The position numbers and the translations under genes are program-made. A model generated the notes under the pieces. It searched no databases. It had not been told where the DNA came from and saw nothing but the letters and a program-made list of their open reading frames with translations. From Flavobacterium omnivorum (GTDB lineage: Bacteria > Bacteroidota > Bacteroidia > Flavobacteriales > Flavobacteriaceae), in the NCBI RefSeq assembly GCF_900099915.1, contig NZ_FNDB01000001.1, positions 310,001 through 374,000 of the forward strand: a stretch of DNA of 64,000 bases, given 5' to 3'. Shown here in pieces: positions 1-64,000 of the stretch (position 1 is the stretch's first letter; the number at the start of each line of letters is the position of its first letter).

Positions 1-1
1 A

Positions 2-1402
2 GCTGTTGCAACTCGGAAAGACGTAATTATGGCTACCGGTCGTTCAGATTATCCCAATCAGGTGAACAACGTGCTTGGGTTTCCGTACATTTTTAGAGGC
101 GCACTTGATGTTCGAGCTACTAAAATAAATGAGGAGATGAAGATGGCAGCTGTAAAAGCATTAGCGGCATTGACAAAGCAATCCGTTCCTGAACAAGTTA
201 ATATTGCTTATGGCGCTACTAAATTAAATTTTGGTAGAGAATATATTATTCCTAAACCTTTTGATCCAAGATTAATCACGATTGTTGCTCCGGCTGTTGC
301 CAAAGCAGCAATGGATTCTGGTGTAGCATTGAATCCTATCACGGATTGGAATAAATACGAAGAAGAACTTTTAGATCGTTTAGGAAATGATAACAAAATG
401 CTTCGTTTGATTACAAATAGAGCTAAAATGGATCCTAAAAAAATCGTTTTTGCTGAAGCAGACCATTTAGATGTGTTAAAAGCAGCTCAAATCGTATTGG
501 AAGAAGGAATTGGTTTTCCAATTTTATTAGGTAATAAGGAAATTATCTTAGAATTAAAAGCAGAAATTGGTTTTGATGCAGATGTTCAAATTATAGATCC
601 TAAAATTGAAGAGGAAAAAGATAGAAGAAATAAATTTGCTACAACGTATTGGTCTTCTAGACAAAGACGCGGCATTTCCTTTTTAGATGCACAAAAATTA
701 ATGCGGGAACGCAATTATTTTGCCGCAATGATGGTTAATGAAGGCGAAGCTGATGCACTGGTAACAGGACATTCCAGAAGCTATCCTTCAGTTGTTAAAC
801 CCATACTGCAATTAATCGAAAAAGCACCGGGAGCTTCTATTGTTGCTACTACTAATATGATGATGACGGCTCGTGGGCCAATGTTTTTATCCGATACGGC
901 GATCAACATCAATCCATCTGCTGATGATTTAGCTAAAATAGCAATCATGACCGCTAAAACGGCTAAAATGTTTGGGGTAGAGCCAGTTATTGCAATGATT
1001 TCATTTTCTAATTTTGGATCCTCTACAAACGAAAACGCAGCCAAAGTAAGAGAAGCAGTTTCTTATTTACATAAAAATCATCCTGATATTATAATTGACG
1101 GGGAGATTCAAGCAGATTTTGCCTTAAACCCAGAATTACTAAAAGCGAAATTTCCTTTTTCCAAATTAGCAGGTAAAAAAGTAAATACTTTAATTTTTCC
1201 AAATCTGGACTCTGCAAACATCACGTACAAACTTCTCAAAGAATTGAACAAGATTGATTCTATTGGGCCTATCATGTTAGGACTAGGAAAACCAGTTCAT
1301 ATATTTCAATTAGGTGCTAGCGTGGAGGAAATGGTAAACATGGCCGCTATTGCAGTAATCGATGCTCAGGAAAAACAGGCAAAGAAAATCAAGCAGATTT
1401 AA
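2..1402 (+). CDS. maeB: NADP-dependent malic enzyme, C-terminal part (partial)
   Basis: The reading frame is already open at the left edge, so this is the 3' part of a longer gene. The visible first residues ([20 protein letters not shown]) belong to the NAD-binding half of bacterial malic enzymes. From about residue 120 on, the sequence is the phosphotransacetylase-like domain found at the C-terminus of long MaeB-type enzymes (for example the GHSRSYPSV and [11 protein letters not shown] stretches). The enzyme would oxidatively decarboxylate malate to pyruvate with NADP+ in the cytoplasm. The C-terminal domain is thought to be regulatory rather than a working acetyltransferase. The first ATG in view (29) is internal, not the true start. 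Confidence 0.92.
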
Positions 1403-1465
1403 CTAAATGGGATCAAAGTAAATAGTTAAAGTTGCCAGTAAAACATAAAAGTATGTTAATTTCAT

Positions 1466-1473
1466 TATATTTG
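1466..1473 (+). promoter_or_regulatory. Putative -7 box (TATATTTG) before ruvA
   Basis: TATATTTG matches the Bacteroidota -7 consensus TAnnTTTG and lies 18 bases before the ruvA ATG, in the gap after the malic enzyme gene. No convincing -33 TTG is seen at the usual distance, so this is tentative. Confidence 0.35.
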
Positions 1474-1490
1474 GCAATATTTTATTAATC

Positions 1491-2072
1491 ATGATCACAC
1501 ATTTACAAGGAAAATTAGCTGAGAAATCACCAACGCATATAATCATAGATTGTGGCGGCGTAGGCTACCATGTTAATATTTCCCTACATACGTATTCTTT
1601 ATTACCCAATACAGATTTCATAAAAGTATATACGCATCTTCAAATTAAGGAAGATGCGCATACACTTTTTGGTTTTATAGAAAAGTCAGAACGAGAGATC
1701 TTCAGACTTTTATTATCCGTTTCCGGAATAGGAGCAAGCATCGCTCGAACTATGCTTTCTTCACTTGACCCAAAACAAATCACTAATGCTATAGCATCTG
1801 CTGACGTAGTTACCATTCAGTCAATTAAAGGGATAGGGAGTAAAACCGCACAAAGAGTAATCTTAGATTTAAAAGAAAAAGTCTTAAAATTATATGATTT
1901 AGACGAAGTTTCTATGTCACAAAGCAATACAAATCGAGATGAAGCGTTATCAGCTTTGGAAGTTTTAGGATTTGTACGAAAAACTTCAGAAAAAATTATA
2001 GAAAAGATTGTCAAAGAAGATCCAGATGCTTCTGTAGAATCAATCATTAAAAAAGCTTTGAAAAATCTTTAA
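1491..2072 (+). CDS. ruvA: Holliday junction branch migration protein RuvA
   Basis: A 193-residue protein of the usual RuvA length. It starts with the OB-fold domain (MITHLQGKLAEKSPTHIII), then carries two helix-hairpin-helix motifs that bind the Holliday junction (SGIGASIARTML near residue 80 and IKGIGSKTAQRVI near 115). It ends with the small mobile domain III that contacts RuvB (DEALSALEVLGF onward). RuvA tetramers load RuvB onto four-way junctions in recombination repair. The gene ends 25 bases before sprA, so the two may be co-transcribed. Confidence 0.95.
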   Translation: MITHLQGKLAEKSPTHIIIDCGGVGYHVNISLHTYSLLPNTDFIKVYTHLQIKEDAHTLFGFIEKSEREIFRLLLSVSGIGASIARTMLSSLDPKQITNAIASADVVTIQSIKGIGSKTAQRVILDLKEKVLKLYDLDEVSMSQSNTNRDEALSALEVLGFVRKTSEKIIEKIVKEDPDASVESIIKKALKNL

Positions 2073-2097
2073 AAGGTATTCAAGAACCCCGAGTTGT

Positions 2098-5000
2098 ATG
2101 CATAAAATTTTTATTTTTTTGCTTGTTTTATTTTGTGGTTTTCTGTCACAGGCCCAAGTAGAGCAAGTGGCTCAAGATACTGTAAAAACTGGATTTTCTT
2201 TGGGAAAACTGCAACTTAAAAACCCACAAAGTATTTTATCTGCTTACACGTACGACCCAGTTACGGATCGTTATGTTTATACCAATTCCGTAGATGGATT
2301 TTCCATTAATTATCCTATTATTTTAACGCCAAAAGAATACGAAAATTTAGTCTTAAAAGAATCCATGCGTGATTATTTTAAGAAAAAAGTAGATGCTATT
2401 GATGGCAAGAAAGAAGGAAGTGAACTTGCTAAGAGAGATTTATTGCCTAGATATTATGTGAAGTCAGGTCTTTTTGAATCTATTTTTGGAAGCAATACGA
2501 TTGATGTAAAACCCACGGGATCTGTTGAAATGGATTTGGGAATGCGGTACACAAAACAAGATAATCCATCCTTTTCTCCTAGAAACCGATCCAATCTTTC
2601 ATTTGATTTTGAGCAGAGAATCAGCATGAGTTTAATGGGAAAAGTAGGAACGCGACTCAATGTAAATGCGAACTACGATACACAGTCTACATTTGCTTTT
2701 CAAAATTTAATCAAATTAGATTATGCTCCTACAGAGGATGATATCATTCAAAAAATTGAAGTCGGTAATGTAAGTATGCCTTTAAATAGTTCTTTAATTC
2801 GGGGAGCACAAAGTTTATTTGGAGTAAAAACCCAACTGCAATTTGGAAAAACAACAATAACTGGTGTTTTTTCAGAGCAAAAATCACAAACAAAAAGTTT
2901 AATAGCGCAAGGCGGAGGCACGATAGAGGATTTTGAAATGTTTGCTTTGGACTATGATAGTGACCGACACTTTTTCTTGTCCCAATATTTTAGAAATCGA
3001 TATGATAAATCGCTGGCAAATTATCCATTCATTGATAGTAGAGTACAGATCTCTAGGATTGAGATTTGGGTAACTAACAAGCAAAATCGGGTATTGGCAA
3101 ACAATAATAACCTGAGAAATATCATTGCACTTCAGGATTTAGGAGAAGGCCAATTATCCGGTATTCCTGATAACGAAGTGGTTGTTTTAGATCCTTCTAC
3201 AGGGATTTTCAACAATCCTATAGATTCTCCTACTGACAATTCAAATAATGATTACAATCCAGCACAAATAAACGCTGGAACAGGTTTGTTGAATCCTAAT
3301 ATTCGTGAAATCGTGACTGCGAATTCTGGTTTTAATATAACGGTAAGTGAAGGTCAGGATTATTCGAAATTAGAAAACGCAAGAAAACTGAATCCTAATG
3401 AATACAGCTTCAATCCACAATTAGGATTTATTTCGTTACAACAGCGATTGGCTAATGATGAGGTTTTAGCGGTTGCTTATCAATACACCATTGGAGATAA
3501 AGTGTACCAAGTGGGTGAATTTGGAAACGATGGAGTAGACGCAACTGTTGTGACAGGAAATAGTCCTTCCAATCAGGCTATCATTTCGCAGAGTTTGGTT
3601 TTGAAAATGTTGAAAAGCAATTTGACCAATGTTAAAAATCCAATTTGGAATTTGATGATGAAAAATATCTATCAGATTCAAGGTGGGTACCAATTGAAAC
3701 AACAAGATTTTAGATTTAATATTCTTTATTCAGATCCTTCGCCTCTAAATTATATTACAGAGGTTCCAGGAAGTCCTTTTCCAACGAATCCTTCAAGAGA
3801 AAACGAAGTTGCTGAGACCCCTTTGTTGAAGGTATTTAATTTAGATAAGTTAAATTACAATAACGATCCTCAAGCTGGAGGGGACGGTTTTTTTGATTTT
3901 ATGCCAGGCTTAACAATAGATGCGCAAAACGGAAGGATTCTATTTACTACCAAAGAGCCTTTTGGGGAACTGCTATTTTCAAAATTGTCGAATGCTGGTT
4001 CCTCTGAAAACTACAACAATGTCAGCTCTTATAATGAAAATCAAAAGAAATATGTGTTTCGCAGCATGTATCGAAATACACAGGCAGGAGCATTGCAGGA
4101 TAGTGAAAAAAACAAATTCTTATTACGAGGGAAATACAAATCGAGTGGTGGCGATGGTATACCAATTGGGGCATTCAATGTTCCTCAAGGGTCAGTGGTA
4201 GTTACCGCAGCAGGAAGACTCTTAGTAGAAGGGATAGATTATAGCGTTAATTATCAGTTAGGTCGTGTTCAAATTTTGGATCCGTCCTTGCAGGCATCAA
4301 ATACACCCATCGAAGTCTCCTTGGAAAATAACTCTGTTTTTGGTCAGCAAACCAGAAGGTTTATGGGTTTAAATATTGAACATAAAATTTCGGACAACTT
4401 TGTGGTAGGAGGAACCTTCTTGAAAATGTCTGAAAGACCGTTCACACAAAAATCTAGTTTCGGACAGGAATCCGTAAACAACACTATTTTTGGTTTCAAT
4501 ACTAATTTCTCAACAGAAGTTCCTTTCTTGACCCGTTTAGTAAATAAATTGCCAAATATTGACACGGATGTACCTTCCAATCTATCGGTAAGAGGCGAAA
4601 TAGCTTTTTTGAAACCGGACTCGCCAAAAGCAGATCAGTTTCAGGGTGAATCGACCATTTATGTAGATGATTTTGAAGGATCTCAGTCTACAATTGACAT
4701 GCGTTCCCCTTATTCCTGGAGTTTAGCATCAACACCAGACCGAAACACAACAAGTAGTTATGATTTTAATGCCAGTGCCAATGATTTGAGCTATGGATTC
4801 AAAAGAGCTAAATTAGCTTGGTATTCAATTGATCCCGTTTTTTATACTCAGAAGCCCGTTGGAATCTCAAATGAAGACTTGTCTTTCAATAAAACCAGAA
4901 GGATTTTTAGCAGAGAATTGTATCCTCTGACTGATATTGCCCAAGGGCAGACGCAAGTAGTAAACACCTTGGATTTGAGTTATTATCCATCTGAAAGAGG

Positions 5001-8000
5001 GCCTTATAACAACAATTCAAATGTAAATGCAAATCCAGATGAAAATTTTGGAGGGATTATGCGTTCTTTAAATTCAACAAATTTTGAACAAGGAAACGTA
5101 GAGTATATTCAGTTTTGGGTGTTAGATCCGTACGTAGGAAATGGTCAGGCTCCAGTATCAAATACTGGAAAAATATACTTCAATTTAGGAGAAATTTCGG
5201 AAGATGTTCTAAAAGATGGAAGAAAGCAGTATGAAAATGGGCTGGGTCCCGATCAGATATTGGTCAATCCAAGGCCTTTGTGGGGAGATGTTCCTGCATC
5301 TCAGTCCTTGATTTATGCCTTTGATACCAATGTGGATAACAGAAGATATCAAGATATAGGTTTGGATGGTTTGGCTAATGCCAATGAGGGAAGCGTGTAT
5401 ACTAATTTTGCTTCGGAACTGGATCCAGCTGCTGATGATTATACTTTTTATCTGAATGCAGATGGAGGAATTTTAGACCGCTACAAAATGTACAATGGTA
5501 CTGACGGAAACTCTGCGGTAGATATCAATGACCCCAATAGAGGGTCGTCAACCGTTCCTGACGTGGAGGATATCAACCGAGACAATACCATGAATACAAT
5601 CAATGCTTATTATGAATATAGTATTGATGTGCAACCCGGAATGAACGTGGGTCAAAATTATATAACTGATGTCAGAAACACACAAGTGTCTTTGCCGGAT
5701 GGCTCCACTACCGAAGCCCGATGGTTGCAATTTAAAATCCCGGTTGCTCAGCCTGAAAACACGATAGGGAATATTTCTGATTTTAGATCCATTCGTTTCA
5801 TGAGGATGTTTATGACGGGTTTTAGTGAAGAAGTTACAGTTCGTTTTGGAGCCTTAGACTTAGTTCGTGGCGAGTGGAGGCGATATACCAATACGCTTGA
5901 TTTTAATGACACAAACAGTGCTGATGACAACACTAACTTAGATGTTTTGGCGGTCAACGTTCAGGAAAATAATCAAAGATGTCCGGTGAATTACATTACG
6001 CCTCATGGAGTACAAAGAGAGCAATTGTTTAATAATAACACCGTAATTAATCAAAATGAGCAGTCTTTAGCATTGAGGGTTTCAGGAAACGGATTAGAGC
6101 CGGAAGATTCCAGAGCCGTTTTTAAAAATGTAAGTATCGATATGCGTCAATTTAAGAAATTGAAAATGTTTTTGCATGCTGAATCGTTGCCAGGTGAAAT
6201 TCCTCTTCAAGACAATCAGATGGTTGGTTTTATTCGTTTTGGAAATGATTTTACACAAAATTTCTACCAGATTGAGATTCCTTTAAAAGTAACTGTTCCC
6301 TCCTCTGCGTCCAATTCTGATTGTAGTCCTTTGAGCGGCGAAGTAGTTTGGCCAGAAGAAAATGAAATGGATTTGTCATTGGCTTTGTTGACAAAATTGA
6401 AAATTTCAGCAATGAGTGTGGATCCAAATACATTGCCACTAGATGGAATTTATTATCCAGATGCTGATCCTTCTAAACCAGAAGGGGACGGGACCAATAC
6501 CTTGAAGTTAGGGATAAAAGGAAATCCAAATTTTGGACTGGTTCGTACACTTATGGTAGGGGTGAAAAACAGTGATCTACGCAATGATATAAAAGGAGAA
6601 GTTTGGTTTAATGAACTTCGTTTAGCGGATATGGACAACCAAGGCGGAATGGCTGCAGTATTGAATGTAGACACAAATTTAGCTGATTTTGCAACGGTCT
6701 CCGCATCGGGTAGAAAAAGCACAATTGGTTTTGGATCATTAGAACAAGGTCCTAATGAGAGAAGTCGGGAAGATACGGAGCAATACACGATAGTGACGAA
6801 TGTGAACCTTGGAAAATTATTGCCTCAAAAATGGGGTGTCAATCTGCCTTTTAATTATGCTATAGGCGAAGAAACGATCACGCCAGAGTACGACCCTTTC
6901 AATCAAGACATAAAATTAAAACAGTTGTTAGATAATACAACGGATCAAAATAAGAAAGACAATATTACCAGCAGAGCGGTTGATTACACCAAGCGAAAAA
7001 GCATCAATTTTATTGGTGTCAGAAAAGAACGCCAACCAGAACAAAAACAACATGTTTACGATCCTGAAAATTTTACCTTCTCTCAGTCATTTAACGAAGT
7101 GGAACGACATGATTTTGAAATCGAAGATTTTGTAGACCAACAGGCAAATTCTTCTGTTGATTATGCGTACACTTTTCAGCCTAAACCAGTAGAGCCATTC
7201 AAGAAAGCTAAGTTTTTGAAAAAAAGTAATTACTGGAAGTTATTGAGTGACTTTAACTTTAATTATTTACCTGCTAATATTTCGTTTAATACGAATATCA
7301 ATAGACAGTATAACCGCCAACAATTTAGACAGGTAGAGGTGGAAGGAATAGGCCTTGACCCACTTTACCGCAGAAATTTTGCATTTAATTATCAATATGG
7401 TTTCAATTATAATCTAACTAAATCATTGAAATTAAATTATACGGCATCTTCTAGTAATATTGTAAAAAATTATTTGAATGAAAATAATGAACCCATCGAC
7501 AGTTTTACTATTTGGGATAGTTATTGGGACATAGGAGATCCAAACCAACACATGCAGCAACTAGTTGTGAATTATGATATACCAATAAACAAAATACCAT
7601 TATTCAGCTTCATAAAAGCAAACTACTCCTACACGGGTGACTACAGTTGGCAACGCACCTCCAATGCATTGTCTCAGATTAATATTGATGGTGCTGATTA
7701 TAATTTAGGAAATACAATTCAAAATGCAAGTTCTAATAATTTAAATGCAGCCTTCAACATGGATATGTTGTATAAATATTTAGGACTGACTAAAAATACA
7801 AACAAAACACTACCAAAACCGAAAATGATTGCGCCAAAACCAGGCGAAAAAATAGTGAATGCCAATGCCAATCAACTTCCTAAAAACAATGCATTTCTTG
7901 ATGGCTTGATCGGAGTTCTGACCAGCGTCAAGAATATTCAGATGAACTACACATACAATAGCGGTACAATTTTGCCTGGGTATACTCCAGGTGTTGGGTT

Positions 8001-9243
8001 CTTAGGATCTTCAAGACCTTCATTGGGCTTTATATTTGGAAGCCAGGATGACGTTAGGTATGAAGCAGCTAAGAACGGTTGGCTGACGAATTACCCCGAC
8101 TTCAATCAAAATTTCACTCAAGTAACGAATAAACTGTTTAAAGCAACAGCTAATGTCGATTTGTTTCCCGATTTGAAAATTGATTTGACATTGGATAGGG
8201 CTTTTTCTGAAAATTTCTCGGAACAATATGATGTTACGGATGGAGTTTATAACGCTAGATCTCCATATAACACCGGTATTTTTTCTATATCAGCAGTTTT
8301 GATAAAAACGTCATTTGCTACAAGCGATGAAAATAGTTCAGCTGCTTTTGATGATTTTAGGATGAACCGTCTCACAGTTGCAAATCGTTTAGCTACAGAT
8401 CGAGGAATTGATATTAATAATCCAATAAATAGAGATGCAGAAGGTTTTCCTTTAGGTTATGGAAAAAACAATCAGGCCGTATTGTTGCCCGCCTTTTTAG
8501 CTGCTTATTCAGGAGGGGATGCATCTGCGGTTTCTCTAGGTATTTTTAGAAGTTTCCCTATCCCAAACTGGGCAATAAAATACAATGGATTGATGCGGTA
8601 TGGGGTTTTTAAGAAAAATTTCAAGCGTTTCTCTTTGCAACATAATTATAGAGCCTCCTATACTATAAATGCATTTAGATCTAACTTTGAATATGACAAT
8701 GCACCAAACGGAGTGGATGCCAGCGGTAATTTTTTCAATCAGACCATTATGTCTAATATTAATCTGGTAGAACAATTCAGTCCGCTTTTAAGAATGGATT
8801 TTGAATTAAAAAGTTCTTTAAAAGTGCTTACCGAAATTAAAAAAGACAGAGCTTTATCGATGAGTTTTGATAATAATTTGTTGACAGAAGTAAAAGGGGT
8901 TGAATATATTGTAGGATTAGGGTATCGCTTTAAAGACGTCATTTTTTCTTCAAGATTAGCTGATAATCCAACAGGAATAATAAAAAGTGATATTAATTTG
9001 GCTGCTGATATAGGGTATAGAAATAATCAAACCATTGTTCGTTATTTAGATTATGATAATAATCAATTAGCAGGTGGGCAGAATATCTGGTCCATAAAAG
9101 TCAAAGCGGATTATGCTTTTAGCAAAAATTTGACAGCAATTTTCTATTACGATCATTCTTTTTCGAAGGCGGTAATCTCTACTTCTTTTCCATTGACCAA
9201 TGTTCGTTCTGGATTTACAATTCGGTATAATTTTGGGAATTAA
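2098..9243 (+). CDS. sprA: Type IX secretion outer-membrane translocon SprA (Sov)
   Basis: A 2381-residue protein with an N-terminal signal peptide ending near FLSQAQ. Giant proteins of this size next to ruvA and gcvH in flavobacteria are SprA/Sov. In the family, SprA is a single-chain very large outer-membrane beta-barrel that forms the type IX secretion channel and is needed for gliding motility. The sequence here is rich in alternating aromatic/polar strands throughout and ends in a phenylalanine-containing strand (GFTIRYNFGN), typical of outer-membrane barrels. remB lies four genes downstream and a PorP/SprF protein is at 27 kb, consistent with an intact secretion and gliding system. Only sprA itself is judged here; other T9SS core genes are not in the window. 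Confidence 0.95.
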   Translation: MHKIFIFLLVLFCGFLSQAQVEQVAQDTVKTGFSLGKLQLKNPQSILSAYTYDPVTDRYVYTNSVDGFSINYPIILTPKEYENLVLKESMRDYFKKKVDAIDGKKEGSELAKRDLLPRYYVKSGLFESIFGSNTIDVKPTGSVEMDLGMRYTKQDNPSFSPRNRSNLSFDFEQRISMSLMGKVGTRLNVNANYDTQSTFAFQNLIKLDYAPTEDDIIQKIEVGNVSMPLNSSLIRGAQSLFGVKTQLQFGKTTITGVFSEQKSQTKSLIAQGGGTIEDFEMFALDYDSDRHFFLSQYFRNRYDKSLANYPFIDSRVQISRIEIWVTNKQNRVLANNNNLRNIIALQDLGEGQLSGIPDNEVVVLDPSTGIFNNPIDSPTDNSNNDYNPAQINAGTGLLNPNIREIVTANSGFNITVSEGQDYSKLENARKLNPNEYSFNPQLGFISLQQRLANDEVLAVAYQYTIGDKVYQVGEFGNDGVDATVVTGNSPSNQAIISQSLVLKMLKSNLTNVKNPIWNLMMKNIYQIQGGYQLKQQDFRFNILYSDPSPLNYITEVPGSPFPTNPSRENEVAETPLLKVFNLDKLNYNNDPQAGGDGFFDFMPGLTIDAQNGRILFTTKEPFGELLFSKLSNAGSSENYNNVSSYNENQKKYVFRSMYRNTQAGALQDSEKNKFLLRGKYKSSGGDGIPIGAFNVPQGSVVVTAAGRLLVEGIDYSVNYQLGRVQILDPSLQASNTPIEVSLENNSVFGQQTRRFMGLNIEHKISDNFVVGGTFLKMSERPFTQKSSFGQESVNNTIFGFNTNFSTEVPFLTRLVNKLPNIDTDVPSNLSVRGEIAFLKPDSPKADQFQGESTIYVDDFEGSQSTIDMRSPYSWSLASTPDRNTTSSYDFNASANDLSYGFKRAKLAWYSIDPVFYTQKPVGISNEDLSFNKTRRIFSRELYPLTDIAQGQTQVVNTLDLSYYPSERGPYNNNSNVNANPDENFGGIMRSLNSTNFEQGNVEYIQFWVLDPYVGNGQAPVSNTGKIYFNLGEISEDVLKDGRKQYENGLGPDQILVNPRPLWGDVPASQSLIYAFDTNVDNRRYQDIGLDGLANANEGSVYTNFASELDPAADDYTFYLNADGGILDRYKMYNGTDGNSAVDINDPNRGSSTVPDVEDINRDNTMNTINAYYEYSIDVQPGMNVGQNYITDVRNTQVSLPDGSTTEARWLQFKIPVAQPENTIGNISDFRSIRFMRMFMTGFSEEVTVRFGALDLVRGEWRRYTNTLDFNDTNSADDNTNLDVLAVNVQENNQRCPVNYITPHGVQREQLFNNNTVINQNEQSLALRVSGNGLEPEDSRAVFKNVSIDMRQFKKLKMFLHAESLPGEIPLQDNQMVGFIRFGNDFTQNFYQIEIPLKVTVPSSASNSDCSPLSGEVVWPEENEMDLSLALLTKLKISAMSVDPNTLPLDGIYYPDADPSKPEGDGTNTLKLGIKGNPNFGLVRTLMVGVKNSDLRNDIKGEVWFNELRLADMDNQGGMAAVLNVDTNLADFATVSASGRKSTIGFGSLEQGPNERSREDTEQYTIVTNVNLGKLLPQKWGVNLPFNYAIGEETITPEYDPFNQDIKLKQLLDNTTDQNKKDNITSRAVDYTKRKSINFIGVRKERQPEQKQHVYDPENFTFSQSFNEVERHDFEIEDFVDQQANSSVDYAYTFQPKPVEPFKKAKFLKKSNYWKLLSDFNFNYLPANISFNTNINRQYNRQQFRQVEVEGIGLDPLYRRNFAFNYQYGFNYNLTKSLKLNYTASSSNIVKNYLNENNEPIDSFTIWDSYWDIGDPNQHMQQLVVNYDIPINKIPLFSFIKANYSYTGDYSWQRTSNALSQINIDGADYNLGNTIQNASSNNLNAAFNMDMLYKYLGLTKNTNKTLPKPKMIAPKPGEKIVNANANQLPKNNAFLDGLIGVLTSVKNIQMNYTYNSGTILPGYTPGVGFLGSSRPSLGFIFGSQDDVRYEAAKNGWLTNYPDFNQNFTQVTNKLFKATANVDLFPDLKIDLTLDRAFSENFSEQYDVTDGVYNARSPYNTGIFSISAVLIKTSFATSDENSSAAFDDFRMNRLTVANRLATDRGIDINNPINRDAEGFPLGYGKNNQAVLLPAFLAAYSGGDASAVSLGIFRSFPIPNWAIKYNGLMRYGVFKKNFKRFSLQHNYRASYTINAFRSNFEYDNAPNGVDASGNFFNQTIMSNINLVEQFSPLLRMDFELKSSLKVLTEIKKDRALSMSFDNNLLTEVKGVEYIVGLGYRFKDVIFSSRLADNPTGIIKSDINLAADIGYRNNQTIVRYLDYDNNQLAGGQNIWSIKVKADYAFSKNLTAIFYYDHSFSKAVISTSFPLTNVRSGFTIRYNFGN

Positions 9244-9281
9244 TTTTTCGAAATCTAAACCTGATTTGAACATAAGATTGT

Positions 9282-9289
9282 TACATTTG
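9282..9289 (+). promoter_or_regulatory. Putative -7 box (TACATTTG) before gcvH
   Basis: TACATTTG matches TAnnTTTG and lies 48 bases before the gcvH ATG, after sprA ends. It sits inside a small palindrome (GTTACATTTGTAAC). A TTTG occurs only 13 bases upstream, shorter than usual, so support is moderate. Confidence 0.4.
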
Positions 9290-9337
9290 TAACAGCAAAT
9301 TTCAATTATCAATTAATAATTATCAATTACAATTTAG

Positions 9338-9718
9338 ATGAACATACCAGCAAATTTAAAGTACACGAAGGATCACGAATGGGTTAGTATTGAAGGCGAT
9401 ATCGCAACAGTAGGAATCACTGATTTTGCACAAAAAGAATTAGGAGATATTGTTTATGTTGAGGTAGAAACTTTAGATCAGTCGTTAGAGAAAGATGAAG
9501 TTTTTGGAACAGTGGAAGCTGTTAAAACCGTTTCTGATTTATTTCTTCCTGTAGCAGGTGAAATTATTGCTTTCAATGATGCGCTAGAAAGCACCCCGGA
9601 AAGTGTAAATTCTGATCCTTATGGAGCAGGATGGATGATTAAAGTTAAAATAGCAAACATGGAACAAGTTGATGGATTACTTTCTAGCGAATCCTACAAG
9701 GAATTAATAGGTGCGTAA
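9338..9718 (+). CDS. gcvH: Glycine cleavage system H protein
   Basis: A 126-residue lipoyl carrier of the glycine cleavage system. The lipoylation site is Lys63 within [11 protein letters not shown], and the H-protein start ([20 protein letters not shown]) is clear. It shuttles the aminomethyl group between the P, T and L proteins in the cytoplasm. The next gene starts before its stop codon (8-base overlap), so they are probably translated together. The sprA-gcvH-VanZ order matches my recollection of other flavobacteria. Confidence 0.96.
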
Positions 9719-10088
9719 ACAGCTCTATTTTTGGGCCGCTTTAGTATGGTCTGGAATAATTACCTTTTTTTGTTTGGTGCAATTAAATAATGTTCCCTTG
9801 GGAAATGTATCAAATTTAGATAAGCTTGTTCATGCGTTTTTTCACTTTGTGTTAACAACGTTATGCTTTTTATTTTTAAAAAGTAGCTCGTCTAATTTGA
9901 ATAACCTAAAATCGTTGCTGTTTTCCTTTCTATTCTCTGTTTTTTTTGGAATAGCGATTGAAGTAGCACAAAACTTATTAACAGAAACCAGAAAAGCAGA
10001 TGTCTTTGATGTTTTAGCAAATATGTCTGGAGCGACTTTGTCAATAGCGTTGATTTGGTTATTTAATTTGAATACTAAGTTTAAATAA
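9711..10088 (+). CDS. VanZ family membrane protein
   Basis: A 125-residue integral membrane protein with about four hydrophobic segments. It starts at a GTG that overlaps the gcvH stop. The motif [14 protein letters not shown] followed by [30 protein letters not shown] is typical of VanZ-like proteins (the conserved H, the E..Q and the D..D-N-G pattern). The function of chromosomal VanZ-like proteins in this group is not established. A strong terminator follows 18 bases after the stop, which ends the sprA-gcvH-vanZ unit. Confidence 0.8.
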
Positions 10089-10106
10089 AGTTAAGAATAT
10101 AGAGAG

Positions 10107-10127
10107 TCCCACTTCGGTGGGATTTTT
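10107..10127 (+). terminator. Rho-independent terminator after the VanZ gene
   Basis: A six-pair stem TCCCAC/GTGGGA closes a TTCG tetraloop and is followed by five T residues. It ends the gcvH-VanZ transcript. Confidence 0.85.
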
Positions 10128-10299
10128 CATTTTTGTACCTATTCGTACGGAATATGTAGAATAGCTCTGATGAAAAATTCATGTTTTAACGCTCTGTAGC
10201 TCGTTATTCTTTTTTGATTATAAAGTCCTTTTAACTGTGGTTTAGCAATATCAAAATAAAGAGAAAATATTTAATTCAAACTTGTTTGCAGATAAAATG

Positions 10300-10307
10300 T
10301 ACTTTTG
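10300..10307 (+). promoter_or_regulatory. Putative -7 box (TACTTTTG) before deoC
   Basis: TACTTTTG matches TAnnTTTG and lies 38 bases before the deoC start. TTG triplets occur 11-15 bases upstream, a little closer than the usual -33 spacing. The 257-base gap after the terminator holds no other recognisable feature. Confidence 0.45.
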
Positions 10308-10345
10308 TGACTTAGAATGTGCTGTAACCAAGAAATTTAAATGCC

Positions 10346-11089
10346 ATGAATATAAAGCAATACTTAGATTCTACCTATTTAAAAACCGCAGAACAAGCAG
10401 GGATCACTGAAGAAGAAAATATTCTTGTTGCTCAGGAATTTATTCAGGAGGCTGTCGAGGAACATTTTAAGCTTATTATGATTCGGCCAAACAGAGTTTC
10501 ATTGGCCAAAAAGATGATTAATGAAGCGAATTCTATGTTGGAAATAGGTACTGTGATTGATTTTCCAGAAGGGAAATCAGCCATAGAAGATAAACTCAAA
10601 GAAGCGGTTCAGGCCATACAAGATGGAGCCGATGATTTGGACTTTGTTTGTAACTACGAAGCATTCAAAAAAGGGGATGCTGATTTAGTAAAAGAAGAAA
10701 TTTTAAGAGGTACTCAATTGGGATTGGCCAATAATAAAGTGGTCAAGTGGATTATTGAAGTGGCTGCACTGAGCGAAAAAGAAATTATACAACTATCGAG
10801 TTTGATAAAGAATGTAATCGTTTCTAATTTTGAACAAGAACTTATTTCAAAGGTTTTTGTGAAGTCATCAACGGGGTTTTACACTACAGAGAATAATTTA
10901 CCTAACGGCGCTACTATTCCTACTATAAAAATGATGCTTGAAAACGCGTCTCCACTTCCTGTAAAAGCAGCTGGTGGAGTCCGCACGTATGAGGAAGCTG
11001 TTGCAATGATTCAGTTGGGGGTGAAACGAATAGGGACCTCTGGCGCAAAAAAAATAGCTAATGGTCAAAATTCAACTAATGAATATTAA
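10346..11089 (+). CDS. deoC: Deoxyribose-phosphate aldolase
   Basis: A 247-residue class I aldolase that splits 2-deoxyribose-5-phosphate into glyceraldehyde-3-phosphate and acetaldehyde, in deoxynucleoside catabolism. The Schiff-base lysine is Lys173 in FVKSSTGFYT, the second active-site lysine is Lys207 in VKAAGGVRT, and the catalytic acid falls in the DDLDFV stretch near residue 97. It is followed after 19 bases by the preferred start of remB, an arrangement also known from Flavobacterium. Confidence 0.93.
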   Translation: MNIKQYLDSTYLKTAEQAGITEEENILVAQEFIQEAVEEHFKLIMIRPNRVSLAKKMINEANSMLEIGTVIDFPEGKSAIEDKLKEAVQAIQDGADDLDFVCNYEAFKKGDADLVKEEILRGTQLGLANNKVVKWIIEVAALSEKEIIQLSSLIKNVIVSNFEQELISKVFVKSSTGFYTTENNLPNGATIPTIKMMLENASPLPVKAAGGVRTYEEAVAMIQLGVKRIGTSGAKKIANGQNSTNEY

Positions 11090-11108
11090 ATTTAACAATA
11101 AAATAAGC

Positions 11109-13232
11109 ATGAACAAAGGGTGGTTGGCATTATTTTTAATTATGTATTCTTTTACTATTTCTGCTCAAGAAATTACAAGCGTTACAGTTCAATCCAGCAA
11201 CTCTGCTGAGCGTTTTCCTATTTTTTCGGACTGCCTGAATTTACAATTCAAGGCTTTAGAGTCTTGTTTTTACAATCAGGTACAGGATTTTGTTTTTACA
11301 AATTTTGAAGTTCCAGCTCGTCTTAAACAAAATGATTTTCAAGGAAATGTCAAAGTGCTTTTTGAAGTAGATAGCAATGGTAATTTTAAGGTGATTTATA
11401 TTGATGCCACAGAGGAGGAACTGATTCAAGAAACAAAAAGAGTTTTTGGTAAATTTCCAAAAATTCAACCAGCAACCTATAACGGAAAGCCTACGTATGC
11501 TAAATTTACCATGGCACTTGCGATCCCTTTAAAAAGTAGAGAAGTAGTAGTTGCAGATACTTTGGCGAAAGTCAAAATTGCGCTAAACAACACTAAAAAA
11601 TTAACAGAACTGGATAGTATTGTATATTCCAAATTTGACAATCCTGATTTGGATAGTCATTTAAATGTGCCTTTTTCTCATAGTTATTATGCGCAATTTG
11701 ATGCTTCGTTAAATCAGATGGGTAGTAACAACCACACTGCTTCAAAACCATATACGTATGCTGAAGTGTCAAAATATTATAATCTAAAAGAGGCACAGGA
11801 AAAGCTGAAAAAGAAAGCTACCACTTGGTGGGCACGCAAATTGTGGAATGAAAATACAGTAGAAATTCAAGGGGATGACTATTGGTTTACGTTGAATCCT
11901 ATATTTGATCTACAGGTTGGTAAGGCTTCAGGAAGCGAGGCTTCTTACACTTACGTAAACACACGTGGAATTAATTTTCGTGGTGGACTGGGCAAAAAGC
12001 TCAATTTTACTACGACCGTTTTTGAAAGTCAGGGACGTTTTGCAGATTATTACAATCGGTATGCAGAATCGATCAAGCCAGCAGGAGGAAATCCTGCGAT
12101 TATTCCAGGGATGGGAATTGCAAAAGATTTCAAAACAGATGCGTATGATTTCCCTTTGGCAGAAGCCAATTTAACTTTTGCTCCAAGCAAATATATTGAT
12201 TTGCAATTGGGTTATGGTAGGAATTTTATTGGAGATGGATACCGCTCTTTGTTAGAAAGTGATGGCGCTAGTCCGTATCCTTACTTTAAATTGAATACTA
12301 ATTTTTGGAAAATAAAATATACCAATACCTATATGTGGCTCAAAGATGTTCGTCCGGAGGTTACATTAGAAAGAACGTATGCTACAAAGTTCATGGCAAA
12401 TCACTATTTGAGTTGGAACGTTTCAAATAGATTAAATCTGGGTTTCTTTGAATCAGTGATTTGGACGAATACCAATGACAGAGGATTTGATGTGAGTTTT
12501 GTAAATCCAATTATTTTTTACCGTTCTGTTGAATTTGCTTCTTCGGCTAGAAGCGGAAATGCTATTCTAGGGTTAACCTATAAATACAAATGGAGCAATC
12601 AGATTAATTTTTATGGCCAGTTTATTTTGGATGAGTTTTCTTTAGGAGATGTTAAAAAAGGAGACAATAGTTGGAAAAATAAGTATGGATATCAGTTGGG
12701 AGTCAAATATTATAATGCTTTCAAAATGGATGGTTTACTACTGCAATTAGAGTACAATCATGTTCGACCATACGTCTATTCTCACAGCATGCCAATTACA
12801 AATTACGGGCATAATAATCAAAGTATTGGGCATCAATGGGGAGGTAATTTTAAAGAGTTGATCGCTATTGCACGTTATAATAAAGGAAGGTATTTTGCTG
12901 ATGCAAAAATCACTGTGGGAACACGGGGATTGGATTTTGATTCAATCGACAATGGTTTTAATTATGGAGGGAATATTTATAAGGATTACGATGAAAATAG
13001 ACCATTTGATAGTGGGGTAAAAGTAGGGCAAGGAAATAAAACTGCTGTCTTTATTGCTGATTTTCAGGGAGGATACTTGGTAAATCCTGCAACCAATTTA
13101 AAATTATTTGGAAGTTTTATTTATAGAAGTTTTGACCCAACTAAAAACACAGCGACTGCTTTTAGTGAAAGCACGAATTGGCTCACTGTAGGGTTGAGAG
13201 CGGATATCTTTAATTGGTATTTTGACTATTAA
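11109..13232 (+). CDS. remB: Gliding motility outer-membrane protein RemB
   Basis: A 707-residue secreted protein. The ATG at 11109 is preferred over the in-frame ATG at 11061 because it begins a clean signal peptide (MNKGWLALFLIMYSFTISAQ) and avoids a 29-base overlap with deoC. Residues about 45-125 resemble a TonB C-terminal-type domain (VKVLFEVDSNGNF and PATYNGKPTYAKFTMALAI). The remainder looks like a Wzi-type capsule-assembly beta-barrel. RemB is known in F. johnsoniae as a cell-surface protein that affects gliding and is encoded a few genes after sprA, as here. The symbol rests on synteny plus protein layout; 'capsule assembly Wzi family protein' would be the cautious name. Confidence 0.75.
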   Translation: MNKGWLALFLIMYSFTISAQEITSVTVQSSNSAERFPIFSDCLNLQFKALESCFYNQVQDFVFTNFEVPARLKQNDFQGNVKVLFEVDSNGNFKVIYIDATEEELIQETKRVFGKFPKIQPATYNGKPTYAKFTMALAIPLKSREVVVADTLAKVKIALNNTKKLTELDSIVYSKFDNPDLDSHLNVPFSHSYYAQFDASLNQMGSNNHTASKPYTYAEVSKYYNLKEAQEKLKKKATTWWARKLWNENTVEIQGDDYWFTLNPIFDLQVGKASGSEASYTYVNTRGINFRGGLGKKLNFTTTVFESQGRFADYYNRYAESIKPAGGNPAIIPGMGIAKDFKTDAYDFPLAEANLTFAPSKYIDLQLGYGRNFIGDGYRSLLESDGASPYPYFKLNTNFWKIKYTNTYMWLKDVRPEVTLERTYATKFMANHYLSWNVSNRLNLGFFESVIWTNTNDRGFDVSFVNPIIFYRSVEFASSARSGNAILGLTYKYKWSNQINFYGQFILDEFSLGDVKKGDNSWKNKYGYQLGVKYYNAFKMDGLLLQLEYNHVRPYVYSHSMPITNYGHNNQSIGHQWGGNFKELIAIARYNKGRYFADAKITVGTRGLDFDSIDNGFNYGGNIYKDYDENRPFDSGVKVGQGNKTAVFIADFQGGYLVNPATNLKLFGSFIYRSFDPTKNTATAFSESTNWLTVGLRADIFNWYFDY

Positions 13233-13272
13233 TTGTTATTTTATTTTTTAGTACTCTTTTTATGAATTGTTT

Positions 13273-13304
13273 TTTGTCAAATCCCTTTTGATAGCCTACT
13301 TTTG
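13273..13304 (+). promoter_or_regulatory. Promoter before cyoE (TTTG-N20-TACTTTTG)
   Basis: TTTG at 13273-13276 and TACTTTTG at 13297-13304 are separated by 20 bases, fitting the Bacteroidota sigma-A promoter. It lies 33 bases before the TTG start of cyoE, in the gap after remB, and probably drives the oxidase gene cluster. Confidence 0.7.
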
Positions 13305-13337
13305 CAAAAGTTATTACAAAGTAAATAATCCTAAACA

Positions 13338-14240
13338 TTGAACGCAACACAAAGTACACTTTCATTAAAATCCGTTTACATTGATTTCCGCGAAATCACT
13401 AAAGCACGGCTTGCTATTAGCGTTGTTTTTTCGTCTATAGCTGGATATATGCTTGGGATTAATGATTTGCAATCTTTGGGTTGGATCACACTTTTGAAAT
13501 TAGCTGTTGGTGGTTATTGTATGGTGGGAGCTTCTAATGCTTTTAATCAAGTTATTGAAAAAGATTTAGATGCATTGATGGATCGAACAAAAAATCGTCC
13601 GGTTCCGGCTGGTAGAATGTCTCGCGGGACCGCTGTGGTTATTGCAAGTCTTCTGACGATTATTGGGATTGTGTTACTTTATACGATCAATCCGAAAACA
13701 GCCATGTTTGGTGCCATTTCAATATTTTTATATACGAGTGTTTACACACCTTTAAAAACCATGACTTCGTTGTCTGTTTTTGTCGGTGCTTTTCCAGGGG
13801 CAATTCCTTTTATGTTGGGTTGGGTTGCGGCTACTGGAGAATTTGGAATAGAAGCAGGGACGTTGTTTTTAATACAATTCTTTTGGCAATTTCCGCACTT
13901 TTGGGCGATCGGCTGGTTTTTATATGAAGATTATGAAAAAGCGGGCTTTTTTATGTTGCCTACAGGTAAAAAAGATAAAGGAACCGCATTGCAGGTCATA
14001 CTATATACAGTTTGGCTCATTTTAGCATCGATTTTGCCGGTTTTTGGATATACAGGACGTTTGTACATAACGCCAATTGCGGCTGTTGTTGTATTTTTAC
14101 TAGGATTGTGGATGTTATTTTATGCCGTTCAATTGTATAAATTAAGAACTGCAAAAGCTGCCCGAACCTTGATGTTAGTGAGTGTGTCTTATATTACATT
14201 ATTGCAGTTAGTTTATATATTAGATAAATTTTTAAGATAG
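13338..14240 (+). CDS. cyoE: Protohaem IX farnesyltransferase (haem O synthase)
   Basis: A 300-residue UbiA-type membrane prenyltransferase that attaches a farnesyl group to haem B to give haem O, the first step toward haem A/O for terminal oxidases. The prenyl-diphosphate binding site is visible as NAFNQVIEKDLDALMDRTKNRP (N..xxD..xxD), and there are about eight or nine hydrophobic segments. The start is a TTG codon; no ATG occurs before the first conserved residues, so a rare start is likely. The next gene begins 2 bases after the stop. Confidence 0.93.
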   Translation: MNATQSTLSLKSVYIDFREITKARLAISVVFSSIAGYMLGINDLQSLGWITLLKLAVGGYCMVGASNAFNQVIEKDLDALMDRTKNRPVPAGRMSRGTAVVIASLLTIIGIVLLYTINPKTAMFGAISIFLYTSVYTPLKTMTSLSVFVGAFPGAIPFMLGWVAATGEFGIEAGTLFLIQFFWQFPHFWAIGWFLYEDYEKAGFFMLPTGKKDKGTALQVILYTVWLILASILPVFGYTGRLYITPIAAVVVFLLGLWMLFYAVQLYKLRTAKAARTLMLVSVSYITLLQLVYILDKFLR

Positions 14241-14242
14241 TT

Positions 14243-14830
14243 ATGGAAATGATAATGACAGTAGAGGAACAAAAATCCAGAACAGCACGGTCATACAAAT
14301 TGATTTTGTTGTTTGCAATGGTGAGTATGACCATGATGTTTGCGGGACTTACGAGTGCTTTCGTAGTGAGTAAATCCAGAGCAGATTGGTTGAAAGATTT
14401 TCAATTGCCAACCGCTTTTTATTACAGTACAATTGCCATTATAGGGTGTAGTGTGACTTTTCACTTGGCTAAAAAGGCAATTCAAAAAAACAATCAAAGT
14501 AAAACGACACTTTTTCTTTTGACTACATTAGTTCTAGGAATTTTGTTTGTAATTTTGCAGTTCGTAGGTTTTGGACAAATAGTAGATAATGGGTATTATT
14601 TCACGGGAAGTGGAAGCTCAATCACAACTACTTTTTTATATGTAGTTACTGTTGTGCACTTGATTCACCTTGCTGGTGGCGTGATTTCACTGCTAATTAT
14701 AATTTATAATCATTTTAAACAAAAATACAATTCATCTCAAACCCTTGGAATTGAACTTGGTGCAATGTACTGGCACTTTCTTGACTTATTATGGGTTTAT
14801 TTGTTTTTGTTTTTATATTTCTTTAAATAA
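14243..14830 (+). CDS. Cytochrome c oxidase subunit III family protein, first copy
   Basis: A 195-residue protein with five predicted membrane segments and the end pattern of haem-copper oxidase subunit III (VHLIHLAGGVISLLI, then GAMYWHFLDLLWVYLFLFLYF). It is a short subunit III lacking the first two helices. The gene follows cyoE directly and precedes a longer subunit III gene. Tandem subunit III genes are usual in Bacteroidota oxidase clusters, where the short form may be an accessory or alternative subunit. Two further in-frame ATGs lie within the first five codons, so the exact start is uncertain by a few residues. Confidence 0.88.
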   Translation: MEMIMTVEEQKSRTARSYKLILLFAMVSMTMMFAGLTSAFVVSKSRADWLKDFQLPTAFYYSTIAIIGCSVTFHLAKKAIQKNNQSKTTLFLLTTLVLGILFVILQFVGFGQIVDNGYYFTGSGSSITTTFLYVVTVVHLIHLAGGVISLLIIIYNHFKQKYNSSQTLGIELGAMYWHFLDLLWVYLFLFLYFFK

Positions 14831-14872
14831 GAAAAAAACGTAAATTTGGGAACTTTTTAACGAATAACTTTT

Positions 14873-15850
14873 ATGGAAGCGACAGTTACTACTGCTAATA
14901 GTGAAGAAAAAACTTGGGGAGGTGGCAATGAGCCAATGGGAGCAAGTTATGGTAAATTAATGATGTGGTTTTTTATCGTATCAGATGCCTTAACGTTCTC
15001 TGGATTTCTTGCAGCTTATGGTTTTTCTAGATTTAAATTTATTGAGACATGGCCATTGGCTGACGAAGTGTTCACTCACTTTCCGTTTATGCATGGAGTA
15101 TCTGCTCCGATGTATTATGTTGCATTAATGACTTTTATTTTGATTTTTTCATCTGTGACAATGGTTTTGGCCGTGGATGCAGGGCATCAAATGAAAAAAA
15201 ACAAGGTAGTTCTTTATATGTTTTTGACCATTATCGGTGGTTTGATTTTCGTAGGATCTCAAGCTTGGGAATGGAAAAATTTCATAAAAGGGGAATATGG
15301 TGCTATTGAGACAAAAGGAGGTAGTTTACTTCAATTTGTAGATAAAGAAGGACACCGCGTAGCTTTGGCTGATTTTGCAATGACTTTGCCGGAAGACAGA
15401 GAGCAATTGACAAGAAGTAAAGGGAAATGGTTCATGAGTGAGGGATCTTTACCCTCTTATTCTGTAGCTGAAGTGCAAGCAGGTTTTAAAGCCCATCCAG
15501 AACTTTTGATTAGAACTGAGGTTGTAACCAAAGAAAAGCAAAAAACAATTCTTTCGAGAGAAGAGTCGGTGGCAAGATTAAGTCAGGCCCATTATGTCGT
15601 TGAAGGGGCTAATTTGCAACGAAACGAGTATGGAAGTAAACTTTTTGCTGACTTCTTTTTCTTTATCACAGGTTTTCACGGATTTCACGTTTTTTCTGGA
15701 GTGATTATAAATATTATTATATTTTTCAATGTGCTTATCGGAACGTATGAAAAGAGAAAAAGTTATGAAATGGTTGAGAAAGTTGGTCTTTATTGGCATT
15801 TTGTCGATTTAGTTTGGGTATTTGTATTCACGGTTTTCTATCTAGTTTAA
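14873..15850 (+). CDS. Cytochrome c oxidase subunit III, second (long) copy
   Basis: A 325-residue subunit III. The helical core is clear at both ends (GKLMMWFFIVSDALTFSGFL near the start; FFFITGFHGFHVFSGVIINI and VGLYWHFVDLVWVFVFTVFYL at the end). Between about residues 140 and 245 there is a hydrophilic insertion of roughly 100 residues (EGHRVALADF ... ARLSQAHYVVEGANLQRNEYG), which explains the extra length over the usual 200. The subunit belongs to the membrane-bound cytochrome oxidase; subunits I and II are not in the window. Subunit IV follows after 18 bases. Confidence 0.92.
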   Translation: MEATVTTANSEEKTWGGGNEPMGASYGKLMMWFFIVSDALTFSGFLAAYGFSRFKFIETWPLADEVFTHFPFMHGVSAPMYYVALMTFILIFSSVTMVLAVDAGHQMKKNKVVLYMFLTIIGGLIFVGSQAWEWKNFIKGEYGAIETKGGSLLQFVDKEGHRVALADFAMTLPEDREQLTRSKGKWFMSEGSLPSYSVAEVQAGFKAHPELLIRTEVVTKEKQKTILSREESVARLSQAHYVVEGANLQRNEYGSKLFADFFFFITGFHGFHVFSGVIINIIIFFNVLIGTYEKRKSYEMVEKVGLYWHFVDLVWVFVFTVFYLV

Positions 15851-15868
15851 TTTCAAAAAGTAATTATC

Positions 15869-16219
15869 ATGTCACACGAACACGTATCTAACATAGGTAG
15901 AATCTGGAAAGTTTTCGGAATATTGTCTGCCGTTACAGTAGTAGAAGTTTATTTGGGGATTTTAAAACCAGATGTTCTTTTTATGAATGATTTTTTAAGT
16001 ATGAATTTACTTAATTGGATCTTTTATGCCCTTACTATTTTTAAAGCATATTACATTGTATGGGCATTTATGCACATGGAAGGTGAAAAAGGCACCCTAA
16101 AAAGTGCAGTTGTTTTTCCAGTAATTTTTCTGATTTTATATATACTCTTCATCCTTTTAACCGAAGGGGATTATATTTACGGGGTTTTTAAAAATTCTAC
16201 TATCAAATGGAATTTTTAA
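15869..16219 (+). CDS. Cytochrome c oxidase subunit IV family protein
   Basis: A 116-residue protein with three hydrophobic segments and a His-rich start (MSHEHVSNIGRIWKVF), as in the prokaryotic cytochrome oxidase subunit IV family. The stretch YIVWAFMHMEGEKGTLK is characteristic of that family. It is the last gene before a terminator at 16242, so cyoE to subunit IV probably form one transcript. Confidence 0.88.
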   Translation: MSHEHVSNIGRIWKVFGILSAVTVVEVYLGILKPDVLFMNDFLSMNLLNWIFYALTIFKAYYIVWAFMHMEGEKGTLKSAVVFPVIFLILYILFILLTEGDYIYGVFKNSTIKWNF

Positions 16220-16241
16220 CAAGATATTAATTCAAAAATAG

Positions 16242-16269
16242 GGTATCCGTCTTGGCGGATACCTTTTTT
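16242..16269 (+). terminator. Rho-independent terminator after subunit IV
   Basis: An eight-pair stem GGTATCCG/CGGATACC with a six-base loop, followed by a run of T. It separates the oxidase subunits from the SCO-like assembly genes. Confidence 0.85.
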
Positions 16270-16297
16270 ATTTTATAGTAATAATTGAAACAGCATA

Positions 16298-16939
16298 ATG
16301 AAAAAAAATATTGTTCTTTTCGTTCTATTTATTTTGCCTATCGTTGCTTATCTATTTTTCGCCTCTGGCGTGAATGGTTTTACCAAACTGCCAACTGTTA
16401 CACCTAATACAGCTGATCTTGGTAATTGGCATTCTTTAGATGGTAAAAAAGTTACTTTGAATGGAAAAGTAACTGTTCTTGGTTTTTCTGGAACAGAACT
16501 TTTAAGAAATAGAGGTAATTTTTTTAATCTAAATCAAAAAATTTATCAAACGTATCACAAGTTTAAAGATGTACAATTTGTTGTCATTTGTCCAATTGGA
16601 ACTGAAGCAGATGCAAAGAAAGTAGTAGATGCTTTAGCTGCTTTTACTGATGTTGCACAATGGCGTTTTGTATTTGCCTCGCCTGCTGAGATTACTTCTT
16701 ATCACTCCCAATTAAAATTGGTTGAAAAATTAGACGATAAATTTGGAACTCCCAAAGTCTATATCATTGATAAAAAAAGAAATCTTCGAGGAAGGAAATT
16801 GGTAAAAAATAGTAAAGAGGGATACAACACTTTTCATCCGGCAGAGTTGAGCAATGAGATGCTAGATGATTTTAAGGTTATTCTTTATGAATATCGTGCT
16901 GCACTCAAGAAGAATAATAACGCTACTAGAAAAATTTAA
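16298..16939 (+). CDS. Membrane-anchored thioredoxin-fold protein without catalytic cysteines
   Basis: A 213-residue protein with one N-terminal membrane segment (IVLFVLFILPIVAYLFFAS) and a periplasmic domain. The layout (KVTVLGFSGTELL, then QFVVICPIGTEA, then FGTPKVYIIDKKRNLRGR) looks like a thioredoxin or SCO fold. However, the position where SCO proteins carry CxxxC reads GFSGTELLRNRG, with no cysteine. It sits 12 bases before a true SCO gene, so a partner or chaperone role in oxidase copper-centre assembly is a reasonable inference. It cannot do thiol chemistry at that site. I do not recognise a named family. Confidence 0.6.
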   Translation: MKKNIVLFVLFILPIVAYLFFASGVNGFTKLPTVTPNTADLGNWHSLDGKKVTLNGKVTVLGFSGTELLRNRGNFFNLNQKIYQTYHKFKDVQFVVICPIGTEADAKKVVDALAAFTDVAQWRFVFASPAEITSYHSQLKLVEKLDDKFGTPKVYIIDKKRNLRGRKLVKNSKEGYNTFHPAELSNEMLDDFKVILYEYRAALKKNNNATRKI

Positions 16940-16951
16940 TTTTAACTTACG

Positions 16952-17638
16952 ATGCTTAAAAATAAATCATATATAGGTATTTCATTTATTATTTTAATTT
17001 TTGGTATTTATGCCGTTCCTAAGATAGTAGAAAGAATAAAGAATGATAAGGTGGTTCAAGGTGACCGATTAGACCGAGTGAATCCAATAACGGCTAATGA
17101 GGATCAATTGATCAAAATAGGGCCAGCTCCTAAATTTGAATTAATTAATCAGGACAATCAGAAAATAACTAACGAGTCCTATAAAGGGAAAGTATATGTG
17201 TTGGAATTCTTTTTTTCAACCTGTCCAACAATTTGTCCCAAGATGAATCAAAGTATGCTTCTCATTGAAAAAAAATTCTTTGGTAATCCAAACTTTGGAA
17301 TTGTATCTATTACAATCGATCCTGAACACGACACGCCACAAGTATTAAAAGATCATTCAAAATTATTGGGCGTTAAGTCTTCAAATTGGAATTTTTTAAC
17401 TGGAGATAAAGCGTATATTTTTAATTTAGCCAATAAAGGGTTCAATCTTTATGCTGGTGAAAATAAAAAAGTTGTAGGTGGTTTTGAACATTCAGGATTG
17501 TTTGCCTTAATTGATAAGAATGGAAATATCCGATGTAGAAATGATGATTTCGGAAATCCAATTTTGTATTATGATGGTTTAGATAAAAAAGGAGTGAGAA
17601 ACATTCAACAAGACATTAATATTTTATTAAAAGAGTAA
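16952..17638 (+). CDS. SCO1/SenC family copper chaperone
   Basis: A 228-residue membrane-anchored protein. It has a hydrophobic N-terminus (IGISFIILIFGIYAVP), the copper-binding CxxxC (FFSTCPTICPKMN, near residue 90) and the third ligand histidine in GFEHSGLFALID near residue 177. SCO proteins deliver copper to, or reduce, the CuA site of cytochrome oxidase subunit II in the periplasm. Location right behind the oxidase subunit genes supports this. DUF420 starts 1 base after the stop. Confidence 0.92.
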   Translation: MLKNKSYIGISFIILIFGIYAVPKIVERIKNDKVVQGDRLDRVNPITANEDQLIKIGPAPKFELINQDNQKITNESYKGKVYVLEFFFSTCPTICPKMNQSMLLIEKKFFGNPNFGIVSITIDPEHDTPQVLKDHSKLLGVKSSNWNFLTGDKAYIFNLANKGFNLYAGENKKVVGGFEHSGLFALIDKNGNIRCRNDDFGNPILYYDGLDKKGVRNIQQDINILLKE

Positions 17639-17639
17639 A

Positions 17640-18224
17640 ATGAAAGAGCAATCTTTAGAAAAGAAATATAATAAGTTAATTGTAGCCGTATCTATCATAA
17701 TACCGGTTGCTGTTGCTATCCTTTTTGGTGTAAAGCTAAAAGATTTTGGTATTATTGTAGAACCTCTTTCTTTTTTACCTCCTATTTACGCCACTACAAA
17801 CGGTATTACAGCCATTCTATTAATCGCAGCAGTTGTTGCAATTAAGAACGGCAACAGAAAAATTCATAGTATATTAATGACAAGTGCTATCACTTTGTCT
17901 CTTGCTTTTTTAGTAATGTATGTAGCTTATCACATGACTAGTGATTCAGCTGTTTTTGGAGATTTAAATCACAACCGCATCTTAGAAGATACTGAAAAGA
18001 CAAGCATAGGATCATTGAGGATTGTTTATTTACTAATTTTAGTTACTCATATTATTTTATCGATTGCTATCATTCCAATGGTGTTGATTACTTATGTCAG
18101 AGCATTGGCACAAAATTTTGAGATGCACAAAAAAATAGCTCGGATTACTTTTCCAATCTGGTTGTATGTTGCCATTACTGGAGTAGTTGTATATTTAATG
18201 ATTTCGCCTTATTATGTATATTAA
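17640..18224 (+). CDS. DUF420 family membrane protein
   Basis: A 194-residue protein with about five membrane segments. The pattern PLSFLPPIYATTNGITAILL, then the H-rich ends of helices (KIHSILMTSAI, VAYHMT, VTHIILSIAIIPMVLITYVRAL, MHKKIARITFPIWLYVAITGVVVYLMI), is that of DUF420. Gram-positive relatives (YozB/CtaM) are reported to be needed for haem-copper oxidase activity. The gene sits between SCO and a small CxxC protein, so an oxidase assembly role fits. Confidence 0.85.
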   Translation: MKEQSLEKKYNKLIVAVSIIIPVAVAILFGVKLKDFGIIVEPLSFLPPIYATTNGITAILLIAAVVAIKNGNRKIHSILMTSAITLSLAFLVMYVAYHMTSDSAVFGDLNHNRILEDTEKTSIGSLRIVYLLILVTHIILSIAIIPMVLITYVRALAQNFEMHKKIARITFPIWLYVAITGVVVYLMISPYYVY

Positions 18225-18462
18225 AGTAAAAATTAAAGTTCAGAAGATCGTAGTTTGCGTATCTCTTTTTGTTTTCAGTCTCCTTTCAGTTACTGCAAAT
18301 GCACAATGTGCAATGTGTCGTGCTGCATTAACTAGTGAAGGAAATACGGCAAAAGCAGCGGCTGTAAATGATGGAATTGTGTACTTAATGGTAATCCCTT
18401 ATATTCTTGTTGCAGGGATTGGATATGCTATTTATCGTATGAAAAAGAATAAATCTAGTTAA
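18214..18462 (+). CDS. Small membrane protein with a CAMC motif
   Basis: An 82-residue protein whose start overlaps the DUF420 stop by 11 bases, indicating translational coupling. It has a signal-like N-terminal segment (VVCVSLFVFSLLSVTANA), directly followed by QCAMCRAALTSEG, then a second membrane segment (VYLMVIPYILVAGIGYAIY) and a basic tail. The periplasmic-side CxxC and the position at the end of the oxidase assembly operon suggest metal or thiol handling, but no function is established. Confidence 0.75.
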   Translation: MYIKVKIKVQKIVVCVSLFVFSLLSVTANAQCAMCRAALTSEGNTAKAAAVNDGIVYLMVIPYILVAGIGYAIYRMKKNKSS

Positions 18463-18491
18463 GAATTTCGTCTTCTGTTTTTTTTCTAAAA

Positions 18492-19901
18492 TTACTTTAG
18501 TCCATTGATCGTTACGTTGGCGCTTCCATTAATTTTTATGAAGGCAATAATAGCTTGATTTGTTAATTGAATTTTTTGAAATTGAATCTCCTCCATTTTA
18601 CCGTTTATAAAAACTCCTTGCATAGGAGAATAATTTTTTAAATAAGTCATCATATTTTTTTGACCTTCTTCAAGATTTGGTTTTATAGAGTATCGGCAAC
18701 TCTGTTCGATTTTTTTAAGCACTATTCCCTGTGCTAGCCAATTAGCTGTTTGCATCAGTTTGTTTTTGGTATCTAAAGCATAGCTTAATTGATCAAAAAA
18801 TATTTCTTTGGTTTGTTCATTATATTTTGGAAATCCAGAAAGATAAATCGTTCCGTTCACGGATCCCAATAGATCTAGGGCAATTATCATTTTTCCATTT
18901 TTATGCCAAATAGCTACATTTTGAACCTTTACTTTCTTTGATCCTGATCCAAATTCCTGTCCATAAAAATTCTTCGTCATAATTTTAGAGGCTTCTTGAT
19001 AGGTTGAAATAGCGACAATGTTTGCGGAAAGATCTTCGGGGATTTTGGTAACTGTCCTTAAGGTGATTTTGGATGCGTTGAATTTTGTTTCTGGCTTTTT
19101 TCCAATTAATGTTCCCATGTTGCACTTCATCCCCATTTCTAGTACGAAATTGTCATTTTTTAATTTAGCGGTAGTGGAATATATTTCAATAGGAACAATT
19201 CGCAGCCAACTTTCATAAATATCATTCATTAAAAAAGGCGTGCAAATTTTTTCTATTGCAGTCAGAACATTGGGTTTGAAGTCCATAGATTTTGAGATAG
19301 CGTCGTCAATTTTTCGTTCTATTTTTGATTTAAATAGTTTTATGGCAGGGTTGATCAAATAAGTAACAGGAACATTTTTTCCAAAAATAGTCATTGTAGG
19401 GCTTTCATTCCACTCTAGTGATTGTAGCTCTGTTTTTGTATTTAGTTTCCAATTTGTTAAGGCAACATCGCTTACTAAGGTGACAATACCATCAAGATGA
19501 AATTCACGGGTATCATACATTTCTATCCCCATTTTTTTGGTGCCAATCCTATATTTAATAATAGCTTTTAATGGTAAAATAGTACTTATTTTTTCTCCTT
19601 TTCCACCGAGATTGTTTTTTATTGTAATTGGAGCAAGTTTCCAAACCTTCAATTCTATGTCGTCATCCTCGATAGTGTTGTCTTCGTAAATTAATCCATT
19701 TAAGAGCGCATTGGTTTGATTCTCGATATCTTTTATTTTGACCGTGATGGGTAAATTTATGTATGAAATTACGTTTTCATATTGCAAAGGGGTAGCGTCA
19801 TCTGGTTCTGGTTTTAATGCTGCTATTTTAGTGGTTGTACCGCAACTTGCAAGCAATAAAAAAATAGAGATCGTGAGGACATTGAGATTGAATTTCAGCA
19901 T
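18492..19901 (-). CDS. DUF4403 family lipoprotein
   Basis: A 469-residue protein with a lipoprotein signal (ISIFLLLASCGTT, lipobox LLASC). The remainder fits DUF4403: SYINLPITVKIKDIENQTNALLNG near the start, repeated beta-rich segments in the middle (KVWKLAPITIKNNLGGKGEKI), and a C-terminal part ending SANVTINGLK. The family resembles lipid-binding tubular (SMP/BPI-like) domains, but its role is unknown. Transcribed convergently to the oxidase assembly operon, with 29 bases between the stops. It is divergent from the TolC gene. Confidence 0.8.
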   Translation of the reverse strand: MLKFNLNVLTISIFLLLASCGTTTKIAALKPEPDDATPLQYENVISYINLPITVKIKDIENQTNALLNGLIYEDNTIEDDDIELKVWKLAPITIKNNLGGKGEKISTILPLKAIIKYRIGTKKMGIEMYDTREFHLDGIVTLVSDVALTNWKLNTKTELQSLEWNESPTMTIFGKNVPVTYLINPAIKLFKSKIERKIDDAISKSMDFKPNVLTAIEKICTPFLMNDIYESWLRIVPIEIYSTTAKLKNDNFVLEMGMKCNMGTLIGKKPETKFNASKITLRTVTKIPEDLSANIVAISTYQEASKIMTKNFYGQEFGSGSKKVKVQNVAIWHKNGKMIIALDLLGSVNGTIYLSGFPKYNEQTKEIFFDQLSYALDTKNKLMQTANWLAQGIVLKKIEQSCRYSIKPNLEEGQKNMMTYLKNYSPMQGVFINGKMEEIQFQKIQLTNQAIIAFIKINGSANVTINGLK

Positions 19902-20054
19902 TTTTAGTTTGGTTTAAAGTAGCAAAATTAACAAAAGAATTCTTTTTTTAAAATTTTTTGTAACAAATGGTAATTTCGAAAGTCTAATTGTTTTATAATG
20001 GATTTTAAGAAAGTAAATTTTTATTTTATTCCATAGATCTGTAGTAGAAAAAGT

Positions 20055-20062
20055 TAAATTTG
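20055..20062 (+). promoter_or_regulatory. Putative -7 box (TAAATTTG) before the TolC gene
   Basis: TAAATTTG matches TAnnTTTG and ends 33 bases before the preferred ATG at 20096. It overlaps the first codon of the longest open frame (20060), an argument for the later start. No good -33 element is seen. Confidence 0.4.
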
Positions 20063-20095
20063 TTTGCAGTATACTGCACTTTTATTCAAAAATGT

Positions 20096-21532
20096 ATGAA
20101 CATAGGAAGTTTTCTCAGTTTAATTACCTTACTATTTTGTTGCTCAATAAGTCAGGCACAAAATAAAAAGTGGACCTTAGAAGAGTGTGTACAATATGCT
20201 GTCCAGAATAATATATCCATAAAGCAGACCGAGCTGGATTCTAAAACAGCACTTATCGACAAGAGGGGAGCCATTGGAAACTTTTTGCCTTCTTTGAATG
20301 TTAACGCGTCTCACTCTTGGAATATTGGTTTAAACCAAGATATTACGACTGGTTTGCTTCAGAATCAAACCACCCAGTTTACCTCGGCTGGTGCCAATGT
20401 TGGGATAGATATCTATAAAGGTATGCAAAACCAAAACACGCTTCGTAGAGCAAATCTTTCCATAGTAGCTGCCAAATATCAATTGTTAAAAATGCAGGAG
20501 GATATTGCGCTGAATGTAGCGAACGCTTTTTTGCAAGTACTTTTTAACAAAGAGAACCTTAAGGTTCAAAAGCAACAACTAGGAATTAATGAAAAACAAT
20601 ATGCTCGTTCTGAAGAGTTAGTAAATGCAGGATCGATTCCTCGCGGGGATTTATTGGATATTAAAGCTACCGTAGCGTTGAACAATCAAAATGTCGTAGT
20701 TGCCGAGAATGTGTTGCTAATTTCTAAATTGAGTTTAGCCCAACTATTGCAATTAAAAGATTTTGAGAATTTTGATGTGGTAGACGATAGTGATTTTAGA
20801 GATGAAAATAATATTTTGGCACAAACTCCAAACGCAATTTATGATAAGGCTTTAGAAGGTAGAACCGAATTGAAAATTGCTAGAACTAATTTGGAAATTG
20901 CGGAGAAAAATGTAGTCATTGCTAAAGGCGCTTACCAACCTACGTTACAAGGATTTTACAGTTTTAATTCTAGAGTTTCCTACAGCGACAGAGTGACTGG
21001 TGTAGCACCTAATACTGCAAATCCTACTTCTATTTTAGGTTTTGTAGAAGGTACAAATCAAAATGTTTTGAGTCCTAATTTCACAAGGGTTTTGGGAGGT
21101 CCAGCACCATTTTTTGATCAATTTAGCAACAATAAAGGACAATCTTTTGGCGTCCAGTTATCGATTCCAATTTTTAATGGATTTTCTGCCCGTAATAATG
21201 TAGATCGCTCTAAAGTAAGTTTAGAAAGATCTAAAATTGCGGTTGAACAACAAGACCTTGACTTGCAGAGAAACGTTTTCACAGCGTTTGCAGATGCGAA
21301 GGGCTCGCTTAATGCAAATGAAGCAGCTGTTGTGGCTCTTGAAGCAAGACAGGTAGCTTATAATTACGCAAAAGAAAAATATGATGTAGGTTTAATGAAT
21401 TCCTTTGATTTCAACCAATCTCAAACTTTATTGACTAATGCGCAGTCAGAAGTCATTAGAACAAAGTACGATTACATTTTTAAAATTAAAATCTTAGAAT
21501 TCTATTTTGGAATTCCTCTCATCAAAAACTAA
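20096..21532 (+). CDS. TolC family outer-membrane efflux protein
   Basis: A 478-residue TolC-type channel. The ATG at 20096 is chosen over a TTG at 20060 because it begins the signal peptide (MNIGSFLSLITLLFCCSISQAQ) and lies downstream of a promoter-like box. The mature start KKWTLEECVQYAVQNNISIKQ is typical of Bacteroidota TolC proteins. The two internal repeats of long helices can be followed (KENLKVQKQQL..NEKQYARSEELVNAG and AYNYAKEKYDVGLMNSFDFNQSQ). It pairs with the adaptor gene 6 bases downstream. No inner-membrane pump gene is adjacent. Confidence 0.92.
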   Translation: MNIGSFLSLITLLFCCSISQAQNKKWTLEECVQYAVQNNISIKQTELDSKTALIDKRGAIGNFLPSLNVNASHSWNIGLNQDITTGLLQNQTTQFTSAGANVGIDIYKGMQNQNTLRRANLSIVAAKYQLLKMQEDIALNVANAFLQVLFNKENLKVQKQQLGINEKQYARSEELVNAGSIPRGDLLDIKATVALNNQNVVVAENVLLISKLSLAQLLQLKDFENFDVVDDSDFRDENNILAQTPNAIYDKALEGRTELKIARTNLEIAEKNVVIAKGAYQPTLQGFYSFNSRVSYSDRVTGVAPNTANPTSILGFVEGTNQNVLSPNFTRVLGGPAPFFDQFSNNKGQSFGVQLSIPIFNGFSARNNVDRSKVSLERSKIAVEQQDLDLQRNVFTAFADAKGSLNANEAAVVALEARQVAYNYAKEKYDVGLMNSFDFNQSQTLLTNAQSEVIRTKYDYIFKIKILEFYFGIPLIKN

Positions 21533-21538
21533 TTTATT

Positions 21539-22846
21539 ATGTCTAAAAAAACAATTTATATCTTAATAGGCGGAGCAATAGTGATCATTGCTGGACTTAT
21601 AGTGCTTTCAAAATCAGGAGTAATCGGTAATAAAGATAAGGGAACTGAAGTAGAAATAGCTCAAGTTGTCCCTACAACTATTGTTGAAACTGTTTCGGCT
21701 ACGGGGAAAATCCAACCTGAAATTGAAGTGAAAATTTCATCAGAAGTATCAGGAGAGATTATTTCATTAAATGTAAAAGAAGGTCAAGTCGTTAAAAAAG
21801 GAGATCTGTTGGTTAAAATAAATCCTGATTTATATACTTCAGGTTACAATCGTTCTGTTTCAAATTTATCTGGAACTAGAGCTAATTTAAGCCAAGCAGA
21901 TGCTTCTTTCAAGGAATCGAAATCCAATTATGACCGAAATAAAACATTGTTCGAAAAAGGAATTATTTCAAAAGCAGATTGGGATAAAGCTGTTGGCTCT
22001 TATGAAGTAGCAAAAGCATCGAAACAAACGGCTTATTTTAATGTGCAAAGCGCAGCAGCAACTGTAAATGAAGCTAAGGATAATTTAGGGCGTACCACAA
22101 TTTATGCACCTGCAGATGGAACTATTTCGATGTTAAATGTCGAATTAGGCGAGCGGGTTTTAGGGACACAGCAAATGACAGGAACAGAGATCCTAAGAGT
22201 AGCCAATCTAAATAACATGGAAGTAGAAGTAGATGTAAATGAAAATGATATTGTAAAAATTAAAGTAGGAGACGAAGCAAAAGTGGAAGTGGATGCGTAT
22301 TTGAAAAAACAATTCAAAGGAATCGTAACTAGTATTTCTAATTCGGCAAGTTCTGCTCTAACAGCTGATCAGGTGACTAATTTTAAAGTAAAAGTGAGAA
22401 TTCTTAAGGAATCGTATGAAGACTTATTAGAGGGAAGACCAAATACGTACTCTCCTTTTAGGCCAGGTATGACTGCAACAGTAGACATCATTACCGATAC
22501 GAAAAGTAATGTATTATCAGTACCAATAAGTTCTGTTGTAATAAAATCTGATACAGCGGCTGTAAAAGAGATTAAAGTGGTTGATCCTAATGAAGATCAA
22601 AAAGGAGCTGCGCCCAAGAGCGACAAAAAGTTCGAGTGTGTTTTTGTGAAAGTTGGTGATAAAGCTAAAATCAGAATCATTAAAACCGGAATTCAAGACG
22701 ACACAAATATCGAAGTTTTGGCTGGTCTTCAAAAAGGAGACGTAGTTATTACAGGCCCTTATTCAACAGTTACTAAGGATTTGAATTCAGGTGATAAAGT
22801 GGCATTACTAAGTGATAAAGATAAAAAAGACGAAAGTAAAAAATAA
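21539..22846 (+). CDS. Efflux transporter periplasmic adaptor (HlyD/MacA type)
   Basis: A 435-residue adaptor with one N-terminal membrane anchor (TIYILIGGAIVIIAGLIVLS). It has a lipoyl/hairpin start (VSATGKIQPEIEVKISSEVSGEIISLNVKEGQVVKKGDLLVKI), a coiled-coil hairpin (about residues 100-180, SKADWDKAVGSYEVAKASKQ) and a beta-barrel (VGDEAKVEVDAYLKKQFKGIV). The C-terminal membrane-proximal part is IEVLAGLQKGDVVITGPY. It would bridge an inner-membrane transporter and the TolC protein encoded just upstream. The layout is closest to MacA-type adaptors of ABC exporters, but the MacB partner must lie elsewhere. A strong hairpin follows. Confidence 0.9.
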   Translation: MSKKTIYILIGGAIVIIAGLIVLSKSGVIGNKDKGTEVEIAQVVPTTIVETVSATGKIQPEIEVKISSEVSGEIISLNVKEGQVVKKGDLLVKINPDLYTSGYNRSVSNLSGTRANLSQADASFKESKSNYDRNKTLFEKGIISKADWDKAVGSYEVAKASKQTAYFNVQSAAATVNEAKDNLGRTTIYAPADGTISMLNVELGERVLGTQQMTGTEILRVANLNNMEVEVDVNENDIVKIKVGDEAKVEVDAYLKKQFKGIVTSISNSASSALTADQVTNFKVKVRILKESYEDLLEGRPNTYSPFRPGMTATVDIITDTKSNVLSVPISSVVIKSDTAAVKEIKVVDPNEDQKGAAPKSDKKFECVFVKVGDKAKIRIIKTGIQDDTNIEVLAGLQKGDVVITGPYSTVTKDLNSGDKVALLSDKDKKDESKK

Positions 22847-22866
22847 GCTGTAGCATAATAATTTTG

Positions 22867-22910
22867 AAATCACAATCATAAAATATAATTTTGTGATTGT
22901 GATTTTTAAT
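22867..22910 (+). terminator. Terminator after the efflux adaptor gene
   Basis: Arms at 22867-22884 and 22888-22905 pair over 18 positions, with one G-T pair and a three-base loop, followed by T-rich sequence. It ends the TolC-adaptor transcript. Confidence 0.8.
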
Positions 22911-22928
22911 TTAAAATAAAAACTAGTA

Positions 22929-23600
22929 TTGAGCTATATATTAAACATTGAGACGGCAACGAAGAACTGTTCTGTTGCTCTTGCTAAAGAAGGGAAAACG
23001 ATTTTCTATAAGGAAATAGCTGAAGAAGGATATTCACACGCAGAACGTCTCCATGTATTTATTGAACAAATAATTAAAGATGCAGGGATTACATTGAATG
23101 ATCTTTCTGCTATAGCAGTAAGTCAAGGTCCTGGTTCTTATACGGGATTGCGGATTGGAGTTTCAGCAGCAAAAGGGCTCTGTTATGCCTTAGACATTCC
23201 ACTAATTGCTGTGGATACTTTGCAAGCATTGGCTTCACAAGTGACTATTTCTGATGGATTAATAGTTCCAATGATTGATGCAAGAAGAATGGAGGTATAT
23301 AGCGCCATCTTTACACCTGATTTTGAAAAAAAACGAGAAGTTCTCGCTGAAATTATTACTGAAAATTCCTTTGACGATTTAGAGGAAACACTTTATTTTG
23401 TGGGAGATAGCACTGAAAAATGTAAGTTGGTTTTAACGAAAGGGAATTGTGTTTTTCTAGAAGATATAAAATATCCTTCTGCTCAAGAAATGAGTGCATT
23501 GAGTTATGCAAAATTCAAAATAAACGACACCGTGGACGTCGCTTATTTTGAACCCTATTACCTGAAGGATTTTTTGGTTACTGCTCCTAAAAAACAATAA
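22929..23600 (+). CDS. tsaB: tRNA threonylcarbamoyladenosine biosynthesis protein TsaB
   Basis: A 223-residue member of the ASKHA fold family. The start is a TTG codon (ttgagctatata) that gives SYILNIETATKNCSVALA, exactly where TsaB proteins begin. The HAERL motif (YSHAERLHVFIEQ) and AVSQGPGSYTGLRIGVSAAKGL are hallmarks. TsaB acts with TsaD and TsaE to make t6A at position 37 of ANN-reading tRNAs. The gene converges on the MscS gene, with 23 bases between the stops. Confidence 0.93.
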   Translation: MSYILNIETATKNCSVALAKEGKTIFYKEIAEEGYSHAERLHVFIEQIIKDAGITLNDLSAIAVSQGPGSYTGLRIGVSAAKGLCYALDIPLIAVDTLQALASQVTISDGLIVPMIDARRMEVYSAIFTPDFEKKREVLAEIITENSFDDLEETLYFVGDSTEKCKLVLTKGNCVFLEDIKYPSAQEMSALSYAKFKINDTVDVAYFEPYYLKDFLVTAPKKQ

Positions 23601-23623
23601 ATCTTTCTACTACGAGCTATTTT

Positions 23624-24478
23624 TTAATTTTGCTGTTTTGGGTCAACTGCAGTACTAGTTTTGGTAGTCGATTCCTTTACAAACGGTTGGAAACAAATAC
23701 CTGCTGCATCAAAAGCTTGTTTGCAATTTTCTAAAGTGTCTGAGTAAACATCCCAAAAGTCTTCATTTGTAGCCCAAGGCCTCACCGCTAGTTGTATACC
23801 GCTGTCTGTTAAGCCTTTTATGGATACTTGGGCAGCTGGTATTTGTAGTATTTTGGGATTATTGTTTAAAACGGATGTTATTATATCTTTTGCCTTTCTA
23901 ATATCGGTGTCATAGGAAATGGATATGGTTAAATCTGCTCTTCTTGTGTTTTGAAGAGAGTAGTTGATGATGTTTCCATTGGACAATGATCCGTTGGGTA
24001 TAAAAATGGTTTGATTATTAAAAGTGATTAGTTTGGTTACGAATATTTGTATTTCGTAGACTGTTCCTGTAACTCCTTGTGCTTCAATCGTATTTCCAAC
24101 TTTAAACGGTTTGAAAAGTATAATCAACATTCCCCCAGCAAAATTAGATAACGAACCTTGAAGTGATAAACCTACCGCAAGTCCCATGGCACCAAGAATA
24201 GCTACAAATGAAGAAGTTTCAATCCCTAATTTGGAAATAAACGAAACAAATAAGATGACTCTTAATACCCAAAGTAAGATGTCTGCTAGGAATTTAGTTA
24301 ATGTTGGTTCCAAGTCTCTTTTAACCATTAACCTTCTGATGAATCTATTAATGAGTCGGATGATATAGAGTCCTGCAAATAGAATAATAAAAGCAGAAAT
24401 TAATTTTGGAGAATAGTCAACTAGTACTTTTATAAAAGTGTTGGCGTAATCTGTAAGTTCCTTCGGGTCTAGATTCAT
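23624..24478 (-). CDS. Small-conductance mechanosensitive channel, MscS family
   Basis: A 284-residue protein. The ATG at 24478 is chosen because the longer frame (to 24538) would run through a strong terminator hairpin of the upstream gene. There are three membrane helices; the pore helix follows FVAILGAMGLAVGLSLQGSLSNFAGGMLIILFKPF, the typical MscS TM3 pattern. The beta domain follows (FKVGNTIEAQGVTGTVYEIQIFVTKL and IFIPNGSLSNGNIINYS). It would release osmolytes on hypo-osmotic shock at the inner membrane. Confidence 0.92.
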   Translation of the reverse strand: MNLDPKELTDYANTFIKVLVDYSPKLISAFIILFAGLYIIRLINRFIRRLMVKRDLEPTLTKFLADILLWVLRVILFVSFISKLGIETSSFVAILGAMGLAVGLSLQGSLSNFAGGMLIILFKPFKVGNTIEAQGVTGTVYEIQIFVTKLITFNNQTIFIPNGSLSNGNIINYSLQNTRRADLTISISYDTDIRKAKDIITSVLNNNPKILQIPAAQVSIKGLTDSGIQLAVRPWATNEDFWDVYSDTLENCKQAFDAAGICFQPFVKESTTKTSTAVDPKQQN

Positions 24479-24486
24479 TTTGTTTA

Positions 24487-24515
24487 AATAAAAAACCTTC
24501 TCAAAGGAGAAGGTT
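24487..24515 (-). terminator. Terminator for the 22-residue-repeat gene
   Basis: A nine-pair stem AACCTTCTC/GAGAAGGTT with a four-base loop, followed on the minus strand by a T run. It lies between the stop of the repeat-protein gene and the start of the MscS gene. Confidence 0.85.
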
Positions 24516-24558
24516 AAGTTTGAATAGCAAAAATACAAATAAATTATTTTTTAATAAA

Positions 24559-25395
24559 TTAATCTGCGTCTTCTTCTATTTTATTTATAGCTTTTGTGGT
24601 AATTATTTTTGCTTGATCATCGGAATCCTCCACAAAAGTGCTTGTTTTTTCAACATTATTTTCAACAATGTCTGAAATAGTTATTTTAGCAGTATCAACT
24701 AAGTCCTCTGTTTTTTGAATAGTTGGATCGGCTTTTTCTTCTATTACGTCCAAAGTATCTGAAAAATTCGTTGCGAGGTCTTTGGATACTTCTTCTGCTT
24801 TCATACCTATTGTTTCCGTTTTTTCTTTTACTATTTCTAGAGTATTGGATAGAGCAGTTTTGGCTTCACTGGATAGATTTTCTACTTTAGCTGTTGTTAA
24901 TTCTGCCGTTTCTTTTAAGGCATCTTCCGCAGTTTCTAATGAGTTACTTGCTGTACTGGAATAGTCACCCACAGTTTCTTTATCTTGAGTGGCAAAATTT
25001 TCTACTTTATCGGCAATTGGAGTAGTTGTTCCCTTTACTTTTTTTGTGGTGTCTTCAGCAAAATTCTCTGCTTTTTCTAGATAAGGTGTTGCTGTTTCCT
25101 TTACTTTGCCAAATGTTTCCTCTGCAAAATTTTCTGCTTTGTCAAGATAAGGTGTTGTTGTTTCTTTTACTTTTTCAAATGTTTCCTCCGCAAAATTTTC
25201 AGCTTTTTCAAGGTAAGGTGTTGCTGTTTCTTTTACTTTTTCAAATGTTTCCTCTGCAAAATTTTCTGCTTTTTCCAAGTAAGGTGCTGTCGTTTCTTTG
25301 GCTTGTTCAAAAGCAATATCTACTTTCTCTGCTAAATCGCTTGCTGTTTCTTTGGCTGAGCCAAATAATTTTTTAAAAAATGAAGATAGTCCCAT
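24559..25395 (-). CDS. Helical 22-residue tandem-repeat protein
   Basis: A 278-residue acidic protein without a signal peptide. It starts MGLSSFFKKLFGSAKETASDL, which resembles the membrane-touching start of YtxH-like stress proteins. Residues 32-119 are four near-identical units of 22 residues (consensus VKETATPYLEKAENFAEETF plus EK), with a fifth degenerate copy. The period of two 11-mers and the Ala/Glu/Lys/Thr/Phe make-up suggest an amphipathic helix, as in apolipoprotein-like or LEA-like proteins. The C-terminal half is a looser coiled coil. No function is known; a cytoplasmic or membrane-surface stress role is only a guess. Confidence 0.75.
   Translation of the reverse strand: MGLSSFFKKLFGSAKETASDLAEKVDIAFEQAKETTAPYLEKAENFAEETFEKVKETATPYLEKAENFAEETFEKVKETTTPYLDKAENFAEETFGKVKETATPYLEKAENFAEDTTKKVKGTTTPIADKVENFATQDKETVGDYSSTASNSLETAEDALKETAELTTAKVENLSSEAKTALSNTLEIVKEKTETIGMKAEEVSKDLATNFSDTLDVIEEKADPTIQKTEDLVDTAKITISDIVENNVEKTSTFVEDSDDQAKIITTKAINKIEEDAD
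25039..25302 (-). repeat. 66-base tandem repeat inside the helical repeat gene
   Basis: Four consecutive 66-base units, nearly identical in sequence, encode the 22-residue repeats. Copy number in such arrays can vary between strains or be collapsed in assemblies. Confidence 0.85.
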
Positions 25396-25733
25396 ATTAT
25401 TTTTATTTAATTTGCCTTACAATAGTAGTCATTTTTTTTTAAGATTTCCTATTTCGAGTATTAATAATTTGTTTATAATCAGCAAATTGCGTTCAAAGTA
25501 TTTAGTTTCACTTTGGATAAAACTAAAATTTTCGGTAATAATGGCAGTTATTTATCAAAGTGAAGTGAAGCTTTTTTGCACGTTCCACCAAAACAGTCTT
25601 TATAATTTAGGGGCTTTCTGTGGTTTGTGTTATATTTAAAGTAGCTTTTTAAGAAATAAGGAAATTATTCTAAAGGCTCGAAATAATAAAGAGTAATCAG
25701 GCAACCGTAAGATTTAAGTGGTCATAAATAAAA
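25396..25733. other. Intergenic stretch without a recognised gene
   Basis: About 340 bases between the repeat-protein start and the dodecin terminator. It is very AT-rich and must hold the promoter of the repeat-protein gene. The plus-strand open frame running through it begins inside the opposite-strand gene, has no ribosome site and no recognisable protein, so I see nothing else here. Confidence 0.5.
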
Positions 25734-25757
25734 AAAGCGTTTCTAATGAAACGCTTT
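25734..25757 (-). terminator. Terminator after the dodecin gene
   Basis: A ten-pair stem AAAGCGTTTC/GAAACGCTTT with a TAAT loop. On the minus strand it is followed by a T run and lies 20 bases after the dodecin stop. Confidence 0.85.
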
Positions 25758-25777
25758 AAATTTGTTTTTGTATTAAT

Positions 25778-25978
25778 CTATTCGAGTTCGAAAGTTAATT
25801 TTAAGTTGACCCTAAATTCCGTAACAGCGCCATTAATGACCACTGCACTTTGTTCTTGAACATAGACCGAACGAATGTGTTTTACGGATTTTGCGGCTTT
25901 AGCCACTCCCTTACGAGTAGCATCTTCCCAACTAATTTCTGAGTTTGAAAGTACTTCTATTACTTTTAATATTGACAT
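25778..25978 (-). CDS. Dodecin family flavin-binding protein
   Basis: A 66-residue protein. The sequence ILKVIEVLSNSEISWEDATRKGVAKAAKSVKHIRSVYV, followed by a three-stranded sheet ending FRVNLKLTFELE, is typical of dodecins. These form hollow dodecamers that bind flavins and buffer free flavin in the cytoplasm. The usual flavin-stacking tryptophan is present in SWEDA. It is a single-gene unit with its own terminator. Confidence 0.9.
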   Translation of the reverse strand: MSILKVIEVLSNSEISWEDATRKGVAKAAKSVKHIRSVYVQEQSAVVINGAVTEFRVNLKLTFELE

Positions 25979-26089
25979 GATTTCTAGGTATTTAGTGAGG
26001 CATAAATTTACCTATTTTTTTTGAATTCAATCTTTAAAAGAGAATTTATTTTTCGTAACTATCAATAAAGCAATAGGTTATGAGTTTAA

Positions 26090-26989
26090 TTAGGCGTTTA
26101 TAGCTTCAACTTTGATGTTTTCGTCGTTTAACATACTTTTCAACATATTCTCGATTCCACTTTTTAACGTGAAAGTGGATGATGGACAACCACTGCAGGC
26201 GCCTTGCAAAATCACTTTTACAGTTTTGTCGTTTTCATTGTACGAATCAAAAGCAATGTTTCCACCGTCAGCTTGCACTGCAGGTTTTACGTATTCTTCT
26301 AGGATGTTGATGATTTGTTGAGAGGTAACATCTAGATTGTCAAATTCTTTTGCTTTTGTAGTTTCCTCAGCGGTGACAGTCGCAACATAATTTTCATCTA
26401 AAACAGTTCCCCCATTTTCGATATATTGTTTAATGAAGCTTCTTAATTCTAAAGTTATTTCTTGCCATTCATTGATTTCATACTTCGTCACTGAGATGTA
26501 ATTTTCATCAATGAATATTTCTTTTACATAAGGAAATTTGAACAGTTCTTTAGCTAAAGGTGAAGCAGCAGTTTGATCAATATTTTTGAATTCAATGGCA
26601 TTTTTTGTTAGCATCTTGCTTACTACAAATTTTAAAGCGGATGGGTTTGGCGTTGTCTCGCCATATACCGTAACGGGCTGTTTTTTAGTTTTATTTTCAT
26701 CTATGGTGATGATTGTTCCGCCATCGGTGACAAATTTTTCCATTTGCTCGGCCACGGCATCTTTAACATCTTCCCATTCAACAATATTGTATTTTTCGAT
26801 GGCGATAAAATTACCTGAAATATAAATTGTTTTTACAAAGGGCAAATAAAATAGTTGTTGCGCTAGTGGAGACGTTTTAGCTTCGTCAATATTCTTGAAC
26901 TCAAAACTTTCATTTTCAGTGATAAAATCTTGAAATTCAAACTTTAATATCGTTGGGTTTTGTGTTTCTTTTATAGTAACTTTGTTCAT
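26090..26989 (-). CDS. NifU-like Fe-S cluster scaffold protein with two Nfu N-domains
   Basis: A 299-residue protein made of two copies of the Nfu/NifU N-terminal domain (about residues 3-95, TIKETQNPTILKFEF, and 108-200, YGETTPNPSALKFVV). A C-terminal NifU domain follows (about 222-299) with the cluster-binding CSGC (GACSGCPSSTFTLKSGIENML). It would carry and transfer Fe-S clusters in the cytoplasm. The double N-domain is usual in Bacteroidota. The N-domain copies share the pattern SPLAQQLFYLPFVKTIYI / SPLAKELFKFPYVKEIFI. Confidence 0.92.
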   Translation of the reverse strand: MNKVTIKETQNPTILKFEFQDFITENESFEFKNIDEAKTSPLAQQLFYLPFVKTIYISGNFIAIEKYNIVEWEDVKDAVAEQMEKFVTDGGTIITIDENKTKKQPVTVYGETTPNPSALKFVVSKMLTKNAIEFKNIDQTAASPLAKELFKFPYVKEIFIDENYISVTKYEINEWQEITLELRSFIKQYIENGGTVLDENYVATVTAEETTKAKEFDNLDVTSQQIINILEEYVKPAVQADGGNIAFDSYNENDKTVKVILQGACSGCPSSTFTLKSGIENMLKSMLNDENIKVEAINA

Positions 26990-27006
26990 GGCTTTTGAAA
27001 TTTTTA

Positions 27007-27014
27007 CAAATTTA
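27007..27014 (-). promoter_or_regulatory. Putative -7 box (TAAATTTG, minus strand) before the NifU-like gene
   Basis: On the minus strand the bases read TAAATTTG, matching TAnnTTTG, 18 bases before the start codon. No clear -33 TTG is present. Confidence 0.35.
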
Positions 27015-27160
27015 CTAAAGTTATTTTCTACGAATAACTATATTTGATTTTTTAATGAATAAATTAACTTTAGTTTAATTTGAGATAAGACATTTCATCG
27101 TTTTGATTGCAAAACTTTATATTGATTTAGAAATTATTCATTTAACCAAAAAGTATTTCA

Positions 27161-28159
27161 ATGTATCATAAAATTAGAATTTTTGCTGCGCTATTCTTTA
27201 TATCTCATTATTCTTTTTCACAAGAAGGAATTCCGGTTTATTCTGATTATTTGTCAGATAACTATTATTTGATACATCCTTCCATGGCTGGTGCTGCAAA
27301 TTGCGCTAAAATTAGGCTAACTGGTCGGAAACAGTGGTTTGATCAGGAAGATGCTCCAGAATTGCAAACCCTTAGTTTTAATGGTAGGGTAGGAGAAAAT
27401 GCAGGAGCAGGTGTTATTCTTTTTAACGATAAAAACGGTTATCATTCCCAAAAAGGAATTAAATTTACTTACGCCTATCATTTAATGTTTTCCAGAGATG
27501 AAATTGATTTGAACCAATTGTCATTTGGTATCAGCGCGGGTTTTATTCAAAGCCAGCTAGACGAAACTGAATTCAGACAATCGGGTGATTTTGATCCAAT
27601 TATTGATGGAACTATAGTGCAGAAAGATGCTTATTTTAATGTTGATGTTGGTGCTTCTTATAATTTTCTGGATTTTTATGCACATGCTACAGTAAAAAAT
27701 GCGATAGAGACAAGAAGAGATATTTACACAGAATATGAAAGTGATAATTTAAGGAAATATTTATTGAGTGCAGGATATATCTTTGGGGATCGTGATCGAA
27801 TATTATGGGAACCATCTCTTTTATTTCAAATGGTAGAAAAAACTAGAGAAAAGGCGATTGATATTAATTTGAAAGCATATAAAAATCTTGATTTTGGACG
27901 AGTTTGGGCCGGATTGTCCTACCGAAGAAGTTTTGATGGGGCCGAATTTTTGGTTGGCAATACAATTTCTAATCAAAAATTACAGTATATCACACCTATT
28001 GTTGGAGTTAATTTTGATAAGTTTATGTTTGCTTACACCTATTCTCAATTGTCCGGAGCCGTTAAGTTTGATAACGGTGGTTATCACCAAATCACTTTAG
28101 GAATCGATTTATTTTGCAGACCTGTAAAATACGATTGTAACTGTCCAGCAATTAATTAA
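27161..28159 (+). CDS. PorP/SprF family type IX secretion membrane protein
   Basis: A 332-residue outer-membrane barrel protein with a signal peptide (MYHKIRIFAALFFISHYSFSQ). The start of the mature part (GIPVYSDYLSDNYYLIHPSMAGAANCAKIRLTGRKQWFD) is the family signature. PorP/SprF proteins work with the T9SS, often in secretion or surface anchoring of a neighbouring adhesin such as SprB. No adhesin gene is next to it here; a gamma carbonic anhydrase gene follows after 14 bases. The partner is therefore unknown. Confidence 0.9.
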   Translation: MYHKIRIFAALFFISHYSFSQEGIPVYSDYLSDNYYLIHPSMAGAANCAKIRLTGRKQWFDQEDAPELQTLSFNGRVGENAGAGVILFNDKNGYHSQKGIKFTYAYHLMFSRDEIDLNQLSFGISAGFIQSQLDETEFRQSGDFDPIIDGTIVQKDAYFNVDVGASYNFLDFYAHATVKNAIETRRDIYTEYESDNLRKYLLSAGYIFGDRDRILWEPSLLFQMVEKTREKAIDINLKAYKNLDFGRVWAGLSYRRSFDGAEFLVGNTISNQKLQYITPIVGVNFDKFMFAYTYSQLSGAVKFDNGGYHQITLGIDLFCRPVKYDCNCPAIN

Positions 28160-28173
28160 TTCAACATTTATTT

Positions 28174-28692
28174 ATGCTTATTAAATCTGTAAACGGCAAA
28201 TCACCCGCTATTCCTGAGGATTGTTATGTAGCCGAAAATGCAACTATTGTTGGGGACGTTAGCTTTGGATCAAATTGTAGTGTTTGGTTCAATGCGGTTA
28301 TAAGAGGCGATGTTAACTTTATTAAAATCGGGAATAAAGTAAACATACAAGATGGAGCCATCATTCATTGTACTTATAAAAAACACCCAACTGTAATTGG
28401 TAATAATGTTTCTATTGGACATAATGCAATAGTGCACGGTTGTGAGGTTCATGATAATGTATTGATAGGAATGGGAGCTATTGTAATGGACAATTGTGTG
28501 ATTGAAAGTAATTCTATCGTTGCGGCAGGAGCTGTGATAACACAAAATACAGTTGTAGGATCAGGCTCAATTTGGGCTGGTATTCCTGCAAAAAAAGTAA
28601 AAGACATCGACCAGTCTGACTTTGCCGGAGAAATTGAACGCATTTCCAATAATTATGTGATGTATTCCAATTGGTTTAAGGAAGGAGAATAA
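28174..28692 (+). CDS. Gamma carbonic anhydrase family protein
   Basis: A 172-residue left-handed beta-helix protein with hexapeptide repeats through residues 10-140. The three metal-ligand histidines fall at the family positions: GAIIHCTY, then SIGHNAIVHGC. Homologues (YrdA/PaaY/CaiE-like) bind Zn or Fe; carbonic anhydrase activity has been shown for only some. The gene is convergent with murI, whose stop lies 10 bases away. Confidence 0.9.
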   Translation: MLIKSVNGKSPAIPEDCYVAENATIVGDVSFGSNCSVWFNAVIRGDVNFIKIGNKVNIQDGAIIHCTYKKHPTVIGNNVSIGHNAIVHGCEVHDNVLIGMGAIVMDNCVIESNSIVAAGAVITQNTVVGSGSIWAGIPAKKVKDIDQSDFAGEIERISNNYVMYSNWFKEGE

Positions 28693-28701
28693 CTAAATTC
28701 T

Positions 28702-29481
28702 CTAGAAATTTTTTTCTATTACAGTATACTTATTTTCTAAAATCTCTTTTAAAACCTCTGAATTGACATTGGTATAAAAAACAGGCTCAGTTTTTTCGGC
28801 CGAAGAAAAACCTATTCTTTCGGCTAATATTTTTTGAGTCTGTTTGGCAACAGCTTGACCTGAATCAATAATATGAATGTGATTGGGGAGTATTTCTTTT
28901 ATTTGTGGTATAAGATAGGGAAAATGACTGCAACCCAACACTAAATAATCCATATTGGCTTCGATCATTGGAGTAAGATACGATTGCAGTAATTGAGTCA
29001 TTTCTGGTGAATTAATTTCGCCATTTTCAATAAGTTGGACTAATCCATGACCCACTTGTTCAATTATTGTAGTATCTTGATATTTAGCTACCGCCGTGTG
29101 AAAAAGTTCACTATTTAAAGTGCCTTGTGTTGCTAGTATACCTATAATTTGTGTTTTAGAATTTGTAACGGCCGGTTTTATAGCAGGCTCAATTCCAATG
29201 AACGGAACATCGTATTTCGATCTTAACTCTTGAATGGCGTTAGTTGTGGCAGTATTGCATGCCACTACAATTAATTTGCAGTTCCTCTCTAGCAGAAATT
29301 CTGTATTTTTCATGCTCAATGCAATTATCTCCTCCTTGGATTTTTGTCCATAAGGAGCATTTTTACTGTCTGCTAGATAAATAGTTTTTTCGTTTGGAAG
29401 CAATTGATGAATTGCTGACCAAATAGAAGTACCGCCAATGCCGGAATCAAAGATCCCTATGGGTTGATTATTGCTGTTCAT
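28702..29481 (-). CDS. murI: Glutamate racemase
   Basis: A 259-residue cofactor-independent racemase that makes D-glutamate for peptidoglycan. The start IGIFDSGIGGTSI and both catalytic cysteines are visible (VVACNTATTNA near residue 76, LVLGCSHFPYL near 186). It is the last gene of the uppS-bamA-skp-skp-murI order but is separated from the Skp-like genes by a terminator. A TAACTTTG box lies only 6 bases before the ATG on the minus strand, which would imply a very short or absent leader. Confidence 0.95.
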   Translation of the reverse strand: MNSNNQPIGIFDSGIGGTSIWSAIHQLLPNEKTIYLADSKNAPYGQKSKEEIIALSMKNTEFLLERNCKLIVVACNTATTNAIQELRSKYDVPFIGIEPAIKPAVTNSKTQIIGILATQGTLNSELFHTAVAKYQDTTIIEQVGHGLVQLIENGEINSPEMTQLLQSYLTPMIEANMDYLVLGCSHFPYLIPQIKEILPNHIHIIDSGQAVAKQTQKILAERIGFSSAEKTEPVFYTNVNSEVLKEILENKYTVIEKNF

Positions 29482-29533
29482 AGTAACAAAGTTACATTGT
29501 ACGATTTAGAATTCCTACGATTTGATTTAAACA

Positions 29534-29570
29534 AAAAACTGCTCAACCTGATAAGAGATTGAGCAGCTTT
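29534..29570 (-). terminator. Terminator after the Skp-like genes
   Basis: On the minus strand CTGCTCAA pairs with TTGAGCAG around a loop of about 12 bases, and a T run follows. It lies between the second Skp-like gene and murI. Confidence 0.8.
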
Positions 29571-29589
29571 TATACGACAAAAAATTCTT

Positions 29590-30090
29590 TTAGAAGCCTA
29601 AGTCTTTTTTTACATCCATAGTCAAATTTGGACCATCTGCAAGTAAAAGAGAAGAACCGTCTAATACATATTGGAATCCTTTTGCTTTACCCACTTTTTG
29701 GATTGAAGCTCTTACTTTTTCCATTAATGGTTTTACGATATCAGATTCTTTTTGTTGCAATTCTTTTTGAGCATTGTCTCTATAGTCAACAATTCTTTTT
29801 TGCATATCCTGCACTTCTTTAGAACGTTCACCATTTATAGCTTCAGTTACCGTTGCAGCTTCTGCTTCGTATTTTTTTAATTTTCCTTGGTATTCTTCAA
29901 CCATTTTTTTGTAATCAGCGTCGTAAGTCGTACTCAATTTATCTAATTGTTTTTGAGCTTCTAACATTGCCGGCATTTTTGTCATAATTTCACTTACATC
30001 AACATGTGCTGTCTTTGCTTGTGCATTCATTGTTTGATTTGCTCCTAACATTAAAATTGCAGCAATTAGTAGAGTTTTGATTTGTTTCAT
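29590..30090 (-). CDS. OmpH/Skp family periplasmic chaperone (short)
   Basis: A 166-residue secreted protein with a signal peptide (TLLIAAILMLGANQTMNAQA). An OmpH/Skp-type core follows: TAHVDVSEIMTKMPAMLEAQKQLDKL, a long coiled-coil (about residues 50-120) and the end FQYVLDGSSLLLADG. Skp-like proteins hold unfolded outer-membrane proteins for the BAM complex. It is the second of two such genes behind bamA; the longer one ends 21 bases upstream. Confidence 0.92.
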   Translation of the reverse strand: MKQIKTLLIAAILMLGANQTMNAQAKTAHVDVSEIMTKMPAMLEAQKQLDKLSTTYDADYKKMVEEYQGKLKKYEAEAATVTEAINGERSKEVQDMQKRIVDYRDNAQKELQQKESDIVKPLMEKVRASIQKVGKAKGFQYVLDGSSLLLADGPNLTMDVKKDLGF

Positions 30091-30111
30091 CGTTTTTAAA
30101 ATATTAAGTAA

Positions 30112-31122
30112 TTAATTATTGTTTGTATTTTCTTTTAATTTTTCTTGTTTTGCTTTTTTCAGCGCTTCTCTATCTTCCAGTATTTTTTGTCTTCTTTCTT
30201 CTAATGCCTTTTTGCGATCTTCAAAGATTTTTTTGCGGTTTTCCAATAATTTGGCCTTTGCATCCGCTTGTTTTTGTGTTGCTTGATCAGCAGCTTCTTT
30301 GGTTGTGTCAACGCCAGTTGGAGTTGCTGTACTTCCTTCTTTAGTTATATTTGCAGAAACCGTGCCATTTTTTTTAGCCTCTCTGTCGTCTTGAATTTGT
30401 TTCCTTTTGTCGTCATATTCTTTTTTCTTTTGTTCTTGAAGTAATTTTCGATCTTCTAGAACTTTTTCTCTTGCAGCTTTTTTCTCCTCTAAGAGTTTTT
30501 GTCTGTCGGCTAGTGCAGGATTGCTGTCTAAAGCATCTTCTTTAAGCTCTCTGGCTTCCGCTTCTTTTTGTTGTTTTTTAGTTAGCTGTTCTCTTTTTTC
30601 AGTGCGGTTTAAGATCCGTAAAACTTGCTCGCTAATATCAAATCTTTTGGCTGCGAATAGCATCGTCAAGTCGGAGGCTTTGTCAAATATAAAGTCGTAC
30701 TTAAGACGCTCTGCGATATCTTGAACGGCGGTAAATACTTGGTCCTGTATTGGTTTTACCAGAATAGATTTTTGTAGTATCAAATCGCCATTGGCACCAA
30801 ATCTTTTTTGTTGGTATTCTAAATTTTCGTTTTCAAGGAAACTAATCTCTGTTTCTCTTTCGTCAATTAATTCTTTTGTGAGTAATGCTTTTTCTGCTTT
30901 TAAAGCCTCTTTTAGTTTATTGATTTCAATTTTTTTAGTATCAATTTCCAGTTTCCATTTTTGAGCTTTCTGTTCTAATTGGATCTTTGCTTCCGTATAA
31001 TCAGGTACATTTTGTAAAATGTATTCCATATCAATGTAGCCCAGTTTATTTCCTCTGGCTTGTCCTTCCATTGTTTGAACAGTAATGAAGGCTAAAAATA
31101 GACATAAAAATTGTTTTGTCAT
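30112..31122 (-). CDS. OmpH/Skp family protein with long charged C-terminal coiled coil
   Basis: A 336-residue secreted protein. After the signal peptide (FLCLFLAFITVQTMEGQA), residues about 25-170 form a Skp/OmpH domain (KLGYIDMEYILQNVPDYTEAKIQLEQ ... YDFIFDKASDLTMLFA). A long Lys/Glu/Arg-rich tail follows (about 175-336) of repeated patterns such as KLLEEKKAAREKVLEDRKLL and KLLENRKKIFEDRKKALEE. The tail nearly doubles the usual Skp length. It lies 36 bases after bamA and most likely assists outer-membrane protein assembly. Confidence 0.9.
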   Translation of the reverse strand: MTKQFLCLFLAFITVQTMEGQARGNKLGYIDMEYILQNVPDYTEAKIQLEQKAQKWKLEIDTKKIEINKLKEALKAEKALLTKELIDERETEISFLENENLEYQQKRFGANGDLILQKSILVKPIQDQVFTAVQDIAERLKYDFIFDKASDLTMLFAAKRFDISEQVLRILNRTEKREQLTKKQQKEAEARELKEDALDSNPALADRQKLLEEKKAAREKVLEDRKLLQEQKKKEYDDKRKQIQDDREAKKNGTVSANITKEGSTATPTGVDTTKEAADQATQKQADAKAKLLENRKKIFEDRKKALEERRQKILEDREALKKAKQEKLKENTNNN

Positions 31123-31158
31123 AACGGTTTTCTATTAGAAATTGTCAACCAATTTTTT

Positions 31159-33813
31159 TTAGAATTGTTGTCCAATGATAAAGTGAGTTTCCCATCCATT
31201 CGCTTTCGCTTGTCCTGGTAACGCATCAAAACCATGTCCAAAATCGATTCCCAATAAACCAAATGCTGGCATAAATACACGCAACCCAACTCCAGCGGAA
31301 CGATTTAGGGCAAAAGGATTATAGGTTTTAAAATCTGCAAAAGCAGACCCTGCTTCCATAAATGCTAATGCATAAATTGATGCGGATGATTTTAAGGTAA
31401 TAGGATAACGCAATTCCATTGAAAATTTGTTAAAAACAGTACCTCCAATTTGTTCTCCAGCAGCATTTGTAGGAGTCAAAGAGTTATTAGGATATCCTCT
31501 TAATTGGATATTCTCTCTACCATCCATTTGAAAATTAGCTAATCCATCACCACCAAGAAAGAATCTTTCAAATGGAACAGCACCTCTATTTTGATCGTAT
31601 GCGCCAAGGAAACCAAACTCGGTCAATGTTCTAAGGACTAATTTACCATAAATTTTGGTGTACCAGTCTGCCTTGAATTTTATTTTATAGTATTCTAGCC
31701 AATTAAATCGTTTTTGATCGACTTTGCTGACGTCTGCAGCTGCTAGTCTAAAGTCCGTTACCTTATTTCCATTAATGTCAATATAATCACCTATGCTAAC
31801 GATGTTTCCATTTGCATCAGGTACATTTTGTCGATCGACAGTGTTTTTCAATTTATATTCTTCCTGATCTCCTAGTGTTGCGTAATCCACTCCATTAAAC
31901 AAGGAATAAGGAGGAGTTAATTTTGCTGAAAGACTAAATTCTGAGCCATAGGTTGGAAATATTGGATTCACACCTTTACTGCTTCTTGTAAGTCCTACGG
32001 TATAGGCAAGGTTTCTAGAAGTTCCATTCCCAAAAGTAAATAACCCTGTGTTGTAATTGTTTAATGCATAATATTGGTAGCTCACGGACTGAGACAATAC
32101 GAAATAATCATCCGGTACAGTAAGTCTTTTAGCCAAACCTACCGATAAGGTTAGGATGTCAAAACTTTTCGTTTTATCTGCTCTTTGGGTTACAAAATTA
32201 TTTAAAAATTGTTTACTATAAGATAGTGATGTGCTAAAGGATACTGGTTTTTTACCTCCAAACCATGGTTCTGAAAACGATACACTGTAGGTTTGAAAAA
32301 ACGTACTAGCTTGTAAACGCAAGGATACTTTTTGACCGTCTCCCATAGGAAGTGGTTTGTAGGCATCTTTGTTGAGTAAATTTCTAGCTGAAAAGTTGTT
32401 AAAAGACAGTCCAAGTGTACCAATAAAACCGCCTCCGCCATAACCTCCTTGAAGTTCAATTTGGCTGGAACCTTTCTCAACAAGATTGTATTCAATGTCT
32501 ACAGTTCCTGCTCCAGAATCTACATTTTTGAATTTAGGATCAATCGCTTCTGGATCAAAAAATCCTAATTGTCCTATTTCTCTAATGGTCCTTACTAGCT
32601 CATCTTTACTGTATTTTTCTCCTGGTTTTGTTCTCAACTCTCGGTAAATTACTCGGTCATTAGTCTTGTCATTTCCTACTACTGTGATTTTATTAAAGTA
32701 AGCAATTGGACCTTCAGTGATTCGGATTTCAAAATCAATAGTGTCGTTGGCTGTTTTTACTTCAACAGCATTTACATTTGAAAATAAATAACCACTGTTT
32801 TGGTATAAATTAGTAATATCCTCTGCGTCTGGTTTAGACTTATCTGCAATTCTTTTTTCCAAAAGCACGCCATTGTAGATGTCTCCTTTATTTACGCCTA
32901 ATATTCGACTTAATCCTTGATCAGTATAAACGGTATTTCCTAAAAATTTAATTTCTCCAAAATAATATTTGTTCCCTTCTTCTAGATTTATTGTAATGTT
33001 TAGTGCATTTTTATTTTTGTCAAAAGAAACAGAATCTGAAATTATTCTAGCATCTCTATATCCTCTTTCTTTATAGGAAGCAATTACTTTTTCTAAATCG
33101 GTTTTGTATTTATCTTTTATAAATTTAGATGCTTTTAAGAGTCGGAACGGGTTTTTTTGTTTTGTATCCTTCATTGCTTTGCGCAATTTTTTATCAGATA
33201 TTTTTGTGTTTCCAACAAAGTCAATACTCTGGATTTTTACTTTTTGACCTTTGTCAATAGTTACAAGCATGTTGACTTGGTTTGCTGTGGCAGTATCTTT
33301 TACAGTATTAATGTTTACTTTTGTGTTGTAGTAACCGTCTTTCTTATACTTATTTTCGATGTAGTTTTTAGTGGTAGTGACTAAGTTTTCATTGACTACT
33401 TTTCCTTTGGTCAATGAATTATCTTTGATTAAACCTTCCGTTTTAGTTTTCTTAACGCCAACAAATTTCACCTGATTTAATTTGGGTAATTCGATAATAT
33501 TTAGATCAAGGAAAATACTGTCATTTTGGATTTTATTTACATAAAAAGAGATTTCGTCAAAGAGACCTAATTTTCCTAATTTTTTAATAGCAGCACTAAT
33601 TTCTTCACCTGGAATTGTGATTTCCTGTCCTTTTTGTAAGCCAGAAAAAGTCACCACAGTTTGGGAGTTAAAACTGATATCGCCAACTATGGCTACATCT
33701 GCTAGAATATATTTTTTACCCTGATCAAAAGGAACTCTTTCTTGTGCTTTAACTTGTGTAAAACCTCCAAAAATCAAAACGGTAAGGGCTATTTTTATGC
33801 TTTTATTTAACAC
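31159..33813 (-). CDS. bamA: Outer-membrane protein assembly factor BamA
   Basis: About 884 residues. POTRA domains occupy the first half (for example VKFVGVKKTKTEGLIKDNSL, IQSIDFVGNTKISDKKLRKA, IKFLGNTVYTDQGLSRIL, ITVVGNDKTNDRVIYREL). The Omp85 barrel follows from about residue 480, with the RGY loop motif (IQLRGYPNNSL) and an aromatic end (THFIIGQQF). The open frame extends to 33951, overlapping uppS. I prefer the GTG at 33813 because it starts a normal signal peptide (LNKSIKIALTVLIFGGFTQVKAQ) 8 bases after the uppS stop; another GTG at 33837 is possible. Confidence 0.93.
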   Translation of the reverse strand: MLNKSIKIALTVLIFGGFTQVKAQERVPFDQGKKYILADVAIVGDISFNSQTVVTFSGLQKGQEITIPGEEISAAIKKLGKLGLFDEISFYVNKIQNDSIFLDLNIIELPKLNQVKFVGVKKTKTEGLIKDNSLTKGKVVNENLVTTTKNYIENKYKKDGYYNTKVNINTVKDTATANQVNMLVTIDKGQKVKIQSIDFVGNTKISDKKLRKAMKDTKQKNPFRLLKASKFIKDKYKTDLEKVIASYKERGYRDARIISDSVSFDKNKNALNITINLEEGNKYYFGEIKFLGNTVYTDQGLSRILGVNKGDIYNGVLLEKRIADKSKPDAEDITNLYQNSGYLFSNVNAVEVKTANDTIDFEIRITEGPIAYFNKITVVGNDKTNDRVIYRELRTKPGEKYSKDELVRTIREIGQLGFFDPEAIDPKFKNVDSGAGTVDIEYNLVEKGSSQIELQGGYGGGGFIGTLGLSFNNFSARNLLNKDAYKPLPMGDGQKVSLRLQASTFFQTYSVSFSEPWFGGKKPVSFSTSLSYSKQFLNNFVTQRADKTKSFDILTLSVGLAKRLTVPDDYFVLSQSVSYQYYALNNYNTGLFTFGNGTSRNLAYTVGLTRSSKGVNPIFPTYGSEFSLSAKLTPPYSLFNGVDYATLGDQEEYKLKNTVDRQNVPDANGNIVSIGDYIDINGNKVTDFRLAAADVSKVDQKRFNWLEYYKIKFKADWYTKIYGKLVLRTLTEFGFLGAYDQNRGAVPFERFFLGGDGLANFQMDGRENIQLRGYPNNSLTPTNAAGEQIGGTVFNKFSMELRYPITLKSSASIYALAFMEAGSAFADFKTYNPFALNRSAGVGLRVFMPAFGLLGIDFGHGFDALPGQAKANGWETHFIIGQQF

Positions 33814-33820
33814 TAAAAAA

Positions 33821-34561
33821 TTATTTAATTTGTTCACTTGTTTTTCCAAATCTACGTTCTCTTTTTTGATAACTAACGATAGCCTCATATAAATCTTGTT
33901 CTTTAAAGTCTGGCCACAATATGTCAGTAAAATACAATTCTGCATAGGCAATCTGCCATAACAAAAAGTTACTTATCCTATGTTCTCCACTTGTTCGTAT
34001 TAATAAATCTACGTCCGGTAAATTTTGCGTGTAAAGATGCTCATTAATAATGGAATCGTCAATAGCGTCTATTGAAATTATATTATTTTTAACTTTACTA
34101 CATATATTTCTTACCGCTGCGACTAATTCTTCCCTAGAACCGTAGCTTAACGCCAAGGTTAGCGTCATTTGTGTGTTGTCTTTTGTTTTGTCAATTACAT
34201 CAAGAAGTTCTTTTTGAGCTGATTTTGGTAATTTGTCAATATTTCCAATAGCATTTAGTTTGATGTTGTTTTTTTGCAATGTGGTGAGTTCTTTTTTCAA
34301 GGAATTGATCAGCACTTTCATCAAGGTGTCAACTTCTAGTTTCGGTCTGTTCCAGTTTTCGGTCGAGAAGGCATATAAAGTAAGGAATTCGATGCCTAGC
34401 TTGGCACTGGCTTCTATGATTACTTTTACGGATTTTGTTCCGCTTTCATGACCCAAAGCTCTCAAAAGTCCTTGCTGTTTTGCCCAACGCCCATTTCCAT
34501 CCATGATGATGGCTAGATGTTTTGGCAGTTTTGCCACGTCAATATTCTGTAGTAAATTCAT
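33821..34561 (-). CDS. uppS: Isoprenyl transferase (undecaprenyl diphosphate synthase)
   Basis: A 246-residue cis-prenyltransferase making the lipid carrier for peptidoglycan and surface polysaccharide. The catalytic Asp lies in LAIIMDGNGRWAKQQG, followed by GHESGTKSV, TLYAFSTENWNRP and the end motif RTSGEHRISNFLLWQIAYAELYF. The ATG at 34561 is chosen over 34597 because it avoids overlap with the upstream DUF6089 gene, gives the usual family length and lies 5 bases after that gene's stop. Confidence 0.94.
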   Translation of the reverse strand: MNLLQNIDVAKLPKHLAIIMDGNGRWAKQQGLLRALGHESGTKSVKVIIEASAKLGIEFLTLYAFSTENWNRPKLEVDTLMKVLINSLKKELTTLQKNNIKLNAIGNIDKLPKSAQKELLDVIDKTKDNTQMTLTLALSYGSREELVAAVRNICSKVKNNIISIDAIDDSIINEHLYTQNLPDVDLLIRTSGEHRISNFLLWQIAYAELYFTDILWPDFKEQDLYEAIVSYQKRERRFGKTSEQIK

Positions 34562-34565
34562 CTCT

Positions 34566-35240
34566 TTATTCTGCACAATAACAGGGTTTTTGGCCAAAAG
34601 TGTACGTTAACGTAACTCCTGTGAACACGTACCAATCATTGTTATTTATATTTCCAAAATTTTGATTGTAACTTCCATCTATATTGTCAGTCAATGTATA
34701 TCTTGCTCCGGTTTCTAATGCTAATATGAAACGGGGCGAGATGTTTGACTTGATTCCTACAATCATTGGTATAGCTACTGATTTCCTTCTTTCTGTTCTG
34801 CTTTTAACCGAATTTCCCGTTTGAGTATTAGTTAAGGTATATTTTGTTAGAAAATAACTTAAGCCAGAGAACACATAGGGAGTGATTTTAGCACTTGATT
34901 CATGAAGGTTGAAATCAAAAAAATTGAATTCAAGACCTGCAGATACTTCTTTTAAATTGTTTTCAAACCGATAGCCTCTTTGATTTCTGCCGGCTTCTTG
35001 TGAATCTAAATCACTTGAAGTGATTTCAGATTGTGTATAAGAAAATCGGTAAGCATGTCTTGGACTTTTATTCCATTTAAAAAGAACTCCAAGAGCAAGT
35101 TCATTAGGCGCGATGTAAGTTGTAGGACCCACATCTCCAATATAATTACTTCCACCTAGAAAAATACCAATCTCATGTAACTGAGCTTGAACGCCCATCA
35201 TTGAGAATAAGCAAATAAATAAATAAAAAATCTTGTTCAT
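34566..35240 (-). CDS. DUF6089 family outer-membrane protein
   Basis: A 224-residue protein with a signal peptide (MNKIFYLFICLFSMMGVQAQ). The start IGIFLGGSNYIGDVGPTTYI is typical of DUF6089 proteins encoded before uppS-bamA in Bacteroidota. The rest alternates as in an eight-stranded beta-barrel. I place the start at 35240 because the longer frame's ATG (35261) falls inside a promoter -7 box. Function is unknown; the location suggests envelope biogenesis. Confidence 0.85.
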   Translation of the reverse strand: MNKIFYLFICLFSMMGVQAQLHEIGIFLGGSNYIGDVGPTTYIAPNELALGVLFKWNKSPRHAYRFSYTQSEITSSDLDSQEAGRNQRGYRFENNLKEVSAGLEFNFFDFNLHESSAKITPYVFSGLSYFLTKYTLTNTQTGNSVKSRTERRKSVAIPMIVGIKSNISPRFILALETGARYTLTDNIDGSYNQNFGNINNNDWYVFTGVTLTYTFGQKPCYCAE

Positions 35241-35258
35241 TAAATCAAAAATTGCGTG

Positions 35259-35287
35259 CAAATATAATAATTATCATTACGTTTCAA
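35259..35287 (-). promoter_or_regulatory. Promoter for the DUF6089-uppS-bamA operon
   Basis: On the minus strand TTG (35287-35285), an 18-base spacer and TATATTTG (35266-35259) fit the Bacteroidota consensus. It lies 18 bases before the chosen DUF6089 start and after a clear gap behind nadK. Confidence 0.6.
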
Positions 35288-35408
35288 TACCCATTCTGCT
35301 AAATGTAGTTTTTTTTACTAATTAGTGCAGTAACAACCGCTAATTATGCATTTGTTTCATTTAAACGGAAAAATTTGATAAAATCGTATGGCTCTTGAAA
35401 AAATAGAT

Positions 35409-36293
35409 TTAATTCCGCTTGTCCTCTCCCCACAGTAATTTATTGCGCAACGTTTTTAAAAAAGTTTCTTCCGGAATTTCCACCATGTTTATTTGAAAAG
35501 GAGTTTTCTTTAAGGTTAGTATGGATTCATTTTTTACAGAGGTGACTCTGGAATCTAAGGAAACTAAATAGTTTTCTTCCCTTCCTGTAACTTTCAATCT
35601 AATTTCAGTTTCATCAGGCACTACCAATGGTCTAGCTGTTAAATTATGTGGTGCTATGGGTGTAATAACTAAGCTTTTGACATCAGGAGTCAAAATGGGG
35701 CCGCCACAACTCAAAGAATACCCGGTAGAACCCGTGGGAGTCGATATGATTAGACCATCTGCCCAATACGAGTTCAAATATTCATCATTCAGATACGTGT
35801 CAATCGTAATCATCGAGGTGGTGTCTTTTCTACTAACTGTAATTTCGTTCATCGCAAAATTGATTTCTTCAATAGATTCATTTGGTGGCGAACAACTTAA
35901 ACTCAACAAGGCTCTTTTAGAAATAGTATATTTTTTATCTATTACAAATTGCATAAATTCAGCAATGTTCTCCTTTTGAACAGTTGCCAAAAATCCTAAT
36001 CGTCCAGCATTTATTCCTAGAATTGGAACGCCTGAATCCCGCACTAATGTAGCGGCTCTCAAAATAGTTCCATCTCCTCCTATGCTAATAAGCATATCAA
36101 AACTGGAGTCGATTTCTGTATGAGAACTGAACGTTTTATATTTTTTTTCGACAATCTTCCGTTCATTAAGCATCAACAAAAAATGAGACTCGATAATCAT
36201 CTCTACCTTATTTTTATTGAAAAAGACAAAGATGTCGTTTATAATGGGTTCGGTACTATTTTGATAATATTGGCCGTAGATAGCTACTTTCAT
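35409..36293 (-). CDS. nadK: NAD kinase
   Basis: A 294-residue kinase that makes NADP from NAD. The GGDGT motif (LISIGGDGTILRAATL near residue 73), NAGRLGFLA and the NE/D motif (AMNEITVSRKDTTSMI) are clear, as is the glycine-rich TPTGSTGYSLSCGGPIL. It is cytoplasmic. The gene lies between the CBS-domain protein and DUF6089, as in many flavobacteria. Confidence 0.95.
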   Translation of the reverse strand: MKVAIYGQYYQNSTEPIINDIFVFFNKNKVEMIIESHFLLMLNERKIVEKKYKTFSSHTEIDSSFDMLISIGGDGTILRAATLVRDSGVPILGINAGRLGFLATVQKENIAEFMQFVIDKKYTISKRALLSLSCSPPNESIEEINFAMNEITVSRKDTTSMITIDTYLNDEYLNSYWADGLIISTPTGSTGYSLSCGGPILTPDVKSLVITPIAPHNLTARPLVVPDETEIRLKVTGREENYLVSLDSRVTSVKNESILTLKKTPFQINMVEIPEETFLKTLRNKLLWGEDKRN

Positions 36294-36371
36294 CTTTTTA
36301 TTGAATCGTTTAATGGTGATTTGTTTATTTTGGCATGTAACGGACTAAACCAATAATCAGTCAAATGAGAA

Positions 36372-37031
36372 CTATATATTAAGGTATTTATCTAAATAAT
36401 CAGAACGTTCCTTTAAATTACTGATGTAGCTGTCTTCCTGATGCTCTGAGATGATTTCATAATCGTATCTTCTAAAAGTTTGGATTATTTCGTTCATGGC
36501 GCCCAACGTTATTTTTAGGGTCACTTCCACGCTTTCCACATCTGCTTCAGAAATGAATAAGCCCAAAAGCTTACCATTATTACTCTCTACAATTTGGGTA
36601 ATTTGACTCATCGAATAATCTAAAATTGGTTTTTTGACCACAATAATGGCACCCGGTTCCTTTAAGAACGGGGTTTCGTGAAAAAATTTCAGAATATCTT
36701 CTATTTCGTAGTACCCTACATAGACATTGTTTTCATCTAAAACTGGAATTAAATTGGTATGATTTTTTGCAAATACTTCCAAAACATCAAGCCAGATAGT
36801 ATTGGTTCTAGCAAAAAAACCTTCAAGTGTAAACCGATAATCAGTCACTTTCTTCTCAGGGTCAAAAGTTTCTATGTCATCTCCTGCAATACTTCCGATA
36901 TAAATTCCTTCCTCAATTATTGGAAAATGCGAAAAGTGACTGCCGTCAAAAAAAGCCTGAACAGTTGAAATACTATCCTGACTGTCAATCGCTCTAAAAT
37001 CGTTAGTTATATATTCTGTAATTTCTGTCAT
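36372..37031 (-). CDS. CBS-domain protein (AcuB-like)
   Basis: A 219-residue soluble protein with two CBS repeats in the first 130 residues (TVQAFFDGSHFSHFPIIEEG and LDVLEVFAKNHTNLIPVLDENNVYVGYY). A C-terminal ACT-like part follows (GAIIVVKKPILDYSMSQITQIVESNNGKLLGLFI). This resembles AcuB-type proteins that bind adenine nucleotides. It is encoded 78 bases upstream of nadK in the same direction and divergent from pdxJ. The ligand is not known. Confidence 0.85.
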   Translation of the reverse strand: MTEITEYITNDFRAIDSQDSISTVQAFFDGSHFSHFPIIEEGIYIGSIAGDDIETFDPEKKVTDYRFTLEGFFARTNTIWLDVLEVFAKNHTNLIPVLDENNVYVGYYEIEDILKFFHETPFLKEPGAIIVVKKPILDYSMSQITQIVESNNGKLLGLFISEADVESVEVTLKITLGAMNEIIQTFRRYDYEIISEHQEDSYISNLKERSDYLDKYLNI

Positions 37032-37097
37032 AAATCAATTGGCAATATTCGATGCAAAATAATCAAAAATAAGCAAAAACTCCTAGATTTAACTTTG

Positions 37098-37105
37098 TAT
37101 TTTTG
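37098..37105 (+). promoter_or_regulatory. Putative -7 box (TATTTTTG) before pdxJ
   Basis: TATTTTTG matches TAnnTTTG, 40 bases before the pdxJ ATG, in the divergent gap with the CBS gene. No clear -33 TTG. Confidence 0.4.
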
Positions 37106-37145
37106 CTTCAAGTAAATAGTAGTATCAAAATAAAAAGGAATTTTA

Positions 37146-37859
37146 ATGACAAAGTTAAGTGTAAATATCAATAAAATAGCCACTTTGCGCAATGCTCGTG
37201 GAGGAAATGTGCCCGATTTATTAAAAGTTGCAGCCGATATTCAAAAGTTTGGAGCACAAGGAATCACGATTCATCCGCGTCCGGATGAACGTCACATCCG
37301 ATATCAAGATGCTCGAGATCTCAAATCAATCGTGTATACGGAATACAATATAGAAGGGAATCCCGAGAAAACTTTCCTGGATCTTGTTTTAGAAATAAAA
37401 CCTACTCAAGTGACTTTGGTGCCAGATGCAATAGATGCAATAACCTCAAATGCGGGTTGGGACACTATTAAGCATGGCTCCTATTTAACTGAAATCGTTC
37501 AGGAATTTCAGCGTAACGGAATTAGGACTTCTATTTTTGTAGATCCAGTTTTGGAAATGATCGAAGGAGCAAAAAAAATTGGAACTGAAAGAATCGAATT
37601 GTACACGGAAGCATTTGCACGTCAATACGGTTTGGGGAATCAAAACGCAATTTTACCGTACACAGAATCTGCTATTTTGGCCAATGAACTTGGACTGGGC
37701 ATTAACGCAGGCCACGATCTTAGTTTAGATAACATCCAGTTTTTTAAACAAAATATTCCTGGATTACTCGAAGTATCCATAGGTCATGCGTTAATTGCTG
37801 AAGCCATTTATCTGGGGCTGGACAATGTGGTTAATATGTATTTGCAAAAATTGAAATAG
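37146..37859 (+). CDS. pdxJ: Pyridoxine 5'-phosphate synthase
   Basis: A 237-residue TIM-barrel enzyme that joins 1-deoxyxylulose-5-phosphate and 3-amino-2-oxopropyl phosphate to form pyridoxine 5'-phosphate. Typical stretches are LSVNINKIATLRNARGG, GITIHPRPDERHIRYQDARDL, VTLVPDAIDAITSNAGWD and NAGHDLSLDNI. It is cytoplasmic. An alpha/beta hydrolase gene follows after 85 bases. Confidence 0.95.
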   Translation: MTKLSVNINKIATLRNARGGNVPDLLKVAADIQKFGAQGITIHPRPDERHIRYQDARDLKSIVYTEYNIEGNPEKTFLDLVLEIKPTQVTLVPDAIDAITSNAGWDTIKHGSYLTEIVQEFQRNGIRTSIFVDPVLEMIEGAKKIGTERIELYTEAFARQYGLGNQNAILPYTESAILANELGLGINAGHDLSLDNIQFFKQNIPGLLEVSIGHALIAEAIYLGLDNVVNMYLQKLK

Positions 37860-37944
37860 TTCATAAAAAAAAACGATTTATGAATCTGGATAGACCAAAT
37901 TGGAATCAACTATCTAAAATCATTAATCCACAATCAAAAATCAC

Positions 37945-38703
37945 ATGTTATATTCAAAGATAGAAGGAACAGGCAAGCCACTATTAATTCTTCACGGATT
38001 TCTGGGAATGTCGGATAATTGGAAAACACTAGGAACGCAATTTGCCGTTGATTTTCAGGTTCATATTCTTGATTTACGAAATCATGGACGAAGCTTGCAC
38101 TCGGAAAACTTTAGTTATGAAATCATGGTTCAGGATGTTGTCGAGTATTGTCAAGGTCATAAGCTAGAGAATATTGCTATTGTAGGACATTCCATGGGCG
38201 GGAAAGTAGCGATGCTATTGGCAATATCACATCCTGAACTAGTAAGTAAATTAATTGTTGCGGATATTGGACCAAAATTTTATCCGCAACACCATCAGGA
38301 AATTCTGGAAGGCCTAAACGCCGTTGATTTTTCACTAAAACCAAGCCGAAGTGATGTTGAAGAAATCATGTCGCAGTTTATTTCTGACTTTGGAACTAGA
38401 CAATTTTTGATGAAAAGCTTATATTGGCAAGAGCCAGGACAATTGGCTTTCCGCTTTAATTTAGCCGTTTTTAATGCTAAAATGGAAGAAATAGGAGTTC
38501 CGCTGTCAGAGAATGCCATTTTTGATAAACCTACGTTATTTATTCGTGGGGGGAATTCTAAGTATATTTTAGATAGCGATTTTGACACTATAAAACATCA
38601 TTTCCCGCATTCAAGTATCGAAACTATTCCTAAAGCAGGACATTGGCTTCATGCTGAAAACCCAGCTGAATTTTATCAAAAAGTAACTTCCTTTTTAAAA
38701 TAA
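37945..38703 (+). CDS. Alpha/beta hydrolase (YbfF-like esterase)
   Basis: A 252-residue alpha/beta-hydrolase. The nucleophile elbow is GHSMGG with Ser83, the oxyanion stretch is LLILHGFLGMSDNWKTLG, the DLRNHGRS pattern is typical of YbfF-like esterases, and the catalytic histidine is in KAGHWLHAENP near the end. Natural substrate is unknown; relatives hydrolyse acyl-CoA or short esters in vitro. It follows pdxJ in the same direction, a common flavobacterial pair. Confidence 0.9.
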   Translation: MLYSKIEGTGKPLLILHGFLGMSDNWKTLGTQFAVDFQVHILDLRNHGRSLHSENFSYEIMVQDVVEYCQGHKLENIAIVGHSMGGKVAMLLAISHPELVSKLIVADIGPKFYPQHHQEILEGLNAVDFSLKPSRSDVEEIMSQFISDFGTRQFLMKSLYWQEPGQLAFRFNLAVFNAKMEEIGVPLSENAIFDKPTLFIRGGNSKYILDSDFDTIKHHFPHSSIETIPKAGHWLHAENPAEFYQKVTSFLK

Positions 38704-38756
38704 ATACAATCCTTTTAAATTTTTACTACATTTATTAAACTTTAAAACAAAACTCC

Positions 38757-39101
38757 ATGAACTTACTAATTAAAATTCTTGTTACTTCGGCCTTAGTTTT
38801 GCTGATTGCGAACTTTATGCCTGGGGTTCGTGTGGATGGATTTACTACCGCGTTAATTGTAGCAATTGTTCTTGGCTTTCTCAATATATTTATCAAACCA
38901 ATATTGGTTATTCTTACCTTACCGGTTACTATTCTTACGTTAGGTTTGTTTTTATTGATTATCAATGCACTAATGATTTTGTTGTGTACAAAAATCGTAG
39001 GTGGATTTAGTGTGGATACCTTTTTGACCGCCTTATTTTTTAGCATCATATTGTCTATATTACAATCTATAATGAATGGGATATTAGGAGACGGAAAATA
39101 A
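38757..39101 (+). CDS. Small four-helix membrane protein, phage holin 4 family (YvlD-like)
   Basis: A 114-residue protein consisting almost wholly of four hydrophobic helices (LLIKILVTSALVLLIANFMPGV, ALIVAIVLGFLNIFIKPIL, TILTLGLFLLIINALMILL, FLTALFFSIILSILQSIM). The pattern NFMPGVRVDGF...LGFLNIFIKPIL is that of the Phage_holin_4_2/YvlD family. Despite the name these are ordinary chromosomal proteins of unknown role, and no phage genes are nearby. Confidence 0.85.
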   Translation: MNLLIKILVTSALVLLIANFMPGVRVDGFTTALIVAIVLGFLNIFIKPILVILTLPVTILTLGLFLLIINALMILLCTKIVGGFSVDTFLTALFFSIILSILQSIMNGILGDGK

Positions 39102-39160
39102 CAAATGCTATTTTAACACGTATTTGGGAATAAATTTATTTCCTTTATTTATTAATTTTT

Positions 39161-39168
39161 TACCTTTG
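39161..39168 (+). promoter_or_regulatory. Putative -7 box (TACCTTTG) before the Cys-rich protein gene
   Basis: TACCTTTG matches TAnnTTTG, 18 bases before the ATG at 39187, supporting that start over the upstream TTG at 39124. No clear -33 TTG. Confidence 0.4.
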
Positions 39169-39186
39169 TCTTCAATAAAATTTGCA

Positions 39187-39558
39187 ATGTCTAAAAAGTT
39201 TTACATACTGCTAGTAGTTATGATCGGTTTCTTTATGACACCGACTGTGGCTTTGGCATGTGGAACAAAAACCGAAAAGGAATGTTGCAAAAAAGAGTCC
39301 TCTCCAAAAAAGAATAAAAAAGATTGTTGTAAAAGTGAAAAATCTTCAAATGAGAAATCACATGAAGGTTGTAAAGGTGCTTGCAAAAGTAGTACCTGCA
39401 GCAGTTCAACCGTTTATTTAGGAATGACTTCAGTTCATTACGCAGAATTTAACGATCAGCTCTTTAGTTTTTCAACTAAAAAGCAAAATTATTATTACTC
39501 AGAAATCTTCATTTCCTCTGATTTCCGTTCTATTTGGCTTCCCCCTAAAATAAGCTAA
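39187..39558 (+). CDS. Cys/Lys-rich secreted protein at the head of the copper island
   Basis: A 123-residue protein. The ATG at 39187 starts a signal peptide (MSKKFYILLVVMIGFFMTPTVALA). The next 60 residues are packed with cysteines and lysines: ECCKKE, KDCCKSEK, HEGCKGACKSSTC, about ten Cys in all. The C-terminal 45 residues are ordinary (TVYLGMTSVHYAEFNDQLFS). The Cys-rich segment looks like a soft-metal binder, and the gene is the first of a copper resistance island. No named family is recognised; metal binding is an inference. Confidence 0.7.
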   Translation: MSKKFYILLVVMIGFFMTPTVALACGTKTEKECCKKESSPKKNKKDCCKSEKSSNEKSHEGCKGACKSSTCSSSTVYLGMTSVHYAEFNDQLFSFSTKKQNYYYSEIFISSDFRSIWLPPKIS

Positions 39559-39570
39559 ATTTCTTTTGTG

Positions 39571-39616
39571 ACAGCCGAAAGACTGTTTGTTTCAGTCTAT
39601 TTTAGGCTGTAAAAAA
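39571..39616 (+). terminator. Two-tier hairpin after the Cys-rich protein gene
   Basis: ACAGCC/GGCTGT encloses AGACTG/CAGTCT with a seven-base loop. The right arm is followed by A residues rather than T on this strand, so termination is plausible but not textbook. Confidence 0.5.
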
Positions 39617-39708
39617 TCATTAAATTTTGTCGAATACCATTTAATTGTAGCTGTGCAAGCTATGGTTTACTTATTGTTCCGACTATTTCACTTCAAAATT
39701 AATATACA

Positions 39709-40584
39709 ATGAACTCAATAAAAAAAATATTGATGGCAATTACACTATTGCTTTCAGTCACATTTGCGAGCGCGCAAATTAAAAACAGTAAAACCGAAAT
39801 CGTTAAAATATATGGAAACTGTGACATGTGTAAAAGCACTATCGAAACTGCTGGAACTTTAAAGAAAGTGGCAAAGGTAGAGTGGAACAAAGACACGAAA
39901 ATGGCAACACTAACGTATGATTCTACTAAAACGAGTCAGGACGAAATCTTAAAAAGGGTTGCTTTAGCGGGTTACGACAGTGATAAATTTCTTGCTCCAG
40001 ATGCTACTTATGATGCATTACACGGATGTTGCCAATATGAAAGAGAGGCAAAAGTAGCCGTTTCTACCGAAATGAAAATGGAAACCACTACTACAGAAAA
40101 TCATTCAAATCATGCCAATCACACTGAAAATACAGTTGTAAAAGAGCAAGTAGACACACCTTTAAAAGTTGTGTTTGATACTTATTTCTTGTTGAAAGAT
40201 GCTTTGGTGAAAACAGATGGAAAAGCAGCATCCATTATCTCTAAAGATTTTCTGACGGCTGCAGATGTAGTTAAGATGGACGAGCTTGCGATGAATGTTC
40301 ACATGGTTTGGATGAAAGAAATGAAAGGTTTAATGGTTGGTTCCAAAGAAATTGTGGCAACGCAAGACATAAAAAAACAAAGAGAAGTTTTTATTCCACT
40401 TTCAAAATCAATGTACGAATTGATCAAAGTGGCTAAATATGAAACACCAGTCTATCTTCAGTTTTGTCCAATGGCAAACGGCGGTAAAGGTGCGAACTGG
40501 TTGAGCAAAGAAAATGCAGTAAAAAATCCATATTACGGATCTCAAATGATGACGTGTGGTAAAACTGTTGAAACGATTAAATAA
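39709..40584 (+). CDS. HMA plus DUF3347 periplasmic copper-handling protein
   Basis: A 291-residue protein with a signal peptide (MNSIKKILMAITLLLSVTFASAQ). Residues about 26-95 are a heavy-metal-associated domain with CDMC (VKIYGNCDMCKSTIETA). A His-rich linker follows (NHSNHANHTENT). Residues about 150-291 are DUF3347 (VFDTYFLLKDALVKTDGKAA and YLQFCPMANGGKGANWLS..NPYYGSQMMTCG). DUF3347 resembles the C-terminal part of CusB adaptors and occurs in copper loci. It would bind copper in the periplasm. The second DUF3347 gene is at 42517. Confidence 0.85.
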   Translation: MNSIKKILMAITLLLSVTFASAQIKNSKTEIVKIYGNCDMCKSTIETAGTLKKVAKVEWNKDTKMATLTYDSTKTSQDEILKRVALAGYDSDKFLAPDATYDALHGCCQYEREAKVAVSTEMKMETTTTENHSNHANHTENTVVKEQVDTPLKVVFDTYFLLKDALVKTDGKAASIISKDFLTAADVVKMDELAMNVHMVWMKEMKGLMVGSKEIVATQDIKKQREVFIPLSKSMYELIKVAKYETPVYLQFCPMANGGKGANWLSKENAVKNPYYGSQMMTCGKTVETIK

Positions 40585-40603
40585 GTGTTTAAAGGAATAT
40601 AAT

Positions 40604-41074
40604 ATGGAAAAAATAATACTGCTATTCAGTTTGTTAATCAGTATTTCAACTGCAACAGCCCAAATGAAAATTGGAGATAGTTTACCTGATTTAGAACTTA
40701 ATAACAATAAAGAGTTAACAATAAATTTGGCTTCGCTAAAAGGAAAAACGGTCTTAATTGATTTTTGGGCTTCTTGGTGCGCGCCATGTAGAATAGCCAA
40801 TAAAAAACTGGCTCCATTGTATAATGATTATAAAGATGAAAACTTCGAAATTGTTGGGATATCGCTTGATACAGATAAAACGAAATGGATTAATGCCATT
40901 CAAAAAGATAAATTAGCATACGAGCAATTAATTGACGCTAAAGGCTTTGATGCTAAATCAGCATTGCTTTTTGGAGTAGAAGCATTACCCAATTCGTATC
41001 TATTTGATGCATCGGGAAAACTCGTTGCTATCAATCCTACGGAGGAACAAATAATAATACATATCAAAAAATAA
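40604..41074 (+). CDS. TlpA-like thioredoxin family protein
   Basis: A 156-residue periplasmic thiol-disulfide protein. The ATG at 40604 gives a signal peptide (MEKIILLFSLLISISTATAQ); the longer frame overlaps the previous gene. The active site is FWASWCAPCRIANKKL, with WCAPC near residue 60. The AlkyI-hydroperoxide/TlpA fold is seen in FEIVGISLDTDKTKWI and ALPNSYLFDASGKLVAI. In this island it may keep Cys-rich metal-binding proteins reduced. Its stop overlaps the next ATG in TAATG, indicating translational coupling. Confidence 0.9.
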   Translation: MEKIILLFSLLISISTATAQMKIGDSLPDLELNNNKELTINLASLKGKTVLIDFWASWCAPCRIANKKLAPLYNDYKDENFEIVGISLDTDKTKWINAIQKDKLAYEQLIDAKGFDAKSALLFGVEALPNSYLFDASGKLVAINPTEEQIIIHIKK

Positions 41075-41610
41075 TGAAAATGAAAAATATAAATTTAAAA
41101 TTCATTGGTATCGCTTGTTTGGTTTTAATGACAAGCTTAAAATCTTACGCTCAAATCTCAAAAGCGGAAATAATTGCTACAGGTTTAACGTGTTCTATGT
41201 GTTCCAATGCGATCAACAAACAACTGAAAGCAACTGATGGTGTGGATAGCGTGAGTACTGATTTGAACACGAATACCTTTACGGTTTATTTTAAAAAAGA
41301 TAGTAAAATAATGCCAAGAGTACTGAAAGAAGCTGTTGAAAAAGCAGGTTTCTTTATTGGTTCATTAGTAGTCACAATGCCTGCGGAAAGCTTAAAAATC
41401 CAAGCAGATAAAACTATTTTATTTAACGGTTCCACTTTGGTTTTATTAGGTGAAGAACTTCAGAATAGTAACGGAGAAACAAAATTGAAAATTTATGATA
41501 AAGGGTATGTAACTCAAAAAGAGCATAAAAAATTGCTTAAAACGTTTTCAAAAACGGCTTCCTATTCATTAGATAATGAAGATGATTACCATATTAAAAC
41601 TATAATTTAA
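41074..41610 (+). CDS. Secreted HMA-domain protein
   Basis: A 178-residue protein with a signal peptide (IGIACLVLMTSLKSYAQ). A heavy-metal-associated domain follows with CSMC (EIIATGLTCSMCSNAINKQLKATDGVDSVSTDL, about residues 30-95). A C-terminal domain (about 105-178, MPAESLKIQADKTILFNGSTLVLLGEE ... DEDDYHIKT-like end) I do not recognise. It overlaps both neighbours at TAATG junctions, so it is translated with the thioredoxin and the outer-membrane protein. Copper or another soft metal is the likely ligand. Confidence 0.8.
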   Translation: MKMKNINLKFIGIACLVLMTSLKSYAQISKAEIIATGLTCSMCSNAINKQLKATDGVDSVSTDLNTNTFTVYFKKDSKIMPRVLKEAVEKAGFFIGSLVVTMPAESLKIQADKTILFNGSTLVLLGEELQNSNGETKLKIYDKGYVTQKEHKKLLKTFSKTASYSLDNEDDYHIKTII

Positions 41611-42419
41611 TGAGAAAATTCTTAACAATATTAACGCTTTTTCTTATTCAGGGAATATCAGCTCAGGAGCTTTTTGTGGTAACTGATCCGGCAAGTAATG
41701 TTCCTGCCGGTTCAGTAGGAATTCGTTTGGCACAATCCATTTTTAAGGAGCAAATGAAATCAGGATACAGTTATCATCTCATGCCCGAAGTAACTTGGGG
41801 TATAAATAAAAATTTGATGGTGAGAACATCCATGTTTGTCAGCAATAGAAGTAATCAATTGGTTACTGAAGGCGCCAGTTTTTATACTAAATATCGCTTC
41901 CTTTCCACGGATGATTTACAAAGTCATTTTCGAATGGCAGCATTTGGAAGATACAGTTTTAATAATGCCGATATCCATCAGGAACAGATAGAAATTATGG
42001 GGCACAATACTGGTTTTGAAACGGGAATTGTCGCTACACAGCTTATAAAAAAGATAGCCATAAGTGCTTCGATTAGTTTTGAAAAGGCTTTTGATAATAA
42101 ACCTAATTATAGATTTCCAACAGCGCAAAGTGATAACGCAACTAATTATACCTTGTCTTTTGGAAGATTGATGTATCCAAAAAAATACACTAGTTTTAAA
42201 CAGACAAATATTAATACAATGTTTGAATTTGTTGGGCAGACATTAAACGAAAACGGAAAATCGTATTTAGACATTGTGCCTTCCATTCAATTTATCATCA
42301 ACAGTCAGGCACGAATTGATGTTGCGTATAGGCACGAATTGTACAGTTCTATGTTACGGTCTGCGCCAAATGGATTCTATCTGAATTTAGAATATAACTT
42401 TTTTAATGTTTCAAAATAA
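41610..42419 (+). CDS. Outer-membrane beta-barrel protein of the copper island
   Basis: A 269-residue protein with a signal peptide (MRKFLTILTLFLIQGISAQ). The mature part starts ELFVVTDPASNVPAGSVGIRLAQ and continues as alternating strands with turns, ending in an aromatic strand (FYLNLEYNFFNVSK). I infer an outer-membrane barrel of about 10-12 strands. The coupling (TAATG) to a secreted HMA protein suggests it passes or senses metal at the outer membrane. I do not recognise a named family. Confidence 0.7.
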   Translation: MRKFLTILTLFLIQGISAQELFVVTDPASNVPAGSVGIRLAQSIFKEQMKSGYSYHLMPEVTWGINKNLMVRTSMFVSNRSNQLVTEGASFYTKYRFLSTDDLQSHFRMAAFGRYSFNNADIHQEQIEIMGHNTGFETGIVATQLIKKIAISASISFEKAFDNKPNYRFPTAQSDNATNYTLSFGRLMYPKKYTSFKQTNINTMFEFVGQTLNENGKSYLDIVPSIQFIINSQARIDVAYRHELYSSMLRSAPNGFYLNLEYNFFNVSK

Positions 42420-42516
42420 GATAGGTGATACTGGGTTTCAACTGGATTCTAAAAAAAGATGTCGTCAAAAAGTATGACAATTGAATAAAATAATTAACAA
42501 TTAATAATTTATTAAA

Positions 42517-43242
42517 ATGAAAAATACAATCCTATCAATAATCACATTAGCATTAGTATCCGTTTCTTGCAACCAAAAAAACAAAGAAACGCAAACTGAT
42601 ATTCCAGTTGTAACCAAAACGACTTCGGAATTGTATTCGTGTCCGATGCATCCTGAAGTTACCGGTGAAAAAGGCGCAGAATGTCCAAAATGTGGTATGG
42701 AACTAACCGAAAAAGTGGCGCAAAGTGCAACAACGGAAAAAGAGGACGCCAGTACCACTGATGCAGAAACAAAAAATGCTGGGGCTACCACAAAAACAGT
42801 TTCGGCAACTTCGTTTACAATTAATGAAATTGTAAGCAATTATTTAAAACTTAAAAATGCTCTTGTGAAAGATGATTCAAAAGGAGCTGCAAACGCGGGG
42901 AAAGCTATATATTCGACGTTAAATAGTATAGATTCAAAATCACTAGATGCGAAATTGAAAAAGGAATATGTTGATATCGCAGATGATGCAAAGGAGCATG
43001 CAGAACATATTGGCGATAATTCTGGGAAAATTGAACATCAAAGAGAACATTTTGCCATGTTGAGCAAAGACATCAATGATTTGATAAAAACTTTTGGAAC
43101 TACTCAAAAATTGTATCAAGATTATTGTCCAATGTATGACGAAGGGAAAAGTGGTTATTGGATAAGTGAAACTAAGGAAATCAAAAATCCATACTTTGGT
43201 TCCCAAATGCTGACTTGCGGATCTGTAAGAAAAACATTTTAA
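42517..43242 (+). CDS. Lipoprotein with HMBD and DUF3347 domains
   Basis: A 241-residue lipoprotein (lipobox SVSC, then NQKNKETQ). Residues about 34-60 are a heavy-metal-binding HMBD module (YSCPMHPEVTGEKGAECPKC followed by GMEL), as found at the start of CusB and CopA proteins. An Ala/Thr-rich linker follows, then DUF3347 (about 100-241, EIVSNYLKLKNALVKDDSKGA and DYCPMYDEGKSGYWISE..NPYFGSQMLTCG). It is probably a periplasmic copper-binding lipoprotein. The haem-binding-domain gene begins immediately after its stop codon. Confidence 0.87.
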   Translation: MKNTILSIITLALVSVSCNQKNKETQTDIPVVTKTTSELYSCPMHPEVTGEKGAECPKCGMELTEKVAQSATTEKEDASTTDAETKNAGATTKTVSATSFTINEIVSNYLKLKNALVKDDSKGAANAGKAIYSTLNSIDSKSLDAKLKKEYVDIADDAKEHAEHIGDNSGKIEHQREHFAMLSKDINDLIKTFGTTQKLYQDYCPMYDEGKSGYWISETKEIKNPYFGSQMLTCGSVRKTF

Positions 43243-43713
43243 ATGAAAATTAGTGTCAAAAAAATATTCATTTTAGGTTTGATTATTTTTTTGCTGATAC
43301 AATTTTATCAACCTGCCCGCAATTTAGATTACGGGCAGGTTTTACCAAGCCATTTCAGCAAAATTTACGCCGTTCCATCCGATGTAAAAAACATTTTGCG
43401 AACTTCTTGTTATGATTGTCACAGTAACAACACACAATATCCGTGGTACTCTTACATTCAACCCGCGAGAATGTTTTTGGATAGTCATATTATAGAAGGT
43501 AAAGAAAACTTGAATTTCAGTACGTTTGGCGATTATTCTCAACGCAAGCAGGGAAACAAATTAGAACGAATTGTTAAGCAAATTGAATCTGATGAAATGC
43601 CATTAGCGTCGTACACACTGATACATAAAAATGCCATACTTACACAAGAAAATAAAAAAGTGTTGATTAATTGGATAGAAAGTAAAAGAGATAGTATATC
43701 AATTGGTTTTTAA
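43243..43713 (+). CDS. Haem-binding domain (cytochrome-like) membrane protein
   Basis: A 156-residue protein with an N-terminal hydrophobic anchor (IFILGLIIFLLIQF). The haem-binding motif CYDCHSNNTQYPWYSYIQPA (CxxCH near residue 57) and the typical pattern HIIEGKENLNFSTFGDYS follow. This is the Haem_bd family of small periplasmic c-type proteins. A second Met/His ligand may come from IESDEMPLASYTLIH. The ATG directly follows the stop of the HMBD-DUF3347 lipoprotein, so both act together, perhaps in copper redox chemistry; that role is inference. Confidence 0.85.
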   Translation: MKISVKKIFILGLIIFLLIQFYQPARNLDYGQVLPSHFSKIYAVPSDVKNILRTSCYDCHSNNTQYPWYSYIQPARMFLDSHIIEGKENLNFSTFGDYSQRKQGNKLERIVKQIESDEMPLASYTLIHKNAILTQENKKVLINWIESKRDSISIGF

Positions 43714-43808
43714 AAAGCAAAAATAGCTTTTGTACAAAATGTCAAATATATAATGATAAGAAATTACATAAAAAGGTGCGATGCAGAATATTATTTGTTT
43801 TTTTGTTG

Positions 43809-43832
43809 AAAAAATGGATGAAATTAGTTCTG
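43809..43832 (+). promoter_or_regulatory. Shared island element, copy A
   Basis: The stretch reads AAAAAATGGATGAAATTAGT plus TCTG and is nearly matched by the copy at 44839-44863. It ends 121 bases before the HMBD lipoprotein ATG at 43953. The rest of the 239-base gap shows no gene. Possible binding site of the island's AraC-type regulator (inference). Confidence 0.4.
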
Positions 43833-43952
43833 TTTTGCTACTCGTGTACAGTGAATTATGTAATTTAAATCAATAAAAACATAACAAATTTAAAGCTATT
43901 TCTTCATAATATTACTATGCAGAAATTCATCTGTAATTAACAAACTTTAATC

Positions 43953-44270
43953 ATGAAAAAAATATTTTTTTTTACCCTGATGGCTGCTTTTGTGTTAATT
44001 TCTTGTAACCAAAAAAATAAAGAAAATCCAACAAATGATACTCATATGATGGATGATAATACCAACATGATGAATTCTGACTCTACGATGATGATGCATA
44101 CTGATTCAACCATGATGGGTAATGACACAAAAATGATGAAAAATAATCCAACGATGTATGCTTGTCCAATGCATCCTGAAGTTCAAGGGAAATTGAATGA
44201 TAAATGTCCTAAGTGTGGCATGAAATTAACGGAGCCTGTTTCCGAAAATTTAAATACTGACAAAAAATAG
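43953..44270 (+). CDS. Met-rich HMBD lipoprotein
   Basis: A 105-residue lipoprotein (LISC lipobox followed by NQKNKEN). The middle is extremely Met/Asp/Thr-rich (THMMDDNTNMMNSDSTMMMH ... KMMKNNPTM), a pattern seen in periplasmic copper-binding proteins. Residues about 67-92 are a complete HMBD module (YACPMHPEVQGKLNDKCPKC then GMKL). It shares its start with the lipoprotein at 42517 (SCNQKNKE), so the two are probably paralogous at the N-terminus. It has its own terminator. Confidence 0.85.
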   Translation: MKKIFFFTLMAAFVLISCNQKNKENPTNDTHMMDDNTNMMNSDSTMMMHTDSTMMGNDTKMMKNNPTMYACPMHPEVQGKLNDKCPKCGMKLTEPVSENLNTDKK

Positions 44271-44291
44271 AAATTGATTTTTTATTTAGCC

Positions 44292-44327
44292 AAATCCGTC
44301 TTAATGCTAAATCCTTAAGACGGATTT
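44292..44327 (+). terminator. Hairpin after the Met-rich HMBD lipoprotein
   Basis: A perfect 13-pair stem (AAATCCGTCTTAA/TTAAGACGGATTT) with a ten-base loop, 21 bases after the stop codon. Confidence 0.75.
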
Positions 44328-44340
44328 TAAGAATAACCCG

Positions 44341-44448
44341 ATGAACCATACCTATACTGTTACCGGAATGTCCTGCGATGATTATCTTGTAAAAGTGAAA
44401 AAAACCATTAAGGCGTTGAATATCTTGTAGCCAAAGTTTCCTTCATTT
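44341..44448 (+). pseudogene. Truncated HMA-domain remnant
   Basis: The ATG at 44341 opens 29 codons (MNHTYTVTGMSCDDYLVKVK, then KTIKALNIL, stop) that align with the start of the copper ATPase at 46105 (MKHTFTITGMSCDGCRSKVE). The second metal-binding cysteine of CxxC is replaced by tyrosine. The expected continuation (VAKVSF) lies in another frame just after the TAG, so there is also a frameshift. This is the decayed head of an ATPase or metallochaperone gene. Confidence 0.7.
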
Positions 44449-44652
44449 ATTAATCCAGACTTCAGATTTCTTTTAATTCGGATTGTAAATTAGTGCAAAT
44501 TGGAATGAAAATACTCAATTATAACCTGGCGTTGCGGTCCTATATTCCGGTATTGGCAAAATAAATCCAAACTGATAGGAAAGGTTATTTACTCCCAAAG
44601 ATGCTGTCATTTGAGCAAAATAAGCAATTAATATATAATTCGAAAAATTAAA

Positions 44653-44813
44653 AACGGGATTGTTAAAAGTGGAGTTGAATCTAGCTCAATGATTGAAATT
44701 AAATCAGAAATGGACGCAACCCAAAAAGTAGTAATTACCGCTGCCTAGACCATAATTAGTGAAGGTCAATATTCCGCAATGGAGTCGATTTAATGGCGTG
44801 GATGAAAAGTTAA
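44653..44813 (+). pseudogene. Degraded C-terminal end of a CusB-type efflux adaptor
   Basis: Translation gives IVKSGVESSSMIEIKSEMDA, then TQKVVITAA, a TAG stop, TIISEGQYS, and after a one-base frame change IFRNGVDLMAWMKS and a stop. This follows the usual end of Bacteroidota CusB/CzcB adaptors (IVKTGVESGGMIEI... then SEYIF..GSDPMAGM). The stop and the frameshift mark it as a pseudogene. The 5' part is missing; the region 44449-44652 holds no readable protein. A copper/silver RND pump was probably once encoded here. Confidence 0.7.
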
Positions 44814-44838
44814 AACCTTTTTACTTGGTGTTTATGAT

Positions 44839-44863
44839 AAAAAAATTGGCTGAATTAGTTCTG
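44839..44863 (+). promoter_or_regulatory. Shared island element, copy B
   Basis: The stretch carries ATTGGCTGAATTAGTTCTG after an A run, matching copy A at 43809-43832 in nearly all positions. It ends 111 bases before the ATG of the split DUF305 gene at 44974. Candidate operator (inference). Confidence 0.4.
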
Positions 44864-44973
44864 CGTTAAGTAGCTTTGAAAACACTTTAAAAATTCAAAT
44901 AATTATAAAAAAGACGTTATCTGATAATTATATCGAATGGCAATCAAGAACTAAAATAAAAACAAACAAAACT

Positions 44974-45453
44974 ATGGAGCATAATAACAGAGAATCAAAG
45001 AACAAGCCTTACGCAAAATTTGCCCTAATAATGGCCGTTTCATTTATACTCATGTATCTGATAATGTTTTTAAATGTTGCTGAATTCAGTCATATTTATA
45101 ATAGTATTACTCGTTTTTAAATGACTACTTTAATGATTGCGGTAATGACCGTCAGTATGTTACTTTTCATGTGGAAAATGTACCCAAATACTAAAATTAA
45201 TTTTGCAATAATAGTCTTTGCTACTTTTACATTTTTTGGAACATTTTATCTTTTAAGAACACAAACTTTTATTGGAGACGTACAATATATGAAAGCTATG
45301 ATTCCTCATCATTCATCCGCCATCATGACAAGTAGTAATGTAGATTTTAAAGATCCAGAAGTCAAAAAATTAGCTGAAGATATAATTGCTGCTCAAGAAA
45401 GAGAAATTAAGCAAATGAATGAAATGATTATTCGTCTCGAAAGCAAAAAGTAA
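44974..45453 (+). pseudogene. DUF305 membrane protein gene split by an in-frame TAA
   Basis: The frame from the ATG at 44974 encodes 48 residues (MEHNNRESKNKPYAKFALIM and a hydrophobic segment ending SHIYNSITRF) and stops at TAA (45118-45120). In the same frame, without any gap, the next 110 residues (MTTLMIAVMTVSMLLFMWKM ...) complete the protein: two more membrane segments, then the DUF305 signature YMKAMIPHHSSAIMTS with its His pair. Intact relatives, as I recall them, read ...LTRTYM across this site, so a Tyr codon has become TAA. The C-terminal part could be restarted at TAAATG, so some function may remain. DUF305 proteins occur in copper loci. Confidence 0.8.
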
Positions 45454-45457
45454 TAAA

Positions 45458-46018
45458 GTGAAAATTTATATAAAAAACATGGTTTGTGGCCGTTGTGAAA
45501 TGGCCGTTTCGGCAGAGTTGGAAAAAATGGGGCTTTCTATTCTTGCGATGCAATTAGGGGAAGTAGAAATTAGAAGTGATTTGGACGAAAGTCAAGTGCA
45601 ATTGCTGTCAAAAAACCTGAGCTTACTTGGTTTTGAACTATTAGATGATAAGGAAAATAAGACTGTCGAAAGGATTAAAAATTTAATAATTGGCTTGGTA
45701 CATTATAAAAAGGAACAACTGAAAGGTAATTTGTCAAATTATTTAGCCGCAGATTTAAGGCAGGATTATAGTATTTTGAGTAAGCTATTTTCAGAAAAAG
45801 AGGGGGCAACAATCGAACATTATTTTATTGCTCAAAAAATTGAACGGGCAAAAGAACTATTAATCTACAACGAAATGACGTTAAGTGAAATTGCATTCCA
45901 GCTGAACTATAGTAATGTGGCGCATTTAAGTAATCAATTCAAAAAAACTACTGGTTTTACCCCGACCCATTTCAAGCAATTGAAGGATAAAAATAGAAAA
46001 CAGCTCGATGAATTGTAA
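45458..46018 (+). CDS. AraC-type regulator with an N-terminal HMA-like metal domain
   Basis: A 186-residue protein starting at GTG, 4 bases after the DUF305 frame. Residues 1-65 resemble a ferredoxin-like HMA domain with CxxC (MKIYIKNMVCGRCEMAVSAE). Residues about 118-180 are a complete AraC/XylS double helix-turn-helix (YFIAQKIERAKELLIYNEMT, then SEIAFQLNYSNVAHLSNQFKKTTGFTP). A regulator that binds a soft metal directly through CGRC is the obvious reading, with the adjacent copper genes as targets. I have seen similar short AraC proteins near CopA in Bacteroidota, but ligand and sites are not established. Confidence 0.85.
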   Translation: MKIYIKNMVCGRCEMAVSAELEKMGLSILAMQLGEVEIRSDLDESQVQLLSKNLSLLGFELLDDKENKTVERIKNLIIGLVHYKKEQLKGNLSNYLAADLRQDYSILSKLFSEKEGATIEHYFIAQKIERAKELLIYNEMTLSEIAFQLNYSNVAHLSNQFKKTTGFTPTHFKQLKDKNRKQLDEL

Positions 46019-46104
46019 ATTATACAAAGCTTATCCAGAATTGTGTAACAAAATAAAGTAGTCTCATTCGGATATTTGTAATGTTAATTTAAAAATGCAA
46101 AGAA

Positions 46105-48903
46105 ATGAAACATACCTTTACCATTACCGGAATGAGTTGCGATGGTTGTCGCAGCAAAGTGGAGAAAACACTGAATGCTATTGATGGGGTTGAAGCTGTT
46201 GTTTCATTAGAGCCATCATTAGCAACCATCACAATGGAAAAACATATTCCTACTACACAGTTGCAAGAAGCCATAGCTGCTGCCGGGAATTATTCTATTG
46301 AGATAAGCAAGCCGGTAGCTGCTGAAGAAAAAACTATCGAGGGGCCAGCTGGGAAATCTTGCTGCGGTACTCCAATAGGTCAACAAAACAAAAACAGTAA
46401 TCAACATCATAAAGACGAAGCCAAGATACCCGAGAATAAGGCAGGAAAATATTATTGCCCTATGCATTGCGAAGGCAATAAAGTATATGACGAACCGGGT
46501 GATTGTCCCGTTTGCGGAATGCATTTAGTAAAAGAACCCGAATTGAGTTCAACCAATGTTGCAGCTGATGAAAAAGCGGAAGAGCCAGTTGCGAAATCGT
46601 GCTGTGGTACTCCAACACATCAACACGAGAAAGGCAGTCACCATCATATAGAGGAAACAGACATCCCCAAGAATGCGGCAGGAAAATATTATTGTCCCAT
46701 GCATTGCGAAGGGGAGAAAGTATATGGCAAAGCGGGAGATTGTCCTGTTTGCGGAATGGATTTGGTAAAAGCACCCGATTTAATTCCCGCAAAAACAATG
46801 TACACTTGCCCCATGCATCCTGAAATAATCCAGGAAGGGCCGGGTTCCTGTCCGATATGCGGAATGGATTTAGTACCTATGGAACCTAGCGAAAGCGAAG
46901 ATAACAAGACGTATCTTGACTTAGTGCGTAAAATGAAAATTGCCGTTGTTTTTACGCTGCCTATTTTTATCATTGCGATGTCAGAAATGATACCTAATAA
47001 TCCTTTGATGAAATTAATGGATATGTCAAGTTGGAATTGGGTACAGTTTGGATTATCACTTCCCGTGGTTTTTTATGCGTGTTGGATGTTTTTTGTGCGT
47101 GCCTGGAAGTCTCTAATTACATGGAATTTAAATATGTTTACGCTCATCGGAATCGGTTCTGGGGTCGCTTTTCTATTTAGTGTATTTGGCCTGTTTTTTC
47201 CGGAACTTTTTCCAAATGAATTCAAAACAGAAGGCGGAACAGTGCATCTGTATTTTGAAGCAACAACGGTAATCCTAACTTTAGTTTTGCTGGGTCAGCT
47301 TTTAGAAGCCAAAGCACATAGTAGAACCAGCGGAGCGATAAAAGAATTGTTGAAACTGGCTCCAACCGAAGCCACTTTGGTGATTGATGGAAATGATAAA
47401 GTAATCTCCATTCATGATATAAAAAAAGGGGATTTGTTACGGGTGAAACCGGGAGATAAGATACCGGTAGATGGGAAGATTACCGATGGAGAAAGTACGA
47501 TTGATGAATCCATGATATCGGGAGAACCTATTCCCGTTGACAAAAAGATTGATGATTCCGTTATTGCCGGAACCATAAACGGCAACAAATCATTTGTGAT
47601 GATTGCCGAAAAAATAGGTTCAGAAACGGTACTTTCGCAAATTGTGCAAATGGTAAATGATGCGAGTCGTTCCAGAGCTCCAATTCAAAAACTAGCTGAT
47701 AAAATTGCCAAATATTTTGTGCCAATAGTTGTTATTACTTCAGTAATCACTTTTTTTGTTTGGGCAAAATTTGGACCGGAACCTGCATTGGTTTACGGAT
47801 TTATTAATGCGATTGCGGTATTAATTATTGCCTGTCCTTGTGCTTTGGGATTAGCCACGCCAATGTCAGTGATGGTGGGTGTAGGGAAAGGAGCCCAATC
47901 TGGAGTGTTGATAAAAAATGCGGAAGCCCTGGAAAATATGAACAAAGTAAATGTTCTGATTACCGATAAAACAGGAACAATTACGGAAGGAAAACCTTCT
48001 GTAGAGAAAGTATTCGCTATAAATAATGATGATGATTCTTTATTGCAAAGCATCGCTTCTCTAAATCAGTACAGCGAACATCCTTTGGCGCAAGCCGTAG
48101 TCAATTTTGCGAAAGCTGCAACCGTTTCATTAATCGAAGTGAAGGATTTTGAAGCGGTTTCTGGAAAAGGGGTTACAGGTACGGTAACCAATAAAAAAGT
48201 AGCGCTGGGAAATAAAAAATTGATGGAACAAGTGAGCGCTACAGTTTCGCCCGAACTGGAAAATCAGATTATCGCTGAGCAAAAATTAGGTAAAACAGTT
48301 TCCTATATTTCAGTTGACGGAATTGCAGCGGGGTTTGTGTCGATAACGGATGCCATAAAACCAACAAGTGTCGAAGCCATAAAAGAATTAATACGTCAAG
48401 GTGTTGAGGTGATTATGATGACGGGTGACAATGAAAATACGGCAAAAGCAGTCGCTCAGGAATTGCATTTAAGTTCTTATAAAGCGGGTTGTTTACCAGA
48501 AGATAAACTCAAAGAAATTAAACGACTACAATCCGAAGGGAAAATTGTAGCCATGGCGGGGGACGGAATCAACGATGCTCCTGCTTTGGCGCAAGCCGAC
48601 ATAGGCATTGCTATGGGAACCGGAACGGATGTAGCTATTGAAAGTGCTAAAATTACGTTGGTAAAAGGCGATTTACAAGGAATAGTTAAGGCCAAGAATT
48701 TAAGCCACGCGGTTATGAAAAATATTAAACAAAATTTATTCTTTGCCTTTTTCTATAATGTATTGGGAATTCCAATTGCTGCGGGAGTTTTGTATCCGTT
48801 TTTTGGAGTTTTGCTCTCGCCAATGATAGCTGCTTTGGCAATGAGTTTTAGTTCGGTTTCTGTCATCGCAAATGCATTAAGATTACGAAGTTTAAAGCTT
48901 TAA
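46105..48903 (+). CDS. copA: Copper-translocating P1B-type ATPase with one HMA and three HMBD modules
   Basis: A 932-residue pump. Residues 1-68 are an HMA domain (GMSCDGCRSKVEK). Three HMBD modules follow at about 115-142, 194-221 and 233-258 (each YxCPMH...CPxCGM), the first two within a tandem duplication that also repeats KSCCGTP and a His-rich spacer. Then come eight membrane segments with the metal-site CPC (IACPCALGLATP, about 576-578), the phospho-acceptor Asp in DKTGT (about 621), SEHPLAQAV, MTGDNENTA and GDGINDAPAL. It exports Cu(I) (or Ag(I)) from the cytoplasm using ATP. Only one HMBD is usual. Confidence 0.95.
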   Translation: MKHTFTITGMSCDGCRSKVEKTLNAIDGVEAVVSLEPSLATITMEKHIPTTQLQEAIAAAGNYSIEISKPVAAEEKTIEGPAGKSCCGTPIGQQNKNSNQHHKDEAKIPENKAGKYYCPMHCEGNKVYDEPGDCPVCGMHLVKEPELSSTNVAADEKAEEPVAKSCCGTPTHQHEKGSHHHIEETDIPKNAAGKYYCPMHCEGEKVYGKAGDCPVCGMDLVKAPDLIPAKTMYTCPMHPEIIQEGPGSCPICGMDLVPMEPSESEDNKTYLDLVRKMKIAVVFTLPIFIIAMSEMIPNNPLMKLMDMSSWNWVQFGLSLPVVFYACWMFFVRAWKSLITWNLNMFTLIGIGSGVAFLFSVFGLFFPELFPNEFKTEGGTVHLYFEATTVILTLVLLGQLLEAKAHSRTSGAIKELLKLAPTEATLVIDGNDKVISIHDIKKGDLLRVKPGDKIPVDGKITDGESTIDESMISGEPIPVDKKIDDSVIAGTINGNKSFVMIAEKIGSETVLSQIVQMVNDASRSRAPIQKLADKIAKYFVPIVVITSVITFFVWAKFGPEPALVYGFINAIAVLIIACPCALGLATPMSVMVGVGKGAQSGVLIKNAEALENMNKVNVLITDKTGTITEGKPSVEKVFAINNDDDSLLQSIASLNQYSEHPLAQAVVNFAKAATVSLIEVKDFEAVSGKGVTGTVTNKKVALGNKKLMEQVSATVSPELENQIIAEQKLGKTVSYISVDGIAAGFVSITDAIKPTSVEAIKELIRQGVEVIMMTGDNENTAKAVAQELHLSSYKAGCLPEDKLKEIKRLQSEGKIVAMAGDGINDAPALAQADIGIAMGTGTDVAIESAKITLVKGDLQGIVKAKNLSHAVMKNIKQNLFFAFFYNVLGIPIAAGVLYPFFGVLLSPMIAALAMSFSSVSVIANALRLRSLKL
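46319..46785 (+). repeat. Tandem duplication within copA (about 79 residues)
   Basis: Two consecutive segments share AA-EEK-like linkers, KSCCGTP, a His-rich spacer, IPxNxAGKYYCPMHCEG and GDCPVCGMxLVKxP. The second copy starts 237 bases after the first. The duplication supplies an additional HMBD module. Confidence 0.75.
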
Positions 48904-49093
48904 ATAAAGAAGTTGTTGCAATTTTTTGGAGTTACAACTTGTATTATGCTCGGTTGCAAATTAGGTTTGGGTTGTTTTAAATATGGAAAATTACATTGAA
49001 TGCGAAGAAATTTTCTTAACTTTATAGTACGATTTTAATTGGTTTTATTTTTTAATTAATTGATTTTCAATAACTAAAAAATAGTATACTCAA

Positions 49094-49543
49094 ATGAAAA
49101 TAATATTAGCAACCGATGGTTCGCCTTTTAGTTTAGCAATGGTCAAAGATTTTGCTCATTGGACTTTACCTCTAAATACAAAAGTAAAAATCATCTCAGT
49201 TTATGATGGAGATACTCTTATGAATGTGGCTCCAATGGGAGTTTTAACGGAATATTACGACGATGCTAATATGAATTCTTTGCAATTTGCAGAGAAGTCT
49301 GTAGCTGCAGCAGCGGAAATTATTAGAAATAAAAATCCTGAACTTGCAGTTTTAACGCAGGCAATAGAGGGAGTTCCTAAAACTGTTATTGTTGATGAAG
49401 CGGAAAAGTTTGGCGCTGATTTAATTGTTCTTGGATCGCATGGTTATGGTCTTATCGACCGTCTTTTATTAGGATCGGTTTCACAGTCCGTTGCACTTCA
49501 TGCAAAATGTTCTGTTGAAATTGTTCGTAAAAAAACAATATGA
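49094..49543 (+). CDS. Universal stress protein (UspA family)
   Basis: A 149-residue single-domain protein. It starts MKIILATDGSPFSLAMVKDF and carries the ATP-binding pattern GSHGYGLIDRLLLGSVSQSV near the end. UspA-type proteins of this class bind ATP and respond to stress; a specific role in metal stress is suggested only by its location between copA and the Met-rich genes. A 190-base gap separates it from copA and a 201-base gap follows, with nothing recognised in either. Confidence 0.9.
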   Translation: MKIILATDGSPFSLAMVKDFAHWTLPLNTKVKIISVYDGDTLMNVAPMGVLTEYYDDANMNSLQFAEKSVAAAAEIIRNKNPELAVLTQAIEGVPKTVIVDEAEKFGADLIVLGSHGYGLIDRLLLGSVSQSVALHAKCSVEIVRKKTI

Positions 49544-49744
49544 AAGTGCAATCGTAGTGTAATAGAAAAAGTGCAAGTGATTTTCTACTAAGAAAAGAAT
49601 GAAATTCGGTTCGTTGACTAGCCTTAATTTTGAATAAAAATAGGAAGTGATTATATAAATTTTTTTCAAAATTCAACAAGGTTTTTTCGTTTTAAAACGC
49701 AGACCTTTATTGGGTTAATAGTTTTAACAAATAAATTCAATATC

Positions 49745-50365
49745 ATGAAAACAGCACAAAAAATTATATTATCGATTGGGTTAATTGGCCTTCTATATTC
49801 CTGTCAGTCAACCAATCAGGTTCTCTCAAAGTCAAATAAGAGAATGGAAATTATGAATGAGATTGCTAATAATGAAAGTATGTCTAAAGAGATGATGGGT
49901 ATACTTATGAACAGCAAAAGTGGTATGATGATGATGCAGGAGAAAGAAAAGGAAATGATGAAAGATAGTCAAGCGAAAATGAGGACAATGATGAAGGAAA
50001 ATCCCTAATTGATGAAAAGTATGATGTCAGAAATGATGAAGAATAATCCAGAAATGATGAAAGAGAATCATGCTAAAATGATGGTAATAATGAAGGAAAA
50101 TCCGGAAATGATGAAAGGTATGATGTCCGAAATGATGAAAGGAATGAAGGATAATCCCGAAATGATGAAAAGTATGATGGCAAACATGATGGAATTATCA
50201 AAAGGAGATGATGCTATGATGTCTGGAATGTGCAAAGAGATGATGGATAGTCCCGAGATGATGAAAATGATGGAAACAATGAAAGGTAAAAAAATGGACA
50301 TGAAAAAAATGAAAACGATGAATAAAAAACCAGAAAAGAAAGAAGATCATAAAGCGCATCATTAA
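49745..50365 (+). pseudogene. Met-rich lipoprotein gene split by an in-frame TAA
   Basis: The first part (87 residues) has a lipoprotein signal (GLLYSC) and Met-rich repeats (SGMMMMQEKEKEMMKDSQAK). It stops at TAA (50006-50008) after KENP. The same frame continues without a gap for 118 residues (MMKSMMSEMMKNNPEMMKEN and so on, ending in a His/Lys tail). In intact repeats the sequence after KENP is EMMK, encoded GAA ATG ATG; here it reads TAA TTG ATG. A restarted product would lack a signal and stay in the cytoplasm. The intact ancestor would be a periplasmic Met-rich copper-binding lipoprotein of about 205 residues. Confidence 0.75.
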
Positions 50366-50395
50366 TATTTAATCTAACCACAAGCTTAAAGAATC

Positions 50396-50536
50396 ATGTT
50401 AAATAACGGTAACGGAGAAATGCATATGGGAGAATATTCTTTCATGGGAATGAATCCATTTTGGTTAATTTTAGTAATTGTGCTGCTTCTTTTTGCGTTG
50501 GTAATGTTAAACCGATTTAGAAAAAATAATAATTAA
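50396..50536 (+). CDS. Small membrane peptide with Met-rich head (first paralogue)
   Basis: A 46-residue protein: MLNNGNGEMHMGEYSFMGMN, then PFW, one membrane segment (LILVIVLLLFALVML) and a basic end (NRFRKNNN). It lies between the Met-rich pseudogene and the multicopper oxidase, 13 bases before the latter. The peptide at 53284, directly after the oxidase, has the same plan and shares M.M..YSFMGM..FW. Two copies flanking the oxidase argue that both are real genes. Methionines on the outer face could bind Cu(I); this is inference. Confidence 0.65.
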   Translation: MLNNGNGEMHMGEYSFMGMNPFWLILVIVLLLFALVMLNRFRKNNN

Positions 50537-50549
50537 TTCAAAATTTAGA

Positions 50550-53165
50550 ATGTTAAAAATGAGAATAATACTAATAGTTTTGATTCTGTTTATTGGTACT
50601 TTTGTGCAAGCGGAAAATAGCAATGACAGAAATATTTCCAGAAAAATGGCTATTCAACAGGTACAGCCTGTAACCTATACTTGTGTAATGCATCCTGAAA
50701 TTCATGCTACTAAACCCGGAAAATGTCCTAAGTGTGGTATGGATTTGATTAAAGAAAAGGCACAACCAGAAAAAAAACCGGTGCAGAAGAAACAAGCGTC
50801 AAAGCCAATAGTGAAAACAGCGGTTTCAGTAAAAGCAAAACCTGTTGAGTCTAAAGCAGCAACAGAAGATTTCCACGGTAATCATGCTACTGTTTCTGCA
50901 ACCAATACGACTGTCAAAGAGGGGATTGTTAAGAAATTAGTTAAAAGTGCGCCGTCAAGAACGGTTCGCTACGACCTACATGTTCGCGATACGATTGTTA
51001 ATTTTTCAGGGAAAGAAAAAAGAGCCATTGCAGTAAATGGACAAATTCCTATGCCTACATTAACTTTTACCGAAGGTGATACAGCCGAAATTCATGTTTA
51101 CAATCATTTGAAGGAGTCTACCTCTTTGCACTGGCATGGTTTAATGTTGCCCAATAAAGAAGATGGTGTGCCTTTTTTGACGCAAATGCCTATTGAACCA
51201 GGAGCGGAATTTGTGTATAAATTCCCAATAATTCAATCAGGAACACACTGGTACCACAGCCATAGTGGTTTGCAAGAGCAAATAGGAATGTACGGTTCTA
51301 TGATTTTAAATAAAAAATCAGATGATCCAACCTTTAGAAATGGAATAGATGATATTCCGCAAATCCCAGTAATTTTAAGTGAATGGACCGATTATAAACC
51401 TGAGAATGTGCATCGGATGTTGCACAATGCTTCCGATTGGTTTGCTATTAAAAAAGGAACCACGCAAAGTTATGCCGAAGCTATTAAAGCAGGACATTTT
51501 CAAACCAAATTAACCAACGAATGGAAACGTATGTTGGCCATGGATGTGAGTGATATCTACTATGATAAATTTCTAATAAACGGACAGAATGAAAGTCAAC
51601 TCTCGCAATTTAAAGCAGGTGATAAAGTACGTTTACGAATTTCTAATGGTGGCGCCTCATCTTATTTTTGGTTAAACTATGCCGGTGGAAAAATGACTGT
51701 AGTGGCTAATGATGGAAATGATGTTGAACCTTTAGAAGTGGATCGATTAATCATTGGTGTTTCTGAAACCTATGATGTCATTGTTACAATTCCTGCTGGA
51801 AATGCTTCGTATGAATTTTTAGCTACACCCGAAGACAGAACTAAATCAACATCAATTTATATTGGTCAAGGGATTAAACAATTAAGTAGTCCAATGCCAA
51901 AACTAAAATATTTTGAAGGCATGAAGATGATGAATAACATGATGAATATGGACGGAACTATGAATGACATGGGAATGGACATGTCTATGCAAAAAATGGA
52001 TATGAATACGGTGATGTATCCAGAAATAGTTGGGGCTGCAGACAAGAAGCCAATGAAAATGGATGCTGGAATGGACCATTCTAAATCGGACAAAGAGCCA
52101 ATGAAAATGGATGCTGAAATGGAGCATTCAAAACATGTAATGAATGGAGATATCACTACCTTGAATTATGGAATGCTAAAATCGCCTACGAAGACTACAC
52201 TTGACAAAAACGCTCCTGTTCGAGAAATACGGTTCGAATTAACAGGGAATATGAATCGGTATGTGTGGAGTATGGATAATAAAGTACTTTCAGAAGTAGA
52301 TAAAATTTTAATTAAAAAAGGAGAAATTGTTCGCATCACGTTGTTCAATAATTCCATGATGCGTCACCCAATGCACTTACATGGACACGATTTTAGAGTG
52401 TTAAACGGACTAGGGGACTACGCTCCATTAAAAAATGTATTGGATATCATGCCTATGGAAACAGATGTGATTGAATTTGCAGCAAATGCTGATGGAGACT
52501 GGTTCTTTCATTGTCACATTCTCTATCACATGATGGCAGGTATGAATAGAGTGTTTAGCTATGAAAATTCGCAACTAAACCCCTACTTACCAAATAAAGC
52601 AGTAGCCTATAAAAAGTTGCAATCAGAAAGTAACGGATTGCATTTTATGGCTGAAAATGATTTTGCTACTAACGGAAATGATGGGCAAGCAATGGTACAA
52701 AGTGCGCGTTGGAGTTTTGCTACAGAATGGCGCTTAGGATATAATGATGATCATGGTTATGAATCAGAAACACATATAGGTAGATACATTGGAAGAAATC
52801 AATGGTTTATGCCCTTTATTGGTTTTGATGCTCGATACAGAAAGCTAGGTTATAATGAAGTAGAGAAAAATATTTTTGGTCAAAAAAGTACTAAAGACCA
52901 ACGTATTCAAGTAAGTTTAGGTTTTAGTTACACACTGCCACTACTAATAATTGCGCAAGCTGAAGTATATCATGATGGAAATATAAGAATGCAGTTAATG
53001 CGAGAAGATATTCCAGTTGCAAAACGCTTGAGAATGGCCTTTATGGTTAATACTGATAAAGAATACATGGCAGGATTAAAATACATTATTGGCAAAAATC
53101 TTGGAATCACCACCCATTATGATAGTGATATGGGAGTGGGTTTTGGGTTGAATGTCAATTATTAA
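50550..53165 (+). CDS. Multicopper oxidase with N-terminal HMBD and C-terminal barrel-like domain
   Basis: An 871-residue secreted protein. After the signal peptide (IILIVLILFIGTFVQA) comes an HMBD module (about residues 45-68, CVMHPEIHATKPGKCPKCGM). The laccase-type core has all four copper motifs: HWHGLML, HWYHSHSG, HPMHLHGHDFRVL and HCHILYHMMAGM (about 653-664, type-1 ligands with Met). A Met/His-rich loop with duplicated KEPMKMDAxM units lies at about 470-535. From about 715 to the end there is a CopB-like outer-membrane-type segment (WSFATEWRLGYNDDHGYESE ... GITTHYDSDMGVGFGLNVNY). It probably oxidises Cu(I) to Cu(II) in the periplasm. The three-part fusion is notable. Confidence 0.9.
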   Translation: MLKMRIILIVLILFIGTFVQAENSNDRNISRKMAIQQVQPVTYTCVMHPEIHATKPGKCPKCGMDLIKEKAQPEKKPVQKKQASKPIVKTAVSVKAKPVESKAATEDFHGNHATVSATNTTVKEGIVKKLVKSAPSRTVRYDLHVRDTIVNFSGKEKRAIAVNGQIPMPTLTFTEGDTAEIHVYNHLKESTSLHWHGLMLPNKEDGVPFLTQMPIEPGAEFVYKFPIIQSGTHWYHSHSGLQEQIGMYGSMILNKKSDDPTFRNGIDDIPQIPVILSEWTDYKPENVHRMLHNASDWFAIKKGTTQSYAEAIKAGHFQTKLTNEWKRMLAMDVSDIYYDKFLINGQNESQLSQFKAGDKVRLRISNGGASSYFWLNYAGGKMTVVANDGNDVEPLEVDRLIIGVSETYDVIVTIPAGNASYEFLATPEDRTKSTSIYIGQGIKQLSSPMPKLKYFEGMKMMNNMMNMDGTMNDMGMDMSMQKMDMNTVMYPEIVGAADKKPMKMDAGMDHSKSDKEPMKMDAEMEHSKHVMNGDITTLNYGMLKSPTKTTLDKNAPVREIRFELTGNMNRYVWSMDNKVLSEVDKILIKKGEIVRITLFNNSMMRHPMHLHGHDFRVLNGLGDYAPLKNVLDIMPMETDVIEFAANADGDWFFHCHILYHMMAGMNRVFSYENSQLNPYLPNKAVAYKKLQSESNGLHFMAENDFATNGNDGQAMVQSARWSFATEWRLGYNDDHGYESETHIGRYIGRNQWFMPFIGFDARYRKLGYNEVEKNIFGQKSTKDQRIQVSLGFSYTLPLLIIAQAEVYHDGNIRMQLMREDIPVAKRLRMAFMVNTDKEYMAGLKYIIGKNLGITTHYDSDMGVGFGLNVNY

Positions 53166-53283
53166 TCACACTCAGAACGTGTTTTTCTAAAATACGAGCT
53201 TGAGTATTGCTTTGAAAAGAGGTGCAAAATCTCAGTACAATTATAACCGCAGGAGCACTATATCTTGCTAATACGATAAAATT

Positions 53284-53421
53284 ATGAATACTACAGGACA
53301 TGAAGGAATGCTCATGGATGGCTACTCATTTATGGGAATGCATTGGTTTTGGTGGGGCTCTATCTTGATTTTTGCACTTATACTATTAGCAGCAGCACAT
53401 CTCTACAAAAAAAGAAAATAA
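53284..53421 (+). CDS. Small membrane peptide with Met-rich head (second paralogue)
   Basis: A 45-residue protein: MNTTGHEGMLMDGYSFMGMH, then WFWWG, a membrane segment (SILIFALILLAAAHL) and a basic tail (YKKRK). It follows the multicopper oxidase by 118 bases and is a paralogue of the peptide at 50396. Both carry YSFMGM before an aromatic cluster. Function unknown; a role in copper passage or in anchoring the oxidase at the membrane is inferred from location only. Confidence 0.65.
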   Translation: MNTTGHEGMLMDGYSFMGMHWFWWGSILIFALILLAAAHLYKKRK

Positions 53422-53572
53422 TCTTAAAGAAAAACTGGGAATATTATTTCAGTAAAAAAAATTACCCGCGGACTACTAAAAGTAATTGATAATTTGCAAT
53501 TTTTACTCAGTAAGTTCAATAGAGTTTGAAATTATTAATTTAAATATTGCATTTGTTTCGAGCGTCTAATTT

Positions 53573-55021
53573 TTAAAAAAACTTTAGTCGTTTGTCTTTC
53601 ACGGAATCCAGTCGGAGCATTTTATAATCTAAAACATAGTTTTGATAAATGCGCCAAGGGGCCTTATTTCCTTGACTGGGAAGCATATTCGCTGATCGGT
53701 TGATGTATCCAGAGTTGAGGTTAAGTAGCGGAACCGGTTTTAAATCAGTCTCAATTACTTTTGCTTCTACCGCTTTGTAATTATGTTTGTCTAAATATTT
53801 TAAAACCCGTGAAATATATTCGCTGGTAAGATCACTTTTCAACGTCCACGACGCATTGGTATAGCCCACAAAAATAAAGAAGTTGGGTAGGTCACTTAAC
53901 ATTAGGCCTTTATAAACAAAAGATTTAGAAACATCAAAGGGCTTTGAATCCAATTGAATTTTTACTCCTCCGAAGGCCACTAAATTAAGACCTGTTGCCG
54001 TGATGATAATATCAGCCGCTAATGTCTCGCCCGATTTTAATAAAATTCCATTGGGTAAGAAACGATCGATATGGTCTGTAACCACTGTCGCTTTGCCTTT
54101 CCTGATGGCTCTAAAAAAATCTCCGTTTGGGGCAATGCAAAAACGCTGTTCCCATGGGTTGTAGTTGGGAATAAAATGAGGGTCTACTGGAAAGTCACCC
54201 AAGCCTTTTTTAGCACCGTTGATGATGAAGTTTTTCATCGCTTCTGGAAATAACTTGCAGAGATTAAAAAAGATAATCGAGTAGAAAATATTCTTGTAGC
54301 GGATTAGCCTGTATGCTATTTTTTTTGGGAATAGGTGTTTCAATCGGTCGGCAATCTTGTCTTTATTGGGCAAGGCGGCAATATAAGTTGGCGATCGCTG
54401 CAACATTACAACCTGAGCTCCTTCGGTAGCAAGTTCAGGTACGATGGTAACCGCTGTGGCTCCACTTCCAATTACTACCACTTTTTTATTGGCAACAGCT
54501 AATTTGTCAGGCCATTGTTGAGGATGGATTATTTGACCTTCAAAATGCGACTGATCCTTAAATTTGGGGGTGTAGCCTTTGCTGTAATTATAGTAACCGC
54601 TACAACTAAAGATAAACTGGCACGTGTAAACTGTTTGTTCCGCTGTGGAACTGTTTACAGTAGTTACCGTCCATAATTTTTCTTTGGTATCAAAGTTATA
54701 CGAAACGGCACTTTGTTGGTATCGGATATGATCTCTTACTTGATATTCGTCGGCCGCTTCATTCAGGTATTTCAAGATAGAAGGTCCGTCTGCGAACGTT
54801 TTTTGGTCTTCCCATGTTTTAAAGGAATAGCCAAAAGTATACATATCCGAATCAGAACGGATTCCCGGGTATTTAAACAAACTCCAGGTGCCTCCAAGTT
54901 CTGCTCTTGCTTCTAAAATCACATAGGTTTTATCGGGATTTTTACGGGACAAATGACAGGCAGCGCCTATTCCGGATAAGCCAGCTCCTATGATGATACA
55001 ATCGGTATGTGTCGTGTTCAT
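53573..55021 (-). CDS. FAD-dependent monooxygenase (Baeyer-Villiger type)
   Basis: A 482-residue flavoprotein. The FAD-binding GxGxxG is at the start (CIIIGAGLSGIGAACHL), followed by the conserved [19 protein letters not shown]. The Baeyer-Villiger/FMO fingerprint FxGxxxHxxxW is present as FEGQIIHPQQW near residue 150, and the NADPH site as VVVIGSGATAVTIVP. It would insert oxygen into ketones or oxidise heteroatoms using NADPH; substrate unknown. A broken second copy of its first 88 codons lies at 59773-60037. It converges on the copper island, from which it is separated by 150 bases with no recognised gene. Confidence 0.9.
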   Translation of the reverse strand: MNTTHTDCIIIGAGLSGIGAACHLSRKNPDKTYVILEARAELGGTWSLFKYPGIRSDSDMYTFGYSFKTWEDQKTFADGPSILKYLNEAADEYQVRDHIRYQQSAVSYNFDTKEKLWTVTTVNSSTAEQTVYTCQFIFSCSGYYNYSKGYTPKFKDQSHFEGQIIHPQQWPDKLAVANKKVVVIGSGATAVTIVPELATEGAQVVMLQRSPTYIAALPNKDKIADRLKHLFPKKIAYRLIRYKNIFYSIIFFNLCKLFPEAMKNFIINGAKKGLGDFPVDPHFIPNYNPWEQRFCIAPNGDFFRAIRKGKATVVTDHIDRFLPNGILLKSGETLAADIIITATGLNLVAFGGVKIQLDSKPFDVSKSFVYKGLMLSDLPNFFIFVGYTNASWTLKSDLTSEYISRVLKYLDKHNYKAVEAKVIETDLKPVPLLNLNSGYINRSANMLPSQGNKAPWRIYQNYVLDYKMLRLDSVKDKRLKFF

Positions 55022-55180
55022 GTTGTTGTTTTAGAAAGAAATACTGCTGCAAAATACAAAATAGAATCAACAAAAAACACCATAACATTTTCGAGGGGTA
55101 ATGGTGTTATTAATTTATAAAAAGTCAGGGGGCAATGCCAGGCCATTCTAACTGCTATGACTATGATTTGTAAATGCGGG

Positions 55181-56317
55181 CTATCGCGTTTTTAAGGTCA
55201 TCTTTAAAAATAAAAACCCTACAATTCCTGCGGCAAGTGAAGCAATTATAATTGCTATTTTGGAACTGTTAATAAGGGTTGCATCTTCATAAGCAAGGAT
55301 AGTTATAAAAATGGACATTGTAAATCCTATACCACCCAAAAGTCCTACGCCAATAATATTTTTCCATTTTAAGTCTTCAGGAAGTTTGCAAAGTCCGAGC
55401 GAGGCCCCCAAAAAAGCAAAAGCAAAAATACCCAAAGGCTTTCCTATTATAAGACCTGCAATGATTCCAATACTGTTGGCTTCTCCTAATCCATCTTGCC
55501 AATCAGCTCCTATCGCAATACCAGTGTTAGCAATGGCAAAAAGAGGTAAAATTATAAATGCCACAGGCTTATGTAAAACGTGTTGTAAAATATAGGAGGT
55601 CGAATTTTTATCTCCGTTACCAAAGGGTATGGCGAAAGCCAGTAAAACGCCCGTAATTGTAGCATGAACCCCTGAATTATACATAAAATACCACATGGCA
55701 ATACCTCCAAGTAGGTAGGGAATTAGATTTTTAACTTTAAGACGGTTCAGTAAAAGCAAAATACTGAATAGCGCTAATGCAATCAATAGGTTAGTCCAAA
55801 TGATCGTTTTGGTATAAAAAATAGCGATCACTATTATTGCTATTAGATCGTCCATAACAGCTAATGCTGTAAGAAATATTTTTAGTGAGATGGGTACTTT
55901 ATTCCCTAATAAGGATAAGATTCCTATGGCAAATGCAATATCCGTTGCCATGGGAATACCTGCTCCTGATTGCGTAGCTGTCCCATAATTGAATAAAAGA
56001 AAAATAGCCGCAGGAAGCAGAAAACCGCCCATAGCACCAATGAGAGGAAAAGAAGCATTTTTTATATCCGAGAGTTCGCCTTTGTAAATTTCGCGTTCCA
56101 GTTCCAAACCAATAAGTAAAAAGAAAATTGCCATCAATCCATCATTTATCCAATGGGTGATACTGTGTCCACCAACATCGAATTGCCAAAAGCCAATGTA
56201 GTTCGACTGAATGGGAGAATTAGCCAACAAAAGAGAAACAATGGTGACAATCAGTAGAATTATACCTCCTGCTTTTTCACTTTCGTAAAATTCTTTAAAT
56301 AGTTTCGATAATTTCAT
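55181..56317 (-). CDS. nhaA: Na+/H+ antiporter NhaA
   Basis: A 378-residue inner-membrane antiporter with about twelve hydrophobic segments. NhaA signatures are clear: DGLMAIFFLLIGLELERE, GGFLLPAAIFL, GAGIPMATDIAFAIGILSLLG and the paired aspartates ALAVMDDLIAIIVIAIFYT that carry ions. It exchanges Na+ for H+ for pH and salt homeostasis. Its upstream region (56318-56684, 367 bases) is AT-rich and holds no gene I can recognise. Confidence 0.95.
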   Translation of the reverse strand: MKLSKLFKEFYESEKAGGIILLIVTIVSLLLANSPIQSNYIGFWQFDVGGHSITHWINDGLMAIFFLLIGLELEREIYKGELSDIKNASFPLIGAMGGFLLPAAIFLLFNYGTATQSGAGIPMATDIAFAIGILSLLGNKVPISLKIFLTALAVMDDLIAIIVIAIFYTKTIIWTNLLIALALFSILLLLNRLKVKNLIPYLLGGIAMWYFMYNSGVHATITGVLLAFAIPFGNGDKNSTSYILQHVLHKPVAFIILPLFAIANTGIAIGADWQDGLGEANSIGIIAGLIIGKPLGIFAFAFLGASLGLCKLPEDLKWKNIIGVGLLGGIGFTMSIFITILAYEDATLINSSKIAIIIASLAAGIVGFLFLKMTLKTR

Positions 56318-56684
56318 TACTCTTTTTTTGATAAAATTTTAGATCAGCTTTTCTTTATTTTTGGATTTTTCCAATAAAGTGCTGGTTATTTAGGATTACT
56401 TCGGGTAGATAAATCTAAAAAAGAGTCGTCTTTCCTCGTTTTATCAAATATACCAATTAATATTATAAAAAAATAAAGGATTGTTTTTGTTTCCTGTTAA
56501 ATTGAGTTTCCAGAACTGGCAGTTTAGCCGGCATTAATTTCTGTTCTTAGCTGTTTGATTACAATATTCTTACTTCGCTGGGAAAATATATGAAATTAAG
56601 AGAATGAATTTGGTGCAGAAATGGTTATCATAAGTACGCTAATTGCAGTACAATCTTTTCTTATGACACAACAACTATGGGTTT
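56318..56684. other. Intergenic stretch upstream of nhaA
   Basis: Between the nhaA start and the end of the COG4705-like pseudogene I see no open frame with a credible start, no tRNA and no clear repeat. It must contain the nhaA promoter, but I could not pick one with confidence. Confidence 0.5.
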
Positions 56685-57438
56685 TTTATTCGGGTTGTTT
56701 TTTAAGAACTAATTTGCCGGTTGCAATTACAACAATAAAAACAAGGATTAAAACCATGCTTGCCTTTATATTTTCTAAATTTATTCCTTCTGGTTTTGTC
56801 AAATAGTTGCCATTGTCGCGCCAATTGGGTGTGTCAAAATGATAGCCAACCAGTATAAAAATTCTCTTGCTACTCTAGTAAAAAAACACCAGTAAAACAA
56901 CAACCATCAGCAAGCTTACTAAAAGTAATGTTCTGCCGGCAAAACCCAAAGGCGCGTCGTGTACTAATAAATCGCCTAATGCTGCTCCTAGTGTGCTGGA
57001 CGTCAAAATAGCCAGCCAATATAAAAATTCAGGGGTCTTACTTAATCCACCTTCAATCGTGTCTATTTTGGAATGCCATTTCCAAATGCCAAAAGTGAAG
57101 GCCAATAGAAAAACTAACAAAACGGTGGCATAAATAGATCCTGTTTCCTGCGTTACCCCTTAATAAGTGACCGATAAGGCTTTGGAAAGAAAGTCGGAAA
57201 TAGTAGTAACTAATGTACTTGCTACTGTTATTACGATCCAATATAGAAGTGGTTTTTGGTTTTTTCAAAAAATGGAAATTGTCAATACAATAAGGAACAA
57301 AATGAGCGAGGCAACTGTTCCGCCACCGTATCCTAAATTAAGAGGTTGAGAGATTAAATCCCCTGCCGTTTCTCCCATTGTATTGGCACTGATAATTAAT
57401 GCCCAATAAAATGCATTGATTTTAGGAATCTGCTTCAA
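56685..57438 (-). pseudogene. COG4705-like multi-helix membrane protein, broken
   Basis: Reading the minus strand from 57438: KQIPKINAFYWALIISANTM, GETAGDLISQPLNLGYGGG, a hydrophobic helix ending ISIF, then an in-frame TGA. It continues KNQKPLLYWIVITVASTLVT, TISDFLSKALSVTY, an in-frame TAA, GVTQETGSIYATVLL, and later FLYWLAI..LGAALGDLLVHDAPLGF. After VFF a run of seven T shifts the frame; the expected TRVAREFLYWLAIILTHPIG reads in the next frame and then shifts back to NYLTKPEGINLENIKASMVL, stopping at 56685. Repeated GD(L/Y)L motifs after WLA/WAL helices fit the COG4705 membrane family. Two nonsense codons and two frameshifts make it a clear pseudogene. Confidence 0.8.
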
Positions 57439-57483
57439 AATTTACAGTTCATAAATTAACTGTTTATGATAATGGTCAATGTA

Positions 57484-57501
57484 GTTGTTTTGTTCTAATT
57501 G
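57484..57501 (-). promoter_or_regulatory. 18-base motif shared with the NmrA-like gene upstream region (copy 1)
   Basis: On the minus strand CAATTAGAACAAAACAAC, 46 bases upstream of the pseudogene start. The identical 18 bases occur at 62333-62350, 80 bases upstream of the NmrA-like gene. Possible common operator or promoter part. Confidence 0.35.
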
Positions 57502-57618
57502 TGTTTAATCTCATGGGTGCTTTGCGCCAATACTTTAAAAGAGGTTAGTTTATCTAATCATGGAATTACCCGGAAGCGGCTTGCATTGCATGTGCGCCGT
57601 CATGGTTGAGTAGTGTTG

Positions 57619-58017
57619 TCAATCTAACAAATCCTGCTGTTTTAATTCGTCAAAAATCAATTGATCCACTTCTGAAATTTTGTCTTTGTCAGCGTATTTA
57701 AGCCACCTTATTTCTTCAATTTCTGAACTGGCTTGCAATTCGCCAGAATATGAGCCAGAGTAGCACGTCATTTTCACCAGAATACATGCTGGATGTCCAT
57801 GTGCTTGAGCCTCAAATACACCCATGTATTGCAGGCTATTTGGATCAAGGTGTACTGTAAGCTCTTCTTGAATTTCTCTTACAAGTGCTTGAGCGTCTGT
57901 TTCATCGTTCTCCCGTTTTCCTCCAGGAATATAATATTTGTTTTTTCCAAAACTTTTTGTAGATAGGATGGATTTGTTTTGGAGTTCAATCCAAGCCAGT
58001 TTATCAATTGAATTCAT
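57619..58017 (-). CDS. Nudix hydrolase (first paralogue)
   Basis: A 132-residue Nudix protein. The Nudix box is GGKRENDETDAQALVREIQE followed by ELTV (about residues 32-55), with the catalytic REIQEE intact and only the last Gly replaced. The end DKISEVDQLIFDELKQQDLL is an ordinary helix. It would hydrolyse a nucleoside diphosphate derivative; substrate unknown. A diverged paralogue lies at 62673-63140, and 171-base inverted repeats lie between the two. Confidence 0.9.
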   Translation of the reverse strand: MNSIDKLAWIELQNKSILSTKSFGKNKYYIPGGKRENDETDAQALVREIQEELTVHLDPNSLQYMGVFEAQAHGHPACILVKMTCYSGSYSGELQASSEIEEIRWLKYADKDKISEVDQLIFDELKQQDLLD

Positions 58018-58223
58018 TTTACTATGGGAATTTAAAAGGAGGTGTTTGGTTAATTTTTTTAAATGATATTACTTTGTTAAAATTTGGATAAATGAGTAAT
58101 GATATCACTTTTAGTTCATGTGAAGAGACTAAATTATCAACTATTAATTACAAATAGAAACCTAATTGTGACACTTCTACTTTTTAAAGAAATATAAAAC
58201 AATACCTTTTCTTTAATTGGAGG

Positions 58224-58562
58224 TTAGGGTCTATTGCGAGAGCGGCGCTTCACTCGAGCAAATATAAAACTTCCCAAAAAAGAAGAGACTGCCGCAACCA
58301 TTAAAGAAGGCAAGTCTTTTTTTATGAAAACGTCCAACTGACCAGCAAACAATATACTAAAGCTCATTAATACAAAAAGCGGTCCCAATAACCAAAGTCC
58401 CCAGCGCCAAGATTCTCTGGGCCAAATAAATCCGAACAAACCGCCGGCAACTAGGAACGCTCCAAAAGTAATCAACAGTGCTTCCTTTGAAGTAAGGTAG
58501 AAAGTACCCATTCCGTATAGCACAGCTAGAATGTATTGGAATTTAAAAGAGCCTTTTTTCAT
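58224..58562 (-). CDS. Small four-helix membrane protein
   Basis: A 112-residue protein with four hydrophobic segments (FQYILAVLYGMGTFYLTS, ALLITFGAFLVAGGLFGFI, WGLWLLGPLFVLMSFSIL, LMVAAVSSFLGSFIFARV) and a basic tail ending RRSRNRP. No named family is recognised and no motif suggests a function. It stands alone between the Nudix gene and the repeat copy at 58704. Codon use looks normal and an ATG with a short A-rich leader is present. Confidence 0.6.
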   Translation of the reverse strand: MKKGSFKFQYILAVLYGMGTFYLTSKEALLITFGAFLVAGGLFGFIWPRESWRWGLWLLGPLFVLMSFSILFAGQLDVFIKKDLPSLMVAAVSSFLGSFIFARVKRRSRNRP

Positions 58563-58703
58563 TTTATATTTTTTGCATTATGTATTGAAAAGGAGTAGGG
58601 CTAGATTAGAAAGATTGTGTTGTCTTATAAATCCTTAGGTCACTTAGTTGTTCCAAAGAATATGTTAGTAAAATAATTTTCTGTATTCACAATTTAGAAA
58701 CTT

Positions 58704-58874
58704 GCTAAGCAGTTGGACCTATTTAATGTCGTACTATAAAATGAGTGAAATAATATTTAACATAGTAGTCATATAAGTATTAAACCTTAAATGACCTCAT
58801 TGTTGTTTAAGTTATATAAGCCTAACAAATGAAACTTAAATGACTTATGTGGTAAAAAAAATGTACCATTGTTT
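58704..58874 (+). repeat. 171-base intergenic repeat, copy 1
   Basis: From GCTAAGCAGTTGGAC to CCATTGTTT, this stretch matches the reverse complement of 62439-62610 with about a dozen differences by eye (over 90% identity). Within it, ATATAAG...TTAAACCTTAAATGACCT and ATATAAG...GAAACTTAAATGACTT form an internal direct repeat. It fills most of the 343-base gap between the small membrane protein and the DsrE gene; the remainder holds nothing recognised. Confidence 0.85.
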
Positions 58875-58905
58875 TATTCTTATTACTTATATCAAATAGA
58901 ATTAT

Positions 58906-59523
58906 TTAATGCGCCCCGCTGATCACAAAGGAGACATATCCAGCAGTTAGGTATTTTGTCAAGGCCACCTTTGCTGCCTCAGCAATGAATATGTTTTTAT
59001 ACAATTCGGCTCCTTCAACACCTCTGAGATTCATCGTCTGCCCGCAAAGAACAAAATGTACTCCAACTTTTTGCATCTGATCTATCAAATCAGCATTGGG
59101 ATTCGAATAGTTGAATTTTTTCTCATAGGCTGCGCTATTTAAAACGGATAAAATAGCAGCTGAATGCACAATTACAACAGATTTTAGGTTTTTTGGTTGA
59201 ATGCCGGCCGCCGCATGTAGATTTATAATCCGTGCAATTTCCTCCAGCCCTTCGTTTGGTTTGTCAACCATGCCTGTGGCCGTGCCGTTTTGGGTAAGGT
59301 CAAAAAGTAACTTGTATACCGTATTGGCTTCGGGTTTATCAGTTACATTTTTTACCGGTATTACACCAGTCCACTTGGATCCTTTTATTAATGGATATTC
59401 TAATACTGGAATAAAAGGATCCATTTTAGCCGCTGCGCTTTCACGAGCAGCTGTTTGTGCATTGGAGAAAAGTGAAGAGAGAATGAAACAGAGTGGCAAC
59501 AAATAGTTTTTTATGAATTTCAT
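58906..59523 (-). CDS. Secreted DsrE family protein
   Basis: A 205-residue protein with a signal peptide (NYLLPLCFILSSLFSNAQ). The core fits DsrE/DsrF-like proteins: VYKLLFDLTQNGTATGMVDK, then LEEIARIINLHAAAGI, SVVIVHSAAILSVLN, and the conserved cysteine in GVHFVLCGQTMNLRGV near residue 160. Cytoplasmic DsrE proteins relay sulfur; secreted versions such as this one have no established function. Confidence 0.82.
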   Translation of the reverse strand: MKFIKNYLLPLCFILSSLFSNAQTAARESAAAKMDPFIPVLEYPLIKGSKWTGVIPVKNVTDKPEANTVYKLLFDLTQNGTATGMVDKPNEGLEEIARIINLHAAAGIQPKNLKSVVIVHSAAILSVLNSAAYEKKFNYSNPNADLIDQMQKVGVHFVLCGQTMNLRGVEGAELYKNIFIAEAAKVALTKYLTAGYVSFVISGAH

Positions 59524-59772
59524 TTTAAAAGATTTTTTGAAGAATTGAATAGGTTAGCAAATGATACAACTGAATTTTAAATTACTACTGCTAAGATAGT
59601 TTTTTACCGCAAAGAATCACTTTTTTTGTTTCTATTGGATTTCCTGTGGAGTCGGGAGGCTGTCGTAACTTGAATAATTGGTTGTTTGTTTTGGAATGCT
59701 ACGGAAAGATAGGATTGTCTAACTATTGAATTTAATCCTCCGCTAGCAAGAGCGCAATGTCATTAAGTTAAG

Positions 59773-60037
59773 GCTTCATTTAGGTATTTTAAAATAGAAG
59801 GCTCATCAGCGAACGACTTTTGGTCCTCCCATGTTTTAAAGGAATAGCCAAAAGTGTACATATCCGAATCGGAACGGATTCCGGGATATTGAAACAGACT
59901 CCAGGTACCTCCAAGTGCTGCTCTTGCTTTTAAAATAACAGAGGTTTTGTCTGGATTTTACGGGGCAAATGACAGGCAGCGCCTATACCTGATAATTCTG
60001 CTCCTATTATGATACTATCTGTGTGCTTTTTATTCAT
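59773..60037 (-). pseudogene. Broken duplicate of the first part of the FAD monooxygenase gene
   Basis: This stretch matches 54756-55021 (the first 88 codons of the monooxygenase at 53573-55021) base for base over most positions, including part of the upstream flank (TGCAAAATACAAAA). A T is missing in the run before ACGGG, shifting the frame, and GAGLSG has become GAELSG. Nothing of the remaining 390 codons is present. The rest of the 59524-60196 gap contains no other gene. Confidence 0.85.
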
Positions 60038-60196
60038 GTTGTCATTTTAGAATTAAATGCTGTTGCAAAATACAAAAAACGCCATTGCATTTTCTTAAAT
60101 AGTGGTGTTTGTACGTGATGGGAAAACCTTTTGAAAGTGAAAAGAAATTGAACCTTGTGAAACTAGAACTTCAAAACTTATTTATGAATCCCCAGA

Positions 60197-60379
60197 TCAA
60201 TCTTTTTTATCTTGCTGTTCTGTTTGATTTTGATTTCCGTGAATCATTTTGTCTCCCACGTTCATTCCGTTTGACATTCCGATCATAAAAGCAGTAATGA
60301 TTAGCATAATTTTTCTTTTTGCCCAAAGAATAGGGCGCTTGGATTTCTCCAAACGGGATTTGTTAGTGTGTTTATACAT
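60197..60379 (-). CDS. Small single-helix protein
   Basis: A 60-residue protein: a basic start (MYKHTNKSRLEKSKRPILWA), one hydrophobic segment (KIMLIITAFMIGMSNGMNVG) and a polar tail with Gln/Lys (NQNQTEQQDKKD). The pattern KRPI-W-KRKIMLI and SNGMN looks conserved in my memory of flavobacterial small proteins, but there is no known function. It follows the 123-residue gene on the same strand with a 76-base gap. Confidence 0.5.
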   Translation of the reverse strand: MYKHTNKSRLEKSKRPILWAKRKIMLIITAFMIGMSNGMNVGDKMIHGNQNQTEQQDKKD

Positions 60380-60455
60380 TTTGTAAATGATAAATGATTA
60401 GACATTTGGTATCATCTTTATGCATGGAATTGCATAAATGCGTAGAAAGAAATTT

Positions 60456-60827
60456 CTAGGCTGTGTATAAACTTTTATAGGAATTTCGGGAAGTAATCAT
60501 CTCATTTATGAAGATGTGTTGCATTGCAAATAACTTTACTTTTTGATAAAGCAGCGTCTGTAATTTTAGAAGAACCGGAATTTGAAGAGTGTAACTATCT
60601 TGGAATTGTAGGAAGGCTAACTGAAATAGGAATGAAGTTTTTTCAGCCGAATTTATCTGATGGAACAAATATAATTTCGAATCCTTATAGTTTAATTCTC
60701 TTCTAAGAATTACGTTCGAGAATTGATAATAATCTGCTGAATTTGATGGAGCATCTAAAGTACCATCATTCACCATCAGGCCAAAAGCCAGAAAGAGTGA
60801 AAGGAGATATTTTAAATACGTTGTCAT
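60456..60827 (-). CDS. Secreted hypothetical protein with signal peptide
   Basis: A 123-residue protein with a signal-like start (YLKYLLSLFLAFGLMVND). The rest is helical and polar, with a Lys/Gln/Phe-rich end (KVKLFAMQHIFINEMITSRN, SYKSLYTA). The end resembles small proteins encoded next to metal-efflux genes in flavobacteria, but this is a recollection, not a verified match. No function is assigned. Confidence 0.5.
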   Translation of the reverse strand: MTTYLKYLLSLFLAFGLMVNDGTLDAPSNSADYYQFSNVILRRELNYKDSKLYLFHQINSAEKTSFLFQLAFLQFQDSYTLQIPVLLKLQTLLYQKVKLFAMQHIFINEMITSRNSYKSLYTA

Positions 60828-61057
60828 CTATTTAGTTTAATGATTGCTTTCAAAAGTACAAAAGTAACTGTGAATTAAGGAATGTTTTTTATTTTTTGTG
60901 TTCACAAGCGGCACCTTCGTATTGGACTTTAGATTTGTTCTTTGAAAAATCAGCTTGTTAAAAAACAGTCGTGTTATTGATAAGTGTTAGTTCTGAATTG
61001 ATTACAATTACCGAATGCAATAGAGACTATTTTTATTTGAAGGTTTTTAGGTTTGGC

Positions 61058-61088
61058 TTTGTGCATCTCAAAAATAGCTCTATTTTTG
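61058..61088 (+). promoter_or_regulatory. Promoter of tRNA-Glu (TTTG-N19-TATTTTTG)
   Basis: TTTG at 61058-61061 and TATTTTTG at 61081-61088 with a 19-base spacer match the Bacteroidota consensus. The tRNA begins 19 bases after the -7 box. The gap upstream (60828-61057) shows no gene. Confidence 0.75.
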
Positions 61089-61107
61089 CACCCGCAATAC
61101 AAAACAA

Positions 61108-61179
61108 GGCCCGTTCGTCTATCGGTTAGGACGCATGGTTTTCATCCATGTAAGAGCGGTTCGATTCCGCTACGGGCTA
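61108..61179 (+). tRNA. tRNA-Glu (UUC anticodon)
   Basis: A 72-base cloverleaf. The acceptor stem GGCCCGT pairs with ACGGGCT (one G-T pair), the anticodon stem CATGG/CCATG holds the loop TTTTCAT with anticodon TTC at 61141-61143, and the T arm is GCGGTTCGATTCCGC. No CCA is encoded. A good promoter precedes it and a strong hairpin follows 21 bases later. Confidence 0.95.
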
Positions 61180-61200
61180 CAATTCATAAACACAATCTTA

Positions 61201-61236
61201 AAAAGCCTCGAAAATTATTTTTCGAGGCTTTTTTTA
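61201..61236 (+). terminator. Terminator after tRNA-Glu
   Basis: A 14-pair stem AAAAGCCTCGAAAA/TTTTCGAGGCTTTT with a TTAT loop, followed by more T residues. Confidence 0.9.
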
Positions 61237-61344
61237 TTATTGGTTTTGGCTGTGCGTATTGTAGATGAGGTAAGAGTCAGATACATTTGCGGAGCTGGGT
61301 CGTCGATTTTTTTTATTTGCTAAATAACTTAACTTTCAAATAGT

Positions 61345-62253
61345 TTAAATATTTTTTTTCCCAGGATGTTTAAGTAGAAAATCTTTTACCGTTGTCCAAT
61401 GTATTTCTGGGTAGCGGCTAGTATCGAGTTTTGCTATTTTTGAACGTTCATCTATCATATTGTGCATGTATTGCATGCCTTGCCAAGCAGGATAAAGTTC
61501 TTTTTCTCCCGGCGCTAATTTTCTTGCAATCTTTATAATTATAGCAAGAAGTCTTTGTCCACCAGGTCTAAATAAACGAAAATTCTGCCCTGTTACCTGA
61601 CTAACTATTATTTTTAGTTCACGATGACTTATTAGGTCACCTGCAATTCTAAGGTATCGAGGAGTATTTGAATCCAGAGCTGCTTTGGCTGTAAATTCTG
61701 CGGTATTATTCATTGTGGTAAAGCCCAATTTGTAATCCTTATTTCCCCAGTACAGAATCATTTTCTGCTTGAAAAGAATCATAGGCATTTCATCTATTAG
61801 TAATTCAGTAAAAGCTCCGTTAAAAATTGAAGTTGCACTAATTGAAGTTTTGTCAAGGTACTCGTGAAATTCACGTCTTAGATCCAAGTTTCGGTTTTCG
61901 TCATAGAAAAACTTGGTGAAATCTAATGAATAGTCTGACGGAATAAATCGAGGAACGCTAGCTGTTATTGCTGCATCTAACAAAACTTGTTGGGCATCTA
62001 TAACCACTTCACGTAATCCGGCTAAAGCGGAAACTACGCAGGAAACACCAACGCAAGAAGCTTTTAATTCTTCTAAATTCCAACTACTCACTTTATAAAT
62101 TTTAACACCTAAATTTTCAAGTTCTTTTATTTTTTCAATATCACTGTTGGAACGAACAACTGCACGTACTTCAGCATCTTTATTTAGTAAAGCTTTTACT
62201 ATTCTTAGCCCTAAATTTCCTGTCGCACCGGCTACTAAAATTATTTTTTTCAT
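61345..62253 (-). CDS. NmrA-like NAD(P)-binding reductase
   Basis: A 302-residue protein of the atypical short-chain dehydrogenase class. The nucleotide-binding GxxGxxG is VAGATGNLGLRIVKALL at the start. VRAVVRSNSDIEKIKELENLGVKIYKVSSWN and SALAGLREVVIDAQQVLLDAA follow the NmrA/isoflavone-reductase pattern. It may be a redox-sensing regulator or a reductase; substrate unknown. It lies inside the pair of 171-base inverted repeats, convergent with tRNA-Glu. Confidence 0.85.
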   Translation of the reverse strand: MKKIILVAGATGNLGLRIVKALLNKDAEVRAVVRSNSDIEKIKELENLGVKIYKVSSWNLEELKASCVGVSCVVSALAGLREVVIDAQQVLLDAAITASVPRFIPSDYSLDFTKFFYDENRNLDLRREFHEYLDKTSISATSIFNGAFTELLIDEMPMILFKQKMILYWGNKDYKLGFTTMNNTAEFTAKAALDSNTPRYLRIAGDLISHRELKIIVSQVTGQNFRLFRPGGQRLLAIIIKIARKLAPGEKELYPAWQGMQYMHNMIDERSKIAKLDTSRYPEIHWTTVKDFLLKHPGKKNI

Positions 62254-62332
62254 TTCTCTGTACTGTTTTCTACTGTCCGTAAAAAGGTTTTACAATTAAT
62301 TAAGTCAGTTCTCCTAAAAATCGGCAAACTTG

Positions 62333-62350
62333 GTTGTTTTGTTCTAATTG
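62333..62350 (-). promoter_or_regulatory. 18-base motif shared with the COG4705-like upstream region (copy 2)
   Basis: On the minus strand CAATTAGAACAAAACAAC, 80 bases upstream of the NmrA-like ATG and identical to 57484-57501. Both are upstream of minus-strand genes. Confidence 0.35.
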
Positions 62351-62438
62351 CAAAGTAAATATAGATGATTTAGATTGTAATTAGTTTTTTTATAAAAAGA
62401 GATTTGAATGTAAATCTGAGTTTATAAGCAATAAGAAA

Positions 62439-62610
62439 AAAACAATGGCACATTTTTTTTACCATATAAGTCATTTAAGTTTCATTTCTTAGGCTTATAT
62501 ACCTTAAATAACAATAAGGTCATTTAAGGTTTAATGCTTATATGACTCTTATGTTAAATAATATTTCACTCATTTTATAGTTCGCCATTAAATAAGTCCA
62601 ACTGCTTAGC
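62439..62610 (-). repeat. 171-base intergenic repeat, copy 2 (inverted)
   Basis: The reverse complement of this stretch matches 58704-58874 with about a dozen differences. It lies in the 419-base gap between the NmrA-like gene and the second Nudix gene; the rest of that gap holds the 18-base shared motif and nothing else I recognise. The two copies face each other across about 3.6 kb. Confidence 0.85.
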
Positions 62611-62672
62611 TCTTAGGCTCTGAAAAATATCCAGAGTTACTAACCATGTCTATCTGCCAGTAACACTTTACA

Positions 62673-63140
62673 TCAATTGATTATTTGATCATTATTGTGG
62701 GCGCAAAGTAAGAGACATTTGCGCAGCTTAAACGATAAATTTATTCTCTGAATAAACACTTTGTGAAGCGGGGTAGTTAAAATCAATTGATCTACTGCTG
62801 AAATTTTATCTCTGTCGGAATAATTTAACCATGTAAAAAATTCAATTTCAGAACTTGCCTGAAGCGTTCCCGCATAACAGGTCATTTTTACCAGGACTTC
62901 AGTAGGATGTCCGTGTGCTTGTGCTTCAAAAACACCTATGTACTGCAAGCTGTTTGGATCAAGTTGTACGGTCAGCTCTTCTTGAATTTCACTTACGAGT
63001 GCTTGAGCATCTGTTTCATCGTTCTCCCGTTTTCCTCCTGGAATGTAAATTTTGTCTTTACCATAACTTTTTGTAGAAAGTATCGATTTGTTCAGTAATT
63101 CTATCCTAGCTCGTTTATCAATTGATTTATTGTGGAGCAA
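62673..63140 (-). CDS. Nudix-family paralogue with altered box and C-terminus
   Basis: A 155-residue frame. The first 110 residues closely follow the Nudix protein at 57619 (SIDKRARIELLNKSILSTKS, GGKRENDETDAQALV). In the Nudix box the arginine of REIQEE is serine (SEIQEE), and after DQLI the two sequences diverge: this copy runs into an unrelated tail (LTTPLHKVFIQRINLSFKLR and so on). Loss of the box arginine and of the normal end suggests a decaying duplicate that may no longer be active. Confidence 0.65.
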   Translation of the reverse strand: MLHNKSIDKRARIELLNKSILSTKSYGKDKIYIPGGKRENDETDAQALVSEIQEELTVQLDPNSLQYIGVFEAQAHGHPTEVLVKMTCYAGTLQASSEIEFFTWLNYSDRDKISAVDQLILTTPLHKVFIQRINLSFKLRKCLLLCAHNNDQIIN

Positions 63141-63384
63141 AATTAGTAATTAAAATTTGATGTCTGTTTCTTGATATCCAGTCGCAGCTGTTGCTAAAAA
63201 TCCAGCAATACAGCGAACCTAGCTACTTTTTACAATATACGATCTTGTTTTTAGGGCAGTATAATTCAAGTCGAAATTTTGCATTTTAACGCATTTATGG
63301 GCTTATTTGTGTATAGAGCTTTAAAAATCAGAACTTCAATTTAATTTTTTTAATTTAATTTTTAGCTAAATTTAAAAAAATGTT

Positions 63385-63392
63385 TATATTTG
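63385..63392 (+). promoter_or_regulatory. Putative -7 box (TATATTTG) before the CHRD-like lipoprotein gene
   Basis: TATATTTG matches TAnnTTTG, 30 bases before the ATG at 63423. No clear -33 TTG. The 282-base gap after the Nudix paralogue contains no gene. Confidence 0.45.
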
Positions 63393-63422
63393 TTTAATCT
63401 TAAATCTAAAAAATTAAACAAT

Positions 63423-64000
63423 ATGAAATGTCTAAAAGTAAAATCATTGTTATTGGTCCTGGGTATTTCTCTATTTTTTGTCGCTTGTGACAATGATGAT
63501 GCTCCGGCGCCAACTGTAGTCAATTCTAAAGTCTATCAATTAGGCTCAGTAGGAACTTCTGGTGTAACAGGAACAGCAACTATTATTGAAAAAAGTGATG
63601 CAACGCTAAGCGTAGAATTAGAATTAAAAAATACTGTTGCAGGAGCATCACATCCAGCACATATTCATTTAAATACCGCTGCCGAAGGAGGTGATATAGC
63701 ACTTACGTTAAAAGCAGTTGACGGTACGACTGGAAAAAGTACTACTGTATTTAATGCGCTAGATAATGGCACAAAAATTACTTATCAAGAACTACTTAAT
63801 TTTGATGGGTATATCAATGTTCATTTAAGTGCAAGTAGCTTAGCTACACTTGTGGCGCAAGGTGATATAGGACAGAATCAACTTACTGGAGTTTCAAAGG
63901 TATACCCTTTGGGTAGCGTTGCTTTTCCAACAATTTTTGGAACTGCTAGTTTTTTTAAAAGAGTAAACGGTGAGGCATTAGCAGTTGTACAATTGCAAAA
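63423..64000 (+). CDS. CHRD-like lipoprotein (partial, runs off the window)
   Basis: The first 192 residues are visible. A lipoprotein signal (SLLLVLGISLFFVACDND) is followed by a domain of about 120 residues with CHRD features: beta strands with SHPAHIHLNTAAEGGDIAL and FDGYINVHLSASSLATLVAQGDIGQNQLTG. A second copy appears to begin at KVYPLGSVAFPTIFGTASFF, echoing KVYQLGSVGTSGVTGTATII, so the protein probably has tandem domains. Surface-exposed CHRD proteins are poorly understood. Confidence 0.75.
   Translation, partial: MKCLKVKSLLLVLGISLFFVACDNDDAPAPTVVNSKVYQLGSVGTSGVTGTATIIEKSDATLSVELELKNTVAGASHPAHIHLNTAAEGGDIALTLKAVDGTTGKSTTVFNALDNGTKITYQELLNFDGYINVHLSASSLATLVAQGDIGQNQLTGVSKVYPLGSVAFPTIFGTASFFKRVNGEALAVVQLQ

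Follow-up and report, generated by a model that had tools for sequence, protein, structure and literature searches.

Small proteins of several kinds have been described in or near bacterial copper operons, or resemble the ones considered here. CutF (R. capsulatus) and CruR (B. pertussis), both of DUF2946, are leaders that respond to copper, in the cutFOG and the bp2923-bfrG-bp2921 operon, respectively, and rest on a CxxxC/CXXC motif and a proline-rich end (PMC8456105; PMC9973294; PMC9426467). Plasmid pMOL30 of Cupriavidus metallidurans has accessory cop genes (copK, copO, and others) in a copper cluster with copA (PMC7563307), and small membrane proteins bearing a SHOCT domain (PF09851) have also been described (PMC3581485).

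The window, by which we mean the whole stretch of 64,000 nucleotides of Flavobacterium omnivorum DNA that was analyzed, holds a copper operon in which a multicopper oxidase (MCO) gene has a very small open reading frame (ORF) on either side (Table 1). A preliminary description had read this peptide-enzyme-peptide layout as a functional unit, perhaps for Cu(I) entry or hand-over to the oxidase; as a whole, that interpretation is partly supported. The best explanation overall, to which we give a probability of about one-half, is that the two are paralogous inner-membrane micropeptides of the copper operon that would hold and hand over Cu(I), encoded in the tails of two modules lying in tandem. 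Genes of such size are easily missed by gene finders; this family comes with a motif that can be tested, an operon of defined make-up, and a narrow group of hosts.

Two small ORFs in a copper operon

Table 1. Features of the copper operon, in positions of the window
Feature	Position	Strand	Remarks
DUF305 membrane protein gene	44974..45453	+	in-frame TAA at 45118-45120
AraC-family regulator, HMA-like N-terminal half	45458..46018	+	Pfam HTH_18 3.7e-15
CopA-type metal P-type ATPase	46105..48903	+	Pfam HMA and three HMBD stretches
Universal stress protein (Usp)	49094..49543	+	Pfam PF00582 1.3e-22
Met-rich lipoprotein gene	49745..50365	+	LLYSC near N terminus; in-frame TAA at 50006-50008
Peptide 1	50396..50536	+	46-aa ORF; profile family; clade mostly directly upstream of MCO
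Multicopper oxidase (MCO)	50550..53165	+	871 aa; Pfam HMBD, Cu-oxidase_3, Cu-oxidase_2, Cu-oxidase
Peptide 2	53284..53421	+	45-aa ORF; profile family; clade includes lipoprotein-peptide-DUF302 modules
DUF302 gene scar	53436..53500	+	first codons (EYYFSK) and last codons (VIDNL); ~340-bp middle missing

Both small ORFs are confirmed as first reported: they flank the oxidase gene on its own strand, peptide 1 ending 14 bp before it and peptide 2 beginning 119 bp after it. They are indeed paralogous (11 identities over 21 aligned residues; E = 3e-5 for this single comparison), and each has one hydrophobic stretch, at residues 22 to 38, which is preceded by no K/R and followed by 3 or 4. The shared motif and single predicted helix of the preliminary description stand, as does its basic tail, although the tail is weaker in peptide 1 (RFRKNNN) than in its relatives (RFRKRK). 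AlphaFold2 predicts a helix at residues 21 to 45 of peptide 1 and leaves residues 1 to 20 without structure, at low confidence. A Pfam/NCBIfam scan of the two peptides returned sub-cut-off matches only (best E 0.037 and 0.11); those from Pfam were two unrelated ones for peptide 1 and none for peptide 2.

The codon pattern Y-(S/C/T/W)-F-M-G-M occurs at exactly two places in the window's whole genome, which are the two peptides, and the reversed pattern occurs at none. With two mismatches allowed, the window has 3 matches against 0.59 expected, one of them (27443) unrelated, and 4 of 100 shuffles reach 3. Taken alone, this shuffle control is weak; conservation is the stronger test of whether the peptides are real.

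The typical order of the operon, which holds in a group of Flavobacterium species and of which parts are absent in many genomes, is DUF305, AraC/HMA regulator, CopA, Usp, Met-rich lipoprotein, peptide, and then DUF302 and/or MCO. Several members are damaged in the window. The search aligned the lipoprotein gene, across one internal TAA, with an intact relative, and the interrupted DUF305 gene has stop-free relatives of 159 to 160 aa at five loci (L080, L081, L082, L088, and L097). In a blastn comparison, window positions 53268-53455 and those from 53471 onward correspond to segments of L088 that are ~340 bp apart. The N-terminal half of the regulator matches HMA (0.088) and a CopZ model (0.0026) below cut-off.

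The oxidase itself consists of an N-terminal HMBD, three cupredoxin domains (PF07732, PF00394, and PF07731, all above the Pfam cut-off), and a C-terminal tail of ~180 aa. Its best NCBIfam family is TIGR01480, although the score of 393.6 bits is below the cut-off of 478.95. Multicopper oxidases bind copper through the motifs HxH, HxH, HxxHxH, and HCHxxxH, and the His and Cys ligand residues (194, 196, 236, 238, 606, 609, 611, 654-656, and 660) do not vary among 16 aligned MCOs. No Pfam family matches the tail, and its single PDB sequence match is at E 1.4. The AlphaFold2 model has a mean pLDDT of 44; its best 50 Foldseek matches are laccases and other multicopper oxidases at a query TM of 0.14 to 0.18. 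In this low-pLDDT model, the C terminus appears strand rich, with 12 strands from residue 698.

A peptide family within the genus

The family comprises peptides of ~45 residues with a Met/His-rich N terminus (M.M..Y.FMGM), one membrane helix, and a K/R tail. The YSFMGM pattern put forward for finding relatives did lead to peptides outside the window's genome, but among 199 genus genomes only 6 of its 21 exact places (in 16 genomes) are true peptides (5 genomes: G000 twice, G017, G019, G142, and G147), the other 15 being other proteins or frames; the reversed control matched in 3 genomes. Because the bare motif is too unspecific, a profile was used instead, with two rows from the window, which match by construction, and four from G142, G017, G019, and G147. 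At E <= 1e-4 this six-row profile places the family in at least 28 of 398 genomes drawn from a larger genus, a lower bound in that up to 18 candidate frames were scored per genome. All 19 peptide loci found in GTDB contigs are titled Flavobacterium, many of them being the same genomes as in the genus set. No description of the family was found in the open-licence PMC literature.

Our counts refer to 35 copies out of 36 places, the one left out being G045:C1:1422805 (E 2.8e-5, inside an 87-aa ORF); matches of the neighborhood search weaker than E 1e-11, including what is left of decayed upstream peptides in G497 and G591 (E about 1e-3), were left out as well. The conservation anticipated in the preliminary description extends to purifying selection on the protein: median dN/dS is 0.27, and none of the 268 retained pairs reaches 1, in a sample made up of 45-residue copies and the window's, with pairs at dS 0.05 to 2. 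Conserved columns reach from residue 1 into the helix, K/R residues are absent ahead of the hydrophobic stretch in 30 of 35 copies, and 3 to 7 of them follow it in every copy. The peptide tree rests on 45 columns with 19 of 32 inner branches open, and we used its starred sets alone. One such set (95/91; 6 rows) joins peptide 1 with peptides of G668, G521, G570, and G589, and another (99/97; 7 rows) joins peptide 2 with those of G497, G591, G568, G528, G019, and G686.

Genomic setting and proposed role

The copper setting is borne out, with a copper-operon gene (CopA, MCO, Met-rich lipoprotein, or DUF302) within 6 kb of 34 of the 35 copies; neighbors were named by BLAST to proteins of the window or of L007, and gene kinds outside these are invisible here. 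The suggested linkage to the oxidase exists in part, and neither of the two outcomes named in the preliminary description as refuting, a lack of conservation outside this genome or a lack of linkage with MCO genes, was observed. An MCO lies within 500 bp of 20 of 35 copies, the peptide being upstream of it in 14 and downstream in 6, but 9 copies (one at a contig end) have none within 6 kb, counting MCOs of 200 aa or more on the same strand. A Met-rich lipoprotein, in some cases only a fragment, lies no more than 200 bp upstream of 20 copies, and DUF302 within 150 bp of 12.

Across the genus, the Met-rich lipoprotein tracks the peptide better than the MCO does: 19 of the 24 genomes (of 398) that have it also carry the peptide, whereas close MCOs occur in 225 of 398. 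A lipoprotein match is absent from 9 of the 28 peptide genomes. Five peptide-less genomes (G031, G178, G524, G597, and G629) have a weaker, shorter relative of it (E 3e-16 to 8e-13), situated in four of them 0.7 to 1.2 kb after the MCO core. Since MCO genes mostly come without a peptide, the peptide cannot be needed for oxidation in general. At 20 peptide-less MCO loci, hand-picked from the upper part of the MCO list (19 in genomes that have no peptide, plus the second MCO of G045), the peptide profile gave nothing better than E 0.08 (Z=1000), and a loose Met/His rule picked out 10 other small hydrophobic ORFs, none with the motif. Two of these 10, at L144 (8783-8914) and L149 (8618-8770), are on the MCO strand, 240 to 270 bp downstream.

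All 5 Met-poor copies (at most 1 Met in residues 2 to 20) have no MCO within 6 kb, compared with 4 of 30 Met-rich ones, an association of few events in which 3 of the 5 form one starred clade and the counts are uncorrected for kinship. One Met-poor copy adjoins a broken lipoprotein in G589. Eight plasmid records match part of the 3856-base query, none covering 80% of it; for two plasmids, the genes listed between CopA and MCO in an incomplete table are none in one and, in the other, a DUF3347 gene and one for a 110-aa hypothetical protein.

By the positive-inside rule, the peptides would lie N-out/C-in, which would put the Met/His motif (MHM..YSFMGMH) at the periplasmic face of the membrane. 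There the motif may hold Cu(I) delivered by CopA. The Met-rich lipoprotein may then receive this Cu(I) from it, as may the MCO in operons that have one, and the MCO would oxidize it. Such hand-over is plausible. Both peptides are intact in the window though lipoprotein 1 is interrupted and lipoprotein 2 is gone. This would not be expected of strictly coupled hand-over partners, although 45 codons make a small target.

KdpF and phospholamban-type peptides are small subunits of other P-type ATPases. The peptide could likewise be a small regulatory or stabilizing subunit of the CopA ATPase, with the MCO a mere neighbor, a reading that we consider rather unlikely. CopA is the most constant neighbor (within 6 kb of 30 of 35 copies); the peptide comes after CopA in G045, G117, G554, and G665, where an MCO is absent within 6 kb, and in G117, G554, G661, and G665 the helix and tail outlive the Met motif. 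However, CopA is absent within 6 kb of five copies (L091, L100, L102, L103, and L108), of which two are close to a contig end, and the 20 peptide-less MCO loci, most of which have CopA near the MCO, show no relative of the peptide.

Origin of the layout

The peptide-MCO-peptide layout occurs in 4 of the 28 peptide genomes (G000, G521, G589, and G668), and the remaining 27 of 35 copies stand outside such a pair; in the other 24 genomes it was not seen, two copies at contig ends being uninformative. Oxidases 95 to 97% identical to the window's over the matched core stand in other settings. In G568 there is no upstream peptide and in G497 and G591 only a decayed one, and all three have an intact peptide solely downstream; in G497 and G591 the MCO is followed by lipoprotein-peptide-DUF302. 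Relative to these two, the window is missing that second lipoprotein, and its DUF302 is reduced to its ends; this loss would have left peptide 2 beside the MCO. From blastn blocks against G497, G591, and G568, the likeliest origin of the window's layout is a pair of operon modules, lipoprotein 1-peptide 1-MCO and lipoprotein 2-peptide 2-DUF302, that would have come to lie side by side and then lost lipoprotein 2 and most of DUF302, with no dedicated sandwich.

The functional unit of the preliminary description is not supported, and it is improbable that the layout is a selected unit in which a peptide hetero-oligomer forms a membrane platform serving the oxidase: few genomes have the layout, near-identical oxidases stand with an intact peptide downstream only, and the window's arrangement carries a visible history of deletion. 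In favor of it, the starred set of peptide 2 excludes the peptides of G521, G668, and G589, so the layout may have arisen more than once. Its recurrence in these three genomes could also mean selection for it.

A CutF/CruR-like role, in which the upstream peptide would sense copper as a leader and control the gene after it through its own translation, has a published precedent (PMC8456105; PMC9973294; PMC9426467) and fits the 14-bp spacing and the 14 upstream copies, but it is very improbable and not supported, given that Cys is absent from 33 of 35 copies (1 Cys in 2) and PP from all 35, that the RNA of five folded peptide-MCO junctions is unremarkable in structure (z -1.07 to +0.30, from which a short helix could escape), that 6 copies lie downstream of the MCO, that conservation runs from residue 1 into the helix, and that the peptides scanned have no DUF2946 match.

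Comparison with known systems

Returning to Cu(I) holding and hand-over by micropeptides in tandem module tails, oxidases so alike with and without an intact upstream peptide offer a natural comparison. A broader proposal, which we make tentatively and rate as rather unlikely to hold in full, is that M.M..Y.FMGMHxFWW, helix, and RYRKRK define a micropeptide class not previously described. Its members would relay Cu(I) on the periplasmic side of the inner membrane, together with CopA, the Met-rich lipoprotein, and DUF302/MCO. They would be stripped-down kin of GMHxxWW SHOCT proteins, and in one Flavobacterium group their paralogues would have been recruited more than once to flank the oxidase gene on both sides.

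Like CutF and CruR, the peptides are short ORFs in a copper-related operon; in cutFOG, too, the short ORF precedes an MCO gene. They are without the Cys copper motif and proline-rich C terminus of those leaders, and a structured junction that hides the start of the following gene, as in CutF, was not seen at the five junctions, where a short helix could be missed. The pMOL30 cluster, several of whose accessory cop products are very small, is alike by gene content alone, in that many accessory genes share one copper cluster with copA; its host belongs to a different phylum.

At E <= 0.01, the peptide profile (A1) has matches in 28 of the 299 genomes examined from the taxonomic family, one of which is the window's own. 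Most other matches are pieces of large ORFs or broken frames; those that looked real are SHOCT-type proteins and three loci (G235, G476, and G486) of what we name group B micropeptides (GYYYWGMHMGWW; 39 to 41 aa) in other Flavobacteriaceae genera. At E <= 0.001 the group B profile has matches in 4 of these 299 genomes, including the three from which it was built. Group B and the peptide profile align over 36 columns (hhalign 98.0%, E 2.2e-13). Of the three group B loci, two encode lipoproteins that weakly resemble the Met-rich one (26 to 35% identity), and one has DUF302. Group B differs in having GMHMGWW in place of the N-terminal M.M..Y.FMGM and no close MCO adjoining.

Six Flavobacteriaceae SHOCT examples also align with the peptide profile through their N-terminal GGMHxIWW and helix (hhalign 95.3%, E 2.3e-8, 35 columns); what is common is the GMHxxWW and single-helix N-terminal part of these six, not the whole SHOCT family. 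SHOCT proteins bear a C-terminal SHOCT domain (E 2.9e-8 and 5.3e-8 in the two scanned), whereas the peptides stop after the K/R tail with no PF09851 match, and a representative peptide of L080 matches no Pfam family. A role for the peptides would open a first route to the function of the DUF302/Met-rich lipoprotein pair and of the GMHxxWW half of some SHOCT proteins.

A conserved micropeptide family beside the multicopper oxidase

The two small open reading frames (ORFs) that the preliminary description placed on either side of the multicopper oxidase (MCO) gene are both there, each with the common motif, whose coding pattern occurs exactly twice in this genome, both times at these ORFs. The pair is more than chance, since, among 398 genomes of the genus, a profile built from these peptides and four relatives matched 28 (E ≤ 1e-4). 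Conserved positions are spread along the peptide in 25 aligned representatives, with M1, M9, Y14, F16, M17, and G18 invariant and H10, M11, F22, W23, I27, and L32 kept in at least 90%; none of the 268 pairs retained had a dN/dS as high as 1, and the median was 0.27. Pfam and NCBIfam scans of the two peptides gave only sub-cutoff matches. They are a real micropeptide family, of the small copper-operon accessory protein kind, and we found no paper describing it in the open-licence PMC literature.

Coordinates of the features discussed (L numbers, fetched loci of related genomes)
Sequence	Positions	Feature	Remark
Window	44974-45453	DUF305 gene	One in-frame TAA; open in relatives
Window	45458-46018	AraC-type regulator	N-terminal half weakly resembles HMA metal-binding domain
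Window	46105-48903	CopA (metal P-type ATPase)	
Window	49745-50365	Lipoprotein 1 (Met rich)	One in-frame TAA; open in relatives
Window	50396-50536	Peptide 1	46 aa
Window	50550-53165	MCO	
Window	53268-53455	Peptide 2 and DUF302 start	
Window	53284-53421	Peptide 2	45 aa
Window	53436-53500	DUF302 scar	
Window	53471 onward	Last DUF302 codons, then FMO gene	
L086	7557-7859	DUF305 start (like window 44901-45140) and copA 3' fragment	
L088	10099-10191	As for L086	
L109	10753-10989	SHOCT-type protein	GGMHxIWW membrane N terminus
L112	9106-9357	SHOCT-type protein	As for L109
L113	9365-9586	SHOCT-type protein	As for L109
L114	9696-9914	SHOCT-type protein	As for L109
L115	10520-10738	SHOCT-type protein	As for L109
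L144	8783-8914	Met/Ile-rich small ORF	Peptide-less genome
L149	8618-8770	Met/Ile-rich small ORF	Peptide-less genome

Genomic setting and co-occurrence

Neighbors, taken as the nearest same-strand genes (MCOs of 200 aa or more), were counted for 35 copies: the window's 2 and another 33 from 29 fetched stretches; 1 of 36 profile-matched places was dropped. An MCO lies within 6 kb of 26 copies and within 500 bp of 20 (14 with the peptide before it, 6 after), a Met-rich lipoprotein, in some cases only a fragment, within 200 bp upstream of 20, and DUF302 within 150 bp of 12, absent neighbors being little informative for the copies in G512 and G534 contig 28, which sit ≤1.2 kb from a contig end. Only the copy in G661 lacks all of these and CopA within 6 kb. 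A relative of the AraC-type regulator lies within 8 kb, on the same strand, in 23 of 35.

Kinship being ignored in both tests, a close MCO (E ≤ 1e-120) occurs in 225 of 398 genomes and 24 of the 28 with the peptide (Fisher P = 0.0012), and the Met-rich lipoprotein (E ≤ 1e-12) in 24 of 398, 19 of them with the peptide (Fisher P = 2e-21). The five lipoprotein genomes without it have weaker, shorter lipoprotein relatives, in four cases 0.7 to 1.2 kb downstream of an MCO core, which shows that the peptide need not accompany a lipoprotein of this type. At 20 selected MCO loci (from 19 peptide-less genomes and G045), the surroundings of the MCO yielded no call for a peptide relative or for a Met-rich lipoprotein; CopA ends ≤40 bp from the MCO in 6 of these loci. 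On this evidence, the peptide tracks the lipoprotein module more closely than the oxidase. The L144 and L149 ORFs, 240 to 270 bp downstream of an MCO, could belong to another gene read in the wrong frame.

Proposed role

The predicted structure of peptide 1 has a helix at residues 21 to 45 and an unstructured, low-confidence N terminus. In 30 of 35 copies no Lys or Arg precedes the hydrophobic stretch, whereas 3 to 7 follow it in all 35, a pattern suggesting an N-out, C-in topology that would put the Met and His residues at the periplasmic face, a usual setting for Cu(I) ligands. All five Met-poor peptides (in G117, G554, G661, and G665, and one in G589 beside a broken lipoprotein) lack an MCO within 6 kb, versus 4 of 30 Met-rich ones (P = 0.0004, kinship ignored). 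Because of this topology and these Met-poor copies, we favor, with a probability of about one-half, a membrane accessory that would hold Cu(I) between CopA and the periplasmic lipoprotein or MCO; against it, peptides 1 and 2 are both open despite the interrupted lipoprotein next to peptide 1. CopA lies within 6 kb of 30 of 35 copies, and the chief rival, that the peptide is a CopA subunit, seems to us rather improbable. A leader peptide, as in CutF (PMC8456105, PMC9973294) and CruR (PMC9426467), is unlikely: Cys is absent from 33 of 35 copies and PP from all 35, RNA folding at five junctions showed nothing unusual, though it could miss a short helix, and only 14 of 35 copies precede an MCO by 500 bp or less.

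Origin of the flanking layout

To the preliminary description, peptide-enzyme-peptide looked like a functional unit; the window's layout is better explained by operon history, with a DUF302 deletion and the likely loss of a second lipoprotein. The window from lipoprotein 1 through the MCO (49739-53165) aligns with G591 (L088) and G497 (L086). Counterparts of the segments on either side of the DUF302 break are ~340 bp apart in L088, and the scar shows a deletion in the window's lineage. MCO and peptide 2 are 118 bp apart in the window but ~1.3 kb apart in G591 and G497, where a second lipoprotein and a 3' fragment of copA lie between them, and G568 also has a lipoprotein there; backed by these three relatives, loss of lipoprotein 2 is the simpler reading. 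In G497 and G591 it is instead peptide 1 and lipoprotein 1 that have decayed (many stops; a remnant ORF), while their MCO frame is open and 95% identical over the matched part. The DUF305 and copA pieces of L086 and L088, which precede the second lipoprotein-peptide-DUF302 module, look like what in situ truncation of another copper operon would leave.

Peptides 1 and 2 belong to different supported clades of the peptide tree, and that of peptide 2 excludes its positional counterparts in G521, G668, and G589, which share the layout. The layout may therefore have had more than one origin, or replacement of the second peptide may have occurred, which leaves some room for selection on an arrangement owed mostly to the accidents of operon history. 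Taken together with the loss of lipoprotein 2 and DUF302, the two in-frame TAA codons suggest either a copper operon in decay in this genome or assembly errors. The MCO itself carries a C-terminal tail of ~180 residues (~690 to 871; 12 predicted strands, low confidence) with no Pfam match, possibly a fused envelope domain.

Distribution and distant relatives

A scan of GTDB contigs with MHMxxYxFMG gave 20 stretches, of which 19 were confirmed relatives, all in Flavobacterium records, including F. frigoris, F. xinjiangense, F. gillisiae, F. degerlachei, F. hiemivividum, F. urumqiense, F. xueshanense, F. sinopsychrotolerans, F. xanthum, and F. fryxellicola. Many of the carrier species are probably cold living, as their names partly imply. 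PMC11213822 deals with the copper genes of another cold-living bacterium, Bizionia argentinensis; "small," "SHOCT," and "hypothetical protein" do not occur in its main text.

Beyond Flavobacterium there are only distant kin: SHOCT proteins and 39- to 41-aa micropeptides of other Flavobacteriaceae (G235, G476, G486), the latter in 4 of 299 family genomes (E ≤ 0.001), 3 of which had built their profile. In L109, a SHOCT-type protein lies 1.4 kb from one such micropeptide, with HMA-like genes nearby. Compared by hhalign with our peptide profile, these micropeptides scored 98.0%, and the SHOCT proteins, which align through their first part, 95.3%.
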